Assembly (NCBI RefSeq): GCF_011799805.1 | Contig: NZ_WXUB01000003.1 | Location: forward strand, 186,001 to 250,000 | Direction of reading: 5' to 3' | DNA: 64,000 bases | From: Maribellus sediminis | Lineage (GTDB): Bacteria > Bacteroidota > Bacteroidia > Bacteroidales > Prolixibacteraceae | Shown: one piece after another, positions 1 through 64,000 of the stretch | How positions within the stretch are numbered: the stretch's first letter is position 1 | Layout: each line of letters begins with the position of its first letter | The notes under the pieces: model-generated | Seen by the model: the letters and a program-made list of their open reading frames with translations, nothing else | Told to the model about the DNA's origin: nothing | Databases searched by the model: none | Translations under genes and position numbers: made by a program

Positions 1-210
1 AGAGCAGAAATCGACCTGCTAAATGAGAAATATTTTTTCGAACTACCCGAGACCGAAGAATTCGAAACACTTGCTGGCTATATACTTTATTACCACGAAA
101 GTATCCCCAAAATCAACTCCGTAATCAAGATCGGAAAATTCCACTTCAAAATACTAAAAGCTACCAATACGAAAATCGAATTGGTGAAACTCACCATTTC
201 AGAAAATTAA
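1..210 (+). CDS. C-terminal end of a CNNM/CorC-HlyC family membrane protein (GldE-like), partial
   Basis: The window opens inside a reading frame (frame 1) that ends with TAA at 208-210, leaving about 69 residues. The visible part reads as the small transporter-associated CorC_HlyC domain: an acidic 'LPETEEFETLAGYIL' stretch, then 'HESIPKINSVIKIGKFHF', then a hydrophobic strand rich in I, L and V before the stop. In the family this domain follows a DUF21 membrane region and two CBS domains, which lie outside the window. Members include hemolysin C-like proteins, CorC and the gliding-motility protein GldE. The fold assignment is by pattern recognition, and the specific role cannot be decided from the tail alone. 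The next gene, a PpiD-like foldase, lies 165 bp downstream on the same strand. Confidence 0.75.
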   Translation, partial: RAEIDLLNEKYFFELPETEEFETLAGYILYYHESIPKINSVIKIGKFHFKILKATNTKIELVKLTISEN

Positions 211-374
211 CTGCTGCAAAACACCTTGCATAACCACCTGTCTTACTGTTAGTTACAAGCCTGTTTTGGACTATTGCAAAAAAAAATCAAATAAAGTGGT
301 TAAATAGTTAAAATTGTTATCTTCGTAGCTCGAAAAAATCAAACAAAATTTTGCATTAAAATAACTGTAAATCA

Positions 375-2501
375 ATGGCAACGTTACAAAAAATTAGAAC
401 GAGAGCGGGATTGTTAGTAGCAATTGTAATCGGTGTTTCATTGGCAGCATTTATCCTTGGCGATATGTTACAAGGTGGTTCGTCGATGTTTCAAAGAAAC
501 CGCCTGGAAGTAGGGGAAATAGATGGTACTTCAATCCAATATCCTGAATTCCAGTCAGAAGTTGAAGAATTAGGAGAAATATTCAAACAAAATTATCAGA
601 CCAGTCAGCTGGACGAGAATATGTGGGCACAGGTAAGGGAACAAGCCTGGCAGCAAAAAATCGCCGAGATTGTTATGGGTGAAACCTACAAAGATCTGGG
701 TATCAATGTAACCTCAGAAGAATTGTTCGATATGTTGCAGGGGTCTAACATCCACCCTATCGTTCAGCAAATCTTCCGTAATCCTGAAACCGGTCAGTTC
801 GACCGTGGTTCAGTGGTTCGTTTCCTGAAAAACCTGGAAACAGGAGCAGTAACTCAGGAAAACCGCGATTACTGGTTAACTTTAGAAAACCAAATCGTTG
901 ATGAGCGTACGCAAAGTAAATACGCCAACATGGTTGGAAAAGGCTTGTATGTAACTACTCAGGAAGCTGAAAATACACTGCAGGCCAGCAGCAAAACTGT
1001 AAATTTCGATTACATTTCGTTGCCACACAGCACCGTTTCCGACGATGAGATTAGCATTACAGAAAAAGATCTGAAAGATTATTACAACGCTCATCAGGAA
1101 GACTACGAGCAGGAGCAGAGCAGAAGAATTGAATACATTACATATCCTGTTTCACCTTCGGCCGACGATTATGCCGATGCTGAAAAATGGATCAACGATA
1201 TTAAAAGCGACTTTGCTGAAACCGATGATAACGTTCAGTTTGTAAATGCGAATTCAGATGTAGCTTTTGAAAATGTGTGGGAAAAAAGAGACGATCTTCC
1301 TGAAAACATTGCAACATGGATCTTCGACGAAGGTGCCCAGGTAAACGATGTTTTCGGTCCGTATCCTGATGGCGAAACCTTTAAACTGGCTAAACTTCAC
1401 AAATCGGAGATGATGCCCGACTCGGTTGAGGCACGTCACATACTTCTGCAGGTTACTACTCAGGCAGAACTGCTGGCTGCTCAGGCTTTGGCTGACAGTT
1501 TAAAGACAATGATTGAAAAAGGAGCTGACTTTGCTCAACTTGCACGCGACAATTCAGTCGACCAGGGATCTGCTATTAACGGTGGCGACCTCGGTTGGTT
1601 CCAGCGTGGACAAATGGTAAAACCATTTGAGGATGCAGCTTTCAATAATAAAAAAGGAGAAGTTACTGTAGTTACTTCGCAGTTTGGAATCCACATCGTT
1701 CAAACTACTCAGCTTGGTAAACTTACTCCGCAGGTTCAGGTGGCTTACCTGGTACGTAACGTAATTGCAAGTACCAAAACTTATCAGAATGTTTACGCTA
1801 AAGCCAGCGAATTTGCCGGAAACAACACTTCACGTGAAGCTTTCGATGCAGCAATTGCAGAACAAAAGCTAACTAAGCGAGTTGCCAATGTTGGCGAAAA
1901 CGACCGTCAGATTGTTGGTCTTGAAAATGCCCGTCAGTTGGTAAGATCTGCTTACGAAGCTGAAGAAAACTCAATCCTTCAAACGACTCAGGGTTCTCCG
2001 ATCTTCGAACTGGGCGATAATTTTGTAATTGCAGTACTTGTTCAGGTTACTGAAAAAGGTATTGCACCACTCGAAGACGTAAAACCACGTGTTGAACTGG
2101 CAGTAAGCAAAGAAAAGAAAGCTGAAGTACTGGTTGAAAAAGCAAAAGCTGCATTGAGTGGCAATTCAGATTTGGCTTCAGTTGCTGCAGCATTGGATAC
2201 TGAAGTAAAAAGTGCTAACAGCATTAACTTCAATTCGTTCTCAATCCCGGGAGTTGGACTGGAGCCGGCAGTAATTGGTACTGTTACTTCGTTGAATGTT
2301 GACCAGATTTCTGCACCTATTGCAGGAAACAACGGCGTATTTGTTGTAGTGGTAACTTCGGAGACTCAAAATCCGGCTGGAGACATTGCTGCTGAACAAA
2401 ACCGCCTGGCACAAACATTGAACTACAGAGCTGCTCAGCAAGCTTTCCAGGCTCACCGCGATGCTGTTGAAATCGTTGACAAAAGATCGAAATTCTATTA
2501 A
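375..2501 (+). CDS. ppiD: PpiD/SurA-type peptidyl-prolyl cis-trans isomerase, membrane anchored
   Basis: The 708-residue protein has one hydrophobic segment at about residues 13-30, which should anchor it in the inner membrane with the bulk in the periplasm. A SurA-N-like helical region follows, then one parvulin (PPIC) rotamase domain at about 350-450, marked by 'EARHILLQV', 'FAQLARDNSVDQGSA' and 'GGDLGWFQRGQMVKPFEDAA'. This is the architecture of PpiD, which assists folding of newly exported envelope proteins. It is longer than E. coli PpiD (about 620 residues), as is usual in Bacteroidota. The start is the ATG at 375. A near-consensus -7 element (TATCTTCG, 318-325) lies about 50 bp upstream. 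A clear terminator follows, so the gene is probably monocistronic. Confidence 0.9.
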   Translation: MATLQKIRTRAGLLVAIVIGVSLAAFILGDMLQGGSSMFQRNRLEVGEIDGTSIQYPEFQSEVEELGEIFKQNYQTSQLDENMWAQVREQAWQQKIAEIVMGETYKDLGINVTSEELFDMLQGSNIHPIVQQIFRNPETGQFDRGSVVRFLKNLETGAVTQENRDYWLTLENQIVDERTQSKYANMVGKGLYVTTQEAENTLQASSKTVNFDYISLPHSTVSDDEISITEKDLKDYYNAHQEDYEQEQSRRIEYITYPVSPSADDYADAEKWINDIKSDFAETDDNVQFVNANSDVAFENVWEKRDDLPENIATWIFDEGAQVNDVFGPYPDGETFKLAKLHKSEMMPDSVEARHILLQVTTQAELLAAQALADSLKTMIEKGADFAQLARDNSVDQGSAINGGDLGWFQRGQMVKPFEDAAFNNKKGEVTVVTSQFGIHIVQTTQLGKLTPQVQVAYLVRNVIASTKTYQNVYAKASEFAGNNTSREAFDAAIAEQKLTKRVANVGENDRQIVGLENARQLVRSAYEAEENSILQTTQGSPIFELGDNFVIAVLVQVTEKGIAPLEDVKPRVELAVSKEKKAEVLVEKAKAALSGNSDLASVAAALDTEVKSANSINFNSFSIPGVGLEPAVIGTVTSLNVDQISAPIAGNNGVFVVVVTSETQNPAGDIAAEQNRLAQTLNYRAAQQAFQAHRDAVEIVDKRSKFY

Positions 2502-2519
2502 TAGAAAAGTATAATTCAA

Positions 2520-2551
2520 AGAAAGCCGTTCTAACCAGGACGGCTTTTTTT
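2520..2551 (+). terminator. Rho-independent terminator of ppiD
   Basis: The arms AAAGCCGT (2522-2529) and ACGGCTTT (2540-2547) are perfectly complementary across a 10-nt loop and run into a T tract. The hairpin begins about 20 bp after the ppiD stop. Confidence 0.9.
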
Positions 2552-2694
2552 ATGGCCTGTACTACTGAAAATCCTGGTGAACTTTTACCACAGAAACAAG
2601 CCAAAAATTAAAAATCATTCAGAATAATTGCTTGCAATATTATTTTCAATGAAAAATCACTAAGTTTAAAGGCAAACCATTTCAATTCTCGACT

Positions 2695-3579
2695 ATGAAA
2701 AATACTATCGCTGCTGGTTTTCTTATGCTGGTATTTCTTTTCCCGGCATGCAAAGAAGTGGATCAAAAAACTATTACGAGTGATGAAGCTGTGGTTCTTG
2801 TTTCGGAAGCGGCAACAGCTTACAGTATTTTTGCTTCTACGCAGGAAGAAGGTACAAAGGCTGGTCTTGATCTTCAATTGCAAGGGCAAACGAAAAGTGC
2901 TGAAGACACTTCAGAGGATTATCCAGTTATCACAGTAAGTCCGCTCGACCTGACAAGCTGGCCAAAGACCATTACCGTAGATTATGGCCCTGAAAATGTT
3001 ACCGGCCTCGATATGCACCAACGCAGAGGGAAAATGATTATTTCTGCCGACAATTTTCCAAGTGTGAGTGGCGCCGAGTGGGAAATTACTTTTGATGAAT
3101 TTTACCACGATAATTATAAGGTAGAAGGTGTACAAACCATCAAGTACAGCGGTCTAAATGCAAGTGAGCATCCGGTTTATAAGTGCACGGTTAGCGAGGG
3201 TGTAATTACAGCGCCCTCTGAAGAGGTATTCCATTTTGAACAGCAAACACAACGTGAATGGATTTCGGGCTACGATACACACGCTGCACTAACAGGCGAC
3301 GAAGCCGATTTTTGCGACGATATGTACAAGATTACAGGAACACACAGCGGAAAAAGCTCAGACGGTTATACCTATACCATGACGACAAGCTCGCCGCTGA
3401 TTGTTGGTGTTTGCTGCCGCTGGATACAGGAAGGCATCCTGAACATCAGCCTTAAGGACTATGATTTGAGCTGTGAAATTGATTACAGACCTGCTTCCGA
3501 CACATCGGAAGATGCCTGCAACAACGTGGCCAACATTACTATTTTCGGGGTCAGCAGCGAGATAACGCTCATGCCGTAA
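2695..3579 (+). CDS. Secreted lipoprotein of unknown function
   Basis: This is a 294-residue protein with a lipoprotein signal peptide: a short basic start, a hydrophobic core and the lipobox 'LFPAC', which puts the lipidated cysteine near residue 19. It is therefore expected on a periplasmic or outer-membrane face. The mature part is rich in D, T and S. Its second half carries several cysteines ('FCDDMYKI', 'VGVCCRWIQEGILNI', 'SCEIDY', 'EDACNNVANI'), which suggests disulfide bonding. I recognise the general look of an uncharacterised Bacteroidota lipoprotein family but cannot name a domain. It stands alone: a terminator lies upstream and a convergent FKBP gene downstream. Confidence 0.8.
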   Translation: MKNTIAAGFLMLVFLFPACKEVDQKTITSDEAVVLVSEAATAYSIFASTQEEGTKAGLDLQLQGQTKSAEDTSEDYPVITVSPLDLTSWPKTITVDYGPENVTGLDMHQRRGKMIISADNFPSVSGAEWEITFDEFYHDNYKVEGVQTIKYSGLNASEHPVYKCTVSEGVITAPSEEVFHFEQQTQREWISGYDTHAALTGDEADFCDDMYKITGTHSGKSSDGYTYTMTTSSPLIVGVCCRWIQEGILNISLKDYDLSCEIDYRPASDTSEDACNNVANITIFGVSSEITLMP

Positions 3580-3711
3580 TTCGGAGAATCCCAAAAAGAT
3601 AAATGGAGATTGAAATCCGTTTGATAAAGAATGAATCTACTGCTTCGATAGATTCCATCATTTCGATCTGAAACCAATTAAAAATAGTCTGAATAAAAAC
3701 GGACATCCATT

Positions 3712-4143
3712 TCAGCAGATTTCCACCAGCCGAATGTCAAAACTCAGGACAGCGTTTGGTGGAATTTTATTTCCGGTACCTTTTCTCCCCCAGGCCAGAT
3801 CGGCCGGAACCCAGAATTTATATCGGCTACCAACTGACATCATTTGCAATCCCTCCTGCAATCCTTCAATAAGCTCTTCAATAGCAACTTCATCGGGTTG
3901 ATTTTGACGATAAGTGTCCTCCAGAATTTTGCCATCAAGTAGAAGTGCCCGCTGATGAATTTTTACAGTATCATGAACATTGGGCCTGGGACCTTCAACG
4001 CTTTCTATTATTTTGTACTGTAAACCTGAATCAGTTTCCTCAACCTCAGCTTTTTGAAGGTTATTCTGCAAAAAGTCCTCACCTGATTTTCTGTTGTTTC
4101 CGGCCGAACCTTTACTCCGCGTTTTCTTTTCTCGTTTTGCCAT
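3712..4143 (-). CDS. FKBP-type peptidyl-prolyl cis-trans isomerase
   Basis: The 143-residue protein has a very basic N-terminus (about 20 residues with KREKKTRSK) and no signal peptide, so it is probably cytoplasmic. An FKBP_C domain fills about residues 45-143: 'DTVKIHQRALLLDGKILEDTY', 'EELIEGLQEGLQMMSVGSRY', 'WVPADLAWGRKGTGNKIPPN' and 'VLSFDIRLVEI' are the standard FKBP strands. The usual 'AYG' segment reads 'AWG' here. Small FKBPs catalyse proline isomerisation in folding. The gene stands alone on the minus strand, converging on the lipoprotein gene to its left and divergent from the gene to its right. Confidence 0.88.
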   Translation of the reverse strand: MAKREKKTRSKGSAGNNRKSGEDFLQNNLQKAEVEETDSGLQYKIIESVEGPRPNVHDTVKIHQRALLLDGKILEDTYRQNQPDEVAIEELIEGLQEGLQMMSVGSRYKFWVPADLAWGRKGTGNKIPPNAVLSFDIRLVEIC

Positions 4144-4212
4144 TACTTTTACCTAAACTTCAACAAAGTAAATGAAATCTAAAAAAACCGGGGCTATTTA
4201 AGATCAATAAGT

Positions 4213-4220
4213 TATATTTG
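4213..4220 (+). promoter_or_regulatory. Bacteroidota -7 promoter element for the 4285 gene
   Basis: TATATTTG matches the TAnnTTTG -7 consensus of the Bacteroidota primary sigma factor and lies about 65 bp before the ATG at 4285. No good TTTG box is seen at the expected distance upstream, so this is a partial match. Confidence 0.45.
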
Positions 4221-4284
4221 GCGAGGGTAATTAAAAACCCGATATTTTTCAACCAACTTTAAACCTAGGAAGCCAGGAAGAACC

Positions 4285-5568
4285 ATGCTGCTTAAATTTT
4301 ACATTCTGACTATTTTCTTACTTATTGCCAGTATTGGTGTAAGTGCCGGAGATAATTTTACCCACGAGAAGATTGCGGTCAAAAGTACGCGATCGTATAC
4401 CAAAAGAGAAGAAAAGCTTAAAATCTATATTGAAGGAATCAGACTCGATATGGATTACCTGCTTCGGAGAATGCGCTTTGTTGATTTTGTAAATGATCCG
4501 GCAGTTGCCGATGTTCACATTATTATTACCGATCGGGTAAGCGGATCAGGAGGAATGGTTTATTCGCTAATGTACAATAACCTGACCATTGAAAACCTGA
4601 GTGATTATACGATCACCTCCACCACACTTTCGAGCGACACTTACGAAGAAAGCAGAAAGAAAATTACCGATGCGCTGATTTTGGGATTAATGCCTTTTGT
4701 AAACCAAACAAAAGCTTCGGAGAAACTGGTATTCCGGTACAATGGCGATGCGGAAGAACAACCTGCTCAAAACGCAGATGATCCATGGAATAACTGGACT
4801 TTCAGAGGAGATGTGTATGGGGATGTAAACCTTGAAGAAAGCCGTAAAACTTACGATTACTCGTTTAATTTGCGAGCCGATAAAGTAACCGAAGAATGGC
4901 GTTACAGAAATAATGTCAGACGAAGTGTACGTACGCGAAAATACATTACCGATGGCGAAGAGTATCGCTCTGACAATACAAGTAACAATGCTTCGTCGAG
5001 CGTGGTAAAAAGCTTATCGTCGCGGTGGTCGGCCGGGGCATTTGGAAGCTACTACAACAGCAATTATAGTAATACCGTATATTCCATTTCATTCAAACCG
5101 GCCATTGAATACAATATTTTCCCCTGGGATATTTCTGACCGAAAAGTATTTACTATCGCCTATTACATTGGTCCGGAATGGAAAAAATATTACGAGGAAA
5201 CCATTTTCGACAAAATAAGGGAAAGCTTGTGGGAACAATCCTTACGGCTCGATTTACAGGTAGTACAAACCTGGGGCGAAATTCGGGCCGGACTGAATGC
5301 CACCAATTACATGCACGACTGGAGCAAAAACCGAATCACACTCGACACTGACCTGTCGGTGCGAATTATCCGTGGATTGTCGGTACGAATGGGCTTTAGG
5401 GTTGAGAATGTACACGACCAGATTTACCTTCCCAAAGGCGAAGTTTCACTCGAGGATGTTTTGCTGAATAAAGTTCAGCTACCATCAACATTTGAAGTTG
5501 GTGCCAATTTTGGTGTCCGTGTTCAGTTTGGCTCTATTTACAACAATGTGGTAAACAACCGCCTTTAG
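4285..5568 (+). CDS. Predicted outer-membrane beta-barrel protein of unknown function
   Basis: The 427-residue protein starts with a signal peptide (about 20 residues ending near 'GVSAGD'). The N-terminal third has an alpha/beta look ('LKIYIEGIRLDMDYLLRRM', 'VADVHIIITDR') and could be a small periplasmic domain. From about residue 165 there is a run of alternating polar and aromatic strands ('WTFRGDVYGDVNLEESRK', 'YDYSFNLRADKV', 'WSAGAFGSYYNSNYSNTVYS', 'FTIAYYIGPEWKKYY', 'LSVRMGFRVENVHDQI') that ends in 'GVRVQFGS', typical of an outer-membrane barrel. No named family is recognised. It converges directly on the methyltransferase gene, whose stop is at the adjacent base. Confidence 0.75.
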   Translation: MLLKFYILTIFLLIASIGVSAGDNFTHEKIAVKSTRSYTKREEKLKIYIEGIRLDMDYLLRRMRFVDFVNDPAVADVHIIITDRVSGSGGMVYSLMYNNLTIENLSDYTITSTTLSSDTYEESRKKITDALILGLMPFVNQTKASEKLVFRYNGDAEEQPAQNADDPWNNWTFRGDVYGDVNLEESRKTYDYSFNLRADKVTEEWRYRNNVRRSVRTRKYITDGEEYRSDNTSNNASSSVVKSLSSRWSAGAFGSYYNSNYSNTVYSISFKPAIEYNIFPWDISDRKVFTIAYYIGPEWKKYYEETIFDKIRESLWEQSLRLDLQVVQTWGEIRAGLNATNYMHDWSKNRITLDTDLSVRIIRGLSVRMGFRVENVHDQIYLPKGEVSLEDVLLNKVQLPSTFEVGANFGVRVQFGSIYNNVVNNRL

Positions 5569-6270
5569 TTATTTTACCCTGCCAACAACTATCAGCCGGG
5601 TCGCCATTTCGAAACCGAATTTTTCGAGATCGGCTTCAATTCGTGGAACTTCTGCCGCCATTTCATGGTATTCAGGACGGCCTTCAAGCTGTTTCAATGC
5701 AGCATGAAGCTTTTCTTTCCGCTCCTGAATTTCCTCCGGAGTAGGAGGATTTGCAGTTTTCCGGTTCTCAAATTGCAGTACAACTTCCAGTCCCGACTTT
5801 TTAACTTCATGAATAATTTCCTCTTTCTTAAACGATTCGTTGTGGCAAATACCATTCATGCGATCTATTTTACTGCGGAAATGGTGAATGCGTTTGTGGA
5901 CTTCCTGGGCCGGATTAAGATTGTCGCTAAATAATTCATTCACAATTATCCACCCACCCGACTTTACCACACGTTGCATTTCTTTTAAAGTAAGCTGAAC
6001 ATCAGAAAGATGATGTAAAACCATAGAAATGGAAGCCGCATCAAATGAATTATCCGGAAAATCAAGAAACTCTCCTTTCATCTCCCGAAATGTTACCTCG
6101 GGATATGTTGCCCGGGCTTCTTCCAAAGAATCGTGATCAGGATCAATGCCTGTGATTTTGGTCGAGGGAAGCGCTTCCTTCAATACTTTAATAAAATGCC
6201 CGGGGCCGGTACCAACGTCGAGTAAAGTGGCAACTGTTTTAGCTTTAAAGAATTCTGTTAATGTTTCCAT
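5569..6270 (-). CDS. Class I SAM-dependent methyltransferase
   Basis: The 233-residue protein has the Rossmann methyltransferase motifs: motif I 'LLDVGTGPGHFIKVL' at about residues 15-30, the acidic ribose-binding residue in 'ITGIDPD', motif 'EFLDFPDNSFDAASISMVLHHL' at about 65-90, and 'RVVKSGGWIIVNEL'. This is the Methyltransf_11/25 type, and the substrate cannot be read from the sequence. A long charged helical stretch (about 160-210) follows the core. Its ATG shares one base with the stop of the upstream TauE-like gene (TAATG), so the two are translationally coupled. Confidence 0.85.
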   Translation of the reverse strand: METLTEFFKAKTVATLLDVGTGPGHFIKVLKEALPSTKITGIDPDHDSLEEARATYPEVTFREMKGEFLDFPDNSFDAASISMVLHHLSDVQLTLKEMQRVVKSGGWIIVNELFSDNLNPAQEVHKRIHHFRSKIDRMNGICHNESFKKEEIIHEVKKSGLEVVLQFENRKTANPPTPEEIQERKEKLHAALKQLEGRPEYHEMAAEVPRIEADLEKFGFEMATRLIVVGRVK

Positions 6271-7016
6271 TATATCAATAATAAAAATGCCGAAAGTGCG
6301 GTAACAATGATCACAGCTGTTCGGTATAGGTTGTCTGAAATTTGTTTTACGAGTTTTACACCCAAAAATGCTCCAAGTGCAATTGCCGGCAACATCAGTA
6401 AATTAAGTGTTAAAGTATCCCAGTTAATGGTTTTCCAAACCAGAATGTGCAAGGGAAATTTTGAAAAATTAATGATTAGGAAGAACCAGGCGCCGGTACC
6501 TATAAAACTGTTTTTTGGCAAATGCATCGACAGCAAATAAATCGCGAAAATGGGCCCGGCAACATTACCTATCATGGTAGCAAAACCACCCAGAACTCCC
6601 ATTAGTGCTGCAAACCACCAGGTATCGGGGAAAAGCTGGTTTCCTTTCTGCCGGTCTTTCCACAACATCAAACCAATGCACAGAAAAACTAAAATTGCGA
6701 TGATATTTTTAAACCAGTTATCATCTACCACTTCGCCCACCCAAAGAGCAATGCCAACGCCTGCAAATGCCCAGGGCAACAGTTTCCAAAGGTATTTCCA
6801 TTCGGCATGCCGGTGGTAGTAACTCACGCCAAAAATATCAGCCATCATTAACATGGGCAGCAGAATTCCGGTTGATGCCTTTCCTCCAAAAATAATAGCC
6901 AAAGCAGGCACTACGAGCATTGAAACTCCGGGCACTCCTACCTTCGACATACCAACCAGCATGGCACAGGTAGCCAGTAAAATCCATTGCAGAATTGTAA
7001 AATCAAGTTCTAACAT
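6270..7016 (-). CDS. TauE/SafE family permease (DUF81)
   Basis: The 248-residue protein is almost entirely hydrophobic, with about seven or eight membrane segments and the family's repeated glycine-rich loops ('GMSKVGVPGVSMLVVPALA' near the N-terminus and 'GVLGGFATMIGNVAGPIFAIYLL' in the middle). TauE/SafE proteins export or exchange small anions, often sulfonates, sulfite or other sulfur compounds. It is the first gene of a two-gene unit with the methyltransferase. No sulfur-metabolism gene is close by, so the substrate is unknown. Confidence 0.88.
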   Translation of the reverse strand: MLELDFTILQWILLATCAMLVGMSKVGVPGVSMLVVPALAIIFGGKASTGILLPMLMMADIFGVSYYHRHAEWKYLWKLLPWAFAGVGIALWVGEVVDDNWFKNIIAILVFLCIGLMLWKDRQKGNQLFPDTWWFAALMGVLGGFATMIGNVAGPIFAIYLLSMHLPKNSFIGTGAWFFLIINFSKFPLHILVWKTINWDTLTLNLLMLPAIALGAFLGVKLVKQISDNLYRTAVIIVTALSAFLLLI

Positions 7017-7072
7017 AAAGTTGCTTGAGTTAGCTAAAGTATCAAATTAGCTTGAAAACTTAGAAACAGGGC

Positions 7073-7104
7073 ACAAAAAAATAGCCCCGCCAGAGCGAGG
7101 CTAT
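7073..7104 (-). terminator. Rho-independent terminator of the dusB-DUF1232 transcript
   Basis: On the minus strand ATAGCC-CGC pairs with GCG-GGCTAT across a 4-base loop with one mismatch (7081-7103) and runs into seven T. It is the last of three consecutive hairpins downstream of the DUF1232 gene. Confidence 0.85.
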
Positions 7105-7138
7105 TCCAAGCTAACAATTCGAAGGTAGTCCCCCTTCA

Positions 7139-7221
7139 CAAAAAACAAAAAACAAAAAGCAAGGTATCTGCCTGGTTTCCGTTCTTCCCCTTTTTGTCCT
7201 TTCCATCGGAAACCTCCTTGC
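7139..7221 (-). ncRNA. Candidate structured small RNA or 3' UTR element
   Basis: Reading the minus strand, an outer 6-bp stem GCAAGG/CCTTGC (7221-7216 with 7164-7159) encloses a perfect 8-bp stem GGTTTCCG/CGGAAACC (7214-7207 with 7181-7174) and a 25-nt purine-rich loop. An internal loop separates the stems, and a T-rich tract (TTTTTG repeated, 7158-7139) follows. This has the shape of a terminated small RNA. It lies about 80 bp beyond the DUF1232 stop, and a second small hairpin (GAAGG/CCTTC) and a full terminator follow. No known RNA family is recognised, and the conserved SRP RNA core motifs are absent. Confidence 0.45.
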
Positions 7222-7300
7222 ATCTACATATTTAGATATATGCAATATACATGCCATAAATTTGCATGTTTTGCAACTTTAACTTCTATTAACAAGGTAC

Positions 7301-7684
7301 TTAGCTGATTTTTTCGTCGATCTCGCGTATGGCTTCTGTTTCAATATTTCCGAACCAGTCGTCGAGTTTTGCTTTGGCTTTTTCCTTGATCTCAGGGGTG
7401 ACATTTTTGCCGATTTGTGTGAGTACAAAAAGCAAAACGCCCAGATCATCAGAATAGCCGATTATCGGGGTTAGATCGAAAATTGCGTCAGTGGGTAAAA
7501 TAAAATATCCGAGAGCGGCTGCAATGCTGAGTTTGGTTTTTGTTTTTACATCAGGCGATTCCATAGTATAGAACAACACCAGAACGGCGTACACCACTTT
7601 CAATCCGGCATTTTTGGCCTGCTCTTTGAGTTTATCCCAAAGCGATTGTTTTGAAAAGTATTTACTGTATTTCTGATCTGTCAT
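7301..7684 (-). CDS. YkvA/DUF1232 family protein
   Basis: The 127-residue protein has the DUF1232 core at about residues 50-90: 'KTKLSIAAALGYFILPTDAIFDLTPIIGYSDDLGVLL'. The family signature is a hydrophobic helix followed by 'YFxxPxDxxPD' and then 'GYxDDL', which fits here. These small proteins probably associate with the membrane and have no settled biochemical role. Its ATG overlaps the dusB stop by four bases (ATGA), so it is translated from the dusB mRNA. The C-terminal 35 residues are charged. Confidence 0.88.
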   Translation of the reverse strand: MTDQKYSKYFSKQSLWDKLKEQAKNAGLKVVYAVLVLFYTMESPDVKTKTKLSIAAALGYFILPTDAIFDLTPIIGYSDDLGVLLFVLTQIGKNVTPEIKEKAKAKLDDWFGNIETEAIREIDEKIS

Positions 7685-8694
7685 TTTAAACTTGCTGTTG
7701 TAAAATCCAACTGGTATTCCCCATATTCTTCAACGATTTGATCCAGGATTTCGTGTACCTCATCGTTTGCTTCGGCACGCAATAACCTGATCTTCAAATC
7801 CCTGAAATTTGGCAATCCGGGGAAGTATTTTGCAAAATGCCTGCGCATCATCACAATCCCTACCCGTTCTTCCTCGCGCCACTCAAGGTTCATACGCAAC
7901 TGTTCTTTTAATACATCAACAACTTCGCTGACAATTGGTTGAGGCAGGCTTTCTCCCGTATCGAGGAAATGCCTCACTTCGCGAAATAACCAGGGACGTC
8001 CAATGGAACCCCGGCCAATCATTAACGCATCAACACCTGTAGCATCCAGCAATTCTTTTGCTTTTTCGCCACTGTTAATATCGCCGTTTCCGATAATCGG
8101 AATATGGATTTTCGGATTGTTTTTAACCTCGCCAATCAGCGTCCAGTCGGCCTCGCCAGTATACAGCTGCTCGCGGGTGCGACCATGGATGGCCAGCGCC
8201 TGAATGCCCACATCCTGCAAACGTTCGGCCACTTCCATAATCGGAGTATCATTGGCCGCCCAGCCCAAACGGGTTTTTGCAGTCACCGGAACTTTAACGG
8301 CTTTTACGATCTCAGCTGTCATTTGCTGCATCTTGGGCAGATCTTTTAGCATTCCCGATCCGGCACCGTGACGAACAATTTTTTTCATCGGGCAGCCATA
8401 ATTGATATCGATAAAATCGGGATTAAATTCTTCGGCTACCTGCGCAGCACGCACCATCGAATCGATGTTATGTCCGTATATCTGGATAGCCGCCGGCCGG
8501 TCGAAATCGTAGAGGTGCATTTTTTGTTTCGTCTTATCAATACTACGGATCAACGCTTCCGACGAAACAAACTCGGTATACACCACATCGGCACCAAATT
8601 GTTTACACATCCAGCGAAACGACTGATAAGTAACGTCTTCCATGGGTGCCAGGAAAAGCGGCGTATCTCGTAATTCTATGTTTCCGATCTTCAT
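7681..8694 (-). CDS. dusB: tRNA-dihydrouridine synthase DusB
   Basis: The 337-residue protein is a flavin-dependent TIM-barrel enzyme that reduces uridine to dihydrouridine in the tRNA D-loop. Visible hallmarks are 'LAPMEDVTYQSFR' (FMN phosphate side), the catalytic cysteine at about 101 in 'DINYGCPMKKIVRHGAGSGM', 'KTRLGW' and 'IGNGDINSGEKA', and 'MIGRGSIGRPWLF'. Length and the 'GCPMKK' motif fit the DusB branch. A second, more divergent family member is encoded at 36081-37028. The gene leads a two-gene operon with the DUF1232 protein. Confidence 0.93.
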   Translation of the reverse strand: MKIGNIELRDTPLFLAPMEDVTYQSFRWMCKQFGADVVYTEFVSSEALIRSIDKTKQKMHLYDFDRPAAIQIYGHNIDSMVRAAQVAEEFNPDFIDINYGCPMKKIVRHGAGSGMLKDLPKMQQMTAEIVKAVKVPVTAKTRLGWAANDTPIMEVAERLQDVGIQALAIHGRTREQLYTGEADWTLIGEVKNNPKIHIPIIGNGDINSGEKAKELLDATGVDALMIGRGSIGRPWLFREVRHFLDTGESLPQPIVSEVVDVLKEQLRMNLEWREEERVGIVMMRRHFAKYFPGLPNFRDLKIRLLRAEANDEVHEILDQIVEEYGEYQLDFTTASLK

Positions 8695-8751
8695 TTGTGT
8701 GATTTCTAAACCGCTGCAAAGGTAAAAATATTCGCGTGTTGGAAAGATTGA

Positions 8752-9945
8752 TTAAAGGAGCCTTTTAACTTTTGTATTTTGTGTGAGTTTCAGATTTTTC
8801 AGATCGAGTCCGGATATCAGGTTTACTCCCGGCTTTTTACCGACTTCGAAACTCCCCAGTTCTGCGTCCAAATCCAAAGCAAACGCTCCGTTAATGCAAG
8901 CCCAGCTCAGGAGTTCTTCAAGCTTTAATGTTTCAAAATGTTGCTGAAGTGTTATCATTTCCTCCAGTATCGACAACTGATGATTAGAAGCCAGGCTATC
9001 GGTTCCCAAACAAATATTCAAACCAGATTCCCGAAACAGCGAAACAGGTGGCAAGGCATTTTCAATATATAAATTTGAATTGGGGCAAAGCACAAACCAG
9101 GTGTTATCCAAACTACGATTTGCTACAAGCTGCTCAATATCTTGCTTGTTTGTAAAAGTATTATGCACAAGCAACAATTTATTCTCTTTTGGTACCAAAC
9201 TCAAAATCCGTTGCAATGAACCATTCCCGGTACCTTTCCAGTGTGAAAGATCCAGCTTCAGGTTATGCTGAAAATGATCGGCAATCGGGCCTGTTCCATT
9301 TTTCACAAACTCGTTTTCGGCCTCGCTTTCCTGGTTATGGATGGACAATATACCGTAGTCTTTTTCTGCCTGTTCACTAACCGAAAGAAACAGCGAATCG
9401 GAGACCGAATAAGCCGAATGCGGAACAATCGAAGCCTGCAAGTTGTTTGTGTGATATGCAGACTGTACTTGAACCGCCTTATCAAAAGCCCGTTTGGCAC
9501 GCGATGGGTGAAAGCCAAAAACCTCGACAAAGGTGTGGTATTTGATTTTACTTTTCTGCTTGATCGCGAGCGAAGCGTCGGAATTAGAAATATCGCCAAC
9601 AGCTGCTATTCCATTCGCCCACATACGACGGTCGGCAACCTGCATGGCTTTTTCCTCCTCATCTTCCCCAGCATTGCGCAGCCGGTTGATCTCGCCTACA
9701 AAACCGGCTATTCCTTGTTTTTCACTGATCTTTCCATGCAAATGAGAGAGTTCCAGGTGACAATGTGCATTCACAAAACCAGGCACCAGTATTCCGCTGT
9801 AATATTCTACACCGGCTTCTTCACGAAAAGTTTCATCCCGGTGTTCAACATCCAGGATTGTACCGTCGTCGTCGCAAATTAATATGGAATTTCTTACCGG
9901 TTTACCCTGCCCGGTAAAAAGATATGTGGCCGCAAACTTTCTCAC
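8752..9945 (-). CDS. Amidohydrolase-superfamily deaminase-like enzyme
   Basis: The 397-residue metal-dependent hydrolase belongs to the cytosine deaminase/chlorohydrolase (ATZ/TRZ) group. Metal-site motifs are visible in order: 'VPGFVNAHCHLELSH' (HxH) at about 57-70, 'VPHSAYSVSD', 'SIHNQESEAE' and 'LGTDSLASNHQLS'. Related proteins deaminate S-adenosylhomocysteine, 5'-methylthioadenosine, guanine or aminodeoxyfutalosine, and I cannot choose between these. The start codon is GTG (9945) and overlaps the stop of the DUF4296 lipoprotein gene by four bases (GTGA), so the two are co-translated. Confidence 0.82.
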   Translation of the reverse strand: MRKFAATYLFTGQGKPVRNSILICDDDGTILDVEHRDETFREEAGVEYYSGILVPGFVNAHCHLELSHLHGKISEKQGIAGFVGEINRLRNAGEDEEEKAMQVADRRMWANGIAAVGDISNSDASLAIKQKSKIKYHTFVEVFGFHPSRAKRAFDKAVQVQSAYHTNNLQASIVPHSAYSVSDSLFLSVSEQAEKDYGILSIHNQESEAENEFVKNGTGPIADHFQHNLKLDLSHWKGTGNGSLQRILSLVPKENKLLLVHNTFTNKQDIEQLVANRSLDNTWFVLCPNSNLYIENALPPVSLFRESGLNICLGTDSLASNHQLSILEEMITLQQHFETLKLEELLSWACINGAFALDLDAELGSFEVGKKPGVNLISGLDLKNLKLTQNTKVKRLL

Positions 9946-10346
9946 CTCGCATTTTTGCCTGGATTTTCTTCAAACTCCAGTTCCAGCTCTTCTTTCCGTC
10001 CAGAAAATTCCTGTTCCTGCTCACTGAGTTTGCTCAGTACCTTGCGGTACATTTTCTCGAATTTTTTGGGCAAGCTGGCATAGTACACATACGACTGCTC
10101 AAAAAGAGAATCAGACACAGCGTATTTGTCAAGAACTGAAGCGTAAAAATTGGCCGACGAGTTGTCCTGCATTACGCTGTCGTAGCGATATTTATTGTAA
10201 GTTGCTTCGGCCAGGTGGACATCTACCAACATATCGATCATCTGCTTTTCGTTAATCAGATGTTTTGGTTTTGGCATGATCGGCTTATCGCAGGCAACCA
10301 CCGCAAATACCAATGCAAAAAGTAATATTTGAAAACGCTTCTTCAT
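9942..10346 (-). CDS. DUF4296 lipoprotein
   Basis: The 134-residue protein has a lipoprotein signal ending in 'VFAVVACDKP' (lipid-modified Cys near residue 19). The DUF4296 core follows: 'INEKQMIDMLVDVHLAEATYNKYRYD' and 'FYASVLDKYAVSDSLFEQSYVYYASLPKKFEKMYRKVLSKL'. The family is confined to Bacteroidota and has no known function. The C-terminus is a highly charged helix. It is the first gene of a pair with the amidohydrolase, with a 4-bp overlap, an arrangement that suggests a conserved functional link. Confidence 0.85.
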   Translation of the reverse strand: MKKRFQILLFALVFAVVACDKPIMPKPKHLINEKQMIDMLVDVHLAEATYNKYRYDSVMQDNSSANFYASVLDKYAVSDSLFEQSYVYYASLPKKFEKMYRKVLSKLSEQEQEFSGRKEELELEFEENPGKNAR

Positions 10347-10410
10347 TTCAGTGCGCCAAATTATAAATAGTTGCGACAGAAATCAAATGCAAGGAGTTAA
10401 AAAATATTAT

Positions 10411-10530
10411 TTACCCCCTGCTTTCGCCGGAACTTCTTCGAAGCCACCGGCTCCAGCTGTCCCCTCATTTGAGGGGGACAGTTGAGGCCGCAGACTCCGC
10501 TCGGCGGAGCAAGGACGATACGGGGAGTAA
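10411..10530. repeat. 120-bp palindromic MITE-like intergenic element
   Basis: The ends are imperfect inverted repeats: TTACCCCC at 10411-10418 and GGGGAGTAA at 10522-10530. Between them lie three nested hairpins: CTTC/GAAG (10434-10444), CTGTCCCCTC/GAGGGGGACAG with one bulged base (10456-10481), and CTCCGC/GCGGAG (10495-10509). The compact, fully palindromic build is typical of a miniature inverted-repeat or REP-like element. No clear target duplication is visible. It sits just beyond the radA stop and may also end that transcript. Confidence 0.55.
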
Positions 10531-10550
10531 TTTTTCACTATAAATTCTTT

Positions 10551-11909
10551 TTATTTGAAAAGTGTTTTGAAAACCTCTTCCACGCGACTTACCCGAACAA
10601 TTTCAATTTTGAATTTTTTACCGTCGAAACCCTTGTTCAGCGAAGGAACATAAATACGCTGAAATCCCAGTTTGGCTGCTTCGGCAATGCGCTGTTCTAT
10701 GCGACTGACAGCACGAATTTCGCCAGTCAATCCAACCTCGCCGGCAAAACAAACTTTATGGTTAATAGCAATGTCGATGTTCGAAGAAAGTATGGAACAG
10801 ATTACAGCCAGGTCGGTTGCCGGATCGTTGATCTTTAATCCGCCCGCAATGTTCAGAAAAACGTCCTTTGCAATGAGCTTAAAACCTGCACGTTTTTCAA
10901 GCACTGCCAGCAGCATATTTAAACGGCGTAAATCGAAGCCGGTGGATGAACGTTGCGGAGTTCCGTAAGCGGCCGAACTCACCAGTGCCTGAATTTCGAT
11001 CAGGAAAGGACGCACACCTTCGATGGTTGCGGCAATGGCTGTTCCGCTAACATCGTCGCTTACCTTCGAGATCAGTTGTTCCGAAGGATTAGTAATTTCG
11101 GCTAAACCGTTGCTGCGCATTTCAAAAATTCCGAGTTCGTTGGTCGATCCAAAACGGTTTTTGTTCGAACGCAAAATGCGGTACATGTAATTGGTGTCGC
11201 CCTCGAACTGAAGCACAGTATCCACCATGTGTTCGAGCACTTTCGGCCCGGCCAGGCTGCCTTCTTTGGTAATGTGCCCGATTAACACCACTGCCACATT
11301 GTTTTTTTTGGCAAACTTTAAAATGGCAGCTGTACATTCGCGAACCTGCCCCACCGAGCCCGGCGACGATTCAATCAGTTCAGTAGAAATGGTTTGTATG
11401 GAGTCGATGACCAGGAGCTCAGGTTTTACCTGTTCGGTGTGTGCAATGATGTGTTCCAGTGAAGTTTCGCTTAAAAACAGGCAGGTCCCCAAATCGTTGC
11501 TCAGGCGTTCGGCCCGCAGCTTTATTTGTTGCAAACTCTCCTCTCCCGAAATATACAAGATCGTTTTATCGCGAAGGGCCAGCGCCACTTGCAGTGCCAG
11601 AGTTGATTTTCCAATTCCGGGATCGCCGCCAAGCAGAATGAGCGAACCGGGAACAATTCCGCCACCCAAAACACGGTTAAATTCTTCAATTCCCAGCGAG
11701 ATGCGGCTGTTTTTTACGGTTTCAACTTTATCCAGTGTCAGTGGCTGATTACCCGAAAGCTGCACCGACAATTTCCCGGTACTTTGCTTTTTTACAACCA
11801 CCTCTTCAACGTAGGTATTCCATTCGCCGCAGGCGGTACAGCGCCCCATCCATTTTGGCGATTGTGCCCCGCAATTCTGGCAGGTGTATATGCTTTTGGT
11901 TTTTGTCAT
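10551..11909 (-). CDS. radA: DNA repair protein RadA/Sms
   Basis: The 452-residue protein has the three RadA modules: an N-terminal four-cysteine zinc finger ('CQNCGAQSPKWMGRCTACG'), a RecA-like ATPase core with Walker A 'GGDPGIGKSTLALQ' near residues 95-108 and the RadA-specific 'KNRFGSTNELGIFEM' motif, and a C-terminal Lon-protease-like domain ('VCFAGEVGLTGEIRAVSRIEQRIAEAA'). RadA is a DnaB-type helicase that promotes branch migration in homologous recombination. Length is normal for the family. It is transcribed alone, with a palindromic element directly downstream. Confidence 0.95.
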   Translation of the reverse strand: MTKTKSIYTCQNCGAQSPKWMGRCTACGEWNTYVEEVVVKKQSTGKLSVQLSGNQPLTLDKVETVKNSRISLGIEEFNRVLGGGIVPGSLILLGGDPGIGKSTLALQVALALRDKTILYISGEESLQQIKLRAERLSNDLGTCLFLSETSLEHIIAHTEQVKPELLVIDSIQTISTELIESSPGSVGQVRECTAAILKFAKKNNVAVVLIGHITKEGSLAGPKVLEHMVDTVLQFEGDTNYMYRILRSNKNRFGSTNELGIFEMRSNGLAEITNPSEQLISKVSDDVSGTAIAATIEGVRPFLIEIQALVSSAAYGTPQRSSTGFDLRRLNMLLAVLEKRAGFKLIAKDVFLNIAGGLKINDPATDLAVICSILSSNIDIAINHKVCFAGEVGLTGEIRAVSRIEQRIAEAAKLGFQRIYVPSLNKGFDGKKFKIEIVRVSRVEEVFKTLFK

Positions 11910-12208
11910 CGTTGTGTTCGCTCCTCAGAATTTAAGATCACAAGATAGATCATTTTTTTTACTCCACTAGTTTTCACCGCGGCCAATCAGCCCTACACAT
12001 TTCCTCCACCACAAAACGTAAACGGCCTTTCTAATTTAAAATTAAAGCAACCTTTTATTGGTGAAATCCATCAACTTAAGAACAAATTCATGGAAATTAA
12101 TATCTTCGCGCGTTTGTAATCTGAACGGGATTGCGCAGCCAAAAAGTGTGGATAAGTTTACTTCAATAAAAACCGGGGTAAGAATAAAGAAAGAGTTTGG
12201 TAGTTGTT

Positions 12209-12736
12209 ATGGGGATTGGCGGTAAATATAAAACAAGGAAAATAGTTGAAGAGCTTTTTAAGCAGCACTATGCCGAACTTTGTTCTCATGTTTACTCCAT
12301 CGTGAAAAACGACAACGATGCCGAAGACATTGTGCAGCAGTTTTTTGTTGATTTTATCGTGAATAAACGCTACAAAAAAGTGGAAAGCTCAATGGAGGGT
12401 TACTTGTTTCAGAGTGTGCGTTATGCAGCCTTAAAATTTCTGAAACACCAGATTAAAAACCAGCATTTGCAAATCTCCGACTTCAGCGATGTTTTCCTTC
12501 AGGAAGAACACAAAAAAGAAAACAGCCAGATTACCCAACAACTGGATACTGCCCTGAACAGCCTGCCACCCCGCTGCAAAGAAGTTTTTGTTATGGTCCA
12601 TGTTCAAAACCTTTCGTACATCGAAACATCAAAGGTCCTTGGGGTATCGATCAATACCGTGAAAACACAATTAAAACGGGGACTGAACCTCCTGCGCGAA
12701 AGGATTTCCTATCCGCTCAATACCGAGTTGAATTAA
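12209..12736 (+). CDS. ECF-type RNA polymerase sigma factor of the SusC/D locus
   Basis: The protein has about 175 residues from ATG 12209; a TTG four codons upstream also keeps the frame but is less likely. Sigma region 2 is visible in 'LFKQHYAELCSHVYSIVKND', 'DAEDIVQQFFVDFI' and 'YLFQSVRYAALKFLK', and region 4 in 'LPPRCKEVFVMVHVQNLSY' with the helix-turn-helix 'YIETSKVLGVSINTVKTQLK'. The FecR-type anti-sigma gene follows 245 bp downstream, then SusC with an STN signalling domain, so this factor most likely drives the locus. The roughly 300-bp upstream gap holds no gene, only a TATCTTCG box at 12101-12108 that resembles a -7 element. Confidence 0.92.
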   Translation: MGIGGKYKTRKIVEELFKQHYAELCSHVYSIVKNDNDAEDIVQQFFVDFIVNKRYKKVESSMEGYLFQSVRYAALKFLKHQIKNQHLQISDFSDVFLQEEHKKENSQITQQLDTALNSLPPRCKEVFVMVHVQNLSYIETSKVLGVSINTVKTQLKRGLNLLRERISYPLNTELN

Positions 12737-12981
12737 CGCCCGATTTCGGACTTTTTTTAAACTATTTTTATGCTACCCCACCTTTAATCTGAAAATTTTT
12801 TCATTTCTAAAAACACCTTTATACTATTGATACACAACCTCTTGTTGCTCGTGTATTTGTTTTCATTTAAAAAAAATGAAAATAAATCAAAAATCGTTTC
12901 ACCCGTTTTAGCACGAATGGGCACATATAAAATGTAAGCAAACAACAAATAACAATTAACTAATCTGAGATTCATAAAGTG

Positions 12982-13962
12982 ATGAGCGAAAAAAGACATT
13001 ACGATGTAGACAAAGCCTGGCAACGGGTGGATAAAATGGCCACGAAAAAGCAGCGGACGCGGATGGTAAACAGGGTCGGTATTACTTCGCTGGCTTTAGT
13101 TTTGGCAATCTTTGCCTTGACTCCGGTACTAAAAACCGCCAACGAAAACGAACAATTCGTCGAGGAACAGATCGTTAATCGCAACAGGGCCACCCTTTAC
13201 CTTGCGGAAGGTACAACGGTTGAACTGAACGATTCGCTGGATAACAGCCTCGAACAGGTTATCGAGTTAAATAAAATTACTGCACTCAATAAAAAAGCAC
13301 CAAAAAACATTCAAAAGAACGTGCTGAATGTTCCTACCGGAGGTGAGTACTATTTTGAATTGCCCGATGGAACCAAAGTTTGGCTCAACTCGGAAACACA
13401 GCTCGAATTTCCATCTGAATTTGCAGGAAATACCAGGGAGATTACCTTAACAGGTCAGGCCTATTTCGATGTGACTCACAATCCCGAGAAACCCTTCATA
13501 GTGCACACTACCCTTGGGAACGTTGAAGTAAAAGGTACTTCTTTCGATTTAAAAGCCTACAAAAACGATCGCACTTTTGAAACCACACTGGTTGAAGGAC
13601 TGGTTAGCGTGGCTACCGCCGACAAACAGGAAACGACCATCCATCCGGGGCAGCGCAGTGTGTATTCCGAGGAAGACGGAAAACTGACCACCGCTAACGT
13701 TGATGTGCAACTTTATACTTCATGGAAAGACGGCATTTTCTATTTCGAAAACCAAAGCCTCGACAACATAACAAAAGAACTGGAACGCTGGTACGAGGTA
13801 GATTTCAATTTCGAAAATCAGGCAGCAGGCGCTGTAAGGTATACCGGTGAATACAGTAAAAACCAAAAGCTTGGTGAAATCCTACATTTATTGAGTGTTA
13901 CCGGTAATGTTGATTTCAGGAATGAAGGCGACCAGATTCTGGTAAGTACCGATCCATCTTAA
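12982..13962 (+). CDS. FecR-family anti-sigma factor
   Basis: The protein has about 326 residues from ATG 12982. The order is a short cytoplasmic segment containing 'DVDKAWQRVDKM', one membrane helix at about residues 31-48, a periplasmic FecR domain ('GGEYYFELPDGTKVWLNSET', 'EITLTGQAYFDVTHNPEKPF', 'GNVEVKGTSFDLKAY') and a C-terminal DUF4974 domain ('QSLDNITKELERWYEVDFNF'). FecR proteins receive a signal from a TonB-dependent receptor and release their ECF factor. The cytoplasmic anti-sigma segment is short (about 30 residues), and an in-frame stop at 12961 rules out a longer start. It lies between the sigma factor and SusC, consistent with a cell-surface signalling cascade. Confidence 0.93.
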   Translation: MSEKRHYDVDKAWQRVDKMATKKQRTRMVNRVGITSLALVLAIFALTPVLKTANENEQFVEEQIVNRNRATLYLAEGTTVELNDSLDNSLEQVIELNKITALNKKAPKNIQKNVLNVPTGGEYYFELPDGTKVWLNSETQLEFPSEFAGNTREITLTGQAYFDVTHNPEKPFIVHTTLGNVEVKGTSFDLKAYKNDRTFETTLVEGLVSVATADKQETTIHPGQRSVYSEEDGKLTTANVDVQLYTSWKDGIFYFENQSLDNITKELERWYEVDFNFENQAAGAVRYTGEYSKNQKLGEILHLLSVTGNVDFRNEGDQILVSTDPS

Positions 13963-14063
13963 ACACACAGATTTCATTCAGAATAAAACAGAAAAGAAAA
14001 GCCATATAGAAATTGGTTTTCACAGTTGTGAGAGCCGGTGAAACAGAAAAGAAAGCGGAAAAA

Positions 14064-17000
14064 ATGATTAAGATTCTACAAAACATGATGCTAAGAATTG
14101 TATTAATAGGTTTGCTGACGGTGTTCAGCCTGGCATCGGTAAGTTATGGCGAAACCATTATGGCCGATACCACAACTTACACTGCCAAACAGGTTTTGGA
14201 CCACCTGAAAGAGCAAACCGGTAAAAATTTCTTTTACAGCAACACTACCATCGATACTGAAAAACAGGTAACAGTTGATCTGCAGAACAACACAGTTGAT
14301 GAGATCCTGAAAGCGCTGTCGACACAGTTGTCGGTAAAAGTTGAAGTGAAAGAAAAAATTATTGTACTCACCCCGGTTGAACCTAAAACGGAGGAAAAGC
14401 CGGCGGTAAAGCCCGAAGAAAGTAAGCAGCAGGAAAAACGCACCATCACCGGAATGGTGGTGGATGAGAATGGTGAAGGTGTGATAGCAGCCACCATCAC
14501 CTACCGCGTGAATGGTTTGCTGCAGGGAACTACAACTCAGTTCGACGGAAGTTTCGAACTGACTATCCCGACAGAAGTAAAGTCGATTACGATTAACATG
14601 ATCGGCTACCAGGAAAATATTGTAACGCTGGATGACAAAACGCACTACGATGTAAAACTGAATGTATCGGTTCAGGGACTAGACGAGGTGGTGGTTACGG
14701 GTTTTCAGAACGTCGATCGCCGCGAGTTTACCGGATCGGTGCAAAAAGTAAAAATGTCAGATGTTCAGCAGCCGGGTATCGAAACCGTTGATAAAATGCT
14801 GCAGGGACAGGTTGCGGGTGTTCAGATCGAAAACGTTTCGGGGACAACCGGCTCACGCAGCAAGATCAGGATTCGTGGTAATTCATCGATCAGTGGTAAC
14901 CGCGAACCGCTTTGGGTAATCGACGGAGTGGTAATGGAAGATGCCGTAAAGATCAATCCCAACGAGTTGTATTCGGGCGACCCAACTACGCTGGTAAGTT
15001 CGGCAATTGGCGGATTGAATCCCAACGACATTGAAGAGATTTCGATTTTGAAAGATGCTTCGGCAACCGCACTTTATGGTACACAGGCCGTTAACGGTGT
15101 AATTGTGATTACCACAAAACGCGGTAAAAAAGACCATTTCAGTATTGATTATGCCGGTAATTTTACGGTAGAACTTAAACCCGAAATCAACGATTTTTAC
15201 CTGATGAACTCGAACGAAAGAATTATGCTTTCGGAAGAGATGTTCAACAAAGGACTGCTGAATTACAACAACCTCGATTATTACGCCGGTGGTTTTGGTC
15301 AGGCGGTAATGCGCTACTACGATAAATCGATCACCGAGGAAGAATTCCAGCAAGAGGTGTATCGCCTCCGTTCGGAAAACACCGACTGGTTCGACCTGCT
15401 TTTTAAGAATGCCTTTAAAATGGAGCACAACCTGAGTATCACTTCAGGAACCGAACGTGCGCAGTACTATTTTTCGCTGAACTATTTTAAAGATTACGGC
15501 TCCACCATCGGACAGGGAACCGACCGTTACATTGCCAACTTTAAGGCCAACTATAACATTGCCAAAAATTTTACAGCCGGTGTTAAACTGAATATCAGTA
15601 ACAAGGATCAACAGATTTTTAACACCAGCACCAACCCGTATGTATACGCAATTAATACGAGCCGCGCTATTCCGGTAAAAGAAGCCGACGGATCGGATTA
15701 TTACTACACTTACAACAAAACGGGAATGAATATTTTTAATGAAATTGAAAATTCGTTCTCGAACCTGAACAACATTGACGCACTTACACAGATCGACCTG
15801 AACTGGAAGATTCATAAGAATGTTAATCTGAGTTCGATAATTTCGTACCGAAAAACCTTTGCACATGTTGAGCGCATTTACACCGAAAACTCGAATACGG
15901 CCAACATGTACCGCGATAATCCAAATTATTATTTTATCGATTCCGACGACGAAGATGCACCCACCGAAGGTGTCACAATCCTGCCTCGTGGCGGGCTGAT
16001 GCAGACCAACGACGACCGCAGCACTTTTTTCACCAACCGGAATACCATTTCGTGGTCGAAAATATATGGCGAACATAAAGTCGATCTTTTTGGAGGCCAG
16101 GAATACCGAAGTAAAATTTACGATTACTCGTATATGTTTGGTTACGGCTACGAATACTACCGCGGAAAAACAGCTAATCCGAGCTACCTGCCGATCAAAC
16201 GTGCAGAGGTGTATTCGCTCGATCCGTATTACGGGTTGAATACAAGCCCCACTTATCTGTTCTCGTATTTTGCTACTGCAACTTACACGTACAAAGGAAA
16301 ATATACTTTGAACGGCAACATGCGCTCCGATGGTTCTAACCAGTTTGGAGAATCGGCACGTTACCGTTTTCTGCCCATCTGGAGTTTGGGTGCCAACTGG
16401 AACATTACACAGGAAGGTTTCATGAAAGATCAGAAGCTTTTCAGCAACCTTGCACTGCGCGGATCTTTTGGTTTGAGGGGTAACGTTTCGGGGAGTTTTT
16501 CGCCCCAGGTACTGGCTTATTACGATCTTTCGTACGCCATCGACCCGAACGACAAGGAAGAAGTACTCTATATTATGCAACCGCCTAATCCCGATCTTCA
16601 GTGGGAAAAGGAACACATTTACAACCTGGCTGTCGACTTCAGCTTTAAAAACAACATTAACGGTAGTCTCGAGTATTACAACCGAAGCAATTTCGATTTG
16701 ATCAGTCCTTACCCGGTTTCGATGGTAACCGGTTTCAACATGGTTAACCTGAACTGGGCCAGCATGCGCAACCAGGGTATTGAATTTTCGGTGAACGCCA
16801 CAATCATTAAAACTCCTGAATTTTCGTGGGCAACCAATTTCACCTTCGGCTACAACAAAAACGAGGTGCTCGAAGCCTTTTACACCCCTACACTACAAAC
16901 ACTTACTTCGCGTAATATTGTAGCTCCGGTGGTGGGCAACCCAATGACCGGAATTTATGCTTTCCGCTTTGCCGGGCTCGATGAAGCCGGAATTCCGACA

Positions 17001-17600
17001 TTTTACGATGCCGACGATAACGTAGTTTACGGTATCGACCTGTCGAGCCGCGACATGGATGCACTGGAATACATGGGAAGCAGCGAACCTGTTTACTCGG
17101 GAGGTATTACCAATACATTCACGTACAAGGATTTTAATTTCTCGCTCCTCTTTGTTTACAGCGGTGGAAACAAAACCCGTCTCGATCCGGTGTATTCGTA
17201 CTACTACCAGGATACTGAGAACGTTTCGAAAGAAATGGTTAACCGCTGGCAATTCCCCGGCGATGAACAGTACACCAACGTTCCCGCCATTCTCGACCTG
17301 GAGACGCAATACGATTTACAGATACAGGGCTACAACATCCCATACATGTACAACAACAGCAACATCAGGGTAGTAGATGCTTCTTACCTTAAATTGCGTA
17401 ACGCCGCCGTGGGATACAACCTCCGGAAGGATGTGCACAAATTGTACGGCATCGGCGATGTGCATTTTCAACTGCAAGGCCAAAACCTGTGGTCGCTTAC
17501 CCACAAAGACCTGAACGGACGCGATCCTGAGGCACTGATCCAGGGATCGAATATACCGCTTCAAACCTCTTTTACATTTAGCGTTAAAGCCAACTTTTAA
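14064..17600 (+). CDS. SusC/RagA TonB-linked outer-membrane transporter with STN signalling domain
   Basis: The protein has about 1178 residues from ATG 14064; the frame is open back to a TTG at 14013, but the hydrophobic signal sequence starts just after the ATG. Domains in order are a signal peptide, an STN (secretin/TonB N-terminal) domain at about 40-110, a carboxypeptidase-regulatory-like beta domain ('RTITGMVVDENGEGVIAATI'), the SusC plug with 'LDEVVVTGFQNVDRREFTGSV', 'RGNSSISGNREPLWVIDG' and 'ILKDASATALYGTQAVNGV', then a long barrel. It imports ligands too large for porins, powered by TonB. The STN domain is the part that contacts FecR, so it is both transporter and sensor for the upstream pair. 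Confidence 0.95.
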   Translation: MIKILQNMMLRIVLIGLLTVFSLASVSYGETIMADTTTYTAKQVLDHLKEQTGKNFFYSNTTIDTEKQVTVDLQNNTVDEILKALSTQLSVKVEVKEKIIVLTPVEPKTEEKPAVKPEESKQQEKRTITGMVVDENGEGVIAATITYRVNGLLQGTTTQFDGSFELTIPTEVKSITINMIGYQENIVTLDDKTHYDVKLNVSVQGLDEVVVTGFQNVDRREFTGSVQKVKMSDVQQPGIETVDKMLQGQVAGVQIENVSGTTGSRSKIRIRGNSSISGNREPLWVIDGVVMEDAVKINPNELYSGDPTTLVSSAIGGLNPNDIEEISILKDASATALYGTQAVNGVIVITTKRGKKDHFSIDYAGNFTVELKPEINDFYLMNSNERIMLSEEMFNKGLLNYNNLDYYAGGFGQAVMRYYDKSITEEEFQQEVYRLRSENTDWFDLLFKNAFKMEHNLSITSGTERAQYYFSLNYFKDYGSTIGQGTDRYIANFKANYNIAKNFTAGVKLNISNKDQQIFNTSTNPYVYAINTSRAIPVKEADGSDYYYTYNKTGMNIFNEIENSFSNLNNIDALTQIDLNWKIHKNVNLSSIISYRKTFAHVERIYTENSNTANMYRDNPNYYFIDSDDEDAPTEGVTILPRGGLMQTNDDRSTFFTNRNTISWSKIYGEHKVDLFGGQEYRSKIYDYSYMFGYGYEYYRGKTANPSYLPIKRAEVYSLDPYYGLNTSPTYLFSYFATATYTYKGKYTLNGNMRSDGSNQFGESARYRFLPIWSLGANWNITQEGFMKDQKLFSNLALRGSFGLRGNVSGSFSPQVLAYYDLSYAIDPNDKEEVLYIMQPPNPDLQWEKEHIYNLAVDFSFKNNINGSLEYYNRSNFDLISPYPVSMVTGFNMVNLNWASMRNQGIEFSVNATIIKTPEFSWATNFTFGYNKNEVLEAFYTPTLQTLTSRNIVAPVVGNPMTGIYAFRFAGLDEAGIPTFYDADDNVVYGIDLSSRDMDALEYMGSSEPVYSGGITNTFTYKDFNFSLLFVYSGGNKTRLDPVYSYYYQDTENVSKEMVNRWQFPGDEQYTNVPAILDLETQYDLQIQGYNIPYMYNNSNIRVVDASYLKLRNAAVGYNLRKDVHKLYGIGDVHFQLQGQNLWSLTHKDLNGRDPEALIQGSNIPLQTSFTFSVKANF

Positions 17601-17620
17601 TCATAAACATTTGTACAGAA

Positions 17621-19051
17621 ATGAAATTCATAAAAGAAAATAGAAAGAAAATAAGCTGGCTCAGCCTTGTAGTGCTTTTGCTGTTTACCTCGTGTCAGGA
17701 ACAGTTAAGCACCGACCCGGTCGACCGGGTAGTTCCGAACACAGTTGATGACTACCACGCAGTAATGGTTGGTGGTCTGCCGGGTGTTTATCACGCCTTT
17801 ACCGACCTGATGACCGACGATGTGGTTGCCAAAAACTACACATCATACAATAATCCGAGTGTTTATTCCGAATGGAGTAAAGCTTACCTGTGGATCGATC
17901 AGCGTGCCAGCGACGAACCTACAAATCCGGAATATGCCTGGCGCTGGTACTACGCCGATATTTACAAACTGAACCTGGTAATTGCAAATGTAATGGATGC
18001 CGATGGCGATAAGGAATTTGCCGCAAGCATTTTAGGCGAAGCACTGCTTACACGTGCCTATTCCTACTTTATGCTGGTAAACCTGTTCAGCAAGCACTTC
18101 GATGCCAACACTGCCGACACCGATTTGGGTGTACCTGTTTTGCTGGAACCTCTCGATGCAGGATTCCATTACTTTTCGAGAAACACGGTTGCCGAAGTGT
18201 ACAATCAGGTGGAAGCCGACCTGTTGCAGGGTCTCGAACTGATTAACGACGCCTACATTGAAAAACCGAAATTTCACTTTTCGAAAGTATCGGCGCTGGC
18301 TTTTGCTTCGCGTTTTTACCTCTACAAAGGCGATTTCGAAAAAACCGTGGAATACAGCAACGCTGCCTGGGAAATGAATTCGAGCCTCCTCGACCACAAC
18401 ATTTTCCCGAATCCCGATAAAGGTGAAGTGTTCGAACCGCTTCCGCACGCCAATAATTATTTCACCGATAAGCGCGAAAATGTATTGTTCATACGTCCTG
18501 CCTATTTTGCAGTTAACTACTTCAGAAGTGGTTATTATGCCAACGAATTTACGCGTATTTACGAGTACCGCGATTTGAGAGGCAGACAAAACTTTACGTT
18601 CACCAACACCTCAACACCCAACTACATTACCCTGAAACTGTCGTTGAGCTACGACCAATACAATTACCCTTTGTTCCGTACCGAAGAAGTTCTGCTTAAC
18701 CGGGCCGAAGCGCTTGCAAGAATTGGTGGTGACGATAACAAAGCAGATGTTCTTCGCGATTTGAACAAGTTACGTATCAACAGATTTCAGCCTGAATATT
18801 ACGTGGCCTATAAGTTTAGCGACTTTAAAACCCAGCAGGACTTGATTGATGCCGTGTTACTCGAACGACGCAAAGAATTTTGTTACGAAGGACAGCGCTG
18901 GTTCGACCTGAAACGTACAGGTTATCCCGAACTGGTACACACCTTTAACGGAGAGCGGTATGTGTTGCAGGAAAACGATCCGCGCTACGTACTTCAAATT
19001 CCGGATAATGAATTAATTAACAACCCCGAAATTGAGCAAAATCCAAGATAA
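17621..19051 (+). CDS. SusD/RagB family surface lipoprotein
   Basis: The 476-residue protein has a lipoprotein signal with lipobox 'LLFTSCQE', which places Cys near residue 25. SusD hallmarks include the helical TPR-like region ('AWRWYYADIYKLNLVIANV', 'ASILGEALLTRAYSYFMLVNLF') and the C-terminal 'RTEEVLLNRAEALARIGG', 'LLERRKEFCYEGQRWFDLKR' and 'ENDPRYVLQIPDNE'. SusD-like proteins form the lid over the SusC barrel and bind the nutrient. The gene starts 20 bp after susC and ends seven bases before the next ATG, so all are in one operon. Several family members bind peptides or other non-glycan ligands, which fits the proteases encoded downstream. Confidence 0.95.
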   Translation: MKFIKENRKKISWLSLVVLLLFTSCQEQLSTDPVDRVVPNTVDDYHAVMVGGLPGVYHAFTDLMTDDVVAKNYTSYNNPSVYSEWSKAYLWIDQRASDEPTNPEYAWRWYYADIYKLNLVIANVMDADGDKEFAASILGEALLTRAYSYFMLVNLFSKHFDANTADTDLGVPVLLEPLDAGFHYFSRNTVAEVYNQVEADLLQGLELINDAYIEKPKFHFSKVSALAFASRFYLYKGDFEKTVEYSNAAWEMNSSLLDHNIFPNPDKGEVFEPLPHANNYFTDKRENVLFIRPAYFAVNYFRSGYYANEFTRIYEYRDLRGRQNFTFTNTSTPNYITLKLSLSYDQYNYPLFRTEEVLLNRAEALARIGGDDNKADVLRDLNKLRINRFQPEYYVAYKFSDFKTQQDLIDAVLLERRKEFCYEGQRWFDLKRTGYPELVHTFNGERYVLQENDPRYVLQIPDNELINNPEIEQNPR

Positions 19052-19058
19052 TTTAGCC

Positions 19059-19976
19059 ATGAAGAAAATTAGTATTATTCTATCATTCTTTGCATTCATA
19101 CTACTAATGAATGCCTGCGACAAAGACGATTCCCTCGATATTGGCCCATACGAGTTTCAGGAACAGGAAGTGGACACGACCACTGCCCTGGGAAAGAAGA
19201 TTTACGAGATTAACCAGAAATATGAATCAAAAGTTATTTACAACTGGGATTCACACTTTATTGGAAACGAAGCCATTGCCTATCCTCCGCGGGTAGAAAA
19301 AGTTTACGACTTCCTTCTATTGATGGAAGAGATCTGGTTTAAACCGTATTACAGCGACGAGTTTCTGCGTAAAAATCTGCCACGCGAAATTGTTCTCATC
19401 GGTGGTTCAATTAATTATGGCGAAGCCAACGGAACCAGCATGAGTGCAGCGGGTCAGGCCGACTCGCAATACCGCATTAATATTGGTATGGTGAATGATT
19501 TCAGTACCGATTTGGCTCCTGACGCCTATCTTGAATACCGCCGAAACATGGAAAAAGTATTACATCATGAGTTCGCACACATTCTGAATAAAAGGTACGG
19601 ACTACCAAAAGGTTACGCCGAAATCAGCAAGGGTTTATACCTGAAAAATACCCACTTTTCTTCGCTTGGTTATTTGGAAGCTTTGAACCGCGGATTTATT
19701 CGCCCCTATGGTGCCAGTAACGAGTTGGAAGATTTTGCAACGCTTTCGGAGATGGTGGTTACACGCTCGAAAGAAACGGTGCTGCACAACCTGTTTCAAA
19801 TGGTGAATGAAGCAGGAAACGGTTACGTATACTTAGGAGTTGCCGATTTCGATAAAGTGTATAAAAAATACCAGATGCTGATCGACTATTACAACGAGCT
19901 TGGAATTGATGTGCAACGCATTGGCAACGAATCGGAAGCCTGGTTGATGAACTACATCGAAGAAAACGATTTTTAG
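19059..19976 (+). CDS. Substrate-import-associated zinc metallohydrolase lipoprotein
   Basis: The protein has about 305 residues from ATG 19059, with a lipobox near 'LLMNACDKDD'. The zinc motif HEFAH at about residues 170-174 ('VLHHEFAHILNKRYGLPKGY') is the HExxH of the putative zinc metallohydrolases encoded beside SusC/SusD pairs in Bacteroidota (the family I know as LP_HExxH_w_tonB). Its substrate is uncharacterised. A role in trimming peptides at the cell surface is inferred from the position. It lies between SusD and a DUF4302 gene, which is the usual order for this family. Confidence 0.9.
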   Translation: MKKISIILSFFAFILLMNACDKDDSLDIGPYEFQEQEVDTTTALGKKIYEINQKYESKVIYNWDSHFIGNEAIAYPPRVEKVYDFLLLMEEIWFKPYYSDEFLRKNLPREIVLIGGSINYGEANGTSMSAAGQADSQYRINIGMVNDFSTDLAPDAYLEYRRNMEKVLHHEFAHILNKRYGLPKGYAEISKGLYLKNTHFSSLGYLEALNRGFIRPYGASNELEDFATLSEMVVTRSKETVLHNLFQMVNEAGNGYVYLGVADFDKVYKKYQMLIDYYNELGIDVQRIGNESEAWLMNYIEENDF

Positions 19977-20011
19977 TACAGCAAATACACATAACAGCAA
20001 AAAGATTGATC

Positions 20012-21421
20012 ATGAACAGATTCAAGATGAAACACATAATAAATCTATCACTAGTATTACTGCTCGGTTTTGTTGTACTGAACAGTTGCAGCGAGAGTAC
20101 AGTCGATCCGTTTCCGGAAGATCGTTTAACAGCAGAAGAACACGAACAGGAAATTGTAAACCTGCTTACCAGTGCCGATTATGGCTGGAAAATGGTTCTA
20201 AGGCCTGATTTCAGTTCGGTTGGCGGTTTTAACATGGTGGTTAAATTCGACCAAAACGGAACCTGCGAAATGGTGGGCGACTATTTCGAATACAACTACA
20301 TATATGGCACCAAACCGTTCGATGCCACTAAAAAACAGGGAAACATTAGTTACGCGGTAAAACATGTTAGCAATTTCGAATTGTCGTTCGAAACCTACTG
20401 TTTTGTGCACAAATTGTACGAACTGAATTACAACACCACGTTTCAGTACCGCATTGAAAGCTACTCTGAGGACAAAATTGTGATCGCCGACGGTACTTCA
20501 CGAATGGAGATGACCCCTGCTACCGAAGACGACTGGAACATGAACAAGTACATGCAGTCGGAACTGAAGTTCAAGGAATTTACCGACAACACCGTACTAT
20601 TTAATTACCTGCACAAAGGCGATGCACCTAAACTGCAATTGAGCCTGGATTTTTACAGCCGTTCAATTGGTTTCTACTTCTACAACGAAGAAGGACGACT
20701 TGCAATGCAGCAAATCGGATACTATTTTACCGCTGAAGGTATGAAACTGCGCACCCCGCTCGAAGTTCCGGGAATGGAGCCGGTAAGCGAAATGAAGTTT
20801 GGTGCTATTACCACAGGGGAAGGAGTATCGAAAGTATTAAACGTCACTTTCGATAATGGAACTCAATCGAGCTTTTATTCGAGCGTTCGAACCATGGTTC
20901 CGGTCGATGACGGAGTGGACCATTTTCTGAAAGTGAATGGCATCAGCCTTGCAAAAGGTGGTCGTTTCTGGAGTTCGCGGCTAGCGTTTGAAGGTGGCTT
21001 TCAATATGGAGATACCAGTACTTACTTTGGGTTGGAAAACAATCCTTACTTCAGCGACTTCAGTATCTACCTGGGCTACTACAACCCCAACCTTAACGAT
21101 ACCTACAACTTCTTTAGTTTTCTGTACAAGGGCGATGGCTACGAAGCCTTTTTCGATGTGTATTTCACCTACGAAACTATTGGAAGCGACCAGGTTATCT
21201 TCCACCTGGATACTGAAAAAGGAAATGGCGGTTATTCTTCGTTCATTCCTGAACAGATTGTGGAAGAAATAAAACCGATGGTGGATAAGATGATTCAGCC
21301 TGAAGGATATACCATGGTTTCGAATCCCTATGCCAATCCTATCGATGGCAGCCTTTCATTGTTTATAGTCGATAATAAAGACTATGGATTTATGTACATG
21401 CGAACCGGATCATTGCACTAA
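20012..21421 (+). CDS. DUF4302 lipoprotein
   Basis: The protein has about 469 residues from ATG 20012, with a lipoprotein signal ending 'VLNSCSESTVD'. The N-terminal DUF4302 core is recognisable: 'LTAEEHEQEIVNLLTSADYGW', 'FNMVVKFDQNGTCEMVGDYF' and 'GNISYAVKHVSNFELSFETYC'. The family is found almost only beside SusC/SusD pairs that carry the zinc metallohydrolase lipoprotein, and it has no known activity. The protein is probably a surface component of the import complex. An in-frame TTG at 20006 is less likely as a start. Confidence 0.88.
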   Translation: MNRFKMKHIINLSLVLLLGFVVLNSCSESTVDPFPEDRLTAEEHEQEIVNLLTSADYGWKMVLRPDFSSVGGFNMVVKFDQNGTCEMVGDYFEYNYIYGTKPFDATKKQGNISYAVKHVSNFELSFETYCFVHKLYELNYNTTFQYRIESYSEDKIVIADGTSRMEMTPATEDDWNMNKYMQSELKFKEFTDNTVLFNYLHKGDAPKLQLSLDFYSRSIGFYFYNEEGRLAMQQIGYYFTAEGMKLRTPLEVPGMEPVSEMKFGAITTGEGVSKVLNVTFDNGTQSSFYSSVRTMVPVDDGVDHFLKVNGISLAKGGRFWSSRLAFEGGFQYGDTSTYFGLENNPYFSDFSIYLGYYNPNLNDTYNFFSFLYKGDGYEAFFDVYFTYETIGSDQVIFHLDTEKGNGGYSSFIPEQIVEEIKPMVDKMIQPEGYTMVSNPYANPIDGSLSLFIVDNKDYGFMYMRTGSLH

Positions 21422-21487
21422 AAATAAAATGCATTCAATAACAACTCATAAATATTTCAAATTATTAACCATCACAAAAACAAACGT

Positions 21488-24271
21488 ATGAAAAAGTTAC
21501 TTTTACTTTTGCTGCTTGCTGTTACCTTCGGTGCTTTTGCACAGGAGAGAGAACCTTTTGCCCCGGCCGGATCGAGCTGGAAATACTGGTTCGCCGACGA
21601 ATACACAACGGGTTACATTAATGTTACTGTACTGACTGATACGGTTACTTTAACCGGAGTAATCAGCGGAACCACCGACACCGTTACTGTACAATGTTCC
21701 GAGATTTACACTCCGCGTGCTTCGTGGATCGGGCCCGAGGCAAGACCCGAAGAAGAACCATCGCCTGAAGAATACGACAAAGACAAGGCGCGCTATATGT
21801 TTAAAGAGGGCAACAAAGCATACATTTACGATAAGCATGATCAAACCTTCTACAAACTTATCGATATGGATGCACAACCCGGCGATCAATGGGAGATGTC
21901 GTTGTTCAACGGATCGGTTGCCAACGATTTTTCGCATTACAAATTCACACAGGATACAACCGAAGAAATTCCTGCAGAATTAAAACCGTATTTTGTGTAC
22001 AACAGTTACCTGTGCATTACCGACGATAACTGGGCCTGCAACCTGAGCTATGCCAAATTCAGTCAGTTTTTGCTCGATAACGGCATCACCCAGGAACAAA
22101 TTGATGCCTGGGAAGCTGAGGCCAGCTGTATTACTACAGGAACAGTTGATGCCGGCAGCGAACACGAGCTTTACACAAAAGCCACCAGTCTGTTAACGTC
22201 GAAAGGTTACGAATGGACCGACTCGACCTGGGCCTGCGATTTTAAATATTACAACGATTATCTAGCCAAATGGTCCTACACCGAAGTATCTTATACCGAA
22301 AAAAATACCATTTTCGGCTTGTGCGATGCCCCTTTGGCAACACTTACCGACAGTTTCCCTATGCCACAGGAAATTATCGATCTGTGGAAAAAATCCGATA
22401 AATACGAAGCTAATGATGGCAATACCACCAACTACAATTTCAAACTGATTACCAAATACAACTGGCCACGTTACATCGATAGCAAGATGAAAACTGAAAT
22501 GGCTAAAACGGTTGAAGAAGGCGGACTTGGACTGACCACCGCGGAGATCGACTCGATGTATGCCAATTATGCAGAAATTGTTTATGTTGACCGTTTGGTA
22601 CCTGGCGAAGTGGACCTGATTGAGGTAACCGAGAAAAAAACTGTTGAAGTTAACGGCCAGCAAATTCCGGTGGTTGTAATGGGCCCTGCATGCGAAAGTT
22701 TGCTGAATTCAAAGGCCTTCCGCTCGGAAGTAACGATTAGCGGCCCTCTGAATATCGATTACCTTTGTCTAACAGGAGAACCTTGGCCGGTATGGCTCGA
22801 AAGCAGTTCAAGCTACGAAATCCACTACCTGGGTCTACTGTGTGCTCAAAATGGTGAAAAATCGCTGGATACTCCTGCTCTTTCTGCCTATTTCGAAAAC
22901 GGACTGGAAGATAAATTCAATGCAGGAAACATTTCGTGCGACGAACTTGAAGCTCCGAAATTTAATGTAACAGATACTACTACTACAAAATCAGCCGGCC
23001 TGTTCGAAGGCGACAATCCTTTCGGAGCAATCAGCAGCACCGGAAATTATGCCTTGAAAAACGGTGCTATTGTTAGCGAGCCCGATTCGGCTTTGATTGT
23101 GAACACTGTGGTTCATGTAATTCACAACGAAAACAATCCTGAAGGTAAGATTTCGGAAATCCAGATCAAGGAAATGCTGGCAGCTATAAACAGCGCATTG
23201 CTGGGCACCAACGACCAAACAAGTGTAAACGAAGCGTTCACCGGTGTTATCGGAGTTCCCGGAATTAAACTGAAACTGGCCACACTTGATCCCGACAGCG
23301 TAGAAACCAACGGTATAGTGTATCACAGCACTACTGAAGACTATTTTACAGTAGGTGTTGGTACTGACGCTGAAACAAAATATGCCTTTAAATTCGACGA
23401 TATCGGCCGCCCTTACAACTGGGATCACAAACGTTACCTCAACATTTACATTGCCGATTTCAACGGTAAAAATGGCGGTAATGTTGGAGGTTTTGTTACC
23501 AACCCTGAACCATCGGGAACTAACGATCCGGATTATACAGCATGGCTCGAAAGCAACGACAGCACCTTCTGGAAAAAGTGGCTCGATTCGGAAGACAGCG
23601 ATGCACCATCACTTGATGGTTTAAGCCTGGATTATTACAACACTTTCCTGGCCGACGAAATTACTCCGGATCTGAGATATAAAACGGCCATTCACGAACT
23701 GGGACACTATTTTGGATTGAAACATACTTTTGCCCTGGTAGTTGAAAAAACCGTCTATATGCCTTTCCCTGTAAAAACCGAAACCATGTATGGCGATAAT
23801 TTCGACGATACACCGGAACAGTATTATAAAACCACGGTTTACGACAATTGCCAGCGCGAGTTGTACCAGTGTGGTAACCTGATACAGATTTACAACTTCA
23901 TGGATTATTCACTGCCATGTGCCTGCATGTTCACCGAACAACAAGCCGGCTTTATGCAAAGTTTCACAACTGCACTGCGCCCCGGAATTTTCTACAAAGA
24001 AGATTACGGAACGATCCTTGGCGTTGAAGACACACCTGCCATTTCAATGGATGTTTGTCCGAATCCAACTACAGGAATTGTAAATGTGAGTGTAGCCAAC
24101 GGTAAACCGTTCAGTGTTTATGTGGCCTCATCGCAGGGACAGATCATCGAAGTGATCAACGACGCATACAGTCAAACTGAAATTAACCTCGAAGGCCTGC
24201 CTTCAGGTATTTATTTCCTGCGCATTGTTTCTGAAGGAAAAATTACTTCATCGAAAGTAGTGAAACAGTAA
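21488..24271 (+). CDS. Secreted M43-like zinc metalloprotease with T9SS sorting domain
   Basis: The 927-residue protein has a signal peptide of about 19 residues ending 'FGAFAQ'. A long N-terminal region with no recognised domain runs to about residue 520. A catalytic domain follows, with the extended zinc motif HELGHYFGLKH at about 736-746 (HExxHxxGxxH) and a Met-turn 'NFMDYS' near 805, as in pappalysin (M43) enzymes. The last 75 residues ('VCPNPTTGIVNVSV' to 'SGIYFLRIVSEG' and 'SSKVVKQ') form a type A T9SS C-terminal sorting domain, so the protein should be secreted or attached to the surface. It is the last gene of the SusC/D operon and probably supplies its peptides. Confidence 0.88.
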   Translation: MKKLLLLLLLAVTFGAFAQEREPFAPAGSSWKYWFADEYTTGYINVTVLTDTVTLTGVISGTTDTVTVQCSEIYTPRASWIGPEARPEEEPSPEEYDKDKARYMFKEGNKAYIYDKHDQTFYKLIDMDAQPGDQWEMSLFNGSVANDFSHYKFTQDTTEEIPAELKPYFVYNSYLCITDDNWACNLSYAKFSQFLLDNGITQEQIDAWEAEASCITTGTVDAGSEHELYTKATSLLTSKGYEWTDSTWACDFKYYNDYLAKWSYTEVSYTEKNTIFGLCDAPLATLTDSFPMPQEIIDLWKKSDKYEANDGNTTNYNFKLITKYNWPRYIDSKMKTEMAKTVEEGGLGLTTAEIDSMYANYAEIVYVDRLVPGEVDLIEVTEKKTVEVNGQQIPVVVMGPACESLLNSKAFRSEVTISGPLNIDYLCLTGEPWPVWLESSSSYEIHYLGLLCAQNGEKSLDTPALSAYFENGLEDKFNAGNISCDELEAPKFNVTDTTTTKSAGLFEGDNPFGAISSTGNYALKNGAIVSEPDSALIVNTVVHVIHNENNPEGKISEIQIKEMLAAINSALLGTNDQTSVNEAFTGVIGVPGIKLKLATLDPDSVETNGIVYHSTTEDYFTVGVGTDAETKYAFKFDDIGRPYNWDHKRYLNIYIADFNGKNGGNVGGFVTNPEPSGTNDPDYTAWLESNDSTFWKKWLDSEDSDAPSLDGLSLDYYNTFLADEITPDLRYKTAIHELGHYFGLKHTFALVVEKTVYMPFPVKTETMYGDNFDDTPEQYYKTTVYDNCQRELYQCGNLIQIYNFMDYSLPCACMFTEQQAGFMQSFTTALRPGIFYKEDYGTILGVEDTPAISMDVCPNPTTGIVNVSVANGKPFSVYVASSQGQIIEVINDAYSQTEINLEGLPSGIYFLRIVSEGKITSSKVVKQ

Positions 24272-24296
24272 TAAATTACTCACTCATAAATTAATT

Positions 24297-24330
24297 GAAG
24301 GAGGCTCGCTTGCGGGTCTCCTTTTTTTTG
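24297..24330 (+). terminator. Rho-independent terminator of the SusC/D-protease operon
   Basis: The arms around AGGAGGCTCGC and GCGGGTCTCCT pair with two mismatches across a TT loop and are followed by eight T. The hairpin starts about 25 bp after the protease stop. Confidence 0.85.
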
Positions 24331-24397
24331 ATCTCTGCCTTTGATACGTGGCTAATAAAAACTAACCACAAAGCACACAAAGGCTACTCAAAGTTTC

Positions 24398-24886
24398 TCA
24401 AAGTTTTTTAATCCGATCAATCAGCTCGCTGGTAGAGATTCCTTCTACCAGATCTAGGGTTTCAACCGTTCCGCCATTGTTCAAAACCGTATCGTGGCCC
24501 GCAATTTCGTGAATTTCGTATTGTGCGCCTTTTACGAGTACATCGGGCACAATTTTGGCGATCAGTTCGGCCGGAGTTTCTTCGTTAAAAATAATAACCG
24601 CATCCACCATTTCAAAAGCTGCAAGTATGGTTGCCCGTTCCATCTCCCCAAGAATCGGGCGGTTCTCCCCTTTCAATATGCGAACCGACTCATCGGAGTT
24701 AAGCCCCACAATAAGTTTGGTACCAAAAGCAGCCGATTTCTGCAGCGAATCAATATGCCCGTGATGGATCAGATCGAAACAACCGTTGGTAAAAACAATG
24801 GTGTTATTGCTGCCTTTCCATATTTCGAGCAGCGGATGCAGTGATTCAAAATCACGGAAGATTTTTGATCGGATTTTAAAGTTCAT
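24398..24886 (-). CDS. rfaE2: D-glycero-beta-D-manno-heptose 1-phosphate adenylyltransferase
   Basis: The 162-residue nucleotidyltransferase has the HxGH-type motif 'TNGCFDLIHHGHIDSLQKSA' (HHGH at about 41-44) and 'GLNSDESVRILKGENRPI', which identify the adenylyltransferase half of HldE. In this organism it is encoded separately from the kinase half. The enzyme makes ADP-heptose for the lipopolysaccharide inner core. 'VKGAQYEIHEIAGHDTV' and 'GISTSELIDRI' are further family marks. It is downstream of panD on the same strand, 120 bp away, and may be transcribed separately. Confidence 0.92.
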   Translation of the reverse strand: MNFKIRSKIFRDFESLHPLLEIWKGSNNTIVFTNGCFDLIHHGHIDSLQKSAAFGTKLIVGLNSDESVRILKGENRPILGEMERATILAAFEMVDAVIIFNEETPAELIAKIVPDVLVKGAQYEIHEIAGHDTVLNNGGTVETLDLVEGISTSELIDRIKKL

Positions 24887-25006
24887 GTCTGTAAAAATAA
24901 GAAAACCTCGCGGCTAAATTCAGACACGACGTTTTATTTTATGATTTCATCGATGATCTATCCGCCCTCTGTTGATTCTCAGAGTTAGGTAACCAATCTT
25001 CTAATT

Positions 25007-25357
25007 TTATACGATGCTGTTGGTCTCGGTATCAGGAAAAACCAGACTGGGCTTAAAGCTTTTGGCTTCTTCGAAGTCCATTTGGGCGTAGGAAATAATA
25101 ATCACAACATCGCCCACCGCCACTTTTCGTGCTGCCGGCCCGTTGAGGCAAATGGTGCCCGAACCGCGTTCACCTTTAATCACATAGGTTTCAAGGCGCT
25201 CGCCGTTATTAATGTTTACAATCTGAACCTTTTCGTTCTCTATCAGGTTAGCGGCATCCATTAAATCCTCGTCGATGGTTATACTACCAACATATTGCAG
25301 GTTGGCTTCGGTTACCGTAACCTTATGAATCTTCGATTTACAAACTTCAATTAGCAT
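25007..25357 (-). CDS. panD: Aspartate 1-decarboxylase
   Basis: The 116-residue pyruvoyl enzyme makes beta-alanine from aspartate for pantothenate synthesis. The self-cleavage site Gly24-Ser25 is visible in '[17 protein letters not shown]', where Ser25 becomes the pyruvoyl group. Other family marks are '[19 protein letters not shown]', '[19 protein letters not shown]' and 'VIIISYAQM'. Length is standard. It follows panC on the same strand with a 127-bp gap, so the two steps of the beta-alanine branch are encoded together. Confidence 0.96.
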
Positions 25358-25484
25358 GGCTGTTCAACTCTTAGTTCTAAATCTTTCTTTTCTGCTAGTA
25401 TCATTCCGAATCCGACAGTTGACGGACGGAATGTCGTTTTATATAATTGCTTTACCTCAGTACTCCAACCTAAAAGTCTCTGTA

Positions 25485-26321
25485 CTAAAGAACAATATTG
25501 TCTATCAATCTAATTTTTCCACAGAACACTGCAACACAGGCTATTTTTGTTGTGGGTTCGTCCCAGCTTTTTGCCGCTTGCAGCTCTTCGTCATCAACTA
25601 TCTCTACATATTCAACATCCAGGAAAGGGTTATTGTTGATTTCATCTTTCACCCATTCCACGAGTTCTTTTACGCTCATCTGCGTTTTAAGTTCTTTCGC
25701 CCTGAACAGCGTTTTTGAGATTACTGCGGCATTTTTTCTTTCCTCAGCCGACAGCAATTCGTTGCGCGAGCTCATGGCCAGTCCGCTATCTTCGCGAACA
25801 ATGGCGCAAGGTACAATTTCAACAGGAAGATTCAGCTGCTTAACCATGTTTTTTACAATAGCCAATTGCTGAAAATCCTTCAAGCCAAAGTAAGCTTTAT
25901 CGGGTTTTAACATGTCGAAAAGGCGACTTACTACCTGTGCTACCCCATTAAAATGTCCCGGACGAAAGGCACCTTCCATCACTTTTTCCAGTTTTCCGAA
26001 ATTAAATTTCCGGGTATCCGGCTTCGGATAAACCTCCTGTGCATCGGGTGCAAAAACAAGCTGGCAACCCGTGGTTTCAAGCAGCTTTAAATCGGCTTCC
26101 AAAGTACGTGGATATCGTTCCAGATCTTTAGGATCGTTGAACTGTGTAGGGTTCACAAAAATGCTAATTACTGCCAGCGTATTCTCAGCCACAGCCTGCC
26201 TTACCAACGATAAGTGGCCTTCGTGCAAAGCTCCCATTGTTGGTACAAATCCAACGCTGGCGCCCTTGCCAGAATCTTGTATTTGCTGCTGTAACTCGCT
26301 GACTGTCTTAACCAGTTTCAT
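25485..26321 (-). CDS. panC: Pantothenate synthetase (pantoate--beta-alanine ligase)
   Basis: The 278-residue enzyme joins pantoate and beta-alanine using ATP. The HxGH nucleotidyl motif is in 'VPTMGALHEGHLSLV' (about 33-36), followed by 'VSIFVNPTQFNDPKDLERYP', 'GHFNGVAQVVSRLFDML', 'YFGLKDFQQLAIVK' and the 'AMSSRN' motif. Length is normal. panC is the first gene of the panC-panD unit. It is divergent from the glycogen-synthase-like gene, with a strong promoter for the latter in the 150-bp gap. Confidence 0.96.
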   Translation of the reverse strand: MKLVKTVSELQQQIQDSGKGASVGFVPTMGALHEGHLSLVRQAVAENTLAVISIFVNPTQFNDPKDLERYPRTLEADLKLLETTGCQLVFAPDAQEVYPKPDTRKFNFGKLEKVMEGAFRPGHFNGVAQVVSRLFDMLKPDKAYFGLKDFQQLAIVKNMVKQLNLPVEIVPCAIVREDSGLAMSSRNELLSAEERKNAAVISKTLFRAKELKTQMSVKELVEWVKDEINNNPFLDVEYVEIVDDEELQAAKSWDEPTTKIACVAVFCGKIRLIDNIVL

Positions 26322-26411
26322 TCCCTAAATTTTGAGGCTGCAAAATAAACAAATAATATTGGTATAACCGCACAAAAAATTGTGATACCGGCTGAAGCTA
26401 ACCAACTTAAA

Positions 26412-26442
26412 TTGAATATTAAGTTTATTTTTATTAATTTTG
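26412..26442 (+). promoter_or_regulatory. Bacteroidota promoter for the glycogen-synthase-like gene
   Basis: A TTG box (26412-26414) lies 20 bp before TAATTTTG (26435-26442), matching the -33/-7 consensus. The predicted transcript start is about 20 nt before the ATG at 26471. Confidence 0.6.
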
Positions 26443-26470
26443 CCCCCTGTTTTTAACTGCACTTTGGTTG

Positions 26471-27271
26471 ATGGAAAAGAAAAGAATCCTTTATATTTCA
26501 CAAGAGATTACTCCCTACTTACCCGAAAGCGAAATGTCGGAAATTGCGCGATATTTGCCTCAGGGTGTTCAGGAAAAGGGAAGAGAGATTAGAACGTTTA
26601 TGCCTCGTTATGGCTGTGTTAACGAGCGGCGTAATCAATTACATGAGGTGATCCGCCTGTCGGGGATGAACCTGGTAATTAACGATACCGACCACCCGCT
26701 TATCATAAAGGTGGCTTCGATTCAGGCTGCACGTATGCAGGTGTATTTTATCGATAATGAAGATTATTTTCAGCGCAAGGCAGTGCTTGCCGATAAACAC
26801 GGAAAGGAATTCGAAGATAACGACGAACGCGCCGTGTTCTTTGCCCGCGGGGTACTGGAAACAGTAATTAAACTGCGTTGGGCACCCGATATTATTCACT
26901 GCCACGGATGGCTCACATCGCTGGTGCCGCTTTACATAAAAAAATACTATTACAACGATCCGCTGTTCAGCCAATCGAAAGTAATTTACTCGTCGTATAA
27001 CGACGACTTCAAAAATATGCTGAACAAAGATTTTAATAAAAAACTTTTACTCGACGGAATAACTGCTGACGATGTAACAGCGATCGACGAGCCTACTTAT
27101 GTGAATGTTAATAAGCTGGCAATTGATTATTCTGACGCCGTGATACAGGGAACTGAACAGATTAACCCGGCGGTAAAAGAATACATCAAAAAAAGCGGTA
27201 AACTGTTCCTCGATTACCAAACCAAGGAGAATTACATCGACGCGTATAACGAGTTTTACGATAAGGTGTAA
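26471..27271 (+). CDS. Glycogen/starch synthase N-terminal (GT5) domain protein
   Basis: The protein has about 266 residues from ATG 26471. It matches the N-terminal half of GT5 glycogen synthases: 'RILYISQEITPYLPESEMSE', 'IRTFMPRYGCVNERRNQLHE', 'VYFIDNEDYFQRK', 'ERAVFFARGVLETVIKLRW' and 'PDIIHCHGWLTSLVPLYI'. The C-terminal GT-B half, which holds the nucleotide-sugar site of full-length enzymes (about 480 residues), is absent, and the ADP-glucose-binding 'KxGG' near the start is not present ('PYLPES' stands there). It may be a regulatory or non-canonical protein and not an active synthase. It precedes a DUF4270 lipoprotein gene on the same strand. Confidence 0.85.
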   Translation: MEKKRILYISQEITPYLPESEMSEIARYLPQGVQEKGREIRTFMPRYGCVNERRNQLHEVIRLSGMNLVINDTDHPLIIKVASIQAARMQVYFIDNEDYFQRKAVLADKHGKEFEDNDERAVFFARGVLETVIKLRWAPDIIHCHGWLTSLVPLYIKKYYYNDPLFSQSKVIYSSYNDDFKNMLNKDFNKKLLLDGITADDVTAIDEPTYVNVNKLAIDYSDAVIQGTEQINPAVKEYIKKSGKLFLDYQTKENYIDAYNEFYDKV

Positions 27272-27413
27272 CACCAATTTTGTTAAAAGATCAAAATTAA
27301 ATTTTAAAAACCGGAATTTTACAATGATTGCCGGAATGCTCTCGTTGTTTTTTCATACGTTTGTGTAATTTTTCAGAAAAACAACAGAGCTTAAATATTA
27401 AATCAGAAAGCAG

Positions 27414-28778
27414 GTGAAACACAATACAAATCGGATTTTTAAATACGCAGGAGTTCTCTTTCTAATGGCACTCCTTTTTTCAGCTTGTAACAAGGAAAAC
27501 GATCTTGGCATCGAGATTCTTCCGGGAACCGACCTCATTAATGTCCACAATGCTGTAATTAAAGATCAGCTGGGTGCGTATGCCAACAGCGAGTTTGGAA
27601 TTGTGACCAACAGATCGGGTTACAATTTGATCGGAAGTTTGCAGGATGAGGCTTTTGGAAACACCACCGTAAATTTCGCCACACAACTTCGGATTACGAC
27701 TTATACCGATTTTGGCGCAAATCCGGTAGCCGATTCCACTTTTTTGTTTTTGTACTATCGCAGTGTTTATGGCGATACCTTAACAGCCCAAAATTTAAAA
27801 GTGTATGAATTGGAAGAAATGTTGTATGACGACCAAAAATATACACAGGATATTGATCTGAAATCAATGGCATCGGACCAGGTGATCGGCGAGATCGTTT
27901 ATACCCCCAAAGTAGAACTCGATTCGGCGTCACAGGATACCTTGTACCAGGTGATAAAAATACCTATCGATAACGAATTCGGGCAAAAACTTATTTCAGC
28001 CGATTCAGCCGACATGGTGATCATCGACTCATTTCTGACCAATATTTGTAAAGGAATCTATATTGAATCAGAAAAAGTAAATACTCCGGGAAGCGGCGCG
28101 TTGATGCGCCTGGAAGCTTCGTCAAGCAATACTTTCCGGGGGTCGGCACTTTTGGTTTACTACAACAACGACAGCAACATTGTTGCCGAAGAACCGGATA
28201 CCTTATCCAAGGCATTTCTGATCACCCAGTTTAGTGCCCGGGTAAATAACATTGTACACGATTACTCGGGTACAGCGTTTGTCAACGATCTGGATCAGGG
28301 TGTTGAGCAGGAAGACTATATCTACATACAACCAACCGGTGGCCTGAAATCGCATATTACTGTTGGCGAATTAACAGGATGGCGCGACTCACTGAATACA
28401 GCAATCAACAAAGCCGAACTGGTTTTCCAGATCGATACGATAGCCAGCGACATCGAAAAATATCCGCCACCGACCAGCCTCACACTTACTTTTATTGATA
28501 AAGACAGTATTGAGCGCTTACCGATCGATTACTATTTCAGCCCAAACTACTACGGTGGTTATTTGAGGGAAGATTATACTTATCATTTTAACGTAACCCA
28601 ACATGTTCAGCGTGTGATCAACATTCTTGATCCCGATGACGATGCTTATGTGGGTAACCAGGGTTTTGTTATTACTACAGGACAAACCAGTGACAATCCG
28701 CGACGTGTAATTCTTGAAGGTACCGGACGCGAAACCGGCGTTCAGCTGATTATTACCTATTCGAAATACTTGCAATAA
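27414..28778 (+). CDS. DUF4270 lipoprotein
   Basis: The 454-residue protein begins at a GTG (27414); no ATG upstream keeps the signal peptide and the next internal Met falls inside it. The lipobox is 'LLFSACNKEN'. DUF4270 features follow: 'DLGIEILPGTDLINVHNAVI', 'GSLQDEAFGNTTVNFATQLR' and the C-terminal 'YTYHFNVTQHVQRVINI'. The family is confined to Bacteroidota, is predicted at the outer membrane and has no proven function. Placement after the glycogen-synthase-like gene seems characteristic, although the 142-bp gap may hold a separate promoter. A strong terminator follows. Confidence 0.88.
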   Translation: MKHNTNRIFKYAGVLFLMALLFSACNKENDLGIEILPGTDLINVHNAVIKDQLGAYANSEFGIVTNRSGYNLIGSLQDEAFGNTTVNFATQLRITTYTDFGANPVADSTFLFLYYRSVYGDTLTAQNLKVYELEEMLYDDQKYTQDIDLKSMASDQVIGEIVYTPKVELDSASQDTLYQVIKIPIDNEFGQKLISADSADMVIIDSFLTNICKGIYIESEKVNTPGSGALMRLEASSSNTFRGSALLVYYNNDSNIVAEEPDTLSKAFLITQFSARVNNIVHDYSGTAFVNDLDQGVEQEDYIYIQPTGGLKSHITVGELTGWRDSLNTAINKAELVFQIDTIASDIEKYPPPTSLTLTFIDKDSIERLPIDYYFSPNYYGGYLREDYTYHFNVTQHVQRVINILDPDDDAYVGNQGFVITTGQTSDNPRRVILEGTGRETGVQLIITYSKYLQ

Positions 28779-28792
28779 AGCGATTCAATTAT

Positions 28793-28833
28793 AAAAAGAA
28801 AAGGGCAGATCTTCAGATCTGCCCTTTTCTTTT
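28793..28833. terminator. Bidirectional terminator between DUF4270 and DUF4252 genes
   Basis: GGGCAGATC and GATCTGCCC (28803-28824) form a perfect stem flanked by A-rich sequence to the left and T-rich sequence to the right. It can therefore stop both the plus-strand DUF4270 transcript and the minus-strand sigma operon. Confidence 0.88.
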
Positions 28834-28846
28834 TCCTGTTGCCTTC

Positions 28847-29794
28847 CTATTTTGTTGTAATGTGAATTTCAGATTTTTTACCGTCTTTACCCGGTTTATT
28901 TACTTCCACTTTTTCGATGTCTTCCTTATTCAGTTCTTTGATCTCGTCGGCACTCACCTTTTTACCGTTGAGGTAGTAAATTACACTGTCGCCGGGATAA
29001 TTCAGAAAAATGGGTTGGCGACCATATTTCTCTGCCATTTCGCGGTACTTCTCGGCCATTTCCATTTGTTTTTGAGCCTGCATTTCGGCTTGTTCCTCAA
29101 TCTTCCGTATTTGTTCTTCCGAAAGCTGCGACTGACGCTCTGCCATTTCGCGGGCGCGGGCAGCCATTTCTTCAATGCGCGCTTCATCAATATAAGGCTC
29201 ATAAGCTCCGTACGGACTCTTATTATCGATTTTATAGAGGTTCTCCAGTCCACGTAAGTTCATGGCTTTGCTGAGTGAAGCCACATTTGCCAGATCAATC
29301 TTTCCATCCAATTCAACCAGGCTGGTAACGGTGTTCGAGTTTGTTACAAGTGCAAGCGAACTGATCTCTCCGTTTTTCTTTTTGAGGTACACTTTTACAT
29401 CTTCTCCCATCCTTTTCTCGGTTTTCAGCAAAGTGTAATCACCGGTGTTGTAATGCGCGAGAATATCCTTGTACACCTTTCCCAGATCAGTTTCTGATTT
29501 TTTCGCGCCGGTATTGGCCTGTTCGTTAAAAGCCATATAAGCATTGCCAAACTTACTTTGCGAAACCACCAGAATATTATCCAGGTTCTTTAAAGCTGCG
29601 GCCACTTCAGAATCTTTATCCAGATCCTTCTTCTTCATGTACAAATCGAACATATCACTGCTCAGCATGCTCGCACTAAATCCGTCCTGTTCGGAATAGT
29701 TCGTCGTCAGCTGTTTAAAAAAGCCCTGTACATCCTGTGCCTGTACCGTAACCGTAATCCCGATCAGCAGTACCATTAAAATCATTTGTCTCAT
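28847..29794 (-). CDS. DUF4252 protein, secreted
   Basis: The 315-residue protein has a signal peptide ending 'TVTVQAQD'. The DUF4252 region covers about residues 20-170 ('VQGFFKQLTTNYSEQDGFSA', 'LKNLDNILVVSQSK', 'VTSLVELDGKIDLANVASLS'). It is followed by a striking charged helix of about 60 residues rich in E, M, A, R and Q ('MAARAREMAERQSQLSEEQI' and on), likely a coiled coil. The C-terminus is short and basic. The gene ends an operon with an ECF sigma factor and a small single-pass protein; in Bacteroidota this trio recurs, and the DUF4252 protein may be a regulatory partner or target. The mechanism is unknown. Confidence 0.82.
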   Translation of the reverse strand: MRQMILMVLLIGITVTVQAQDVQGFFKQLTTNYSEQDGFSASMLSSDMFDLYMKKKDLDKDSEVAAALKNLDNILVVSQSKFGNAYMAFNEQANTGAKKSETDLGKVYKDILAHYNTGDYTLLKTEKRMGEDVKVYLKKKNGEISSLALVTNSNTVTSLVELDGKIDLANVASLSKAMNLRGLENLYKIDNKSPYGAYEPYIDEARIEEMAARAREMAERQSQLSEEQIRKIEEQAEMQAQKQMEMAEKYREMAEKYGRQPIFLNYPGDSVIYYLNGKKVSADEIKELNKEDIEKVEVNKPGKDGKKSEIHITTK

Positions 29795-29875
29795 CGTTTT
29801 ATTTTTAAGATTTTATTTCAATTCTCTATCCGTAATTATTTCCAATTCTCTGAACTCGGAACTTTAAACTCTGAA

Positions 29876-30310
29876 CTAATTCAGGATTATCTCAACATCT
29901 TTATCTACCCAGAGTACCAGCATATCCTGTTGCTCCTCGGGTTGCAAACTGCTCGATAGTTGATAAAGTGCCTGTTCCATTACAAAAAACTGATTTTCCA
30001 TTTCTCTTTTCTGCTCTTTTCTGAAATCGATATAAACCGAAAGCAAAACCAAAACCACTGCAGCCGCCGAACTAAATGAATACCAACGCATCCTTCGCGT
30101 TTTTCGCTGCTCCTGCTTTTCGAGCACGCCGTTAAAAAGCGATTCTTCCAAATCGTCAGGAATTGCTGCCTCGTTTTCGAAGTAGGCAAACAAATCCTCA
30201 TCCGCACCTTGATTTTCTTCGGAAGCAAGCAGTTCCATCAACTCCTTTTCTTCTTCCAGCGAAGTCTCTCCTCTATAATATTTGTCGAGCAAATTTTCCT
30301 GATTGGTCAT
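29876..30310 (-). CDS. Small single-pass membrane protein, probable anti-sigma factor
   Basis: The 144-residue protein has an acidic N-terminal helical region ('LLDKYYRGETSLEEEKELMEL', then many D and E), a basic junction ('EKQEQRKTRRMRW') and one membrane helix at about residues 77-95. A short C-terminal domain outside the membrane completes it. 'YYRGETSLEEEKEL' is the usual opening of small Bacteroidota anti-sigma factors. It starts 38 bp inside the end of the sigma-factor gene, which is typical of a co-translated inhibitor. Function is inferred from this context and topology. Confidence 0.72.
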   Translation of the reverse strand: MTNQENLLDKYYRGETSLEEEKELMELLASEENQGADEDLFAYFENEAAIPDDLEESLFNGVLEKQEQRKTRRMRWYSFSSAAAVVLVLLSVYIDFRKEQKREMENQFFVMEQALYQLSSSLQPEEQQDMLVLWVDKDVEIILN

Positions 30311-30806
30311 AATCGTACTTTTTTTCTACTTCTTCTTTAACTTTCTGTCGCGCCCTCGAGAGTATCACTCTGATGTAGGGCACCTCGTAACCGGTCATCT
30401 CACTTATTTCGTCAAACTCAAATCCATCGATATCACGCAGCCTGATCACTTCGCGGTATTTCTCCGGCAATGCGTCAATGGCCGATCGAACATGTTCAAA
30501 TTTTTCTTTTGCTTCCAGTCCGCTATCTTCACTGGCCAGGTTCAGAATTTTATGTTCTTCGTTTTCCCCGATCCTGGAAGGTCGTTTCTTTTTTAGCAGA
30601 TCGAAACTGTGGTTTTTGGCCATCGTAATGATGTAGGCTGTCTGGTTGTTACACCGCACCAGATCGTTCCTTTTGTCCCACAATTTCACCATCAGATCCT
30701 GCAAAGCATCGCGCGTTTCCTCTTCGTTTTTTAATATCCTGAACAACATCGGATACAACTTTCGCGAAAATGGAATAACCGTATTTTTAAACTCCTCTGT
30801 GGTCAT
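30273..30806 (-). CDS. ECF-type RNA polymerase sigma factor (second locus)
   Basis: The 177-residue protein shows region 2 in 'FSRKLYPMLFRILKNEEETRDALQDLMVKLWDKR' and 'NQTAYIITMAKNHSFDLLKKKR', and region 4 in 'IDALPEKYREVIRLRDIDGFEFDEISEMTGYE' with 'YIRVILSRARQKVKEEV'. It leads the operon sigma / anti-sigma-like / DUF4252. The presence of a small single-pass inhibitor in place of a FecR protein indicates that it responds to an envelope signal other than TonB-dependent import. Confidence 0.93.
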   Translation of the reverse strand: MTTEEFKNTVIPFSRKLYPMLFRILKNEEETRDALQDLMVKLWDKRNDLVRCNNQTAYIITMAKNHSFDLLKKKRPSRIGENEEHKILNLASEDSGLEAKEKFEHVRSAIDALPEKYREVIRLRDIDGFEFDEISEMTGYEVPYIRVILSRARQKVKEEVEKKYDYDQSGKFARQIL

Positions 30807-30916
30807 CTGTTACATGAGACGATTTGCTGTTGAATTTATAACAAACCTATGGTAAATTTCAGGCATTTTTATTTTAAAGTCGGCGTAACATTTCTTTCAA
30901 TCTGAATTCAAATGCT

Positions 30917-30924
30917 TACTTTTG
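30917..30924 (+). promoter_or_regulatory. Bacteroidota -7 promoter element of mntP
   Basis: TACTTTTG matches TAnnTTTG exactly and lies only 9 bp before the ATG at 30934, so the transcript would be leaderless or nearly so. Confidence 0.6.
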
Positions 30925-30933
30925 CCGCTCGCA

Positions 30934-31503
30934 ATGACTGTTTTCCAATTCATAACATTTTTACTGATCGGCCTGGGACTGAGTTTCGATTCCTTTGCAG
31001 TTTCTGTATCTGTTGGTTTGCTGCGTCGCGACATCCGCTTTTTCCAGGCCTGTAAAATTGCCTTTTCGCTGGCCTTTTTTCAGGGTGTATTTCCTGTAAT
31101 TGGCTGGATGATCGGGAATGTAATTGAAGAACTTATTTCTACAATCGATCATTGGATAGCCTTTGGACTGCTCTTTGCTATCGGCGGAAAGATGATCTAT
31201 GAAGGTATAAAAGACGAAAATGCTTTAACTCATTTAAATCCTTTTAAACTGACAGTTCTCATTGGCTTATCGATAGCAACCAGCATCGATGCCTTTGTGG
31301 TTGGAATTACTTTTGGCTTTCTGGAAACTCCGATTATTTTTCCGGCGGTGGTTATCGGATCAGTAACTTTTATTGCTTCGATGTTGGGGCTTTTGTTTGG
31401 CAAAAACATTCCGGCTAAACGCAGTCACCAGTCCTTAATCCTGGGAGGAATCATTTTAACACTTATCGGGATAAAAACACTGGTTGAACACCTGTGGTTC
31501 TAG
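30934..31503 (+). CDS. mntP: Manganese efflux pump MntP
   Basis: The protein has about 189 residues from ATG 30934 and six membrane helices. The family's paired acidic motifs are visible: 'GLGLSFDSFAVSVSVGLL' in the first helix and 'LSIATSIDAFVVGITFGFL' in the fourth, both with the membrane-embedded aspartate. MntP exports Mn(II) and protects against manganese excess. A TTG 12 bp upstream lies inside the promoter element, so the ATG is preferred. The stop codon overlaps the end of the convergent lipoprotein gene by four bases. No manganese riboswitch-like leader is possible, because the leader is nearly absent. Confidence 0.93.
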   Translation: MTVFQFITFLLIGLGLSFDSFAVSVSVGLLRRDIRFFQACKIAFSLAFFQGVFPVIGWMIGNVIEELISTIDHWIAFGLLFAIGGKMIYEGIKDENALTHLNPFKLTVLIGLSIATSIDAFVVGITFGFLETPIIFPAVVIGSVTFIASMLGLLFGKNIPAKRSHQSLILGGIILTLIGIKTLVEHLWF

Positions 31504-31907
31504 TCATCCAGTTTATTGATCTGAAGAATAACTGAATAATCATCAGGATCTGTCTCAACCGACAAATCGGGATAAGGCAAAACATCCGTCAGAATAATTT
31601 CAAAATTCTGAATTGTATCTTTTTGATTATCGTAGGTGCTTAAAACCAGCTGATTTTCTGTTTCTGTTATAAAGGACATATAAACCCTGGCTTCACCCTG
31701 CCAGATACAGGTTGCACCAATCGGACAACGCGAATCGTGAATACTGTCGATTCTGATAGTGAGTTTTTCATCCATCGACAAGTAATTCCGTTGAAGGTCA
31801 AACTTCTTTTCTGTACCATATTGAAATACCCCGGACTCGTACACTTCAGTTTCGCACGAAAAAAACAGGAACGGAAACACAATTAATATGAATAACAGTT
31901 TTTTCAT
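31500..31907 (-). CDS. Small lipoprotein with a CPxGxxCIWxGEA motif
   Basis: The 135-residue protein has a lipoprotein signal ending 'FLFFSCETE' (Cys near residue 18). The mature part contains 'IRIDSIHDSRCPIGATCIWQGEARVYM', a pattern with two cysteines around a Trp-Gly that recurs in small uncharacterised Bacteroidota lipoproteins, followed by beta strands. A disulfide between the two Cys is likely. Function is unknown. It is transcribed alone, tail-to-tail with mntP. Confidence 0.78.
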   Translation of the reverse strand: MKKLLFILIVFPFLFFSCETEVYESGVFQYGTEKKFDLQRNYLSMDEKLTIRIDSIHDSRCPIGATCIWQGEARVYMSFITETENQLVLSTYDNQKDTIQNFEIILTDVLPYPDLSVETDPDDYSVILQINKLDD

Positions 31908-32045
31908 TTATTGCAATATATATTACAGACGCATCAGCGAAAAAAAGGTTGCGTGGCTTTTTCCGAAATAAATGAAGCAGAATCAATTGTCATCAGTCAT
32001 GATGGAATACAATCACTCACCCTGATTGTGCCTTCAAAACTATCG

Positions 32046-32482
32046 TCTCTTTCTACAGTTAGCTACCCTTTATACACAAATACAAGGAATGAGCGATTTT
32101 GATCACCTCCAGAAATTCGGCGCATTATAGGGTACCTTTTCAATGCTTTGCCGCAATTGCGCCGATTTTGTAGGATCATTAACCCCGGGCGACACTCATC
32201 CGTCAGCAGACGGATTCATTCTGCCCGGGGCTGAATGATTAAGGACTTTCAGCCCTACAAATGGCAAAACTTGTTTTTGAGATTTAAAAAAAAGCACTGA
32301 AAGTGCGTTGTATTTTAGCCCAGGCCAAAGTAATTCAAAGAATTACGGCGGCCTGGGTTAAAATTGCATAATGTACCTCGTCCGGCGAAGAAGGCTGATC
32401 GAAGCTGAACAATTGTTCCGGACGAAAATGGAGCAGAATCTCGCAAAGATGTGTATAAAGGGTAGATTCCTGTAGAGAGGGA
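32046..32482. repeat. Multi-hairpin REP-like cassette between imperfect inverted repeats
   Basis: This element fills most of a 780-bp gap (31908-32686) that holds no convincing gene. Its ends are 33-bp inverted repeats that differ at a handful of positions (32046-32078 and 32450-32482), sharing CTACAG and CTACCCTTTATACACA on the plus-strand reading of the left arm. Inside lie five hairpins: TCGGCGC/GCGCCGA (32117-32165), CCCCGGGC/GCCCGGGG enclosing ATCCGTC/GACGGAT (32183-32230), GCACTGAAAGTGC (32294-32306), AGCCCAGGCC/GGCCTGGGTT (32317-32359) and TCGTCCGG/CCGGACGA (32378-32425). The CTGAAAG loop also occurs in the repeats flanking the transposase remnant at 42 kb. Confidence 0.6.
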
Positions 32483-32686
32483 ATGAGGGAGAGTCGGCGA
32501 AATTCTGTTAGATTTTAATTTCTCATTGTAGTTTCCCGTCAATCGCGATTGTTTTATAAGATTGAATTTACTGTTTTTACGAAAAAAGCTTACTTTCATG
32601 CCATTAAAATTGTTTAGTTAGTAAGTAGTGCATGGAACTCGTCCCGATGTATCGGAACTCGTTTCACAGGTCCAAAAATCAATCAA

Positions 32687-33136
32687 ATGTCTTTAATCAG
32701 GGTCACGAGGAAATTTCATTTCGAAATGGCGCATGCCTTGTATCAATACGATGGAATTTGCCGAAACATTCATGGTCACACCTATCATTTGGAAGTCACT
32801 TTACTGGGTGAACCAAAATCAGAGCCGGGTCATCCGAAAGACGGAATGGTCATCGATTTTGGTCTGCTTAAAGAATTGGTGCAGGATAACGTTGTGAAGC
32901 ATTTCGATCATGCTCTGGTGGTAAATTCCCTGTTCCCCGACGATCACATCGAAGCCTTCAAAAAAGGTACCGAACGTTTGATCACGGTCGATTTTCAGCC
33001 CACCACTGAAAACTTGTTGCTACATTTTGCAGAAATTCTTCAACAAGCTTTCCCTTCAAACGTTTCACTTTTTAGCATGCGACTTTTCGAAACATCGAAT
33101 TCGTATGCCGAATGGTTTGCAACTGATAATCCGTAA
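32687..33136 (+). CDS. queD: 6-carboxytetrahydropterin synthase (QueD/PTPS family)
   Basis: The 149-residue enzyme converts dihydroneopterin triphosphate to 6-carboxytetrahydropterin in the queuosine pathway. Zinc ligands are seen at His16 ('FEMAHALYQ') and His29/His31 ('RNIHGHTYHLEV'), with catalytic Cys25 in 'YDGICRN'. 'KDGMVIDFGLLKELVQ' and 'FDHALVVN' follow, and 'PTTENLLLHFAEIL' gives the catalytic glutamate. Length is slightly longer than E. coli QueD (about 120). No preQ1 riboswitch is visible upstream and no other queuosine gene is near. polA starts 12 bp downstream and is probably co-transcribed. Confidence 0.92.
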   Translation: MSLIRVTRKFHFEMAHALYQYDGICRNIHGHTYHLEVTLLGEPKSEPGHPKDGMVIDFGLLKELVQDNVVKHFDHALVVNSLFPDDHIEAFKKGTERLITVDFQPTTENLLLHFAEILQQAFPSNVSLFSMRLFETSNSYAEWFATDNP

Positions 33137-33147
33137 TACATAAAAAT

Positions 33148-35922
33148 ATGCCAGAAGCCGGTCAACAAAAACTATTTCTTCTCGATGCTTTTGCATTGAT
33201 CTACCGCAGTTATTTTGCTTTTATCCGCAATCCACGTTTCAACTCGAAAGGTGTAAATACCTCGGCCATGCTGGGTGTTACCAACACAATTGTGCAATTA
33301 CTCGAAAATGAAAAACCGGATTATGTGGGCGTGGTTTTCGATGTGTCGGCACCAACTTTCAGGCACGACATGTACAAGGAATACAAAGCCAACCGCGAAG
33401 AAATGCCGGAAGATCTCAGGAAGTCAATTCCCTATATCCGGAAGATCATTGAAGCTTTTAATATTCCGATTATCGAAAAAGCGGGTTACGAAGCCGACGA
33501 TGTGATCGGGACCCTGGCAAAAAAAGCGGAAAAAGAAGGTTTTACCACTTACATGATGACACCCGACAAAGACTATGCGCAGCTGGTTTCGGAACAGGTG
33601 CTGATGTTCAAACCCGGAAAAGCCGGTGGCGATGCGGAAGTGTGGGGCATGAACGAGGTGAAGGAGAATTTTGGCATCGAACGGGCTGAGCAGATGATAG
33701 ATATTCTTGGTTTGATGGGCGATTCAGCCGATAACATTCCGGGATGTCCCGGCATTGGTCCCAAGACTGCGCAAAAACTTATTGGAGAATTCGGGAGTAT
33801 TGACGGCATTTACGAGAATATCGATAAACTGAAGGGCAAGCAAAAAGAAAACCTGGTAGAACACGAAGAACAGGTTCGCTTATCACGGACACTGGCCACC
33901 ATTATTACTGATGTACCGATTGAGTTTGACAAAAAAGGACTCACTCACGAAGAATTCCACAAAGAAGACCTGAGAAAGTTGTTCGAAGAACTGGAATTTA
34001 AATCGCTGATTGCGCGCCTTGGCTTAAGCGATGCGCAACCGGAAATGGCCTTTCAGGGCACGCTCTTCGGTACTCCGGAAACGGCAACACCGATAGAAAC
34101 AAAATCAGTACAGACAATAGAAACTGTCCCTCATCAATATTACCTGGTTGAAACCGAGATGCAAAGGGCAAGCTTGCGTGCCGAACTTTCGGTACAAAAG
34201 GAGTTTTGTTTCGACACCGAAACCACGGGTCTTGACCCGCACACAGCTGAAATTGTTTGCATGTCGTTCGCGTTCCGGACTCATGAAGCTTATTGTGTTA
34301 CTCTGCCTAAAAAACGCGAGGAAGCGCAAAAAATCATGGACGAATTCCGCGAGGTTTTTGCCGATGAAAAGGTGGTGAAAATCGGGCAGAACATTAAGTA
34401 CGATATCCTGATTCTGAATAATTACAACATCCCGGTTAAAGGGAAATTGTACGATACCATGTTGGCTCACTATCTTATTCAGCCCGACATGAAACACAAC
34501 CTCGACCAGTTGTGCCTGCAATATTTGAATTACGAAAAAGTGCACACCGAGGAGCTGATTGGGAAAAAAGGAAAAAACCAGTTGACCATGCGGTCGGTTT
34601 CAAATGAAAAGTTGCGCGATTATGCCTGCGAAGATGCCGATCTCACGCTGCAGCTGAAACTGGCCATCGATCCGGAACTGGATAAAGCCAACGTTCGTGA
34701 ACTTTTTGATAGCATTGAAATGCCACTGGTACCGGTGCTGGCAAAAATGGAAAGTGCAGGTGTAAAACTCAATTCAGATGAACTGAACAAATATGCCGTT
34801 GACCTGCGCGAACAGATTATTCAGCTCGAAAAAGAAATTATTGAACTGGCCGGGGAAGATTTTAACGTATCGTCGCCAAAACAGATGGGGCCAATATTGT
34901 TTGAAAAGCTGAAGATCGACAGTAACGCGAAAAAGACAAAAACCAAGCAGTACTCCACTTCAGAAGATGTGTTGATACGATTGGTGGACCGTCACCCGAT
35001 CGTACAAAAAATACTGGATTACCGCGGACTGAAGAAATTGCTATCGACCTATGTTGAAGCCCTGCCCTTGCTGGTAGACAAGCAAACCGGGAAAATACAT
35101 ACTTCGTACAACCAAGCCATTGCAGCTACAGGCCGACTGAGTTCGGTGAATCCGAACCTGCAAAACATCCCTATCCGCGATGCTGCCGGCCGCGAGATCA
35201 GAAAAGCATTTATTCCTTCGGATGATGAGCATGTTTTTTTATCGGCCGACTACTCGCAAATCGAACTTCGGATTATGGCAGCGCTAAGCGAAGATGAAGA
35301 AATGAAACGCGCCTTTAACGAGGGCAAGGACATTCACTCGATCACCGCTGCTAAAATTTATAAAATACCGGAAGATCAGGTTGATTCCGACATGCGGAGA
35401 AAAGCCAAAACAGCCAACTTTGGAATTATCTACGGAATTTCGGCTTTTGGATTGGCGCAACGACTCAACATCTCGCGCACCGAAGCCAAGGAATTGATCG
35501 ATGGCTATTTCGAGAGCTTTCCGAAGATCAAAGAGTTTATGGACAAGCAAATAAAACTGGCGCAGGAGCAGGGTTTTGTGGAGACCATCAAAAGCCGCCG
35601 TCGTTATTTAAATGACATCAACTCGGCAAATGCTGTGGTTCGCGGAATGGCTGAACGAAATGCGATTAATGCTCCAATTCAGGGATCGGCTGCCGATATC
35701 ATTAAAATCGCGATGATCAATATTCACCGCGAAATGGAGGCGCAAAAGCTACAATCGAACATGATCCTTCAGGTGCATGACGAATTAAATTTTGATGTGT
35801 ACAAACCGGAACTGGAAGCGATGAAAAAGCTGGTAAAAACAAATATGGAGAACGCCGTAAACATTGGCGTTCAGTTGATTGTTGAAATGAACGCAGCAAG
35901 TAACTGGCTCGATGCACACTAA
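33148..35922 (+). CDS. polA: DNA polymerase I
   Basis: The 924-residue enzyme has all three activities. The 5'-3' exonuclease covers residues 1 to about 290 ('FLLDAFALIYRSYFAF', 'KAGYEADDVIGTLA', 'GDSADNIPGCPGIGPKTA'). The 3'-5' exonuclease begins near 345 with 'FCFDTETTGLDP', and its DEDD residues appear intact ('IGQNIKYD', 'YACEDADLT'). The polymerase domain includes motif A 'FLSADYSQIELRIMAAL' near 697, motif B 'RRKAKTANFGIIYGIS' and motif C 'QVHDELNFD' near 875. Full length and complete, it serves replication and repair. A 52-residue ORF starts three bases after its stop. Confidence 0.97.
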   Translation: MPEAGQQKLFLLDAFALIYRSYFAFIRNPRFNSKGVNTSAMLGVTNTIVQLLENEKPDYVGVVFDVSAPTFRHDMYKEYKANREEMPEDLRKSIPYIRKIIEAFNIPIIEKAGYEADDVIGTLAKKAEKEGFTTYMMTPDKDYAQLVSEQVLMFKPGKAGGDAEVWGMNEVKENFGIERAEQMIDILGLMGDSADNIPGCPGIGPKTAQKLIGEFGSIDGIYENIDKLKGKQKENLVEHEEQVRLSRTLATIITDVPIEFDKKGLTHEEFHKEDLRKLFEELEFKSLIARLGLSDAQPEMAFQGTLFGTPETATPIETKSVQTIETVPHQYYLVETEMQRASLRAELSVQKEFCFDTETTGLDPHTAEIVCMSFAFRTHEAYCVTLPKKREEAQKIMDEFREVFADEKVVKIGQNIKYDILILNNYNIPVKGKLYDTMLAHYLIQPDMKHNLDQLCLQYLNYEKVHTEELIGKKGKNQLTMRSVSNEKLRDYACEDADLTLQLKLAIDPELDKANVRELFDSIEMPLVPVLAKMESAGVKLNSDELNKYAVDLREQIIQLEKEIIELAGEDFNVSSPKQMGPILFEKLKIDSNAKKTKTKQYSTSEDVLIRLVDRHPIVQKILDYRGLKKLLSTYVEALPLLVDKQTGKIHTSYNQAIAATGRLSSVNPNLQNIPIRDAAGREIRKAFIPSDDEHVFLSADYSQIELRIMAALSEDEEMKRAFNEGKDIHSITAAKIYKIPEDQVDSDMRRKAKTANFGIIYGISAFGLAQRLNISRTEAKELIDGYFESFPKIKEFMDKQIKLAQEQGFVETIKSRRRYLNDINSANAVVRGMAERNAINAPIQGSAADIIKIAMINIHREMEAQKLQSNMILQVHDELNFDVYKPELEAMKKLVKTNMENAVNIGVQLIVEMNAASNWLDAH

Positions 35923-35925
35923 AAA

Positions 35926-36084
35926 ATGATCGACGTAATAGTAACAGAAGAGGATTACAGGGAAGCTTTGGAACGTTTTCTACAGATTGGCGGAGCGCCA
36001 AAAAGCGAAGAAGAACTGTGGGAAATGTACCAACTTATGAGGCTTATGGAGGAATACGAAGACAAAAACTGCCGTTTCGATTAA
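35926..36084 (+). CDS. Small 52-residue protein resembling a HigA antitoxin N-terminus
   Basis: This short ORF starts at ATG 35926, three bases after the polA stop, and ends with TAA at 36082-36084. The sequence 'TEEDYREALERFLQIGGAPK' followed by 'SEEELWEMYQLMRLMEEYED' resembles the short helical segment that precedes the HTH domain in HigA-type antitoxins (pattern EADYEAALARIEEL..., ELLATLVEAYEDKH...). The DNA-binding domain is absent and no HigB-like toxin is adjacent. It is probably co-transcribed with polA and overlaps the convergent dihydrouridine synthase gene by four bases. Being real is supported by the acidic, codon-like composition and the spacing; function is unknown. Confidence 0.6.
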   Translation: MIDVIVTEEDYREALERFLQIGGAPKSEEELWEMYQLMRLMEEYEDKNCRFD

Positions 36085-37028
36085 CAAGTCTGTTTTAACG
36101 TAGCATCCCGAAAAGCCAGCATAGCCTCGCGCTGAACATCTGTAATACTTTTCGACTTTTTTATTTTCTTGAATATCCGTGCATGATCATCAAAGTGCAG
36201 ACTAAAATAAATCCAGAACTGCTTTAATTTATTCAGTGCATTCCCCGGATTATCGGCGGCCTGTAAATATGCTTCCACAATGCCGGCATGAAAATGTTGC
36301 AGCGTAAACCGCTTTTCAGCATCTGTAAATCGCCAACCTTTTATCTCGGCCGGAAGAAAAACGTTCATCAACACACCTCGCCCCAGCATCCAGTCGCTAA
36401 CAGCAGAAAACTGCTCCGACCGACGTTGAAAATCGTCTACCGAAAAAATATCACCGTTGTATACTACCGGATGCTCTGATCTCTCGAGAGCGATCTGAAA
36501 AGCCATTTCGTTGACCGTTCCTTTGTACAACTGTTTGGCCACCCTGGCATGTACAATGATCTCACTAAGCGGATAGTCATTCAGCACCGAAATTACTTGC
36601 TCAATTTCGCTCGGATCGTTCAATCCGGCTCGCAGCTTTACTGAGAGCTTCAGTTTAAACTGTTCAAAAAAAGTATCCAGAATCGGCTTTAAACTTTCGG
36701 GATTTTGCAACAATGCCGAACCCCGCCCCCGGTTGGTAACCATTGGATACGGGCAGCCAAGGTTCAGGTTTACTTCGGCATAACCGTAGTTTTTTAATAT
36801 TGAACCCAACAATTCAGTCTCTTGTGCATCGCGAACCAAAATTTGAGGAACAGCACGTCCGTACAGATTATTTCCCGGAAGAATTTCGCGTTCGTACTTG
36901 CGAACGATCTGTTCGTTCTGAACAGTAACATAGGGAATAAAATAAGCATCGACACTGCTAAAAATACCGGCATAAACTTTTCGGTAGATATAATCGGTGA
37001 AGCCTTGTATCGGTGCCAGGTAAATCAT
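36081..37028 (-). CDS. tRNA-dihydrouridine synthase family protein (second copy)
   Basis: The 315-residue protein belongs to the Dus TIM-barrel family: 'IYLAPIQGFTDYIYRKVY' at the N-terminus, the catalytic cysteine near residue 92 in 'NLNLGCPYPMVTNRGRGSAL', 'LSVKLRAGLNDPSEI', 'IIVHARVAKQLYKG' and 'HPVVYNGDIFSVDDF', then 'WMLGRGVLMN'. The 'GCPYPMV' and 'PIQGFTD' spellings and shorter length set it apart from the DusB at 7681-8694. It may modify a different D-loop position, closer to the DusC type. It is monocistronic and divergent from the DUF4271 gene. Confidence 0.88.
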   Translation of the reverse strand: MIYLAPIQGFTDYIYRKVYAGIFSSVDAYFIPYVTVQNEQIVRKYEREILPGNNLYGRAVPQILVRDAQETELLGSILKNYGYAEVNLNLGCPYPMVTNRGRGSALLQNPESLKPILDTFFEQFKLKLSVKLRAGLNDPSEIEQVISVLNDYPLSEIIVHARVAKQLYKGTVNEMAFQIALERSEHPVVYNGDIFSVDDFQRRSEQFSAVSDWMLGRGVLMNVFLPAEIKGWRFTDAEKRFTLQHFHAGIVEAYLQAADNPGNALNKLKQFWIYFSLHFDDHARIFKKIKKSKSITDVQREAMLAFRDATLKQTC

Positions 37029-37126
37029 CTAATTTATTGCAATAAAATCCGGAATTAAAATACATATTTCAACAATACCTTGTTTTCGCCAGTGTTGAAA
37101 TAAAATTTATAAGCCAACAAATTTGG

Positions 37127-37134
37127 TATCTTTG
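37127..37134 (+). promoter_or_regulatory. Bacteroidota -7 promoter element of DUF4271-hemD
   Basis: TATCTTTG is an exact TAnnTTTG match placed 13 bp before ATG 37147. It lies inside a longer possible reading frame that starts at TTG 37123, which argues that the ATG is the true start. Confidence 0.6.
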
Positions 37135-37146
37135 CCCGACGAAAGT

Positions 37147-38109
37147 ATGGATGCCCGCTTTACATATCAGCAAGACAGTACACAGGCAAAAAGCTTGTTG
37201 GATCAGGTTCCGCAAAAGAACAGTCTTACCATTGAGCTTAAGCCTGTTTCGATAATGGATCTAAATGAACAACCAAGACAAAGCGTGGAAAGTACCAAAA
37301 CTGAAACTCCAAAATATACAGTTGAGCAAATTCGAAACTGGCGCTTACAACAAGATCATAAATTACCTACCGACAGTTCGAAGTTTATTTCTTCGCGGTT
37401 GGATATGCAATTGTTGCAAACCGAAACCATCGACAATAAACTTATTTTACCCGAACGCAGCAAACCAGATACCGGTACCGACTGGCTGACGGTATTGCTT
37501 TTTGTTGGGATTTTACTGTTTGCTACCATCCGTTATTCCTATATAAAATACATTAAACATTTGTTTACTTCGCTGGTAAACTATCCAACAGCGGTTCGTA
37601 TGTGGCAGGAAAGCAATTACCCGGCCTCGCATGCAGCCTATCGTCTCGACGTAATTTTTTACCTCACATTATCGATATTTGTGTATCAAACTCTTACCTA
37701 TTTCGAAGTATCGAGGGCAAGCAATAAGCTAAGTTATTTTGCCATTGTTATTAGTGGTGTTCTCATTTATTTTTTTGGGAAAAAGTTACTTTACAAATCG
37801 CTGGGATTGCTGTTCGAAACCAAAACTGAAACCCTCGAATTCATTTTTAACACCGATAATACCTTCAGAGCGTTGGGATTAGTACTCCTTCCTCTCATTG
37901 CATTAGTATCGTTTTCTCCTGCGCAAAGCCCTCTTTTCCTGATCGTTACGGGTATTATTATAGTACTTGCATTTTATGCGATCATACTTCAAAGAGGTGT
38001 TTTAATTTTATTGAAGAAACAATTTTCTATATTTTATCTCTTTTTATACCTTTGTACCCTTGAATTTTTACCCTTGCTTTTAATTTATAAAGTAGTTGTA
38101 GTTGAATAG
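37147..38109 (+). CDS. DUF4271 membrane protein
   Basis: The protein has about 320 residues from ATG 37147. The N-terminal 110 residues are polar and probably outside the membrane. From about residue 115 there are several hydrophobic helices: 'WLTVLLFVGILLFATI', 'VIFYLTLSIFVYQTLTYF', 'LSYFAIVISGVLIYFFG', 'LVLLPLIALVSF', 'LFLIVTGIIIVLAFYAIIL' and 'FSIFYLFLYLCTLEFLPLLLI'. This layout is that of DUF4271, a Bacteroidota-only family with unknown role. The gene precedes hemD (31-bp gap), a linkage I associate with this phylum. Confidence 0.82.
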   Translation: MDARFTYQQDSTQAKSLLDQVPQKNSLTIELKPVSIMDLNEQPRQSVESTKTETPKYTVEQIRNWRLQQDHKLPTDSSKFISSRLDMQLLQTETIDNKLILPERSKPDTGTDWLTVLLFVGILLFATIRYSYIKYIKHLFTSLVNYPTAVRMWQESNYPASHAAYRLDVIFYLTLSIFVYQTLTYFEVSRASNKLSYFAIVISGVLIYFFGKKLLYKSLGLLFETKTETLEFIFNTDNTFRALGLVLLPLIALVSFSPAQSPLFLIVTGIIIVLAFYAIILQRGVLILLKKQFSIFYLFLYLCTLEFLPLLLIYKVVVVE

Positions 38110-38140
38110 AAGGGGAATGTTTCATTAAAAGCATAAAACT

Positions 38141-38887
38141 TTGAAAGTCAAGAGCATTTTAGTTTCACAGCCGGAGCCACAAACAGCAAAGTCTCCTTAT
38201 TTTGAATTAGCCGAGCGAAATGGTTTGAAGATCGATTTCAGGCCGTTCATTCAGGTTGAAGGCGTGCCTGCCAAAGAATTCCGCCAGACACGTATCCAGG
38301 TGCTGGATCACACTGCGGTAATTTTTACCAGTCGTACAGCCATCGACCACTATTTCAGAATTTGCCAGGAATTGCGCCTTACGGTTCCAGACACCATGAA
38401 GTACTTCTGCATTTCGGAAGCAACCGCATTCTATCTGCAGAAATACATAGTTTATCGGAAGCGTAAGATTTTTTATGCCAACGGTAAATTCGCCGATCTC
38501 ACCAGTGTGATGAAAAAGCATGCCGATGAGCGCTTTTTGGTACCACTTTCCGACATCCACAAACAGGAAATTCCTGAGTTGCTTGACAAAGGTGGCTATA
38601 AGTATACAAAAGCAATTTTGTACAGAACTGTAAGTGCCGATCTTTCTGATCTTGCCGATATTAAATACGATGTATTGGTATTCTTCAGCCCGTCAGGGAT
38701 CAAATCACTGTTTCAGAATTTCCCTGACTTTGAGCAAAACAGTACACGTATTGCCTGCTTTGGTCCTTCAACAGCCAAGGCGGTTCACGATGCCGGACTT
38801 CGACTCGATATTGAAGCTCCTACTGCACAGGCACCATCAATGACAATGGCGCTAGAGCAGTACATTAAAAAGAACAATAAAAACTAA
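38141..38887 (+). CDS. hemD: Uroporphyrinogen-III synthase family protein (HemD)
   Basis: The 248-residue protein has the two-lobed HemD pattern: 'ILVSQPEPQTAKSPYFELAE', 'AVIFTSRTAIDHYFRICQEL', 'YFCISEATAFYL', 'ERFLVPLSDIH', 'VLVFFSPSGIKSLFQNFPDF', 'RIACFGPSTAKAVHDAGLRL' and 'APTAQAPSMTMALEQYI'. HemD closes the tetrapyrrole ring in haem synthesis. Sequence conservation is always low in this family. The start appears to be TTG at 38141, because no ATG or GTG keeps the frame nearby. It lies between DUF4271 and rnpA. Confidence 0.85.
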   Translation: MKVKSILVSQPEPQTAKSPYFELAERNGLKIDFRPFIQVEGVPAKEFRQTRIQVLDHTAVIFTSRTAIDHYFRICQELRLTVPDTMKYFCISEATAFYLQKYIVYRKRKIFYANGKFADLTSVMKKHADERFLVPLSDIHKQEIPELLDKGGYKYTKAILYRTVSADLSDLADIKYDVLVFFSPSGIKSLFQNFPDFEQNSTRIACFGPSTAKAVHDAGLRLDIEAPTAQAPSMTMALEQYIKKNNKN

Positions 38888-38900
38888 AGCGAAAAATACA

Positions 38901-38908
38901 TACTTTTG
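38901..38908 (+). promoter_or_regulatory. Bacteroidota -7 promoter element of rnpA
   Basis: TACTTTTG matches TAnnTTTG exactly and lies 24 bp before the rnpA ATG at 38932 and about 14 bp after the hemD stop. Confidence 0.55.
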
Positions 38909-38931
38909 AAAGGCTGTTCGTCGACTGACGG

Positions 38932-39369
38932 ATGGCCTTTACTTTTTCAATGGAAAACAAGGCGGAAATAACAACCACACAATCCCACTCTTTTAAGAAA
39001 GAAGAACGGCTTTGCAGTAAAAAAATCATCGACCGTCTTTTTTCTGAAGGCCAGTCGTTTCTCGCCTATCCCATAAAAGTCGTGTTTCTGCCAACAGAGT
39101 TGAATACTACTTTTCCGGTTCAGGCCGGTTTTACGGTTAGCAAGAAAAGCTTCAAACGAGCTGTTAAGCGAAACCGCATAAAGCGCCTGATGCGCGAAGC
39201 GTATCGCTTACACAAACACGAACTCTACCGGCAACTTAATGATCGCCAACTTGCCGTATTCTTTATATTTATTGGCAAAGAATTACCTGCCTATTCTTCA
39301 ATAGAAGCCGGCTTCAAAAAAGCCTTCGATAAATTAATAAAGCAGTTGGAAGTTCCTTCCGATCATTAA
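38932..39369 (+). CDS. rnpA: Ribonuclease P protein component
   Basis: The 145-residue basic protein binds RNase P RNA and aids tRNA 5' maturation. The family signature is 'RAVKRNRIKRLMREAYRLHK' in the middle, preceded by 'LCSKKIIDRLFSEGQSFLAY' and 'AGFTVSKKSFKRAVKR'. ATG 38950 (six codons later) is an alternative start. In many Bacteroidota rnpA is followed by yidD, but here the next gene is a convergent ppa, so yidD is not in this cluster. Confidence 0.93.
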   Translation: MAFTFSMENKAEITTTQSHSFKKEERLCSKKIIDRLFSEGQSFLAYPIKVVFLPTELNTTFPVQAGFTVSKKSFKRAVKRNRIKRLMREAYRLHKHELYRQLNDRQLAVFFIFIGKELPAYSSIEAGFKKAFDKLIKQLEVPSDH

Positions 39370-39385
39370 ATTCAACATTGAAGTA

Positions 39386-39414
39386 AAGAAAAAACCCCGC
39401 CAAGAAGACGGGGT
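39386..39414 (-). terminator. Rho-independent terminator of ppa
   Basis: On the minus strand ACCCCG and CGGGGT (39394-39414) pair across a 9-nt loop and run into a T-rich tract. It lies 27 bp beyond the ppa stop and faces rnpA. Confidence 0.85.
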
Positions 39415-39440
39415 CACTATATTCTGTTAAAAATATTCTG

Positions 39441-40103
39441 CTAAAGTAATTTGCCCAGGTTAGCAAATTTGTTGTTGTAGTCTTCAACCGACAGTCGAAC
39501 AACTTCGAGCGCTTCTTCAGCTCCATAAGTTGCCGTGATTTCGGTATTGCTGTCAACTCCGGGCATATCTTTATAAGTAAGGAAGTAGTGCTCGAGACGT
39601 TGAATAACAACTGACGGAACTTCGCTTACATCTTTAAAATGACCGTAAACGGTGTCGTTGTCCAGAACTGCAATAATTTTATCATCGGCCTGATTACCGT
39701 CAATCATTCTGAAACCGCCAATCGGACGGGCAGTCACCAACAAATCGCCATGTGCGAGATCTTTTTCGGTTAGCACACAAATATCAATTGGGTCGCCATC
39801 GCCCTTTATGTCTTTTCGACCGGTTTTTTTATTGCAATACTCTCCTACTTTATCACCGCAATAAGTCTGTGGGATAAAACCGTAAAGCGCAGGTACCACA
39901 TTCGAAAACTTTTGTGGCCGGTCAACACGCAGGTAACCACTGTCTTTGTCAATCTCGTATTTTACGGTGTCGGTTGAAACAACTTCTATAAATGCGGTAA
40001 GTTCTTCGGGGGCGTTAGGCCCGATATAAACGCCGTGCCAGGGGTGCGATTTATAACGCAGTCCCATCAGTCGTCCAATGGGATCTGAAATTCTGTCTAC
40101 CAT
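39441..40103 (-). CDS. ppa: Inorganic pyrophosphatase, family I
   Basis: The 220-residue soluble enzyme hydrolyses pyrophosphate to drive biosynthetic reactions. The metal-site signature 'DGDPIDICVL' near residue 105 is intact, with 'KYEIDKDSGYLRVDRPQKF', 'ALYGFIPQTYCGDKVGEYC' and 'RPIGGFRMIDGNQADDKIIAV'. It is longer than E. coli Ppa (176 residues), with N-terminal and C-terminal extensions seen in related Bacteroidota. It is monocistronic. The 270-bp upstream gap contains an imperfect hairpin near 40297-40330 (CCGC with ATTCC paired to GGGAAT with GCGG) that belongs to the leader of the divergent FISUMP gene. Confidence 0.94.
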   Translation of the reverse strand: MVDRISDPIGRLMGLRYKSHPWHGVYIGPNAPEELTAFIEVVSTDTVKYEIDKDSGYLRVDRPQKFSNVVPALYGFIPQTYCGDKVGEYCNKKTGRKDIKGDGDPIDICVLTEKDLAHGDLLVTARPIGGFRMIDGNQADDKIIAVLDNDTVYGHFKDVSEVPSVVIQRLEHYFLTYKDMPGVDSNTEITATYGAEEALEVVRLSVEDYNNKFANLGKLL

Positions 40104-40375
40104 ATTGATATATTTAGTTTTATTTCTGAAACCGTTAAAAACGGCGAATGTTCAAAAATAATGTTTCAATTCGATTAAATTGTGTTTTGGGAATTGATAA
40201 TAATGAAGTCTTACATTATTCGGCAATATTAAAAGACTTATTGGTATTGTATTATTGCTAATTTCGTCCTAACTTGCTTATAGTTATTCAAATACCTATT
40301 CCGCTTCTATTCCGAAGGGAATGCGGGAGAATATTTCAATAACCTCTATTATTCACACATTAAATTCAAAATTGT

Positions 40376-41464
40376 ATGAAAACAAATGTTAGACTATCAT
40401 TTGGGCTCATCATGCGGACGAGCTCATTTGTGATCGTTGCTCTGTGTGTTTCCGGCACTTTCCAATCGTGCCAGAAAGAGGATGTTGAACTGAATCCGGC
40501 TACACTAAAAAGCGCTGTGGCAAAGGATTATTCTATCGATGGGATTTTGGATGTAGTTTTCGACAGTCAGGTTGTTAGAAGAGAAGGAAAACCTACGATT
40601 GAAAAACTGTCTATTGGAGACTTTAACATTGCTGATTACGATAATTGCTTTGAACTGCATGTTGCGAGTGAGTCGGTGTCAGCTGCCATTATTACTTTTA
40701 ACGATCAGGTATTACTGAACACAGCTGATTTTTCCGGTGGAGAAGTTGATTATTCGCTTCAGCTTTGCGATTTAACAGCAGAATCGGTATTGGAGGTAGA
40801 AATGAGGGGCGAACCAGGTTCTTTACTTAATATCTGGTTGGAAGGGAAAATGACATCCTTCGTTGATGCCCGCGACGGTAAGAGGTACAAGGTGGTCCAG
40901 ATTGGCGACCAGATCTGGATGGAAGAAAACCTCGGTTGGCTTCCAACTGTCAACCTCCGGACAGAGGGATCAGGCGTTGTTCCTCTGTACTATGTTTATG
41001 GTTATGAAGGAACCGATGTTGCAGCCGCAAAAGCAACCGAAAACTATGCCAAATTCGGAGCTTTATACAATTGGCCAGCCGTCGCAAATGCGGCTCCTGC
41101 CGGTTGGCATGTAGCCAGCGACGAAGAATGGAAACAAATGGAAATATTTCTGGGAATGCCGCCCCAAGAAGCTGAAGGAATTGCAAGTCGGGATACCCTT
41201 GGCGGAATATATTTGAAAGGGACAAGCACCTGGTTTGATAATGGCAACGGTACCAACTCCAGCGGGTTTAACGGCCTTTCATGTGGGTATCGTTCCAGCG
41301 CAGGCAACTTCTTTGGCCAGGGGGAATATAACAATTGGTGGACATCAACAGAATTTACACCTGCACTTGCTTATACCCGAAGATTGGTGAATAATGCCGA
41401 TTGGTGCGGAAGAGCGCCGGTTCCGAAAGAATTCGGATTCAATGTACGGTGTATACGTAATTAA
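40376..41464 (+). CDS. FISUMP-domain lipoprotein
   Basis: The 362-residue protein has a long signal region with lipobox 'GTFQSCQKE' (Cys near 32). After a beta-rich middle, the C-terminal half is a Fibrobacter succinogenes major paralogous (FISUMP) domain: 'DGKRYKVVQIGDQIWMEENL', 'KFGALYNWPAVANAAPAGWHV', 'SDEEWKQMEIFLG', 'NSSGFNGLSCGYRSSAGNF' and 'NVRCIRN'. These surface domains are related to the formylglycine-generating enzyme fold and are repeated widely in Bacteroidota, with unknown ligand. No partner gene is adjacent. Confidence 0.88.
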   Translation: MKTNVRLSFGLIMRTSSFVIVALCVSGTFQSCQKEDVELNPATLKSAVAKDYSIDGILDVVFDSQVVRREGKPTIEKLSIGDFNIADYDNCFELHVASESVSAAIITFNDQVLLNTADFSGGEVDYSLQLCDLTAESVLEVEMRGEPGSLLNIWLEGKMTSFVDARDGKRYKVVQIGDQIWMEENLGWLPTVNLRTEGSGVVPLYYVYGYEGTDVAAAKATENYAKFGALYNWPAVANAAPAGWHVASDEEWKQMEIFLGMPPQEAEGIASRDTLGGIYLKGTSTWFDNGNGTNSSGFNGLSCGYRSSAGNFFGQGEYNNWWTSTEFTPALAYTRRLVNNADWCGRAPVPKEFGFNVRCIRN

Positions 41465-41621
41465 AAAATTAATCCTCTTCGAAGAATTTCGGTATTAGAA
41501 GTAGTTCCAAAAAAGATTCCCGGTCTATCCCAATTTTTGAGACTCCACTTTAAAAGTTTGAAATGGGGTGGACTGGTTTCTTTACCAGGTTTCAGTCGAA
41601 AAACACTCGATTGAAAAAAAT

Positions 41622-41840
41622 TTATGCTTTCCCAATTGTATCAAGATATAACTTCTCAACCTTATCACGGGCCCACTGGGTCCGTCGTAAAAACTTCAGG
41701 CTCGATTTTATGCTGGGATCTTTTCGGAAACAATTGATTGGAATCATCTTACCCAATTCTTCAAATCCGTAGTAGCTTACTAAATAAACCACAATGGCCT
41801 CGAGTGTTTTCCCGTGAAGTGGATTATTGGGCTGTTCCAT
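41622..41840 (-). CDS. VF530 family small protein (DUF2132)
   Basis: The 72-residue protein matches the VF530 family closely: '[20 protein letters not shown]' then '[14 protein letters not shown]' and '[20 protein letters not shown]'. The family name comes from a Vibrio fischeri protein of known structure thought to bind DNA; its cellular role is unknown. It is an isolated gene on the minus strand, downstream of a repeat-rich region. Length equals the family norm, so it is complete. Confidence 0.9.
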
Positions 41841-42064
41841 ACATCAACTTTATTTGTAATAGATTCAGCGACAAAGATATTGATTTTGACCAAGCTTCAT
41901 CTTTCAGAATACTAATAAACAAGAGGCTCATATCCTCTCCAAGCCCGAAACAATTTATCTGAAATATTAACAGATATTAGCCACTTTACTGTTTCTCGTA
42001 GCAACCTTAGAATTATGAGACCATTAAAGCATTGCAAAATATTTACAATCAACGTTTCTTCCTT

Positions 42065-42145
42065 CTGGCTGAAAGCCAGAGTTAATTCAGCCCAAGACAA
42101 AGTCTTGGGGATTTTCGCATTCATTTCAGATCGCCCTGAAAGGGC
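42065..42145. repeat. REP hairpin triplet, left flank of the transposase remnant
   Basis: Three hairpins in a row: CTGGC/GCCAG with loop TGAAA (42065-42079), CCCAAGAC/GTCTTGGG (42091-42109) and GCCCTGAAAGGGC (42133-42145). The last is present in inverted orientation on the other side of the transposase remnant at 42626-42638, with the same adjoining AGT. The rest of the 41841-42156 gap shows no gene. Confidence 0.7.
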
Positions 42146-42156
42146 AGTTTAAAAGC

Positions 42157-42610
42157 TTATTCAAACCAAAGGTATTTCTCATCAAACTCGATTTCATACT
42201 TTTTCAGAAAAAGCAAATATTCTTCCTCGAACGACATCTTCTTGTGGTGAATATCCTGTTTCTAATGTATTCTTTTGTCCTCTGATGAAGCGAAGAACTC
42301 ACCGAAAACCGGCATAACCACCTTGCCAACTAAAATTCAGATAGTGTCTCCCTTTAGTTTTTATCCATCTACTGCTGTGTCTTTTAATTTCTTCAACAAG
42401 CTTCGATAAAGCAATATTTTTCGACATAACACAAAGTATATGTACATGGTCCTTTACGCCATTTATAAGAATGGGAATCGAATCGTTATCCTTTATAATA
42501 GCTCCCATGTATGCAAACATTTCATCCCGTTCTTCATTTCTTATGAAAGCCATCGGATTCTTGATTCTAAAAATAATGTGTACAAATAATTTCGATAATG
42601 ACTGTGACAT
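42157..42610 (-). pseudogene. REP-associated (IS200-like, Y1) transposase, two frameshifts
   Basis: The open frame 42299-42610 gives the N-terminal 103 residues of a RAYT/Y1 transposase: 'LFVHIIFRIKN', 'AYMGAIIKDNDSIPILING' and the HUH motif 'VKDHVHILC', ending 'GGYAGFR'. The rest lies downstream in other frames. After adding one base to the T run at 42305-42308 it reads 'FSVSSSLHQRTKEYIRN', which contains the expected catalytic Tyr. A second missing base near 42258 is needed to reach 'QDIHHKKMSFEEEYLLFLKK' and 'YEIEFDEKYLWFE' with TAA at 42157-42159. The intact protein would be about 150 residues. Both shifts look like single-base deletions, so the gene should be inactive. Confidence 0.85.
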
Positions 42611-42625
42611 AGGCTATACTATACT

Positions 42626-42705
42626 GCCCTTTCAGGGCGCTGATTCAATTTTCTTTATAGTTACCCGGGATTTATCCGGGGCTGAAATAAACTACCACTT
42701 CGTGG
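42626..42705. repeat. REP hairpin triplet, right flank of the transposase remnant
   Basis: GCCCTTTCAGGGC (42626-42638) is the inverse of the hairpin at 42133-42145. It is followed by CCCGG/CCGGG (42664-42680) and CCAC/GTGG (42695-42705). The order mirrors the left flank, giving an inverted REP pair around the gene. Confidence 0.7.
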
Positions 42706-42793
42706 CGATTCGATTCCCAAATATTACATCCGACCTTAATGATCATTTCCTAGTGACATAATTTTCAACTGAACACTGCGACTGCCAACTTTA

Positions 42794-44332
42794 TTACCCG
42801 CCCCAATTTTCGCGGTCGAGACTTCGGTAATGAATGGCCTCCGAAAGATGGTGAGCCTGCACATCTTGTTCTGCTTCCAGATCGGCAATGGTTCGGGCAA
42901 CTTTCAAAATACGATCGTAAGCCCTGGCTGAAAGTCCCAGCCTGTCCATCGCATTTTTTATCAGATCGTTGCTTTCCTCATCCAACCGCACAAATTCCCT
43001 GATCTGCTTCGAATTCATTTGAGCATTGGCATAAACACCTTTGTATTCGGCAAATCGTTCAGCTTGAATTTTCCGGGCCTCAAGTACCCGTTCACGAACG
43101 GCCTCGCTATTCTCCGACGATTGCATCTCCGACAATTTTTTGAAGGGAACCGGCACTACTTCCAGGTGAATATCGATGCGGTCGAGTAATGGACCGGAGA
43201 TTTTGTTCAGGTACTTCTGAACCACTCCCGGCGCACAAACGCAGTCTTTTGTTGGGTGATTGTAATAGCCACACGGACAGGGATTCATCGATGCCACCAA
43301 CATAAAACTTGCCGGGTATTCCACCGAAAACCTGGCCCGCGAGATGGTAATGTTCCGGTCTTCCAGAGGCTGCCGCATAACTTCCAAAACAGTCCGTTTA
43401 AATTCAGGCAATTCATCGAGAAACAAAACACCGTTATGTGCCAGGCTAATTTCCCCCGGCTGCGGGTAATTTCCACCTCCAACAAGAGCAACATCGCTAA
43501 TCGTGTGGTGCGGACTCCTGAAAGGGCGGCGCGTCATCAGTGATGTTTCCCGGTCGATTTTGCCTGCCACCGAATGGATCTTGGTGGTTTCAAGTGCTTC
43601 CTTCAACGAAAATGGCGGTAAAATAGTAGGAATCCGTTTGGCCAGCATGGTTTTACCACTTCCGGGAGGCCCGACAAGAATAATATTATGACTTCCTGCA
43701 GCGGCTATTTCCAGTGCACGTTTTACATTTTCCTGGCCTTTCACATCCGAAAAGTCGAGTGGATTATTATTTACCTGGGCATAAAACTCGGCACGAGTGT
43801 CAATTACGGTTGGTTCCATTACTTCTTCTCCGTTCAGAAAACCGATCACCTCCTTAATATTTTCTGCACCATAAACTTTTAGCTTATCAACAACAGCAGC
43901 CTCGCGGGCATTTTGTTTGGGTAAAATAAAACCTTCGAAACCTTCCTGGCGGGCATTAATGGCAATCGGCAACACACCTTTTATAGGCTGTAAAGTTCCG
44001 TCGAGCGACAGTTCGCCCATCAGGATATACTTTTCGAGTTTCGATGAATCGATTTGATTGGATGCCGCCAATACCGCAGCCGCCAGCGGAAGATCGTAAG
44101 CCGAACCTTCTTTCCGGATATCAGCCGGAGCCATATTGATAATGATCTTTTGCCGGGGCCACTTGTAGCCATTCAGCCGCAAAGCCGATTCAATACGTTG
44201 CTGGCTTTCTTTTACGGCGCTGTCAGGCAGGCCCACCAGGAGGAATTTAATCCCGGTGGTGACATCAACTTCAATGGTAATGGTAGTTGCATCGATTCCA
44301 AATACTGCGCTTCCGAAGGTTTTTACTAGCAT
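42794..44332 (-). CDS. YifB/ComM family Mg-chelatase-like AAA ATPase
   Basis: The 512-residue protein has an N-terminal ChlI-like domain ('VFGIDATTITIEVDV', 'GLPDSAVKESQQRIESAL', 'INMAPADIRKEGSAYDLPLA'), an AAA+ core with Walker A 'LVGPPGSGKTMLAKRIPTIL', Walker B 'GVLFLDELPEF' and 'PFRSPHHTISDVALVGGG', a cysteine cluster 'NPCPCGYYNHPTKDCVC', and a C-terminal 'LSARAYDRILKVARTIADLE' region. The family includes ComM, a hexameric helicase that promotes branch migration during natural transformation. Length is standard. It is transcribed alone, divergent from the exporter pair. Confidence 0.93.
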   Translation of the reverse strand: MLVKTFGSAVFGIDATTITIEVDVTTGIKFLLVGLPDSAVKESQQRIESALRLNGYKWPRQKIIINMAPADIRKEGSAYDLPLAAAVLAASNQIDSSKLEKYILMGELSLDGTLQPIKGVLPIAINARQEGFEGFILPKQNAREAAVVDKLKVYGAENIKEVIGFLNGEEVMEPTVIDTRAEFYAQVNNNPLDFSDVKGQENVKRALEIAAAGSHNIILVGPPGSGKTMLAKRIPTILPPFSLKEALETTKIHSVAGKIDRETSLMTRRPFRSPHHTISDVALVGGGNYPQPGEISLAHNGVLFLDELPEFKRTVLEVMRQPLEDRNITISRARFSVEYPASFMLVASMNPCPCGYYNHPTKDCVCAPGVVQKYLNKISGPLLDRIDIHLEVVPVPFKKLSEMQSSENSEAVRERVLEARKIQAERFAEYKGVYANAQMNSKQIREFVRLDEESNDLIKNAMDRLGLSARAYDRILKVARTIADLEAEQDVQAHHLSEAIHYRSLDRENWGG

Positions 44333-44514
44333 AAGCGGGCATATTAGTGTAAAAACTTAAATTTAATGAAAATGAACGACTTATAAAACGGGAGCGTTAC
44401 AGAACATCTTTTTATAGCAAACAGCAACAAGGCACAAAACTTCCCACTTGTATACTAATTCTTAACCCTAACTCAATATTCTGCATTCGTTTATGAGACT
44501 AATTCGGAATACTA

Positions 44515-44522
44515 TACTTTTG
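44515..44522 (+). promoter_or_regulatory. Bacteroidota -7 promoter element of the YjjP/YjjB-like operon
   Basis: TACTTTTG is an exact TAnnTTTG match about 27 bp before the ATG at 44549. Confidence 0.55.
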
Positions 44523-44548
44523 TAGGAGTAAGAACCGAACGACGAATA

Positions 44549-45316
44549 ATGGGCCAAATAGTTGAAAATACTCAGACTGTAGGAAATACACTTTTAGAGG
44601 TTGGTGCTTTGCTGATGAGTTCCGGGGCAAGTACGCACCGTACCCGGGTAACTCTGAACCGTATCGCCAATGGACTGGGCTACGAAATTGAATCATTGAT
44701 TACCCAGCGGGCTATAATGCTAACTATCATTGAAGAGGATCAAAAGTATTTATTCAGTCGCCTGAAACGAATTTCGCCACTCAAACCCAATTTCAAAATG
44801 GTGAGTGGTATTAGTCATCTCAGCTGGAATGTAATGGAAGAAAAGTGGTCGTTACAGCAGATTAATGCAGAGCTGGATCGCTTAAAATCCTTACCACATT
44901 ATCCGCGGTGGGTACTGCTAACCACGGTTGGTGCTGCCGGTTCGGGGTTTTGTTACCTGTTTGGAGGTGATCCCTTGAATATGCTTGTTGCCTTTGTAGC
45001 TACTGTTATAGGGCTTTTTGTAAGGCAGGAAGCTACAAAGCTAAAATTCAATCCCTATCTGTGTGTCTTTTTTGCCGCCTTCGTCGCATCATTTATTGCC
45101 GGATTATCGGAGCTTTTTGGAATTGGATCTCAACCCGATAAAGCGGTTGCCACTTCAGTACTTTTCCTGGTGCCTGGTATTCCGCTCATTAATTCAGTAA
45201 CCGACATGATAGATGGGAATATTCAAAATGGACTGGTGCGTGCAATAAACGGTTTGATGATAGCCTTTGCGATTGCAGTCGGATTATTTACTTCAAGAAT
45301 GATTTTAAATTTTTAA
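44549..45316 (+). CDS. ThrE/YjjP-like exporter subunit (DUF1212)
   Basis: The 255-residue protein has a soluble N-terminal part with the ThrE signature ('TLLEVGALLMSSGASTHRT' and 'LGYEIESLITQRAIMLTI') and five membrane helices from about residue 125. In the threonine/serine exporter ThrE both halves are fused. Here they are split, as in E. coli YjjP/YjjB, a pair reported to export succinate. The stop is three bases before the next start, so the two subunits are made together. The substrate is not known in this organism. Confidence 0.88.
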   Translation: MGQIVENTQTVGNTLLEVGALLMSSGASTHRTRVTLNRIANGLGYEIESLITQRAIMLTIIEEDQKYLFSRLKRISPLKPNFKMVSGISHLSWNVMEEKWSLQQINAELDRLKSLPHYPRWVLLTTVGAAGSGFCYLFGGDPLNMLVAFVATVIGLFVRQEATKLKFNPYLCVFFAAFVASFIAGLSELFGIGSQPDKAVATSVLFLVPGIPLINSVTDMIDGNIQNGLVRAINGLMIAFAIAVGLFTSRMILNF

Positions 45317-45319
45317 ACG

Positions 45320-45817
45320 ATGCTTGAATTACTGTTAAAAGGATTTTGGTCGGGAATTGCAGCTGTCGGGTTTGCCATTCTCTTTAATGTGCCAAAGCGA
45401 ACGCTCTTTCCGATTGGTGCTTTGGGCGCAATTGGCGGATTAGTAAAATTCGGGCTCATGTATTTTGGAGTTGGAATCGTATTCTCCTCCTTTGTTGGAG
45501 CTACTGTTGTTGGAATCATCAGTATACAAATGGCGCACTTAAAGAATAGTCCCCCACTTGTTTTTTCCATTCCCGGAGTTATTCCGATGGTTCCCGGAGC
45601 ATTTGCCTACCGGATGATGTTGGGCCTGATTGCACTCATTCAACTTGAAGATTCCGATACGTATATACAAACGCTCATCGACATGGTAAATAATGGAGCT
45701 AAAATGTCTTTTATCCTAATGTCGCTGGCCATTGGCGTTTCTATGCCGATGCTGATCACCCGCAAGGAATCAATTAAAAGATCGAAGTTTAATAAGGAGA
45801 AAAAAGTTACAGTGTAG
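45320..45817 (+). CDS. ThrE/YjjB-like exporter subunit (DUF3815)
   Basis: The 165-residue protein has four or five hydrophobic helices. Family marks are 'GFWSGIAAVGFAILFNVPKR', 'PIGALGAIGGLVKFG' and 'VFSIPGVIPMVPGAFAYRMM'. It corresponds to the C-terminal half of ThrE and to YjjB. Its start lies three bases beyond the stop of the YjjP-like gene. The C-terminus is basic and cytoplasmic. It should form a transporter only together with the upstream protein. Confidence 0.88.
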   Translation: MLELLLKGFWSGIAAVGFAILFNVPKRTLFPIGALGAIGGLVKFGLMYFGVGIVFSSFVGATVVGIISIQMAHLKNSPPLVFSIPGVIPMVPGAFAYRMMLGLIALIQLEDSDTYIQTLIDMVNNGAKMSFILMSLAIGVSMPMLITRKESIKRSKFNKEKKVTV

Positions 45818-45878
45818 CTTCCGCCGGCTTCCTGTAAAACCAGGGAATAATAATTTTTACGCAACTAAACCAAATTAA

Positions 45879-46733
45879 ATGATCGTGAAAAAGATATTGG
45901 ACCTAACATTGTCACTACTGATAATTGCACTGTTAGCCATTCCGGCAGTTGCAAAGCAATCCGATTCAAATAGTGATTATACTGCTAAACAAAAGAATCC
46001 TCAGTCGCAGTGGACGGGTAAAAAAGTGGCCTTTTTAGGCGATTCGATGACGCAGAAACGCGACAGTGCCATCCGGGTTTACTGGGAATACCTCGCCGAC
46101 CTAATGGGAATAGAACCATTTGTTTATGGAATAAGCGGCAACCAGTGGGACGGCATTTACCGACAGGCGCAAAAGTTGAAACAGGAAAGGGGAACCAATA
46201 TCGACGCCATTCTGATTTTCGCGGGAACCAATGACTACAACCACAACATTCCTCTGGGGAATTTCTACAACGAAACTGCCAAAGAAACCAACTTTAACGG
46301 AACCACGGTTACCCGAAAGTACCGGACTCTGATCGAAAATGACAGCACTTTTTGTGGCCGTATCAACAAGGTGATGGCTTTTCTAAAATCGAATTATCCC
46401 GATCAGCAAATTGTGATCATGACACCGATTCACCGGGGATTTGCAAGCTTCAACGAAAGAAATGTACAGCCCGAGGAAAGCTTTTCGAACGACCTTGGAC
46501 TTTACATCGACAACTATGTGAAGACTTTAAAAGAAGCCGCTTCGGTGTGGGCCGTTCCTTTGATCGATCTCTATTCGACCAGCGGACTTTACCCGATGCT
46601 GGATTCAAATATCAAGTATTTCTCGAACGCCGAAACCGATCGTTTGCATCCCAATTCGGCCGGTAATTACCGATTGGCAAAAACTATTCAATACCAGTTG
46701 CAGGCGCTGCCTGCTGATTTGGTAGAGGAATAA
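45879..46733 (+). CDS. Secreted SGNH/GDSL hydrolase
   Basis: The 284-residue protein has a signal peptide of about 26 residues ('LLAIPAVAKQ'). The SGNH blocks are clear: block I 'VAFLGDSMTQ' with catalytic Ser near 56, block II Gly in 'VYGISGNQWDG', block III 'IFAGTNDYNHN' and block V 'DRLHPNSAGNYRLA' with catalytic Asp and His. The family includes lipases and carbohydrate acetyl-esterases, and a role in removing acetyl or acyl groups from polysaccharide or lipid is inferred. It is a single gene, and a long hairpin follows the stop. Confidence 0.88.
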   Translation: MIVKKILDLTLSLLIIALLAIPAVAKQSDSNSDYTAKQKNPQSQWTGKKVAFLGDSMTQKRDSAIRVYWEYLADLMGIEPFVYGISGNQWDGIYRQAQKLKQERGTNIDAILIFAGTNDYNHNIPLGNFYNETAKETNFNGTTVTRKYRTLIENDSTFCGRINKVMAFLKSNYPDQQIVIMTPIHRGFASFNERNVQPEESFSNDLGLYIDNYVKTLKEAASVWAVPLIDLYSTSGLYPMLDSNIKYFSNAETDRLHPNSAGNYRLAKTIQYQLQALPADLVEE

Positions 46734-46750
46734 ACTTCTCCAACGCCTAC

Positions 46751-46806
46751 AAAAAAGGATGGCATCCGTATGTGAATCAAATCAAACGGATGCCATCCTT
46801 CTTTGT
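46751..46806. terminator. 15-bp hairpin, bidirectional terminator
   Basis: AAGGATGGCATCCGT (46756-46770) and ACGGATGCCATCCTT (46786-46800) are perfectly complementary across a 15-nt loop. The minus-strand side runs into a six-T tract, so it can end the dnaE-trxA-DUF58 transcript; the plus-strand side (CTTCTTTG) is weaker and would serve the SGNH gene. The TGCCA in its right arm is in phase with the adjoining 41-bp array. Confidence 0.7.
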
Positions 46807-46823
46807 AACATCATTTCTTCCGA

Positions 46824-47041
46824 TGGCATTTTGCCATTGGCTATACGGATAAAAAGTGGAGTTATGGCACTTTGCCATTGCCCTTTCAACACATAAATTA
46901 AGCCGTGGCAGGTTGCCAAAGGCCGAAGTACGGAAAAGTAGAGCTATGGCAAGTTGCCAAATGCCGAATCACGGATAAGTGGAGCCGTGGCATTTTGCCA
47001 ACACGTCAAGTAGCAAAAATCCGGATTGTGGCATTCTGCCA
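46824..47041. repeat. Six-copy 41-bp array of palindromes TGGCA-N3-TGCCA
   Basis: Thirteen-base palindromes start at 46824, 46865, 46906, 46947, 46988 and 47029, spaced by exactly 41 bp each time. Centre triplets are TTT, CTT, GGT, AGT, TTT and TTC. Spacers 1, 3 and 4 share GG/GCC, ACGGA and GTGGAG/GTAGAG, whereas spacers 2 and 5 differ. The array fills a 424-bp gap (46734-47157) that has no gene. It would be transcribed as the 3' tail of the DUF58 operon. Confidence 0.9.
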
Positions 47042-47157
47042 TTTATAAATAATCATTCAAGAAATAGAAATTGTAACTTCCGCCCAACCGATATTGATAA
47101 ACGATAGTATTATTTTGAAGTAAGGTAAGCAAGTAGAAAACCAGGTATTTGGTCGAA

Positions 47158-48105
47158 TCAAAACAGCTTCTTCCTTTTTACAAGGTACGAAAACAGCACC
47201 TCTTTAAAATCTTTGTTTATATCAGCTTCGGCGAGGTCGATCTGGTACTGTCCACATTTAATTTTCAGGTCTTCGAAATATTCGCTTACCGTTGAAACGT
47301 AGTGTTTTTTTACCTCCCAGGGATTAAACTTCACCACCTGCCCGCTTTCGAGGTCAACAAACTTATGCGGACGGTTCGAGAATTCGAATTCGCGTTCGAG
47401 CGAATGATCGGTAACATGAAAAAGAATAACCTCGTGTTTGTTGTAACGAAGGTGTTGAAGTGCAGAAAACAATTCGTCGGTCTTTTGGCTGTCGAGCATG
47501 TCGCTGAAAATGATTACCAGCGAACGTTTGTGAATGTTCTCGGCAATCTGGTGCAACACCTCGGTTGTGTTTGTGTTTTTTCTTAAGTGCGCGTTCTCGG
47601 GCTGAATCAGTTCCGACAGCTTGCCGTACATAATCTCGGCATTTACTGACGAGATACGTGGATTGGTTTGAAATTCGATTTTATCGGAGAACAGTGTCAA
47701 TCCAACGGCATCGCGTTGTTTACGCATCAGATAAATCAAGGCTGCAGCAGTGTACACCGAAAAAGCCAGTTTGTTGTGCAGGTGCTTGCTGCCTTTCGAA
47801 TAGGGGAACAACATCGACGAAGAAGTATCGATAACCAGCTGACAACGCAGGTTAGTTTCCTCTTCGTATTGTTTTACAAAAAGCTTGTCGGTTCGCGCAT
47901 AAAGTTTCCAGTCGATATGTTTGGTCGATTCACCCTGGTTGTAAAGGCGGTGTTCGGCAAATTCAACCGAAAAACCGTGAAAGGGACTTCGGTGCAAACC
48001 CGTGATAAATCCCTCCACTACCTCGTGGGCGATCAGTCCAAGATTATCGAACTGGTGAAACTGCTCTATGTCGAATATATTCTTCAAAGCATTAAATGAA
48101 TTCAC
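47158..48105 (-). CDS. DUF58 domain protein
   Basis: The 315-residue protein has the DUF58 core: 'VVEGFITGLHRSPFHGFSVEF', 'YNQGESTKHIDWKLYARTDK' and a von Willebrand A-like metal site 'VIDTSSSMLFPYSKG' at about 93-107, with later 'SLVIIFSDMLD'. DUF58 proteins usually accompany MoxR AAA+ ATPases and are thought to act in chaperone-like or metal-insertion modules. No MoxR gene is visible here. The start is probably GTG 48105, which is within the 3' arm of a perfect hairpin; a TTG six codons later is an alternative. It follows trxA on the same strand, 58 bp away. Confidence 0.85.
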   Translation of the reverse strand: MNSFNALKNIFDIEQFHQFDNLGLIAHEVVEGFITGLHRSPFHGFSVEFAEHRLYNQGESTKHIDWKLYARTDKLFVKQYEEETNLRCQLVIDTSSSMLFPYSKGSKHLHNKLAFSVYTAAALIYLMRKQRDAVGLTLFSDKIEFQTNPRISSVNAEIMYGKLSELIQPENAHLRKNTNTTEVLHQIAENIHKRSLVIIFSDMLDSQKTDELFSALQHLRYNKHEVILFHVTDHSLEREFEFSNRPHKFVDLESGQVVKFNPWEVKKHYVSTVSEYFEDLKIKCGQYQIDLAEADINKDFKEVLFSYLVKRKKLF

Positions 48106-48145
48106 CGGGTGACTGTTTGAACATTCGCAGAGCCACCCGGTGAAT
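48100..48145 (-). promoter_or_regulatory. 12-bp hairpin masking the GTG start of the DUF58 gene
   Basis: ATTCACCGGGTG (minus strand, 48145-48134) pairs perfectly with CACCCGGTGAAT (48111-48100) across 22 nt. The DUF58 start GTG (48105-48103) lies inside the second arm. No T tract follows, so it looks like a translation-control hairpin more than a terminator. Confidence 0.5.
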
Positions 48146-48163
48146 ACTATAAATTGTTAAGGA

Positions 48164-48481
48164 TTACAGCAGGGCATCCAACTTGGCAGTAAACACCTGT
48201 TTTGGAGCTGCTCCAACCTGCTTGTCTACTACTTCACCGTTTTTCACAAACAACACAGTTGGGATGTTTCTGATACCATATTTCATGGCAACATCCTGGT
48301 TGTTGTCAACATCAACTTTACCGATCACTGCTTTACCATCGTATTCTGATGACATTTCTTCAACGATTGGTGCAATCATTCGACAAGGGCCACACCAAAC
48401 AGCCCAAAAATCCAACATTACCGGTTTGTCTGAGTTGATTACCAATTCTTCAAAATTGGCATCTGTAATTTCTAAAGCCAT
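48164..48481 (-). CDS. trxA: Thioredoxin
   Basis: The 105-residue protein has the redox motif WCGPC at about residues 29-33 ('LDFWAVWCGPCRMIAPIVEE') and 'YGIRNIPTVLFVKNGEVVDK' with the cis-proline. 'VGAAPKQVFTAKLDALL' closes the fold. No signal peptide is present, so it is the cytoplasmic disulfide reductant partnered with thioredoxin reductase (not in this window). It is 42 bp after dnaE and 58 bp before the DUF58 gene, all on the minus strand. Confidence 0.96.
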   Translation of the reverse strand: MALEITDANFEELVINSDKPVMLDFWAVWCGPCRMIAPIVEEMSSEYDGKAVIGKVDVDNNQDVAMKYGIRNIPTVLFVKNGEVVDKQVGAAPKQVFTAKLDALL

Positions 48482-48523
48482 AATAAATTGTTTTTATTGT
48501 TATCTGTTTAATATTTCGCAAAA

Positions 48524-51500
48524 CTAATTAATTCTGTAAGTCATATCCGATTGATCTTCAAAAAAGTTCAGGAATGTATCCGACGGAAAAACTTTGGTTG
48601 TTCTAGAAAACATTTCAAGATGCATATTGTTTTCCGGATCGAAAACATTGAACTTTAAAAGGGCTTTCCCCTTGTGTTCTTCCGATAACTGCTGAATATC
48701 TTCCACCAGTTTTTTTGTCAGAACCTGAATGGGAACATTGATGGTAATGCTTTTCACGTAGCTCGAACGCACATCGTCCAACAGCTCGATACTGTTTACT
48801 TTAAACTCGTAATAGTCGTTACTACCGAACCTCGATTTCACGGTTCCTTTCACCATGATGAACAGGCCGACTTTACAAAACTTGCTAAAGTTCACGTAGT
48901 CGTTTCCAAAGAAGAACAGTTCCTTTGCATCGGTATAATCCGAAAGTGTGAGCGTGGCATACATGTTCCCGTTTTTCGACTGACCTTCACGGGCCGCGGT
49001 TACCATGCCGCCAAACGTAAAATCGCGGTCCTTGTATTTTTCTATATCGTTATTCAGGTCTTTTAAAGCCACATCTCTCGAGCAGAAATTAGTGATTTCC
49101 AACTTATAATCGTCGAGCGGGTGAGCCGTCAGATAGATTCCGATGAAGTTCTTCTCCTTTTCGAGCATAATAACTTTTGCCCACTCCTCCACATTGGGGA
49201 TGATCGGTTTTTGCACCACCGATCCGGTATCCATTCCTCCAAACAGGCTTTGCTGGGCGCTGTTTGCTTCCAGCTGAATTTTGTTCCCGTAGCGGATCAA
49301 CTTTTCTATAAAGTTGGTATCATCCGTTTCGTTTTCACCGGCAAAAAAGCAACTTCGTTTTATTCCGTTCAGGTTATCAAATGCACCGGCCATTGCCAGT
49401 GCTTCAAGGTTTTTCTTGTTTACACTCTGAAGGTTGACATTCTCAACCACATCGAAAATGGTTTTAAAGGCACCTACTTTTTCACGTGTATCAATAATGT
49501 TCTGAACAGCGCCTGAGCCAACTCCTTTTATGGCCCCCATCCCAAAGCGGATGTCGCCATTTTTGTTGGCAGTAAACTTGATAAAACTCTCGTTTACATC
49601 GGGACCAAATACATTCAGCTTCATGCGTTTGCATTCGGTCATCAATTTGGTGATATCTGCAATATTACTGAGGTTTCGGCTAAGGTTGGCCGCCATAAAC
49701 TCTGCAGGGAAATGTGCTTTCAAATATCCGGTTTGATAGGCGATGTAGGCATAACATACCGAGTGCGACTTGTTAAAGGCATAAGAAGCAAAGGCTTCCC
49801 AGTCTTTCCAGATCTTTTCGATCACATCTTCCGGTTTCTTTCCGGCATTTTTACATTCATCAACAAAACGGAAATTGGCTTTACACCCGGCAACAAATTT
49901 TTCCTTTAGCTTATTCATCACCGCCATGATCTTTTTACCCATGGCCTTACGCAGCGTGTCGGAGTCACCACGTGTAAATCCGGCCAGCAACCTCGAAAGT
50001 AACATCACCTGTTCCTGGAAGACCGTAATTCCGTAGGTATCGCTCAAATACTCCTCCATCATCGGCACATCGTAATCTACTTTTTGCCGCCCGTGCTTCC
50101 TTGCAATGTAGTCCGGAATATATTCCATCGGTCCCGGACGATATAAAGCATTCATCGCAACAAGGTCTTCAAAACGGTTAGGTTTCAAATCGCGCAGGTG
50201 TTTTTTCATACCGTCGGATTCAAACTGAAAGATGGCAGTGGTTTCACCGTGACTGAATAGCTCGAATGTCTTTTCGTCGTCAAAGGGAATTTTGTCGATA
50301 TCGATTTCGATACCTTTCGAAAGCCGGATATTTTCGAGGGTTTCTTTTATAATCGACAGTGTCTTTAAGCCAAGGAAGTCCATTTTCAGCAAACCGATAT
50401 CCTCAACAAAACGTCCGTCGTATTGCGTGGTCAACAGGTGTTCCTCATCCTTGGTAGGCATCAGCGGAATATGATCAGAAAGCGGATCGCGGCTGATAAG
50501 AATACCACAGGCGTGTACACCCGTTTGACGTACCGATCCTTCCAGCGTTTCGGCAAATTTTATGGTTTGCGAAACCAGTTCGATGCCCGAACTTTTTTCT
50601 TTTAACAGTTCCGGACTTTCCTTGAAAGCTTTCGGGAAGCTCATTTTCGGGGCATCGGGTACCAGTTTTGCCAGACGGTCGGCCTCGGGAAGCGGCAATT
50701 TCAATACACGCGCCACATCGCGAATTGCCGATTTTGTGGCCATGGTACCAAAAGTACAGATGTGTGCCACTTTATCGCGGCCATATTTATTGGTAACGTA
50801 GTCGAGCACGAGTTGTCGGCCGTCGTCATCGAAGTCGATATCAACGTCGGGGAGTGAAATACGGTCGGGATTCAGGAAACGCTCAAATAGCAGGTCGTAT
50901 TTAATGGGGTCGATGTTAGTAATTCCGCAACAATACGACACAGCCGCCCCCGCTGCAGAACCACGCCCCGGACCAACCAGTACTCCGTTCTCTTTTGCCC
51001 AGTTGATAAAATCCTGGGTAATGAGGAAGTAACCGGGATAACCCATTGTTTTAATGGTATTCAGTTCGAATACCAGGCGCTCCAAAACGCTATCTTCCAA
51101 CGGATCGCCGTAACGTTCTTTAGCGCCTTCAATGGCAAGATGCTCGAGATAGGCCGATTCCAACTTTACACGGATCACTTTTTCGTATCCGCCAAGGCGT
51201 TCAAAAGCAGCTTCTCCAAATTCTTCTTTTAAGTCATCGGCCGAATATTTCGCTTTGAATTCCTCCTCTGTTCCTATTTCTTCCGGAATGGGGAATACCG
51301 GCATGATTGGTGCCGAATTCAATTCGAAATTTTCAATCTTTTCGGCAACTTCTTTGGTATTTTCCAGCGCTTCGGGAATGTCGCGGAACAACTCATTCAT
51401 TTCAGCCTGCGTTTTGAACCATTCCTGTTTGGTATAACGCATCCGGTTTGGATCGTCGAAATCCTTCCCGGTATTCAAACAAATGAGCAGGTCGTGTGCA

Positions 51501-52174
51501 TCGGCATCCGCTTCATTTGTAAAGTGAATATCGTTGGTAGCAATCAACTTCACTCCCAAACTTTTTGCAAGCCGCACCAGGTGCCGGTTCACCTCTACCT
51601 GCCGATCGTAAACTTCCTCCCGCTCTCTTGGCGACAGGGCCGGATGACGCATCAGTTCAAGGTAATAATCTTCACCAAACAAATTCTTATACCACAAAAT
51701 AGCGTCCTCGGCTTCCTGCATCCGGTTGGCCATAATCAACTGAGCAATTTCACCTCCCAGGCAAGCCGAAGAAGCAATTAAACCTTCGTGATGTCGTTCA
51801 AGTAAGGTTTTATCGATGCGGGGTTTATAATAAAAACCTTCGGTGTTGGCTACTGAAATCAATTTGATCAGGTTGCGGTAACCGGTTTTGTTTTTGGCCA
51901 GCAGAATAAGGTGATGCCCCGAACGGTCGACTTTATCCGATTTATCGTTAATGGTACGCGAAGCCACATATGTTTCGCAGCCCAAAATAGGTTTGATTTC
52001 ATTTTTGGAGCAGGCTGCATGAAACTCTTTCACACCAAACATGGTTCCGTGATCGGTTAATGCAAGCGCATTCATCCCGTCGCTTTTTGCCTTAGTTACC
52101 AGATCGTTGACACTGGCTGCCCCGTCGAGAATCGAATACTGTGAATGTACGTGTAAATGAATAAAAGGAACCAT
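48524..52174 (-). CDS. dnaE: DNA polymerase III subunit alpha
   Basis: The 1216-residue replicative polymerase begins with a PHP domain ('FIHLHVHSQYSILDGAASVND', 'ALTDHGTMFGVKEFH'). Catalytic aspartates are in 'SLPDVDIDFDDDGRQLVLDYV' near residue 440, and 'GPGRGSAAGAAVSYCCGITN' and 'ALYRPGPMEYIPDYIARKHG' are family blocks. Late in the protein are a helix-hairpin-helix region ('GMGAIKGVGSGAVQNII') and an OB-fold ('FTFGGMVTAAREGQSKNG'). Full length and complete. It lies in a minus-strand block before trxA. The 123-bp gap to the HIT gene holds the terminator of that gene. Confidence 0.97.
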   Translation of the reverse strand: MVPFIHLHVHSQYSILDGAASVNDLVTKAKSDGMNALALTDHGTMFGVKEFHAACSKNEIKPILGCETYVASRTINDKSDKVDRSGHHLILLAKNKTGYRNLIKLISVANTEGFYYKPRIDKTLLERHHEGLIASSACLGGEIAQLIMANRMQEAEDAILWYKNLFGEDYYLELMRHPALSPREREEVYDRQVEVNRHLVRLAKSLGVKLIATNDIHFTNEADADAHDLLICLNTGKDFDDPNRMRYTKQEWFKTQAEMNELFRDIPEALENTKEVAEKIENFELNSAPIMPVFPIPEEIGTEEEFKAKYSADDLKEEFGEAAFERLGGYEKVIRVKLESAYLEHLAIEGAKERYGDPLEDSVLERLVFELNTIKTMGYPGYFLITQDFINWAKENGVLVGPGRGSAAGAAVSYCCGITNIDPIKYDLLFERFLNPDRISLPDVDIDFDDDGRQLVLDYVTNKYGRDKVAHICTFGTMATKSAIRDVARVLKLPLPEADRLAKLVPDAPKMSFPKAFKESPELLKEKSSGIELVSQTIKFAETLEGSVRQTGVHACGILISRDPLSDHIPLMPTKDEEHLLTTQYDGRFVEDIGLLKMDFLGLKTLSIIKETLENIRLSKGIEIDIDKIPFDDEKTFELFSHGETTAIFQFESDGMKKHLRDLKPNRFEDLVAMNALYRPGPMEYIPDYIARKHGRQKVDYDVPMMEEYLSDTYGITVFQEQVMLLSRLLAGFTRGDSDTLRKAMGKKIMAVMNKLKEKFVAGCKANFRFVDECKNAGKKPEDVIEKIWKDWEAFASYAFNKSHSVCYAYIAYQTGYLKAHFPAEFMAANLSRNLSNIADITKLMTECKRMKLNVFGPDVNESFIKFTANKNGDIRFGMGAIKGVGSGAVQNIIDTREKVGAFKTIFDVVENVNLQSVNKKNLEALAMAGAFDNLNGIKRSCFFAGENETDDTNFIEKLIRYGNKIQLEANSAQQSLFGGMDTGSVVQKPIIPNVEEWAKVIMLEKEKNFIGIYLTAHPLDDYKLEITNFCSRDVALKDLNNDIEKYKDRDFTFGGMVTAAREGQSKNGNMYATLTLSDYTDAKELFFFGNDYVNFSKFCKVGLFIMVKGTVKSRFGSNDYYEFKVNSIELLDDVRSSYVKSITINVPIQVLTKKLVEDIQQLSEEHKGKALLKFNVFDPENNMHLEMFSRTTKVFPSDTFLNFFEDQSDMTYRIN

Positions 52175-52261
52175 AAATGTTGTATAAAAAACGTCCCTTA
52201 AAGTTAGGGATTTTAACGCCTGAATCGGGGCGTGTTAATAAATTTTGAAAGATTGAAGGGG

Positions 52262-52293
52262 CAAAAAAAAGCCCTGACGCGATGGTCAGGGCT
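52262..52293 (-). terminator. Rho-independent terminator of the greA-HIT operon
   Basis: GCCCTGAC (52271-52278) and GTCAGGGC (52285-52292) pair across a 6-nt loop. On the minus strand the stem runs into eight T (the A tract 52263-52270). Confidence 0.9.
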
Positions 52294-52297
52294 GATA

Positions 52298-52690
52298 CTA
52301 AATATTTTCAGCGATGAGCTTTGCCAGTTCCTCCATTTCCTCAGGCGGAAATTTGGTTTTGTCGGTAAAGTTCAACAAATCCTGTTCGCTTTGCATGGGC
52401 ACCAAATGGATGTGCGCATGTGGAACTTCGAGCCCCAGAACCATTACTCCAACTTTTAGGCAGGGAACAGCTTTTTCGAGTCCCTTGGCTACTTTTTTGG
52501 CAAACATTTGTAATCCGGCATACGTTTCGTCATCCAGATCGAAAAGATAATCCACTTCCTTTTTAGGAATTACCAAAGTGTGTCCTTTGGCCGTTGGAAA
52601 GATATCGAGAAAAGCAAAAAAGTTCTCGTCTTCCGCTACCTTATACGAAGGGATTTCGCCATTGATTATTTTGGTAAAAATGCTTGCCAT
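52298..52690 (-). CDS. HIT family nucleotide-binding protein
   Basis: The 130-residue protein has the HIT motif 'PHAHIHLVPM' (HxHxHxx) at about residues 95-105, preceded by 'FAFLDIFPTAKGHTLVIPKKE' and the opening 'SIFTKIINGEIPSYKVAED'. This is the HINT/PKCI-like branch, which hydrolyses adenosine phosphoramidates or similar nucleotides. It starts four bases after the greA stop, so the two genes form one operon with a shared terminator. Confidence 0.93.
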   Translation of the reverse strand: MASIFTKIINGEIPSYKVAEDENFFAFLDIFPTAKGHTLVIPKKEVDYLFDLDDETYAGLQMFAKKVAKGLEKAVPCLKVGVMVLGLEVPHAHIHLVPMQSEQDLLNFTDKTKFPPEEMEELAKLIAENI

Positions 52691-52694
52691 TCTT

Positions 52695-53168
52695 TTACAG
52701 TGAAATGTCTACAATTTCGAATGGAATAATACCCGAAGGTACCTGAATTTCTACCATATCGCCAACTTTTTTCCCCATCAGGCCTTTGGCAATAGGTGTT
52801 TGAACCGAAAGCTTTCCTTCTTTCAGGTTTGCTTCACTTTCCGGAACCAATGTATACTTCATTGTTGCTCCGTTCTTTTGGTTTTTGATTGTAACCTTAT
52901 TCAGGATCTGAACTTTAGAAGTATCAATTTTCGATTCGTCCAAAATACGTGCGCTGGCCACTTTGCCTTTTAACATGGCAATTTTAGCCTCCAGCATGCC
53001 CTGAGCATCTTTTGCTGCATCGTACTCTGCGTTTTCAGAAATATCGCCTTTCTCGATAGCTTCACCAATCTGCTTCGAAATTTTAGGGCGTTCTACATTC
53101 ATTAAATGCTCTAATTCCTTTTTGAGCTTATTTAATCCGTCTTGCGTTAAATATGTTACTTCGGACAT
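52695..53168 (-). CDS. greA: Transcription elongation factor GreA
   Basis: The 157-residue protein is a two-domain cleavage factor. The N-terminal coiled coil covers about residues 8-75 ('GLNKLKKELEHLMNVERPK', 'EAIEKGDISENAEYDAAKDA') and places the acidic tip residues (D and E in 'SENAEYDAA') into the RNA polymerase channel. The C-terminal FKBP-like domain has 'TMKYTLVPESEANLKEGKLS' and 'PIAKGLMGKKVGDMVEIQVP'. A strong Shine-Dalgarno AAAAGGAGG sits 6 bp before the ATG, which is unusual in Bacteroidota. A promoter and a terminator-like hairpin lie in its leader. Confidence 0.96.
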   Translation of the reverse strand: MSEVTYLTQDGLNKLKKELEHLMNVERPKISKQIGEAIEKGDISENAEYDAAKDAQGMLEAKIAMLKGKVASARILDESKIDTSKVQILNKVTIKNQKNGATMKYTLVPESEANLKEGKLSVQTPIAKGLMGKKVGDMVEIQVPSGIIPFEIVDISL

Positions 53169-53205
53169 TTCGTATCCTCCTTTTAATTACTCTCTTGTTA
53201 TACTA

Positions 53206-53284
53206 TAAAAAAACAGAAAGAATCCCGGATATCCCGGGACTCTTCCTACTGCAAAAGTAAATATTTTATTTAAATCTCTGTCAA
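53206..53284 (-). promoter_or_regulatory. greA promoter and terminator-like leader hairpin
   Basis: On the minus strand TTGACA (53284-53279) and TACTTTTG (53259-53252) form a promoter; the transcript should start near 53245. It is followed at once by a hairpin TCCCGG/CCGGGA (53239-53223) and a T-rich stretch with seven consecutive T (53213-53207), an attenuator-like arrangement about 40 bp before the greA start. Confidence 0.55.
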
Positions 53285-53325
53285 TCCCGCGGAATAAATC
53301 TTAATAATGAATGATTTATAGCCGC

Positions 53326-53742
53326 TTACGTGTATTTCCTGTTTAGAATTTCACTATAAATTACCGCTTTCCTGAGCGAAAATTCCTCACCTTCAATTTT
53401 CAATTTTCGGGCTCGTGGTTCGAGTGCTTTTCGCAGCTCCTCTTCAATGTCGGACCGGCCTTCATTGTCCGCAGCAAACTCGTACTGCCTTGGTTTTTCA
53501 ACCACAGGAGGCTGCTTCTGCTCCTCAATAATCTCATCCTCTTCTTCGTAATAAGCCTGAGGCTGAAACTGAGTCGCTCTGTTCTCTTCATTCATGATCA
53601 GGTCCCAAAAATCCATAGGTTGTTGCTTCGGTGCCTCACCGGGAGTACCATTGACCTGGGCAGCTTTTTTCTTATTTCGCTGTCCGATAATACCAATAGC
53701 AGCAACAACAATGGTTAATATAATGACGATCAGATCATCCAT
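53326..53742 (-). CDS. Small single-pass membrane protein of unknown function
   Basis: The protein has about 138 residues from ATG 53742. An N-terminal membrane helix ('LIVIILTIVVAAIGIIGQ') is followed by a basic patch and then a long polar, proline- and glutamate-rich region ('EEEDEIIEEQKQPPVVEK'), probably disordered. The C-terminal 45 residues look folded and helical ('DIEEELRKALEPRARKLK', 'EFSLRKAVIYSEILNRKY'). The closing 'LRKAVIYSEILNRKY' is recurrent in Bacteroidota proteins of this size, but I cannot name a family. It is divergent from the Rieske-like lipoprotein and precedes greA by about 160 bp. Confidence 0.78.
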   Translation of the reverse strand: MDDLIVIILTIVVAAIGIIGQRNKKKAAQVNGTPGEAPKQQPMDFWDLIMNEENRATQFQPQAYYEEEDEIIEEQKQPPVVEKPRQYEFAADNEGRSDIEEELRKALEPRARKLKIEGEEFSLRKAVIYSEILNRKYT

Positions 53743-53769
53743 AAAAAACAAGTTAAAGCAATAAAATGC

Positions 53770-53777
53770 TAATTTTG
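53770..53777 (+). promoter_or_regulatory. Bacteroidota -7 promoter element of the Rieske-like gene
   Basis: TAATTTTG is an exact TAnnTTTG match 23 bp before ATG 53800. Confidence 0.5.
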
Positions 53778-53799
53778 CGTTTCAGTAAAAATAATAAAA

Positions 53800-54225
53800 A
53801 TGAAGGAGTTGGTCTTGAAAAGTGGAAAGTATTTATTGATTTTTACACTATTTGTGCTGATGAACGCATCGTGCAACGACATTGAATCGCAAATCCCCGA
53901 TGTTTACGTAAACCTGCCTATTAATCTTTCGATATACAATGAACTGACTGTTCCGGGCAATTCCTTGTATTTTCAGGGCTTTGGTTTTGGTGGCATTATT
54001 GTGTACTGCGAAACCGAAGGCTCATATTATGCCTTCGATGCAGCCTGCACCAACGAAATTAGCAGTTCCTGCAAAGTAGAACCCGATGGTCTTCTTGGAA
54101 TCTGTTCATGTTGTCAGTCGCAGTATATATTTATTGGCGGCTATCCTTCAGACGGTCCGGCCTCAGCGCCCTTAAAACAATACAACACCTCGCTGTACGG
54201 AAATACACTCAGGATATACAATTAA
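53800..54225 (+). CDS. Lipoprotein with a Rieske-like but ligand-poor fold
   Basis: The 141-residue protein has a lipoprotein signal with lipobox near 'LMNASCND' (Cys about 25). The mature part follows the Rieske pattern: a beta segment 'GGIIVYCETEGSYYAFDAACTNE', then 'CKVEPDGLLGICSCCQSQYIF', then 'GGYPSDGPASAPLKQYNTSL'. True Rieske proteins use C-x-H and C-x2-H to bind a 2Fe-2S cluster. Here the positions read 'CTN' and 'CCQSQ', so both histidines are missing and the cluster is unlikely. The role is unknown, perhaps structural. It is single and convergent with ahcY. Confidence 0.72.
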   Translation: MKELVLKSGKYLLIFTLFVLMNASCNDIESQIPDVYVNLPINLSIYNELTVPGNSLYFQGFGFGGIIVYCETEGSYYAFDAACTNEISSSCKVEPDGLLGICSCCQSQYIFIGGYPSDGPASAPLKQYNTSLYGNTLRIYN

Positions 54226-54252
54226 AACGGGCCCCAAAACTGAGACCCGTTT
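54225..54252. terminator. Weak bidirectional terminator between the Rieske-like gene and ahcY
   Basis: AAACGGG (54225-54231) and CCCGTTT (54246-54252) pair over a 14-nt loop between two convergent stop codons. T tracts are short on both sides. Confidence 0.5.
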
Positions 54253-54274
54253 CCAAATATATCCTTGTAAGATT

Positions 54275-55711
54275 CTAATACCTGTAATGATCAGGTTTGA
54301 ACGGTCCTTCTTTCGGAACTCCGATGTAGGCAGCCTGTTCATCAGTGAGTTTGGTAAGTTTGACTCCCAACTGATCTAAATGCAAACGGGCAACTTCCTC
54401 ATCCAGATGTTTTGGCAAAGTGTAAACACCAACTTCATAGTCTTTTTGCCACAATTCGATTTGTGCCAGTGTTTGATTACTGAATGAGTTACTCATCACA
54501 AACGACGGATGTCCGGTTGCACAGCCAAGGTTCACCAAACGGCCTTCGGCCAGCAGGAAAATGCTATGACCGTCTTCGTATGTATATTTATCAACCTGAG
54601 GCTTGATATTCGTCTTTGTAATTCCCGGCCACTTTTCGAGGCGTGATACCTGAATTTCATTATCGAAGTGTCCGATATTACAAACAATGGCCTGGTCTTT
54701 CATGGCAGCCAGGTGCTCTCCGGTAATTACGTCTTTATTTCCTGTTGTAGTAACAAAAATATTTCCTTCAGCCAGGGCATCTTCCATGGTTTTCACTTCG
54801 AAACCTTCCATGGCAGCCTGCAGTGCACAAATCGGGTCTATCTCGGTAACAATTACACGGGCTCCATAGCTGCGCATCGAGTGCGAACATCCTTTACCAA
54901 CATCGCCATATCCGGCAACAACAACCACTTTACCAGCAATCATCACGTCGGTGGCACGTTTAATTCCATCAGCCAGTGATTCACGACAACCGTATAAATT
55001 ATCAAATTTCGATTTTGTTACCGAATCATTAACATTGATAGCCGGTACCAGCAATTCACCTTTGTCGAACATGTGATACAAACGATGAACGCCGGTAGTG
55101 GTTTCTTCCGAAACACCTTTCCACTCTGCAACAGTACGGTGCCATTTTTGATTGTCTTCAGCAAGTGTTTGCTTTAACAGACTTAATATTTCACCTTCTT
55201 CAATGCTTTCCGGTTCAACATCCAAAACACTGGCATCTTTTTCAGCAGCATAACCTTTATGTATCAACAACGTAGCATCGCCACCATCATCAACAATTAA
55301 CTGCGGCCCTTTTCCATCGGGGAAACTCAAGGCTTCGCGGGTACACCACCAGTATTCTTCGAGTGTTTCACCTTTCCATGCAAAAACAGGTACACCTGCT
55401 GCTGCTATTGCGGCCGCTGCATGGTCCTGCGTTGAGAAAATATTACAACTGCACCAGCGTACATCAGCACCTAATTCAACAAGTGTTTCAATTAATACCG
55501 CAGTTTGAATGGTCATATGAAGGCTTCCCATTACGCGGACACCATCGAGCGGTTTTTGTGGTCCGAATTTTTTACGCACCGACATCAAGCCGGGCATTTC
55601 TTTTTCGGCAATCTCAATTTCTTTTCTTCCGAAATCTGCAAGAGAGATATCGGCAACTTTATAAGCAAGTGTTTCGTTTACTGCAACTGTCATTTCCAAT
55701 TGTTTATGCAT
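54275..55711 (-). CDS. ahcY: Adenosylhomocysteinase
   Basis: The 478-residue enzyme splits S-adenosylhomocysteine into adenosine and homocysteine, relieving inhibition of methyltransferases. The NAD-binding motif '[20 protein letters not shown]' is near 270. Substrate-domain blocks are '[21 protein letters not shown]', '[20 protein letters not shown]' and '[20 protein letters not shown]', and the C-terminus ends in the usual 'FKPDHYRY', with Lys and Tyr reaching the NAD of a neighbouring subunit. ATG at 55711 is used; Met7 is an alternative start. No SAH riboswitch is seen in the short 63-bp gap from recQ. Confidence 0.96.
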
Positions 55712-55774
55712 GAATAAATTCGCTGCAAAAATAACAATTTCTACAACAAAAAGGTTGGGATAAATTTTGAAGGG

Positions 55775-57961
55775 CTAATTCCCCATGTCGGAAAAGAATT
55801 TTATACGCATCAAACGGATGTCGTCTTCCGAGTATTCGTCCTCGCCCAATTCGTTTAAAGCATCTTGTACTGAATCGGTTTTAGCTTCCCTGAAATAGTC
55901 AAAAATCTCATCCTGGTGATCTTCATCAAGCACATCATTGATGTAGTAATCAATATTAAGTTTTGTGCCAGAGTTTACGATTGCTTCCACTTCACCGATC
56001 ACATCGCTAACTTCCAGACCTTTCGAGTCGGCAATATCATCGAAAGACAATTTTCGGTCGATGCTTTGAATGATGAAAACCTTCATTTTCGATTTATTGG
56101 CAACGGTTCGCACCACCAGATCTTCCGGTCGTTCGATATCATTTTCCTCGACATAGGTTTTTATAAGCGCGACAAACTCACGACCGTAGCGGCGTGCTTT
56201 CCCCTGCCCAACTCCCTGAATATTCTGCAATTCTTCTATCGTTACCGGATACTGAATCGACATGTCAGCCAGGGATGGATCCTGGAAAATTACGAAGGGC
56301 GGAAGATCGTGCTTCTTAGCAATCTTTTTCCGAAGGTCCTTCAGCATGGCAAACAACTGCGGATCGCCGCTGGCACCTCCTGATGGCGCTCCTCCTCCGG
56401 CTGTGTCTTCTCCTTCCTCTTCGTACTCGTGGTTTTTAACGAGCATAAAACTTTGTGGATTGGCTAAAAAATCGTGGCCCTTCTCGGTCACTTTCAGCAA
56501 ACCGTAGTTTTCTATATCCTTATTAATAATACCTGCAACCATCGACTGACGGAAAACTGCATTCCAGAATCGTTCGTCGTGGTCTTTACCGGTTCCAAAC
56601 GATTCCAGGGTATAATGTTTGAACGATTTTATTGCAGCGGTTTTATTACCAATCAGAATATTTGCAATGTGGTCGCCTTTATATTTTTCGTTGACCTCGA
56701 GAATTGCTTTCAAGGCAGTAACGATTTCATCTTTTGCCTCGATCTGCTCTTTTGGATTCAGGCAGTTGTCACAGTTTCCGCAGTTATCGGGCTCATACTT
56801 CTCGCCAAAATAATGCAACAGAATTACTCTTCGGCAGATCGCAGATTCCGCATAAGAAACGGTATCGAGCAAAAGCTGCTTTCCAATTTCCTGTTCTGCC
56901 ACTGGCTTCCCGTGCATAAATTTCTCCAGTTTCTGAATGTCTTTATAACTGTAGAAAGTGATGCATTTGCCTTCGCCACCATCACGGCCAGCCCTGCCAG
57001 TTTCCTGGTAATACCCTTCCAGGCTTTTCGGAATATCAAAGTGAATAACAAAACGAACGTCAGGTTTATCGATCCCCATTCCAAAAGCTATGGTAGCAAC
57101 GATCACATCTACCTCTTCCATCAAAAATTTATCCTGATTTCCCGACCGCGTCGCGGCATCCATCCCGGCGTGATAAGGCAGGGCTTTAATTCCATTTACC
57201 TGCAAGGTTTCAGCCAGCTCTTCTACTTTTTTGCGGCTTAAACAATATATAATGCCCGATTTCCCTTCGTTCTGTTTTATAAATTTGATGATCTGATTTG
57301 CCGTTTTTACTTTGGGCCGCACTTCGTAATAAAGGTTCTCGCGGTTAAACGATGCTTTAAATACCTGGGCTCCCAGAATTCCAAGGTTCTTTTGAATATC
57401 GTGCTGAACTTTTGCAGTGGCCGTTGCAGTAAGCGCAACAATCGGCGACTGACCTATTTCTTCAACAATTGGTTTAATACGGCGGTATTCCGGCCTGAAA
57501 TCGTGACCCCATTCCGAAATACAGTGGGCTTCATCGATGGCGTAAAACGAGATCTTGATCTGCTTCAGAAAATCGATATTTTCTTCTTTTGTCAATGACT
57601 CCGGAGCCACGTACAATAACTTGGTTTTTCCGGCCAGGACATCTTCTTTCACCTGGGTTATTGCAGCTTTCGACAGCGAAGAATTTAAGAAATGTGCCAC
57701 GCTGTCTTCAGCGTGGGTGCCCCTGATCGAATCCACCTGATTTTTCATCAAAGCAATCAAAGGCGATATAACAATTGCAGTACCCTCCAGTATCAGGGCC
57801 GGAAGTTGATAAATTAACGATTTCCCTCCTCCGGTGGGCATTAAAACAAAAGTGTCCTTTCCTTCCAGTACACTTTTAACCGCTTCTTCCTGCTGACCCT
57901 TAAAACGATCGAAGCCAAAGAAATGCTGCAATCGCTCTGTTAATACAATGTTCTTCTCCAT
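55775..57961 (-). CDS. recQ: ATP-dependent DNA helicase RecQ
   Basis: The 728-residue helicase has Walker A 'MPTGGGKSLIYQLPAL' near 41-56, the DEAH box 'YAIDEAHCISEWGHDFRPEY' near 140, 'FNRENLYYEVRP', and the helicase C domain with 'GIIYCLSRKKVEELAETLQ' and 'FHFDIPKSLEGYYQETGRAGRDG'-type spacing. Zinc-binding cysteines ('CRRVILLHYFGE', 'CGNCDNCLNP') and an HRDC domain near 530-600 follow, then a C-terminal helical extension. It unwinds DNA in recombination repair and fork rescue. It is the first gene of the minus-strand block and is about 65 bp from ahcY. Confidence 0.96.
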   Translation of the reverse strand: MEKNIVLTERLQHFFGFDRFKGQQEEAVKSVLEGKDTFVLMPTGGGKSLIYQLPALILEGTAIVISPLIALMKNQVDSIRGTHAEDSVAHFLNSSLSKAAITQVKEDVLAGKTKLLYVAPESLTKEENIDFLKQIKISFYAIDEAHCISEWGHDFRPEYRRIKPIVEEIGQSPIVALTATATAKVQHDIQKNLGILGAQVFKASFNRENLYYEVRPKVKTANQIIKFIKQNEGKSGIIYCLSRKKVEELAETLQVNGIKALPYHAGMDAATRSGNQDKFLMEEVDVIVATIAFGMGIDKPDVRFVIHFDIPKSLEGYYQETGRAGRDGGEGKCITFYSYKDIQKLEKFMHGKPVAEQEIGKQLLLDTVSYAESAICRRVILLHYFGEKYEPDNCGNCDNCLNPKEQIEAKDEIVTALKAILEVNEKYKGDHIANILIGNKTAAIKSFKHYTLESFGTGKDHDERFWNAVFRQSMVAGIINKDIENYGLLKVTEKGHDFLANPQSFMLVKNHEYEEEGEDTAGGGAPSGGASGDPQLFAMLKDLRKKIAKKHDLPPFVIFQDPSLADMSIQYPVTIEELQNIQGVGQGKARRYGREFVALIKTYVEENDIERPEDLVVRTVANKSKMKVFIIQSIDRKLSFDDIADSKGLEVSDVIGEVEAIVNSGTKLNIDYYINDVLDEDHQDEIFDYFREAKTDSVQDALNELGEDEYSEDDIRLMRIKFFSDMGN

Positions 57962-58184
57962 AACCTACTCTCTCACAATATACTATTGTATGTCTTCTGA
58001 ATTTCTAAATTATCAAAAGTAAACTAAACCACAATACTTTTTAATATTTTTTAGTTGAAATCAATAAAAATCATAACGCAAATTATGGCATTAATATTCC
58101 TAACAGCCTTATTCCACTCATTCTTTAAATAAACCTGACATAATCCATTTCAATGTCAGAAATTCAAAATGCCAAAATTTCGTT

Positions 58185-58192
58185 TACTTTTG
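58185..58192 (+). promoter_or_regulatory. Bacteroidota -7 promoter element of tatC
   Basis: TACTTTTG is an exact TAnnTTTG match 28 bp before ATG 58221. Confidence 0.55.
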
Positions 58193-58220
58193 TGATGATT
58201 TCTGAAAAGCCAATTAAGGG

Positions 58221-59069
58221 ATGAGCGAAGAACAAAGTACAAAAAGAAGAGGCAGACAAAAAAACGAAGCCGAAATGTCGTTTCTGGAACACCTTGAAGA
58301 GTTAAGGTGGCACATCGTTCGGTCGGCAGCAGCCATTATGGTTTTCGCCGTGGTTGCTTTTGTAATGAAGGAGTTTGTTTTTGACACCATTATATTACGT
58401 CCGCGCTTACCGGAGTTCTGGACTAACCGAATGTTTTCCAAACTGGGTGATATGATTGGCTCCGAAGCCGTGAAAATTAATCAGGTTCCGCTAAAAATGC
58501 AGAGCATTAAAATTGCCGGTCAGTTTTCCACTCATATTATGGTGTCGATTATTGCCGGACTTATTTTGGCATCGCCGGTTGTATTTTACGAATTCTGGCG
58601 CTTTATTCGCCCGGCTTTGTACGAAAACGAAAAGAAACATGCCGGAGGAGCTGTATTTTTTACATCCATCCTGTTTTTGATGGGTGTACTTTTTGGATAC
58701 TTCCTGATCGTTCCTTTATCCATTCATTTTTTGGGAACGTACCAGGTGAGCAGCCAGGTAGAGAATACCATTAATTTGCGTTCGTATATTGGTTCGGTAA
58801 CTTCCATTTCGCTGGCAGCAGGTGTCGTTTTTCTGATCCCGATATTTTCATACTTTTTAAGCAAGGTTGGAATACTTACTCCGCAGTTTATGAAAACGTA
58901 TCGCCGGCATGCTTATGTACTCATGTTATTGTTGTCGGCCATTATTACTCCACCCGATATTTTTAGCCAGATCATGGTATGTTTCCCGCTGGTATTTTTG
59001 TACGAGATCGGTATTTTTATTTCGCGTCGTGTAGTTAAAAAACGTGAAATAGAAATGGATGCCATGTAA
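58221..59069 (+). CDS. tatC: Sec-independent protein translocase TatC
   Basis: The 282-residue protein has six membrane helices and the TatC N-terminal signature 'AEMSFLEHLEELRWHIVRSA' at about residues 15-35, with the conserved 'FLEHLEELR' that binds the twin-arginine signal. 'VVFYEFWRFIRPALYENEKK' and 'GYFLIVPLSIHFL' are further conserved loops, and 'ITPPDIFSQIMVCFPL' closes it. The N-terminus is a little longer and basic. No tatA is adjacent. lptB follows 32 bp later on the same strand. Confidence 0.95.
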   Translation: MSEEQSTKRRGRQKNEAEMSFLEHLEELRWHIVRSAAAIMVFAVVAFVMKEFVFDTIILRPRLPEFWTNRMFSKLGDMIGSEAVKINQVPLKMQSIKIAGQFSTHIMVSIIAGLILASPVVFYEFWRFIRPALYENEKKHAGGAVFFTSILFLMGVLFGYFLIVPLSIHFLGTYQVSSQVENTINLRSYIGSVTSISLAAGVVFLIPIFSYFLSKVGILTPQFMKTYRRHAYVLMLLLSAIITPPDIFSQIMVCFPLVFLYEIGIFISRRVVKKREIEMDAM

Positions 59070-59101
59070 GTGAACAGAAAAAATACGTTATTTGAACTGA
59101 A

Positions 59102-59824
59102 ATGATTCTTCGAGCAGAAAATATTGTAAAGAAATACCGCAAGCGTACCGTTGTTAAAGGAGTTAGTTTTGAAGTGGAACAAGGCGAAATCGTTGGTCTG
59201 CTCGGACCAAATGGTGCCGGAAAAACCACTTCATTCTATATGATCGTTGGTTTGATCCAGCCATTTTCGGGAAAAATATATCTCGATGATGAAGAAATAA
59301 CCAAACTTCCGGTATACAAACGTGCGAAAAAAGGCATTGGTTATCTGGCACAGGAAGCTTCGGTTTTTCGTAAGCTTAGCATCGAAGACAATATAAAAGC
59401 CGTACTCGAACTTACCAACTACTCAAAAGAGTACCAGCGTGAAAAACTGGAAACGCTTATCGATGAGTTCGGCTTGCAACACATTCGTAAAAGTAAAGGC
59501 ATTCAGTTGTCGGGAGGAGAACGTCGACGTACGGAGATCGCCCGCGCCCTGGCCATCGATCCCAAATTTATTTTGCTCGACGAGCCCTTTGCAGGTGTCG
59601 ACCCGATTGCAGTTGAAGACATCCAGGAGATTGTAATGAAGCTGAAAGAAAAAAATATCGGGGTATTGATCACTGACCATAACGTACACGAAACCTTAAC
59701 AATCACCGACCGTTCGTACCTGCTTTTCGAAGGAAAAATATTAAAAGCCGGTACCGCAGAAGAACTGGCTGCAGACGAAGACGTTCGGCGCGTTTACCTC
59801 GGCCAGAACTTCGAATTGCGATAA
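59102..59824 (+). CDS. lptB: LPS export ABC transporter ATP-binding protein LptB
   Basis: The 240-residue ATPase powers lipopolysaccharide extraction from the inner membrane together with LptF/G. Walker A is '[20 protein letters not shown]' near 37-47, the Q-loop region is '[20 protein letters not shown]', the signature is '[16 protein letters not shown]', Walker B is '[19 protein letters not shown]' and the switch His is in '[10 protein letters not shown]'. '[10 protein letters not shown]' at the C-terminus is a typical LptB ending. It follows tatC in the same orientation. LptF/G partners are not in the window. Confidence 0.94.
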
Positions 59825-59949
59825 ATGCTATTTTTTTTCATTTTTTTATTTGCAGTTTCAAAAATCTTGCTTTTCTTTGCAGCGCTAAAATCAAAAACGG
59901 CATTTTTAAACGAAAAAATGTCAAATTTAGCTGAAATATTTCTCGAAAA

Positions 59950-59980
59950 TTTGGTGGATAACAAAAATGAAGTATTTTTG
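59950..59980 (+). promoter_or_regulatory. Consensus Bacteroidota promoter for tRNA-Glu and rpsT
   Basis: TTTG (59950-59953) is 19 bp before TATTTTTG (59973-59980), a perfect fit to the TTTG-N19-TAnnTTTG promoter. The transcript start is predicted near 59987, about 25 nt before the tRNA. Confidence 0.85.
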
Positions 59981-60011
59981 CAGTCCCAAAATTAAGGGAA
60001 CAAAACAGGAT

Positions 60012-60083
60012 GGCCCGTTCGTCTAGGGGTTAGGACGCAAGATTTTCATTCTTGTAGCAGGGGTTCGAATCCCCTACGGGCTA
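60012..60083 (+). tRNA. trnE: tRNA-Glu (anticodon TTC)
   Basis: This is a 72-nt cloverleaf. The acceptor stem GGCCCGT pairs with ACGGGCT (60076-60082, G-T at the first pair), with discriminator A at 60083. The anticodon stem CAAGA/TCTTG (60038-60042 and 60050-60054) encloses loop TTTTCAT with TTC at 60045-60047. The T arm is AGGGGTTCGAATCCCCT. CCA is not encoded. It lies just upstream of rpsT and shares its promoter. Confidence 0.97.
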
Positions 60084-60115
60084 CTAATTTTTTTAAAGAA
60101 GAAGGAAGTAGAAAA

Positions 60116-60367
60116 ATGGCACATCATAAATCAGCATTAAAAAGAATCCGTCAGGACGAAAAGAAGAGAGTACACAACAAGTACTACGCTAAAACTACGC
60201 GTAATGCAATTAAAGCTTTGCGTAATGCTACTGACAAGGCAGAAGCTGAAAAAATGTACCCGGAGGTTGTTGCTATGATTGATAAGTTGGCAAAACGCAA
60301 TATCATTCATAAAAACAAAGCATCGAACCTGAAATCGAAACTGGCCTTACAGGTTAACCAGTTGTAA
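60116..60367 (+). CDS. rpsT: 30S ribosomal protein S20
   Basis: The 83-residue basic protein is almost all helical: '[20 protein letters not shown]', '[20 protein letters not shown]', then '[20 protein letters not shown]'. S20 is a primary binder of 16S rRNA. A Shine-Dalgarno-like GAAGGAAG precedes the ATG by about 8 bp. It lies 33 bp after the tRNA, and a strong terminator follows, so tRNA-Glu and rpsT are one transcription unit. Confidence 0.96.
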
Positions 60368-60390
60368 AAAAAATCAATTCGATATATCGA

Positions 60391-60421
60391 AACCTCTTCG
60401 GGAATCCGAAGAGGTTTTTTT
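60391..60421 (+). terminator. Rho-independent terminator of tRNA-Glu-rpsT
   Basis: AACCTCTTCGG pairs perfectly with CCGAAGAGGTT across a 4-nt loop (60391-60416) and runs into a seven-T tract. Confidence 0.95.
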
Positions 60422-60515
60422 GTGCCCTCAATTTCCCTAAACATGTTTCAAAATCTATTCGGCAACTTTTCAAAACCATTTATTATGGCTAATTTTAGAA
60501 GAGAAGTCTGCAATA

Positions 60516-61217
60516 ATGTCCGAATACAAAAAACTGAATATAAAAGACTGGGCAGCCGAAGACCGGCCTCGCGAGAAATTACTTTCCAGAGGTGCCCGGG
60601 CACTTACTGATGCCGAACTAATTGCCATCCTTATTGGCTCAGGTAACCTGGAAGAAACCGCAGTTGAACTTTCAAAACGCATCCTTTCTGCTTCCGACAA
60701 CAACCTTAATGAACTGGGGCGTAAAAACATCGATTTTTTAAAAGCCTTTAACGGGATTGGCGAAGCAAAAGCTGTTACAATCGCTGCCGCACTTGAACTG
60801 GGGAAACGCCGAAAAGAAGCTGAAGTATTCAACAAAAACAAGATAACGGGGAGTAAAGATGCCGCCGATTTCTTTTTCCCGATTTTAGGTGATCTGAACC
60901 ATGAAGAGTTTTGGGTGATGCTGCTCAACCGTGGAAATAAAATCATCGACACCTTCATGATCAGCCAGGGGGGCATTTCCGGAACCGTAATAGATGTTCG
61001 GCTGATTTTAAAAGTCGCTTTGGAAAAACTGGCAAGCTCCATTATTCTATGCCACAATCATCCTTCAGGAACCATGCAGGCCTCGGATGCTGATTTGAAA
61101 ATTACCTCAAAAATCAAAAATGCCGCTGAAATTATGGACATCACCGTCCTCGATCATGTGATCATCGGGCAAAACACTTATCTTAGTTTCGCCGACGAAG
61201 GCATGCTGAACCTTTAA
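60516..61217 (+). CDS. radC: RadC-type JAB domain protein
   Basis: The 233-residue protein has an N-terminal helix-hairpin-helix region ('SRGARALTDAELIAILIGSG', 'FNGIGEAKAVTIAAALELGK') and a C-terminal MPN/JAB metalloprotease-like domain with the zinc motif 'ILCHNHPSGTMQASDADLKI' (first motif His near 180). RadC was named from a repair phenotype later reassigned, and the true role of the family is unsettled. Length is standard. It is followed 11 bp later by the polysaccharide deacetylase gene. Confidence 0.93.
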   Translation: MSEYKKLNIKDWAAEDRPREKLLSRGARALTDAELIAILIGSGNLEETAVELSKRILSASDNNLNELGRKNIDFLKAFNGIGEAKAVTIAAALELGKRRKEAEVFNKNKITGSKDAADFFFPILGDLNHEEFWVMLLNRGNKIIDTFMISQGGISGTVIDVRLILKVALEKLASSIILCHNHPSGTMQASDADLKITSKIKNAAEIMDITVLDHVIIGQNTYLSFADEGMLNL

Positions 61218-61228
61218 AACCAGAGAAA

Positions 61229-62557
61229 ATGATACTGATCTATGTGAAAAAAGTCAACCCAAGGATCGAATACATATCAAAACTAATTTTCAACCAGATA
61301 CTTCAAACCGAGATTGCGTTCTCAACAAATTCGTCGGAATTTAGAAAATCGGATCTACCAAAGCTGAATTATTCAACCGATAAATTCGACGATGAATTCT
61401 ACATTAAACCGCATCGGCTTATGTTTTCACGGGCAATGATAAAGCCCAACATTGAGCCCGTTTGGTACGAAGGCAACAAGTATTTCTGCGAGAGTTCACA
61501 GGATTCGGATCTGCCGTTCGATCCGCTGGCGGCTTCGTTTTACCTGGTTTCCCGCCATGAAGAATATACCGAAACGGTTCGCGATCATCTCGATCGGTTT
61601 CATGCAAAACAAAGCATTCTTACCAAATACGATTTGCTTAAAAAGCCTGTGGTAAATATCTGGGCAAAATTATTGGGTGAAAAGTTGAAGGAGCGTTATC
61701 CTGTTTTGGAGTTCACTGAAACTCCGTTTCGCTTTATTTCTACCATCGATATCGACAATGCCTGGGCCTATAAAAACAAAGGAACAATGCGGGAAAGTGC
61801 GAATCTGCTTCGATCGTTTATTAAAAACCGGGCTGAATATAAAGAACGAATGAAAGTGCTGCGAGGTAAAGCTAAGGATCCGTATGACACTTATGAATAC
61901 CTCGATTCAGTTTTTAATGGAAACGAAGATAAGGTGCTGTTCTTCTTTTTACTTGGCGATTATGCGCGCTACGATAAAAATATTTCGCATAAGAATACAC
62001 AGTATCAGAAACTGATTCGTGATATAAGAAAAAAATACAAAGTGGGAATACATCCCTCGTTTGCATCGAGTAAAAAAGGCAATCGTAAAAAAACGGGTGT
62101 TGAGCGTGCACGTCTGGAAAGTATCCTTGGAGAAGAGGTAGACAAAAGCCGACAACATTTTCTTCGCATTCAGTTCCCCAAATCGTATCGCAGATTGATA
62201 AAAAGCGGGATTCTGGAAGATTATACCATGGGTTATTCCTGTGTCTCCGGATTCAGAGCCGGAATTTGTACGCCATATTATTTCTACGATGTGGAACGCG
62301 AAACAACAACAAATCTGCTGATCACTCCGTTTCAGATTCTTGACGGGACCTTTACACATTACCAGCAATTAAAGCCCGAACAAGCCTGGGAAGAAATTAA
62401 AGGAATTATGACAGAAGTAAAAAAAGTTGGTGGTACTTTTGTGAGTGTTTGGCACAACGAAACGGTTAACAACAAAGGCATTTGGAAGGGCTTCCAAACG
62501 GTTTTTGAAGAAATGAACCGACTGGGTTTTGCCTGGGCCAACGGAAAAGAAAATTAG
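61229..62557 (+). CDS. Polysaccharide deacetylase family protein
   Basis: The 442-residue protein has an N-terminal region with 'YSTDKFDDEFYIKPH' and 'PFDPLAASFYLVSRHEEY', which is the domain placed before some NodB-like deacetylases of Bacteroidota. From about 170 it has deacetylase-like blocks: 'FRFISTIDIDNAWAYKNKG' (metal-binding acidic cluster), 'KVLFFFLLGDYARYDKNIS', 'YKVGIHPSFASSK' (His) and 'GTFVSVWHNETV' near the end. It should remove acetyl groups from a glycan or act on a related amide bond. It is grouped with two FemAB/GNAT-like proteins, which suggests cell-surface polymer modification. Confidence 0.82.
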   Translation: MILIYVKKVNPRIEYISKLIFNQILQTEIAFSTNSSEFRKSDLPKLNYSTDKFDDEFYIKPHRLMFSRAMIKPNIEPVWYEGNKYFCESSQDSDLPFDPLAASFYLVSRHEEYTETVRDHLDRFHAKQSILTKYDLLKKPVVNIWAKLLGEKLKERYPVLEFTETPFRFISTIDIDNAWAYKNKGTMRESANLLRSFIKNRAEYKERMKVLRGKAKDPYDTYEYLDSVFNGNEDKVLFFFLLGDYARYDKNISHKNTQYQKLIRDIRKKYKVGIHPSFASSKKGNRKKTGVERARLESILGEEVDKSRQHFLRIQFPKSYRRLIKSGILEDYTMGYSCVSGFRAGICTPYYFYDVERETTTNLLITPFQILDGTFTHYQQLKPEQAWEEIKGIMTEVKKVGGTFVSVWHNETVNNKGIWKGFQTVFEEMNRLGFAWANGKEN

Positions 62558-62578
62558 CGGCTTACTTAATACCTTTTA

Positions 62579-63499
62579 ATGACAGAAAAGACAAAACTGC
62601 ATTACATCAAACATCAGGATATCGACTACGATAAATGGGACCGGTGTATTGATGCAGCCATTAACAGCCGTATTTACGCCAACACCTGGCACCTCGACCG
62701 AACAGCAACCTACTGGGATGCACTTGTAATGGGCGATTACGAATATGTGATGCCACTTCCAATCCGACGAAAATTTGGCATTACTTACCTTTTCCAGCCG
62801 ATGTTTTCGCAGCAGCTTGGTATTTATCCCGCAGCCAATTCCACCATTAGTTCACAGTTTTACGACTACCTGGTCAGGCACTTTCGTTACGCAAAAGTCC
62901 ATCTGAATGCGGGTAACTTACCCTGGAAAAATAGCACATCGGTAGATTTTCAGGCCAAACAAAATTACCTTCTGCCTCTCGAACAGAGTTATACCGGCAT
63001 TAAGAAATTCTTTTCGAGCAATGCCAAACGCAACATTGCGAAAGCCAATACGAATAATCTTTCCCTGATTCAGGGCATTCGTTTGGAAACGTATCTCGAT
63101 TTTATAGAGAAAAATCTGCAAGCCAGTATATCAAAGTCTTCAATAGCTACCTTGAAAAACCTAATCGCATACGGACAGTATAAAGGATTTGGTGAGATTT
63201 ATGGTGTATATACATCAGATAATGAGCTGTGTTCGGCTGTTTATTTTTGCCGCTGGAAAGATCGGGTGATCTATTTCAGCGCCGCTTCAAACGAAGCCGG
63301 AAAAGAAATGGGAGGAATGTATTTCCTGGTAAATGAATTTATTAAGCAAAACGTTGGCAAAAACCTTACGCTTGATTTCGAAGGTTCGATGCTGCCCGGA
63401 GTTGCCCGTTTTTTTGACAGTTTTGGCGCCAGTCCGGAAACCTATTTCCAGCTTCACTTTAATCGTTTACCTTTGCCTCTCAAGTGGCTCAAAGCTTAA
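62579..63499 (+). CDS. FemAB/GNAT-like acyltransferase-fold protein
   Basis: The 306-residue protein resembles Bacteroidota proteins with the FemAB/GNAT fold: 'YDKWDRCIDAAINSRIYANT', 'TYWDALVMGDYEYVMPLPIR', 'IKKFFSSNAKRNIAKANTNN', 'KGFGEIYGVYTSDNELCSAV' and 'LTLDFEGSMLPGVARFFDSF'. Such proteins transfer amino-acyl or acyl groups, often onto cell-wall or surface glycans. No secretion signal is visible. It lies 22 bp after the deacetylase gene, and a paralogue follows 105 bp downstream, so a recent or ancient tandem duplication is likely. Confidence 0.75.
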   Translation: MTEKTKLHYIKHQDIDYDKWDRCIDAAINSRIYANTWHLDRTATYWDALVMGDYEYVMPLPIRRKFGITYLFQPMFSQQLGIYPAANSTISSQFYDYLVRHFRYAKVHLNAGNLPWKNSTSVDFQAKQNYLLPLEQSYTGIKKFFSSNAKRNIAKANTNNLSLIQGIRLETYLDFIEKNLQASISKSSIATLKNLIAYGQYKGFGEIYGVYTSDNELCSAVYFCRWKDRVIYFSAASNEAGKEMGGMYFLVNEFIKQNVGKNLTLDFEGSMLPGVARFFDSFGASPETYFQLHFNRLPLPLKWLKA

Positions 63500-63604
63500 A
63501 AAATATGGCTGATTTTGTCCGGAATAGTAGAAGTCAACTTACAATGCATGTATCAGTATCCAAATAATTTGATGGAAGGTCGTTTATAAAGACGAATAAT
63601 TTTC

Positions 63605-64000
63605 ATGATAGAATACTTAAAACATAGCCAAATTAATAAGCAGAAGTGGGATGCAAGCATTGAGAACAGTCAAAACGGGCTTGTTTACGCGCTTTCCTGG
63701 TACCTCGATTGTGTATCGCCAAATTGGGATGCTTTGGTTTTAAACGACTATGAAGCAGTAATGCCACTTACCTGGCGACGGAAATATGGGATCAAGTACA
63801 TTTTTGTCCCCTATTTTACGCATCGTTTGGGAGTTTTCGGATCGAAAGAAAATATTGAGCAATACTCCACTGCATTTCTTGAGTCAATACCCAAAAGCTT
63901 CAAACATATTCACTACAGTTTTAATACCCACAACAGCCTTAAGCATAACAAAATAAAGCTCATCCCTAATAATCTGGATTTATTAGTACTGAATAAAAGT
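63605..64000 (+). CDS. FemAB/GNAT-like protein, second tandem copy, 3' end outside the window
   Basis: This open frame from ATG 63605 runs to the window edge (132 codons) without a stop. Its start parallels the preceding protein: 'WDASIENSQNGLVYALSWYL' matches 'WDRCIDAAINSRIYANTWHL', and 'NWDALVLNDYEAVMPLTWRRKYGIKYIF'-type blocks match 'YWDALVMGDYEYVMPLPIRRKFGITYLF'-type blocks of the upstream copy. The two are therefore paralogues. The second half cannot be seen. It presumably acts on the same surface-glycan pathway with a different specificity. Confidence 0.75.
   Translation, partial: MIEYLKHSQINKQKWDASIENSQNGLVYALSWYLDCVSPNWDALVLNDYEAVMPLTWRRKYGIKYIFVPYFTHRLGVFGSKENIEQYSTAFLESIPKSFKHIHYSFNTHNSLKHNKIKLIPNNLDLLVLNKS

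Follow-up and report, generated by a model that had tools for sequence, protein, structure and literature searches.

The sopC site of plasmid F is described as an array of twelve tandem repeats of 43 bp, containing ten inverted repeats of 16 bp to which ParB_F binds (PMC6238139, PMC9178275). In type III toxin-antitoxin loci, a repeat array is reported upstream of the protein gene, and the repeats are specific to the toxin (PMC5086642). BrickBuilt of Porphyromonas gingivalis is presented as an intergenic minisatellite inside a MITE, with a 23-nt unit, a leader and a tail (PMC4596501). REP elements linked to RAYT transposases are described as palindromes tagged at one end with GTAG or CGTC, and CRISPR repeats as being 24-48 bp long (both PMC3733652).

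The window, i.e. the whole stretch of 64,000 nucleotides of Maribellus sediminis DNA that was analysed (positions 186,001 to 250,000 of contig NZ_WXUB01000003.1), contains six palindromes of the type TGGCA-N3-TGCCA at an exact period of 41 bp (46824..47041). A pattern scan located all six dyads, free of mismatches, at the starts claimed in an earlier, sequence-only reading of this DNA: TGGCATTTTGCCA (46824..46836), TGGCACTTTGCCA (46865..46877), TGGCAGGTTGCCA (46906..46918), TGGCAAGTTGCCA (46947..46959), TGGCATTTTGCCA again (46988..47000) and TGGCATTCTGCCA (47029..47041). The dyads themselves have no orientation, and the array is assigned to the minus strand, on which its spacer consensus (CGSCTYCACTTTTY...) reads. 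When one mismatch is allowed, the window contains seven dyad matches versus 1.77 expected, a number reached in none of 100 shuffles. In addition, a sequence-agnostic scan for at least three perfect 5-bp palindromes with centres of 3-5 nt, at any period from 16 to 100, had the window array as its sole match in 864 kb taken from this genome and a congener.

The array occupies the 424-bp gap between a gene encoding a GDSL-like lipase/acylhydrolase (45879..46733, plus strand) and a gene encoding a DUF58 protein (47158..48105, minus strand), so that both genes converge on it. Between the GDSL gene and the first dyad lies a 25-bp inverted repeat (46748..46807), whose arms are 92% complementary and 10 nt apart, and which is probably the terminator of the GDSL gene. 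It includes a TGGCA half-dyad in register with the 41-bp spacing of the array, and an Rfam search of positions 46000-48000 returned only five sub-threshold microRNA models, all on this inverted repeat. The only flanking repeat pair at the array is the 10-bp near-repeat TTGTAAC(A/T)TC, present in direct order. None of the listed open reading frames of at least 80 aa runs across the array, and coding repeats, dismissed in the earlier reading, do not fit. CRISPR had likewise been set aside, rightly, as the repeat is 13 bp long and the five spacers are interrelated, being 44% identical versus 26% for shuffled spacers. Elsewhere in the window, a short ORF (42299-42610, minus strand) matches the Y1_Tnp (IS200-like) profile without reaching its end.

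In the whole genome (5.6 Mb), TGGCA-N3-TGCCA occurs 17 times and a control pattern, read backwards, twice. Eleven of the 17 dyads fall in two arrays, of six and five dyads, both at exactly 41 bp. A dyad at chance frequency and without other phased arrays would have spoken against the sequence-only reading; instead, the dyad is enriched and a second 41-bp array exists. A pair pattern permitting 39-43 bp detected only 41-bp pairs, nine in this genome and one in a congener, i.e. in two of 61 genomes. The second array, on contig C8, precedes a DUF6261 (PF19775) gene (C8:612807-613244) and starts about 140 bp before its ATG.

The dyad arms are identical in all 11 dyads of the two arrays, while the 28-bp spacers drift, as had been proposed: in the C8 array spacer identity is 31.5%, versus 25.5% when shuffled (p 0.05). 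The spacers of the window and C8 arrays, compared in the same orientation, are 36.6% identical versus 26% shuffled (p 0.0003), and those of the window array also contain a weak oriented consensus that had been overlooked. Spacers 1 and 4 of the window array have two words in common, ACGGATAA, whose position differs by 3 bp, and GTGGAG, whose position does not, at equal total length. The identical arms, the drifted spacers and the shift of a word at constant length indicate that arms and length are held and the rest drifts, and the period does look constrained, as the earlier reading suspected. The window array therefore matches the DUF6261-linked C8 array in arms, period and spacer consensus. 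The genome contains two DUF6261 genes (C7:562991 and C8:612807), and tblastn with four DUF6261 proteins over the whole window found none beside the window array. Lacking such a neighbour, it can be called an orphan and, judged from these sequence comparisons, it very probably belongs to a DUF6261-linked family of arrays. The same genome also contains what is by eye a degenerate intergenic array of GCCCC...GGGG dyads with 21/42-bp spacing (L382:13600-13930, contig C5 at about 113600-113930).

Within the genus, taken here as the one holding Maribellus and Draconibacterium, TGGCA arrays were found at up to two mismatches in two of 36 congeners, Maribellus maritimus 5E3 (G011) and G031. Both are located elsewhere in the genome, and a position in the 3' tail of the dnaE-trxA-DUF58 mRNA, as envisaged for the window array, is thus not general for that transcript. 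The two congeners share an orthologous array of five units each; free variation of copy number and spacing between relatives would also have spoken against the sequence-only reading, and it was not seen here, the count being equal, although a single 1-bp deletion breaks the spacing in G031. Between these arrays the arms differ by one substitution in 49 positions plus a gap and the spacers by 12 in 140, so the arms are not clearly better kept. In other species of the genus, the spot downstream of the DUF58 gene contains unrelated tandem repeats of 20-22, 32, 41 or 42 bp (L348-L350, L369, L371).

The C8, G011 and G031 arrays are all located upstream of DUF6261 genes, and their other neighbour genes differ. 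Because DUF6261 is what these loci have in common, DUF6261 loci were sampled widely. The gene is present in 26 of 37 genomes of the genus, with up to ten copies each, and in four of 198 genomes drawn from the class, the source genome included; positive genomes contain 1-15 copies, and Saccharicrinis has 15. We retrieved 95 loci, which are part of a larger number of DUF6261 places found in profile searches, and determined for each which lag from 10 to 63 gave the strongest autocorrelation in the 630 bp preceding the gene, with gene positions taken from HMM matches. Six loci were left uncounted, four for having no in-frame ATG (L422, L437, L459, L462) and two for short upstream DNA (L424, L469), and L471 was kept despite a stop codon inside its HMM match.

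The top lag was 40-43 at 82 of the 89 counted loci: 32 of 35 in the first set, 10 of 14 in the second (G096 and Saccharicrinis) and all 40 of a held-out set. With at least 55% identity required, 74 loci remained (27, 7 and 40, respectively). Among 548 control ORFs of at least 150 aa, taken from the window and 800 kb of this genome and G031, the top lag was 40-43 in 33 and reached 55% identity in two, one of which (on contig C5) resembles, by eye, a further array. A first look, with approximate gene starts, had given a lag of 41-43 at 32 of 36 loci and of 41-42 at 12 of 17. The held-out loci, which were picked by HMM score (60-86 bits) before their DNA was read and are not a random sample, show 60-97% identity over 100 bp at top lags of 40-42; the array period is 41 in 32 of them, 42 in six and 40 in two. 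Four of the seven loci lacking a top lag of 40-43 are from Saccharicrinis. An array is therefore present directly upstream of most sampled DUF6261 genes.

At the held-out loci, the distance from the end of the array to the start codon is 58-466 bp (median 160). Promoters of Bacteroidetes resemble a box of the type TTG-N20-TAAATTG, and at many loci such a promoter-like box, or TAACTTTG, can be recognised by eye between array and gene. The phasing of the last dyad relative to this box gave a p value of about 0.03 at 10.5 bp, with approximate gene starts, and 9.0 bp fits equally well. About 0.8-1.1 kb upstream of the DUF6261 genes of L443 and L455, we observed repeats with a period of 51-52 bp, about five helical turns, containing GGTGC-N-CTGCACC-like palindromes. 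Repeats with helical periods are not over-represented overall in the 84 kb of intergenic DNA examined, which gave 11 regions of mixed periods. The name DUF6261 came up in a single one of the papers searched, and a literature search for such arrays, judged from titles and the starts of abstracts, brought up no account that we recognised.

Many of the arrays are palindromic. The consensus units of the 40 held-out loci have a palindrome score of 5.24 versus 3.63 when shuffled; 19 are palindromic at p<=0.05, 21 are not significantly so, and four have no palindrome of at least 4 bp. In another set, with approximate gene starts, 18 of 31 arrays beat all 40 column permutations. Paralogs of one genome carry different palindromes, for example in G006, G032 and G243 (approximate gene starts), although private palindromes are not a strict rule, since the G014 paralogs L488 and L495 have nearly the same unit. 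Where the DUF6261 protein shares 74-75% identity with that of C8, the consensus unit and palindrome of its array are different. In ten between-species pairs, the arrays accumulated 225 substitutions and 25 gap events and the flanks 530 and 146. Of the array gap events, 17 occurred in one pair, L491/L497, whose arrays differ, and in six of the ten pairs the array has no gap at all. Array length thus appears to be held better than flank length, in a sequence contrast that is approximate because some loci recur, gene starts are approximate and flanks may include non-homologous stretches.

Arrays of this kind are not confined to the genus. At up to two mismatches, matches were found in six of 140 genomes of the family, of which those in G079 and G132 were rejected as chance-like single pairs. 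G096, of another genus, has 41-42-bp arrays along which the palindrome varies (TGGCG..TGCCA, TCATTAAATGATGA, TGAAGATATCTTCA) and the spacer is still recognisable. Two other arrays in G096, with no DUF6261 gene in view, have the palindrome and spacer of that genome's DUF6261-linked array; since both end at contig breaks, beyond which a DUF6261 gene may lie, the window array alone counts as a clear orphan of this type. In G267, of another family, six contigs carry arrays, each with a period of 41 bp, in a dispersed element with flanks common to the loci. These arrays (L093, L109-L113) have from two to about 16 units, with varied and compensated palindromes, and the copy L111 ends in the inverted sequences AGAGGTTGTTTAAA...TTTAAACAACCTCT. 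The element resembles a minisatellite inside a MITE.

Among the matches listed for named genomes, Saccharicrinis aurantiacus has an array at 40 bp, and the period is 41 bp in two unclassified Bacteroidota and 21 bp in another two; matches in Leyella run across stretches of N and were discarded. Two Bacteroidota MAGs carry 21-bp tandem repeats around TGGCA-N3-TGCCA or near variants (L202:3406-3573 and L177:7000-7330). Pairs of TGGCA dyads at 31-51 bp, with many periods, are among the matches listed for cyanobacteria, Planctomycetes and others, and an array in Moorena likewise has a 41-bp period; dyad and spacing are therefore not unique to this clade. A covariance model, R1, searched over 393 genomes of the order (E<=0.01), matched 12 genomes beyond the source genome. 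Ten of these (all except G458 and G519) were viewed at the match, and G267 was the only one with a 41-bp palindrome array; the others resembled, by eye, coding DNA or single hairpins. The R1 match in G458 adjoins a 42-bp tandem repeat with the palindrome GGGTATTTACCC (L087:4891-5003), and no DUF6261 was found there. Nor was DUF6261 found in the array-bearing genomes G267, G458, G721 and G723-G725.

The DUF6261 protein itself is predicted to consist entirely of helices (pLDDT 87.6). The model has no match in the PDB at E<=0.001 (Foldseek) and no recognisable DNA-binding fold. No other Pfam family scored above its cut-off in four DUF6261 proteins, three of the proteins had no match in PHROGs, PADLOC or NCBIfam, and the C8 protein (P0001) had none in phage and plasmid collections.

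Of the options raised by the sequence-only reading, a set of phased sites for a dimeric DNA-binding protein appears to fit these observations best. A DNA platform is favoured by the recurrence of one period with unrelated units, by its closeness to four helical turns and by the holding of length in evolution. Dimers would bind the dyads, and a spacing of 40-42 bp, about four helical turns, would place them on one face of the helix, where several could join in a single cooperative complex, in the manner of SopB on the 43-bp sopC repeats. Upstream of a DUF6261 gene, such a complex might regulate that gene, and the window site between the converging genes could offer the C8 protein a second place to bind. 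As a whole explanation, an orphan of the DUF6261-linked family acting as phased dimer-docking DNA is the reading towards which we lean slightly. That the mechanism operates at the level of DNA, i.e. that the array acts as a double strand, is a distinct possibility, to which we give somewhat less than even weight.

The palindromes differ within one genome, so one shared sequence-specific regulator cannot read all of them; the simplest binder would be the DUF6261 protein of the same locus or a dedicated partner of that protein. The linkage and the mostly private palindromes make DUF6261 the obvious candidate, and yet we regard it as a rather unlikely one. Counting against specific binding, proteins that are 74-75% identical would have had to follow changed units, which seems fast; the all-helical model gives no informative match, and arrays occur in genomes where DUF6261 was not found. 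More tentatively still than a DNA-level mechanism, Bacteroidota might possess self-specific DUF6261-array modules, up to 15 per genome, in which each paralog would read its own array, the palindrome would be swapped while spacer and period stay, and orphans would serve as remote docking sites.

One alternative is that the arrays are selfish or neutral minisatellites, spread by slippage and mobile elements, with hairpin-templated repair keeping the palindromes and the DUF6261 link being mere hitch-hiking. The arrays of G267, with as many as about 16 units, in a dispersed element with shared flanks and in one copy inverted ends, speak for this explanation, and the minisatellite option of the sequence-only reading holds in part for such relatives. 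It also gains from the DUF58-downstream spot, where the window array is absent in 36 congeners and other species of the genus have the unrelated tandem repeats mentioned above. Hairpin repair, however, would keep palindromes and not one arm sequence over two loci with drifted spacers, and sequence-identical arms at two loci of a genome point to specific recognition instead. Moreover, arrays have fewer gaps per substitution than flanks, the 40-43-bp period recurs with unrelated units, and the difference between DUF6261 loci (74/89) and control ORFs (2/548) is not due to chance. We therefore consider the minisatellite explanation unlikely. The C8 array has a Y1_Tnp gene at a distance of about 1.1 kb and the window array has the short Y1_Tnp-match ORF at 4.2 kb, which would suggest mobilisation as REP elements by a RAYT/IS200-like transposase. 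However, neither a GTAG nor a CGTC tag is present beside the six dyads on either strand, the order is direct rather than inverted, and 11 of the 17 genomic dyads lie in just two arrays. In addition, by eye no Y1_Tnp-like ORF was noticed beside the G011 and G031 arrays, and neither Y1_Tnp ORF is flanked by the palindromes, the DUF6261 gene sitting between the Y1_Tnp gene and the C8 array. This origin is most improbable.

An explanation at the level of RNA would be a system like the type III toxin-antitoxin loci, in which the array is transcribed and cut into 41-42-nt RNAs that neutralise the neighbouring DUF6261 protein, with the window array as a stray antitoxin-like copy. It is a serious rival because of the layout, repeats followed by a gene, with repeats that are toxin-specific: tandem repeats lie directly upstream of a gene for a protein of about 240 aa, and genomes contain several paralogs, mostly each with its own repeat. 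The orientation of the spacers relative to the gene is, moreover, alike in the few related loci compared by eye. Nevertheless, a simple scan for a hairpin plus a T-run found a terminator between repeats and gene at none of 40 loci, and the promoter-like box seen by eye at many loci between array and start codon would place the array outside the transcript of the gene. The predicted all-helical fold and the absence of PADLOC and NCBIfam matches for three proteins also count against this possibility, which we judge to be quite improbable, even somewhat more so than a minisatellite.

For a gene family of unknown function, the helically spaced array upstream, usually of a sequence of its own, is a first strong lead, and the DUF6261-linked arrays point to an undescribed protein-DNA or RNA system. 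They raise the questions of whether each protein, or an array RNA, recognises only its own array, and of what a chromosome gains from up to 15 such pairs, and they offer a natural series of dyads for specificity change at fixed spacing.

The REP/REPIN elements share with the window array the intergenic location of palindromes, whereas the window dyads have no GTAG/CGTC tag, do not form inverted dimers and follow each other in direct 41-bp tandem order. BrickBuilt resembles the G267 arrays as tandem repeats in a dispersed intergenic element; its unit, however, is 23 nt, the string "palindrom" does not occur in the main text of PMC4596501, and inverted ends were observed in G267 alone, not at the window array. 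Type III systems (ToxIN, TenpIN, CptIN) share with the DUF6261 loci (82 of 89) a repeat array upstream of one protein gene, unlike the window array, which has no DUF6261 gene beside it. The DUF6261 arrays differ from these systems in that no terminator was found, many have palindromic dyads, orphans occur and the protein model is all-helical; as regards a ToxN-type fold, the model had no significant Foldseek match. The sopC site is like the window array in having a period of about four helical turns and one dyad per unit. Inspection by eye of the ORF lists around the arrays revealed no ParA-type gene, and the gene to which the array family is linked is DUF6261, the window array itself being without this neighbour. 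In contrast to sopC, the DUF6261 arrays are chromosomal, belong to many paralogs with mostly different dyads, and are located upstream of DUF6261 rather than of ParB.
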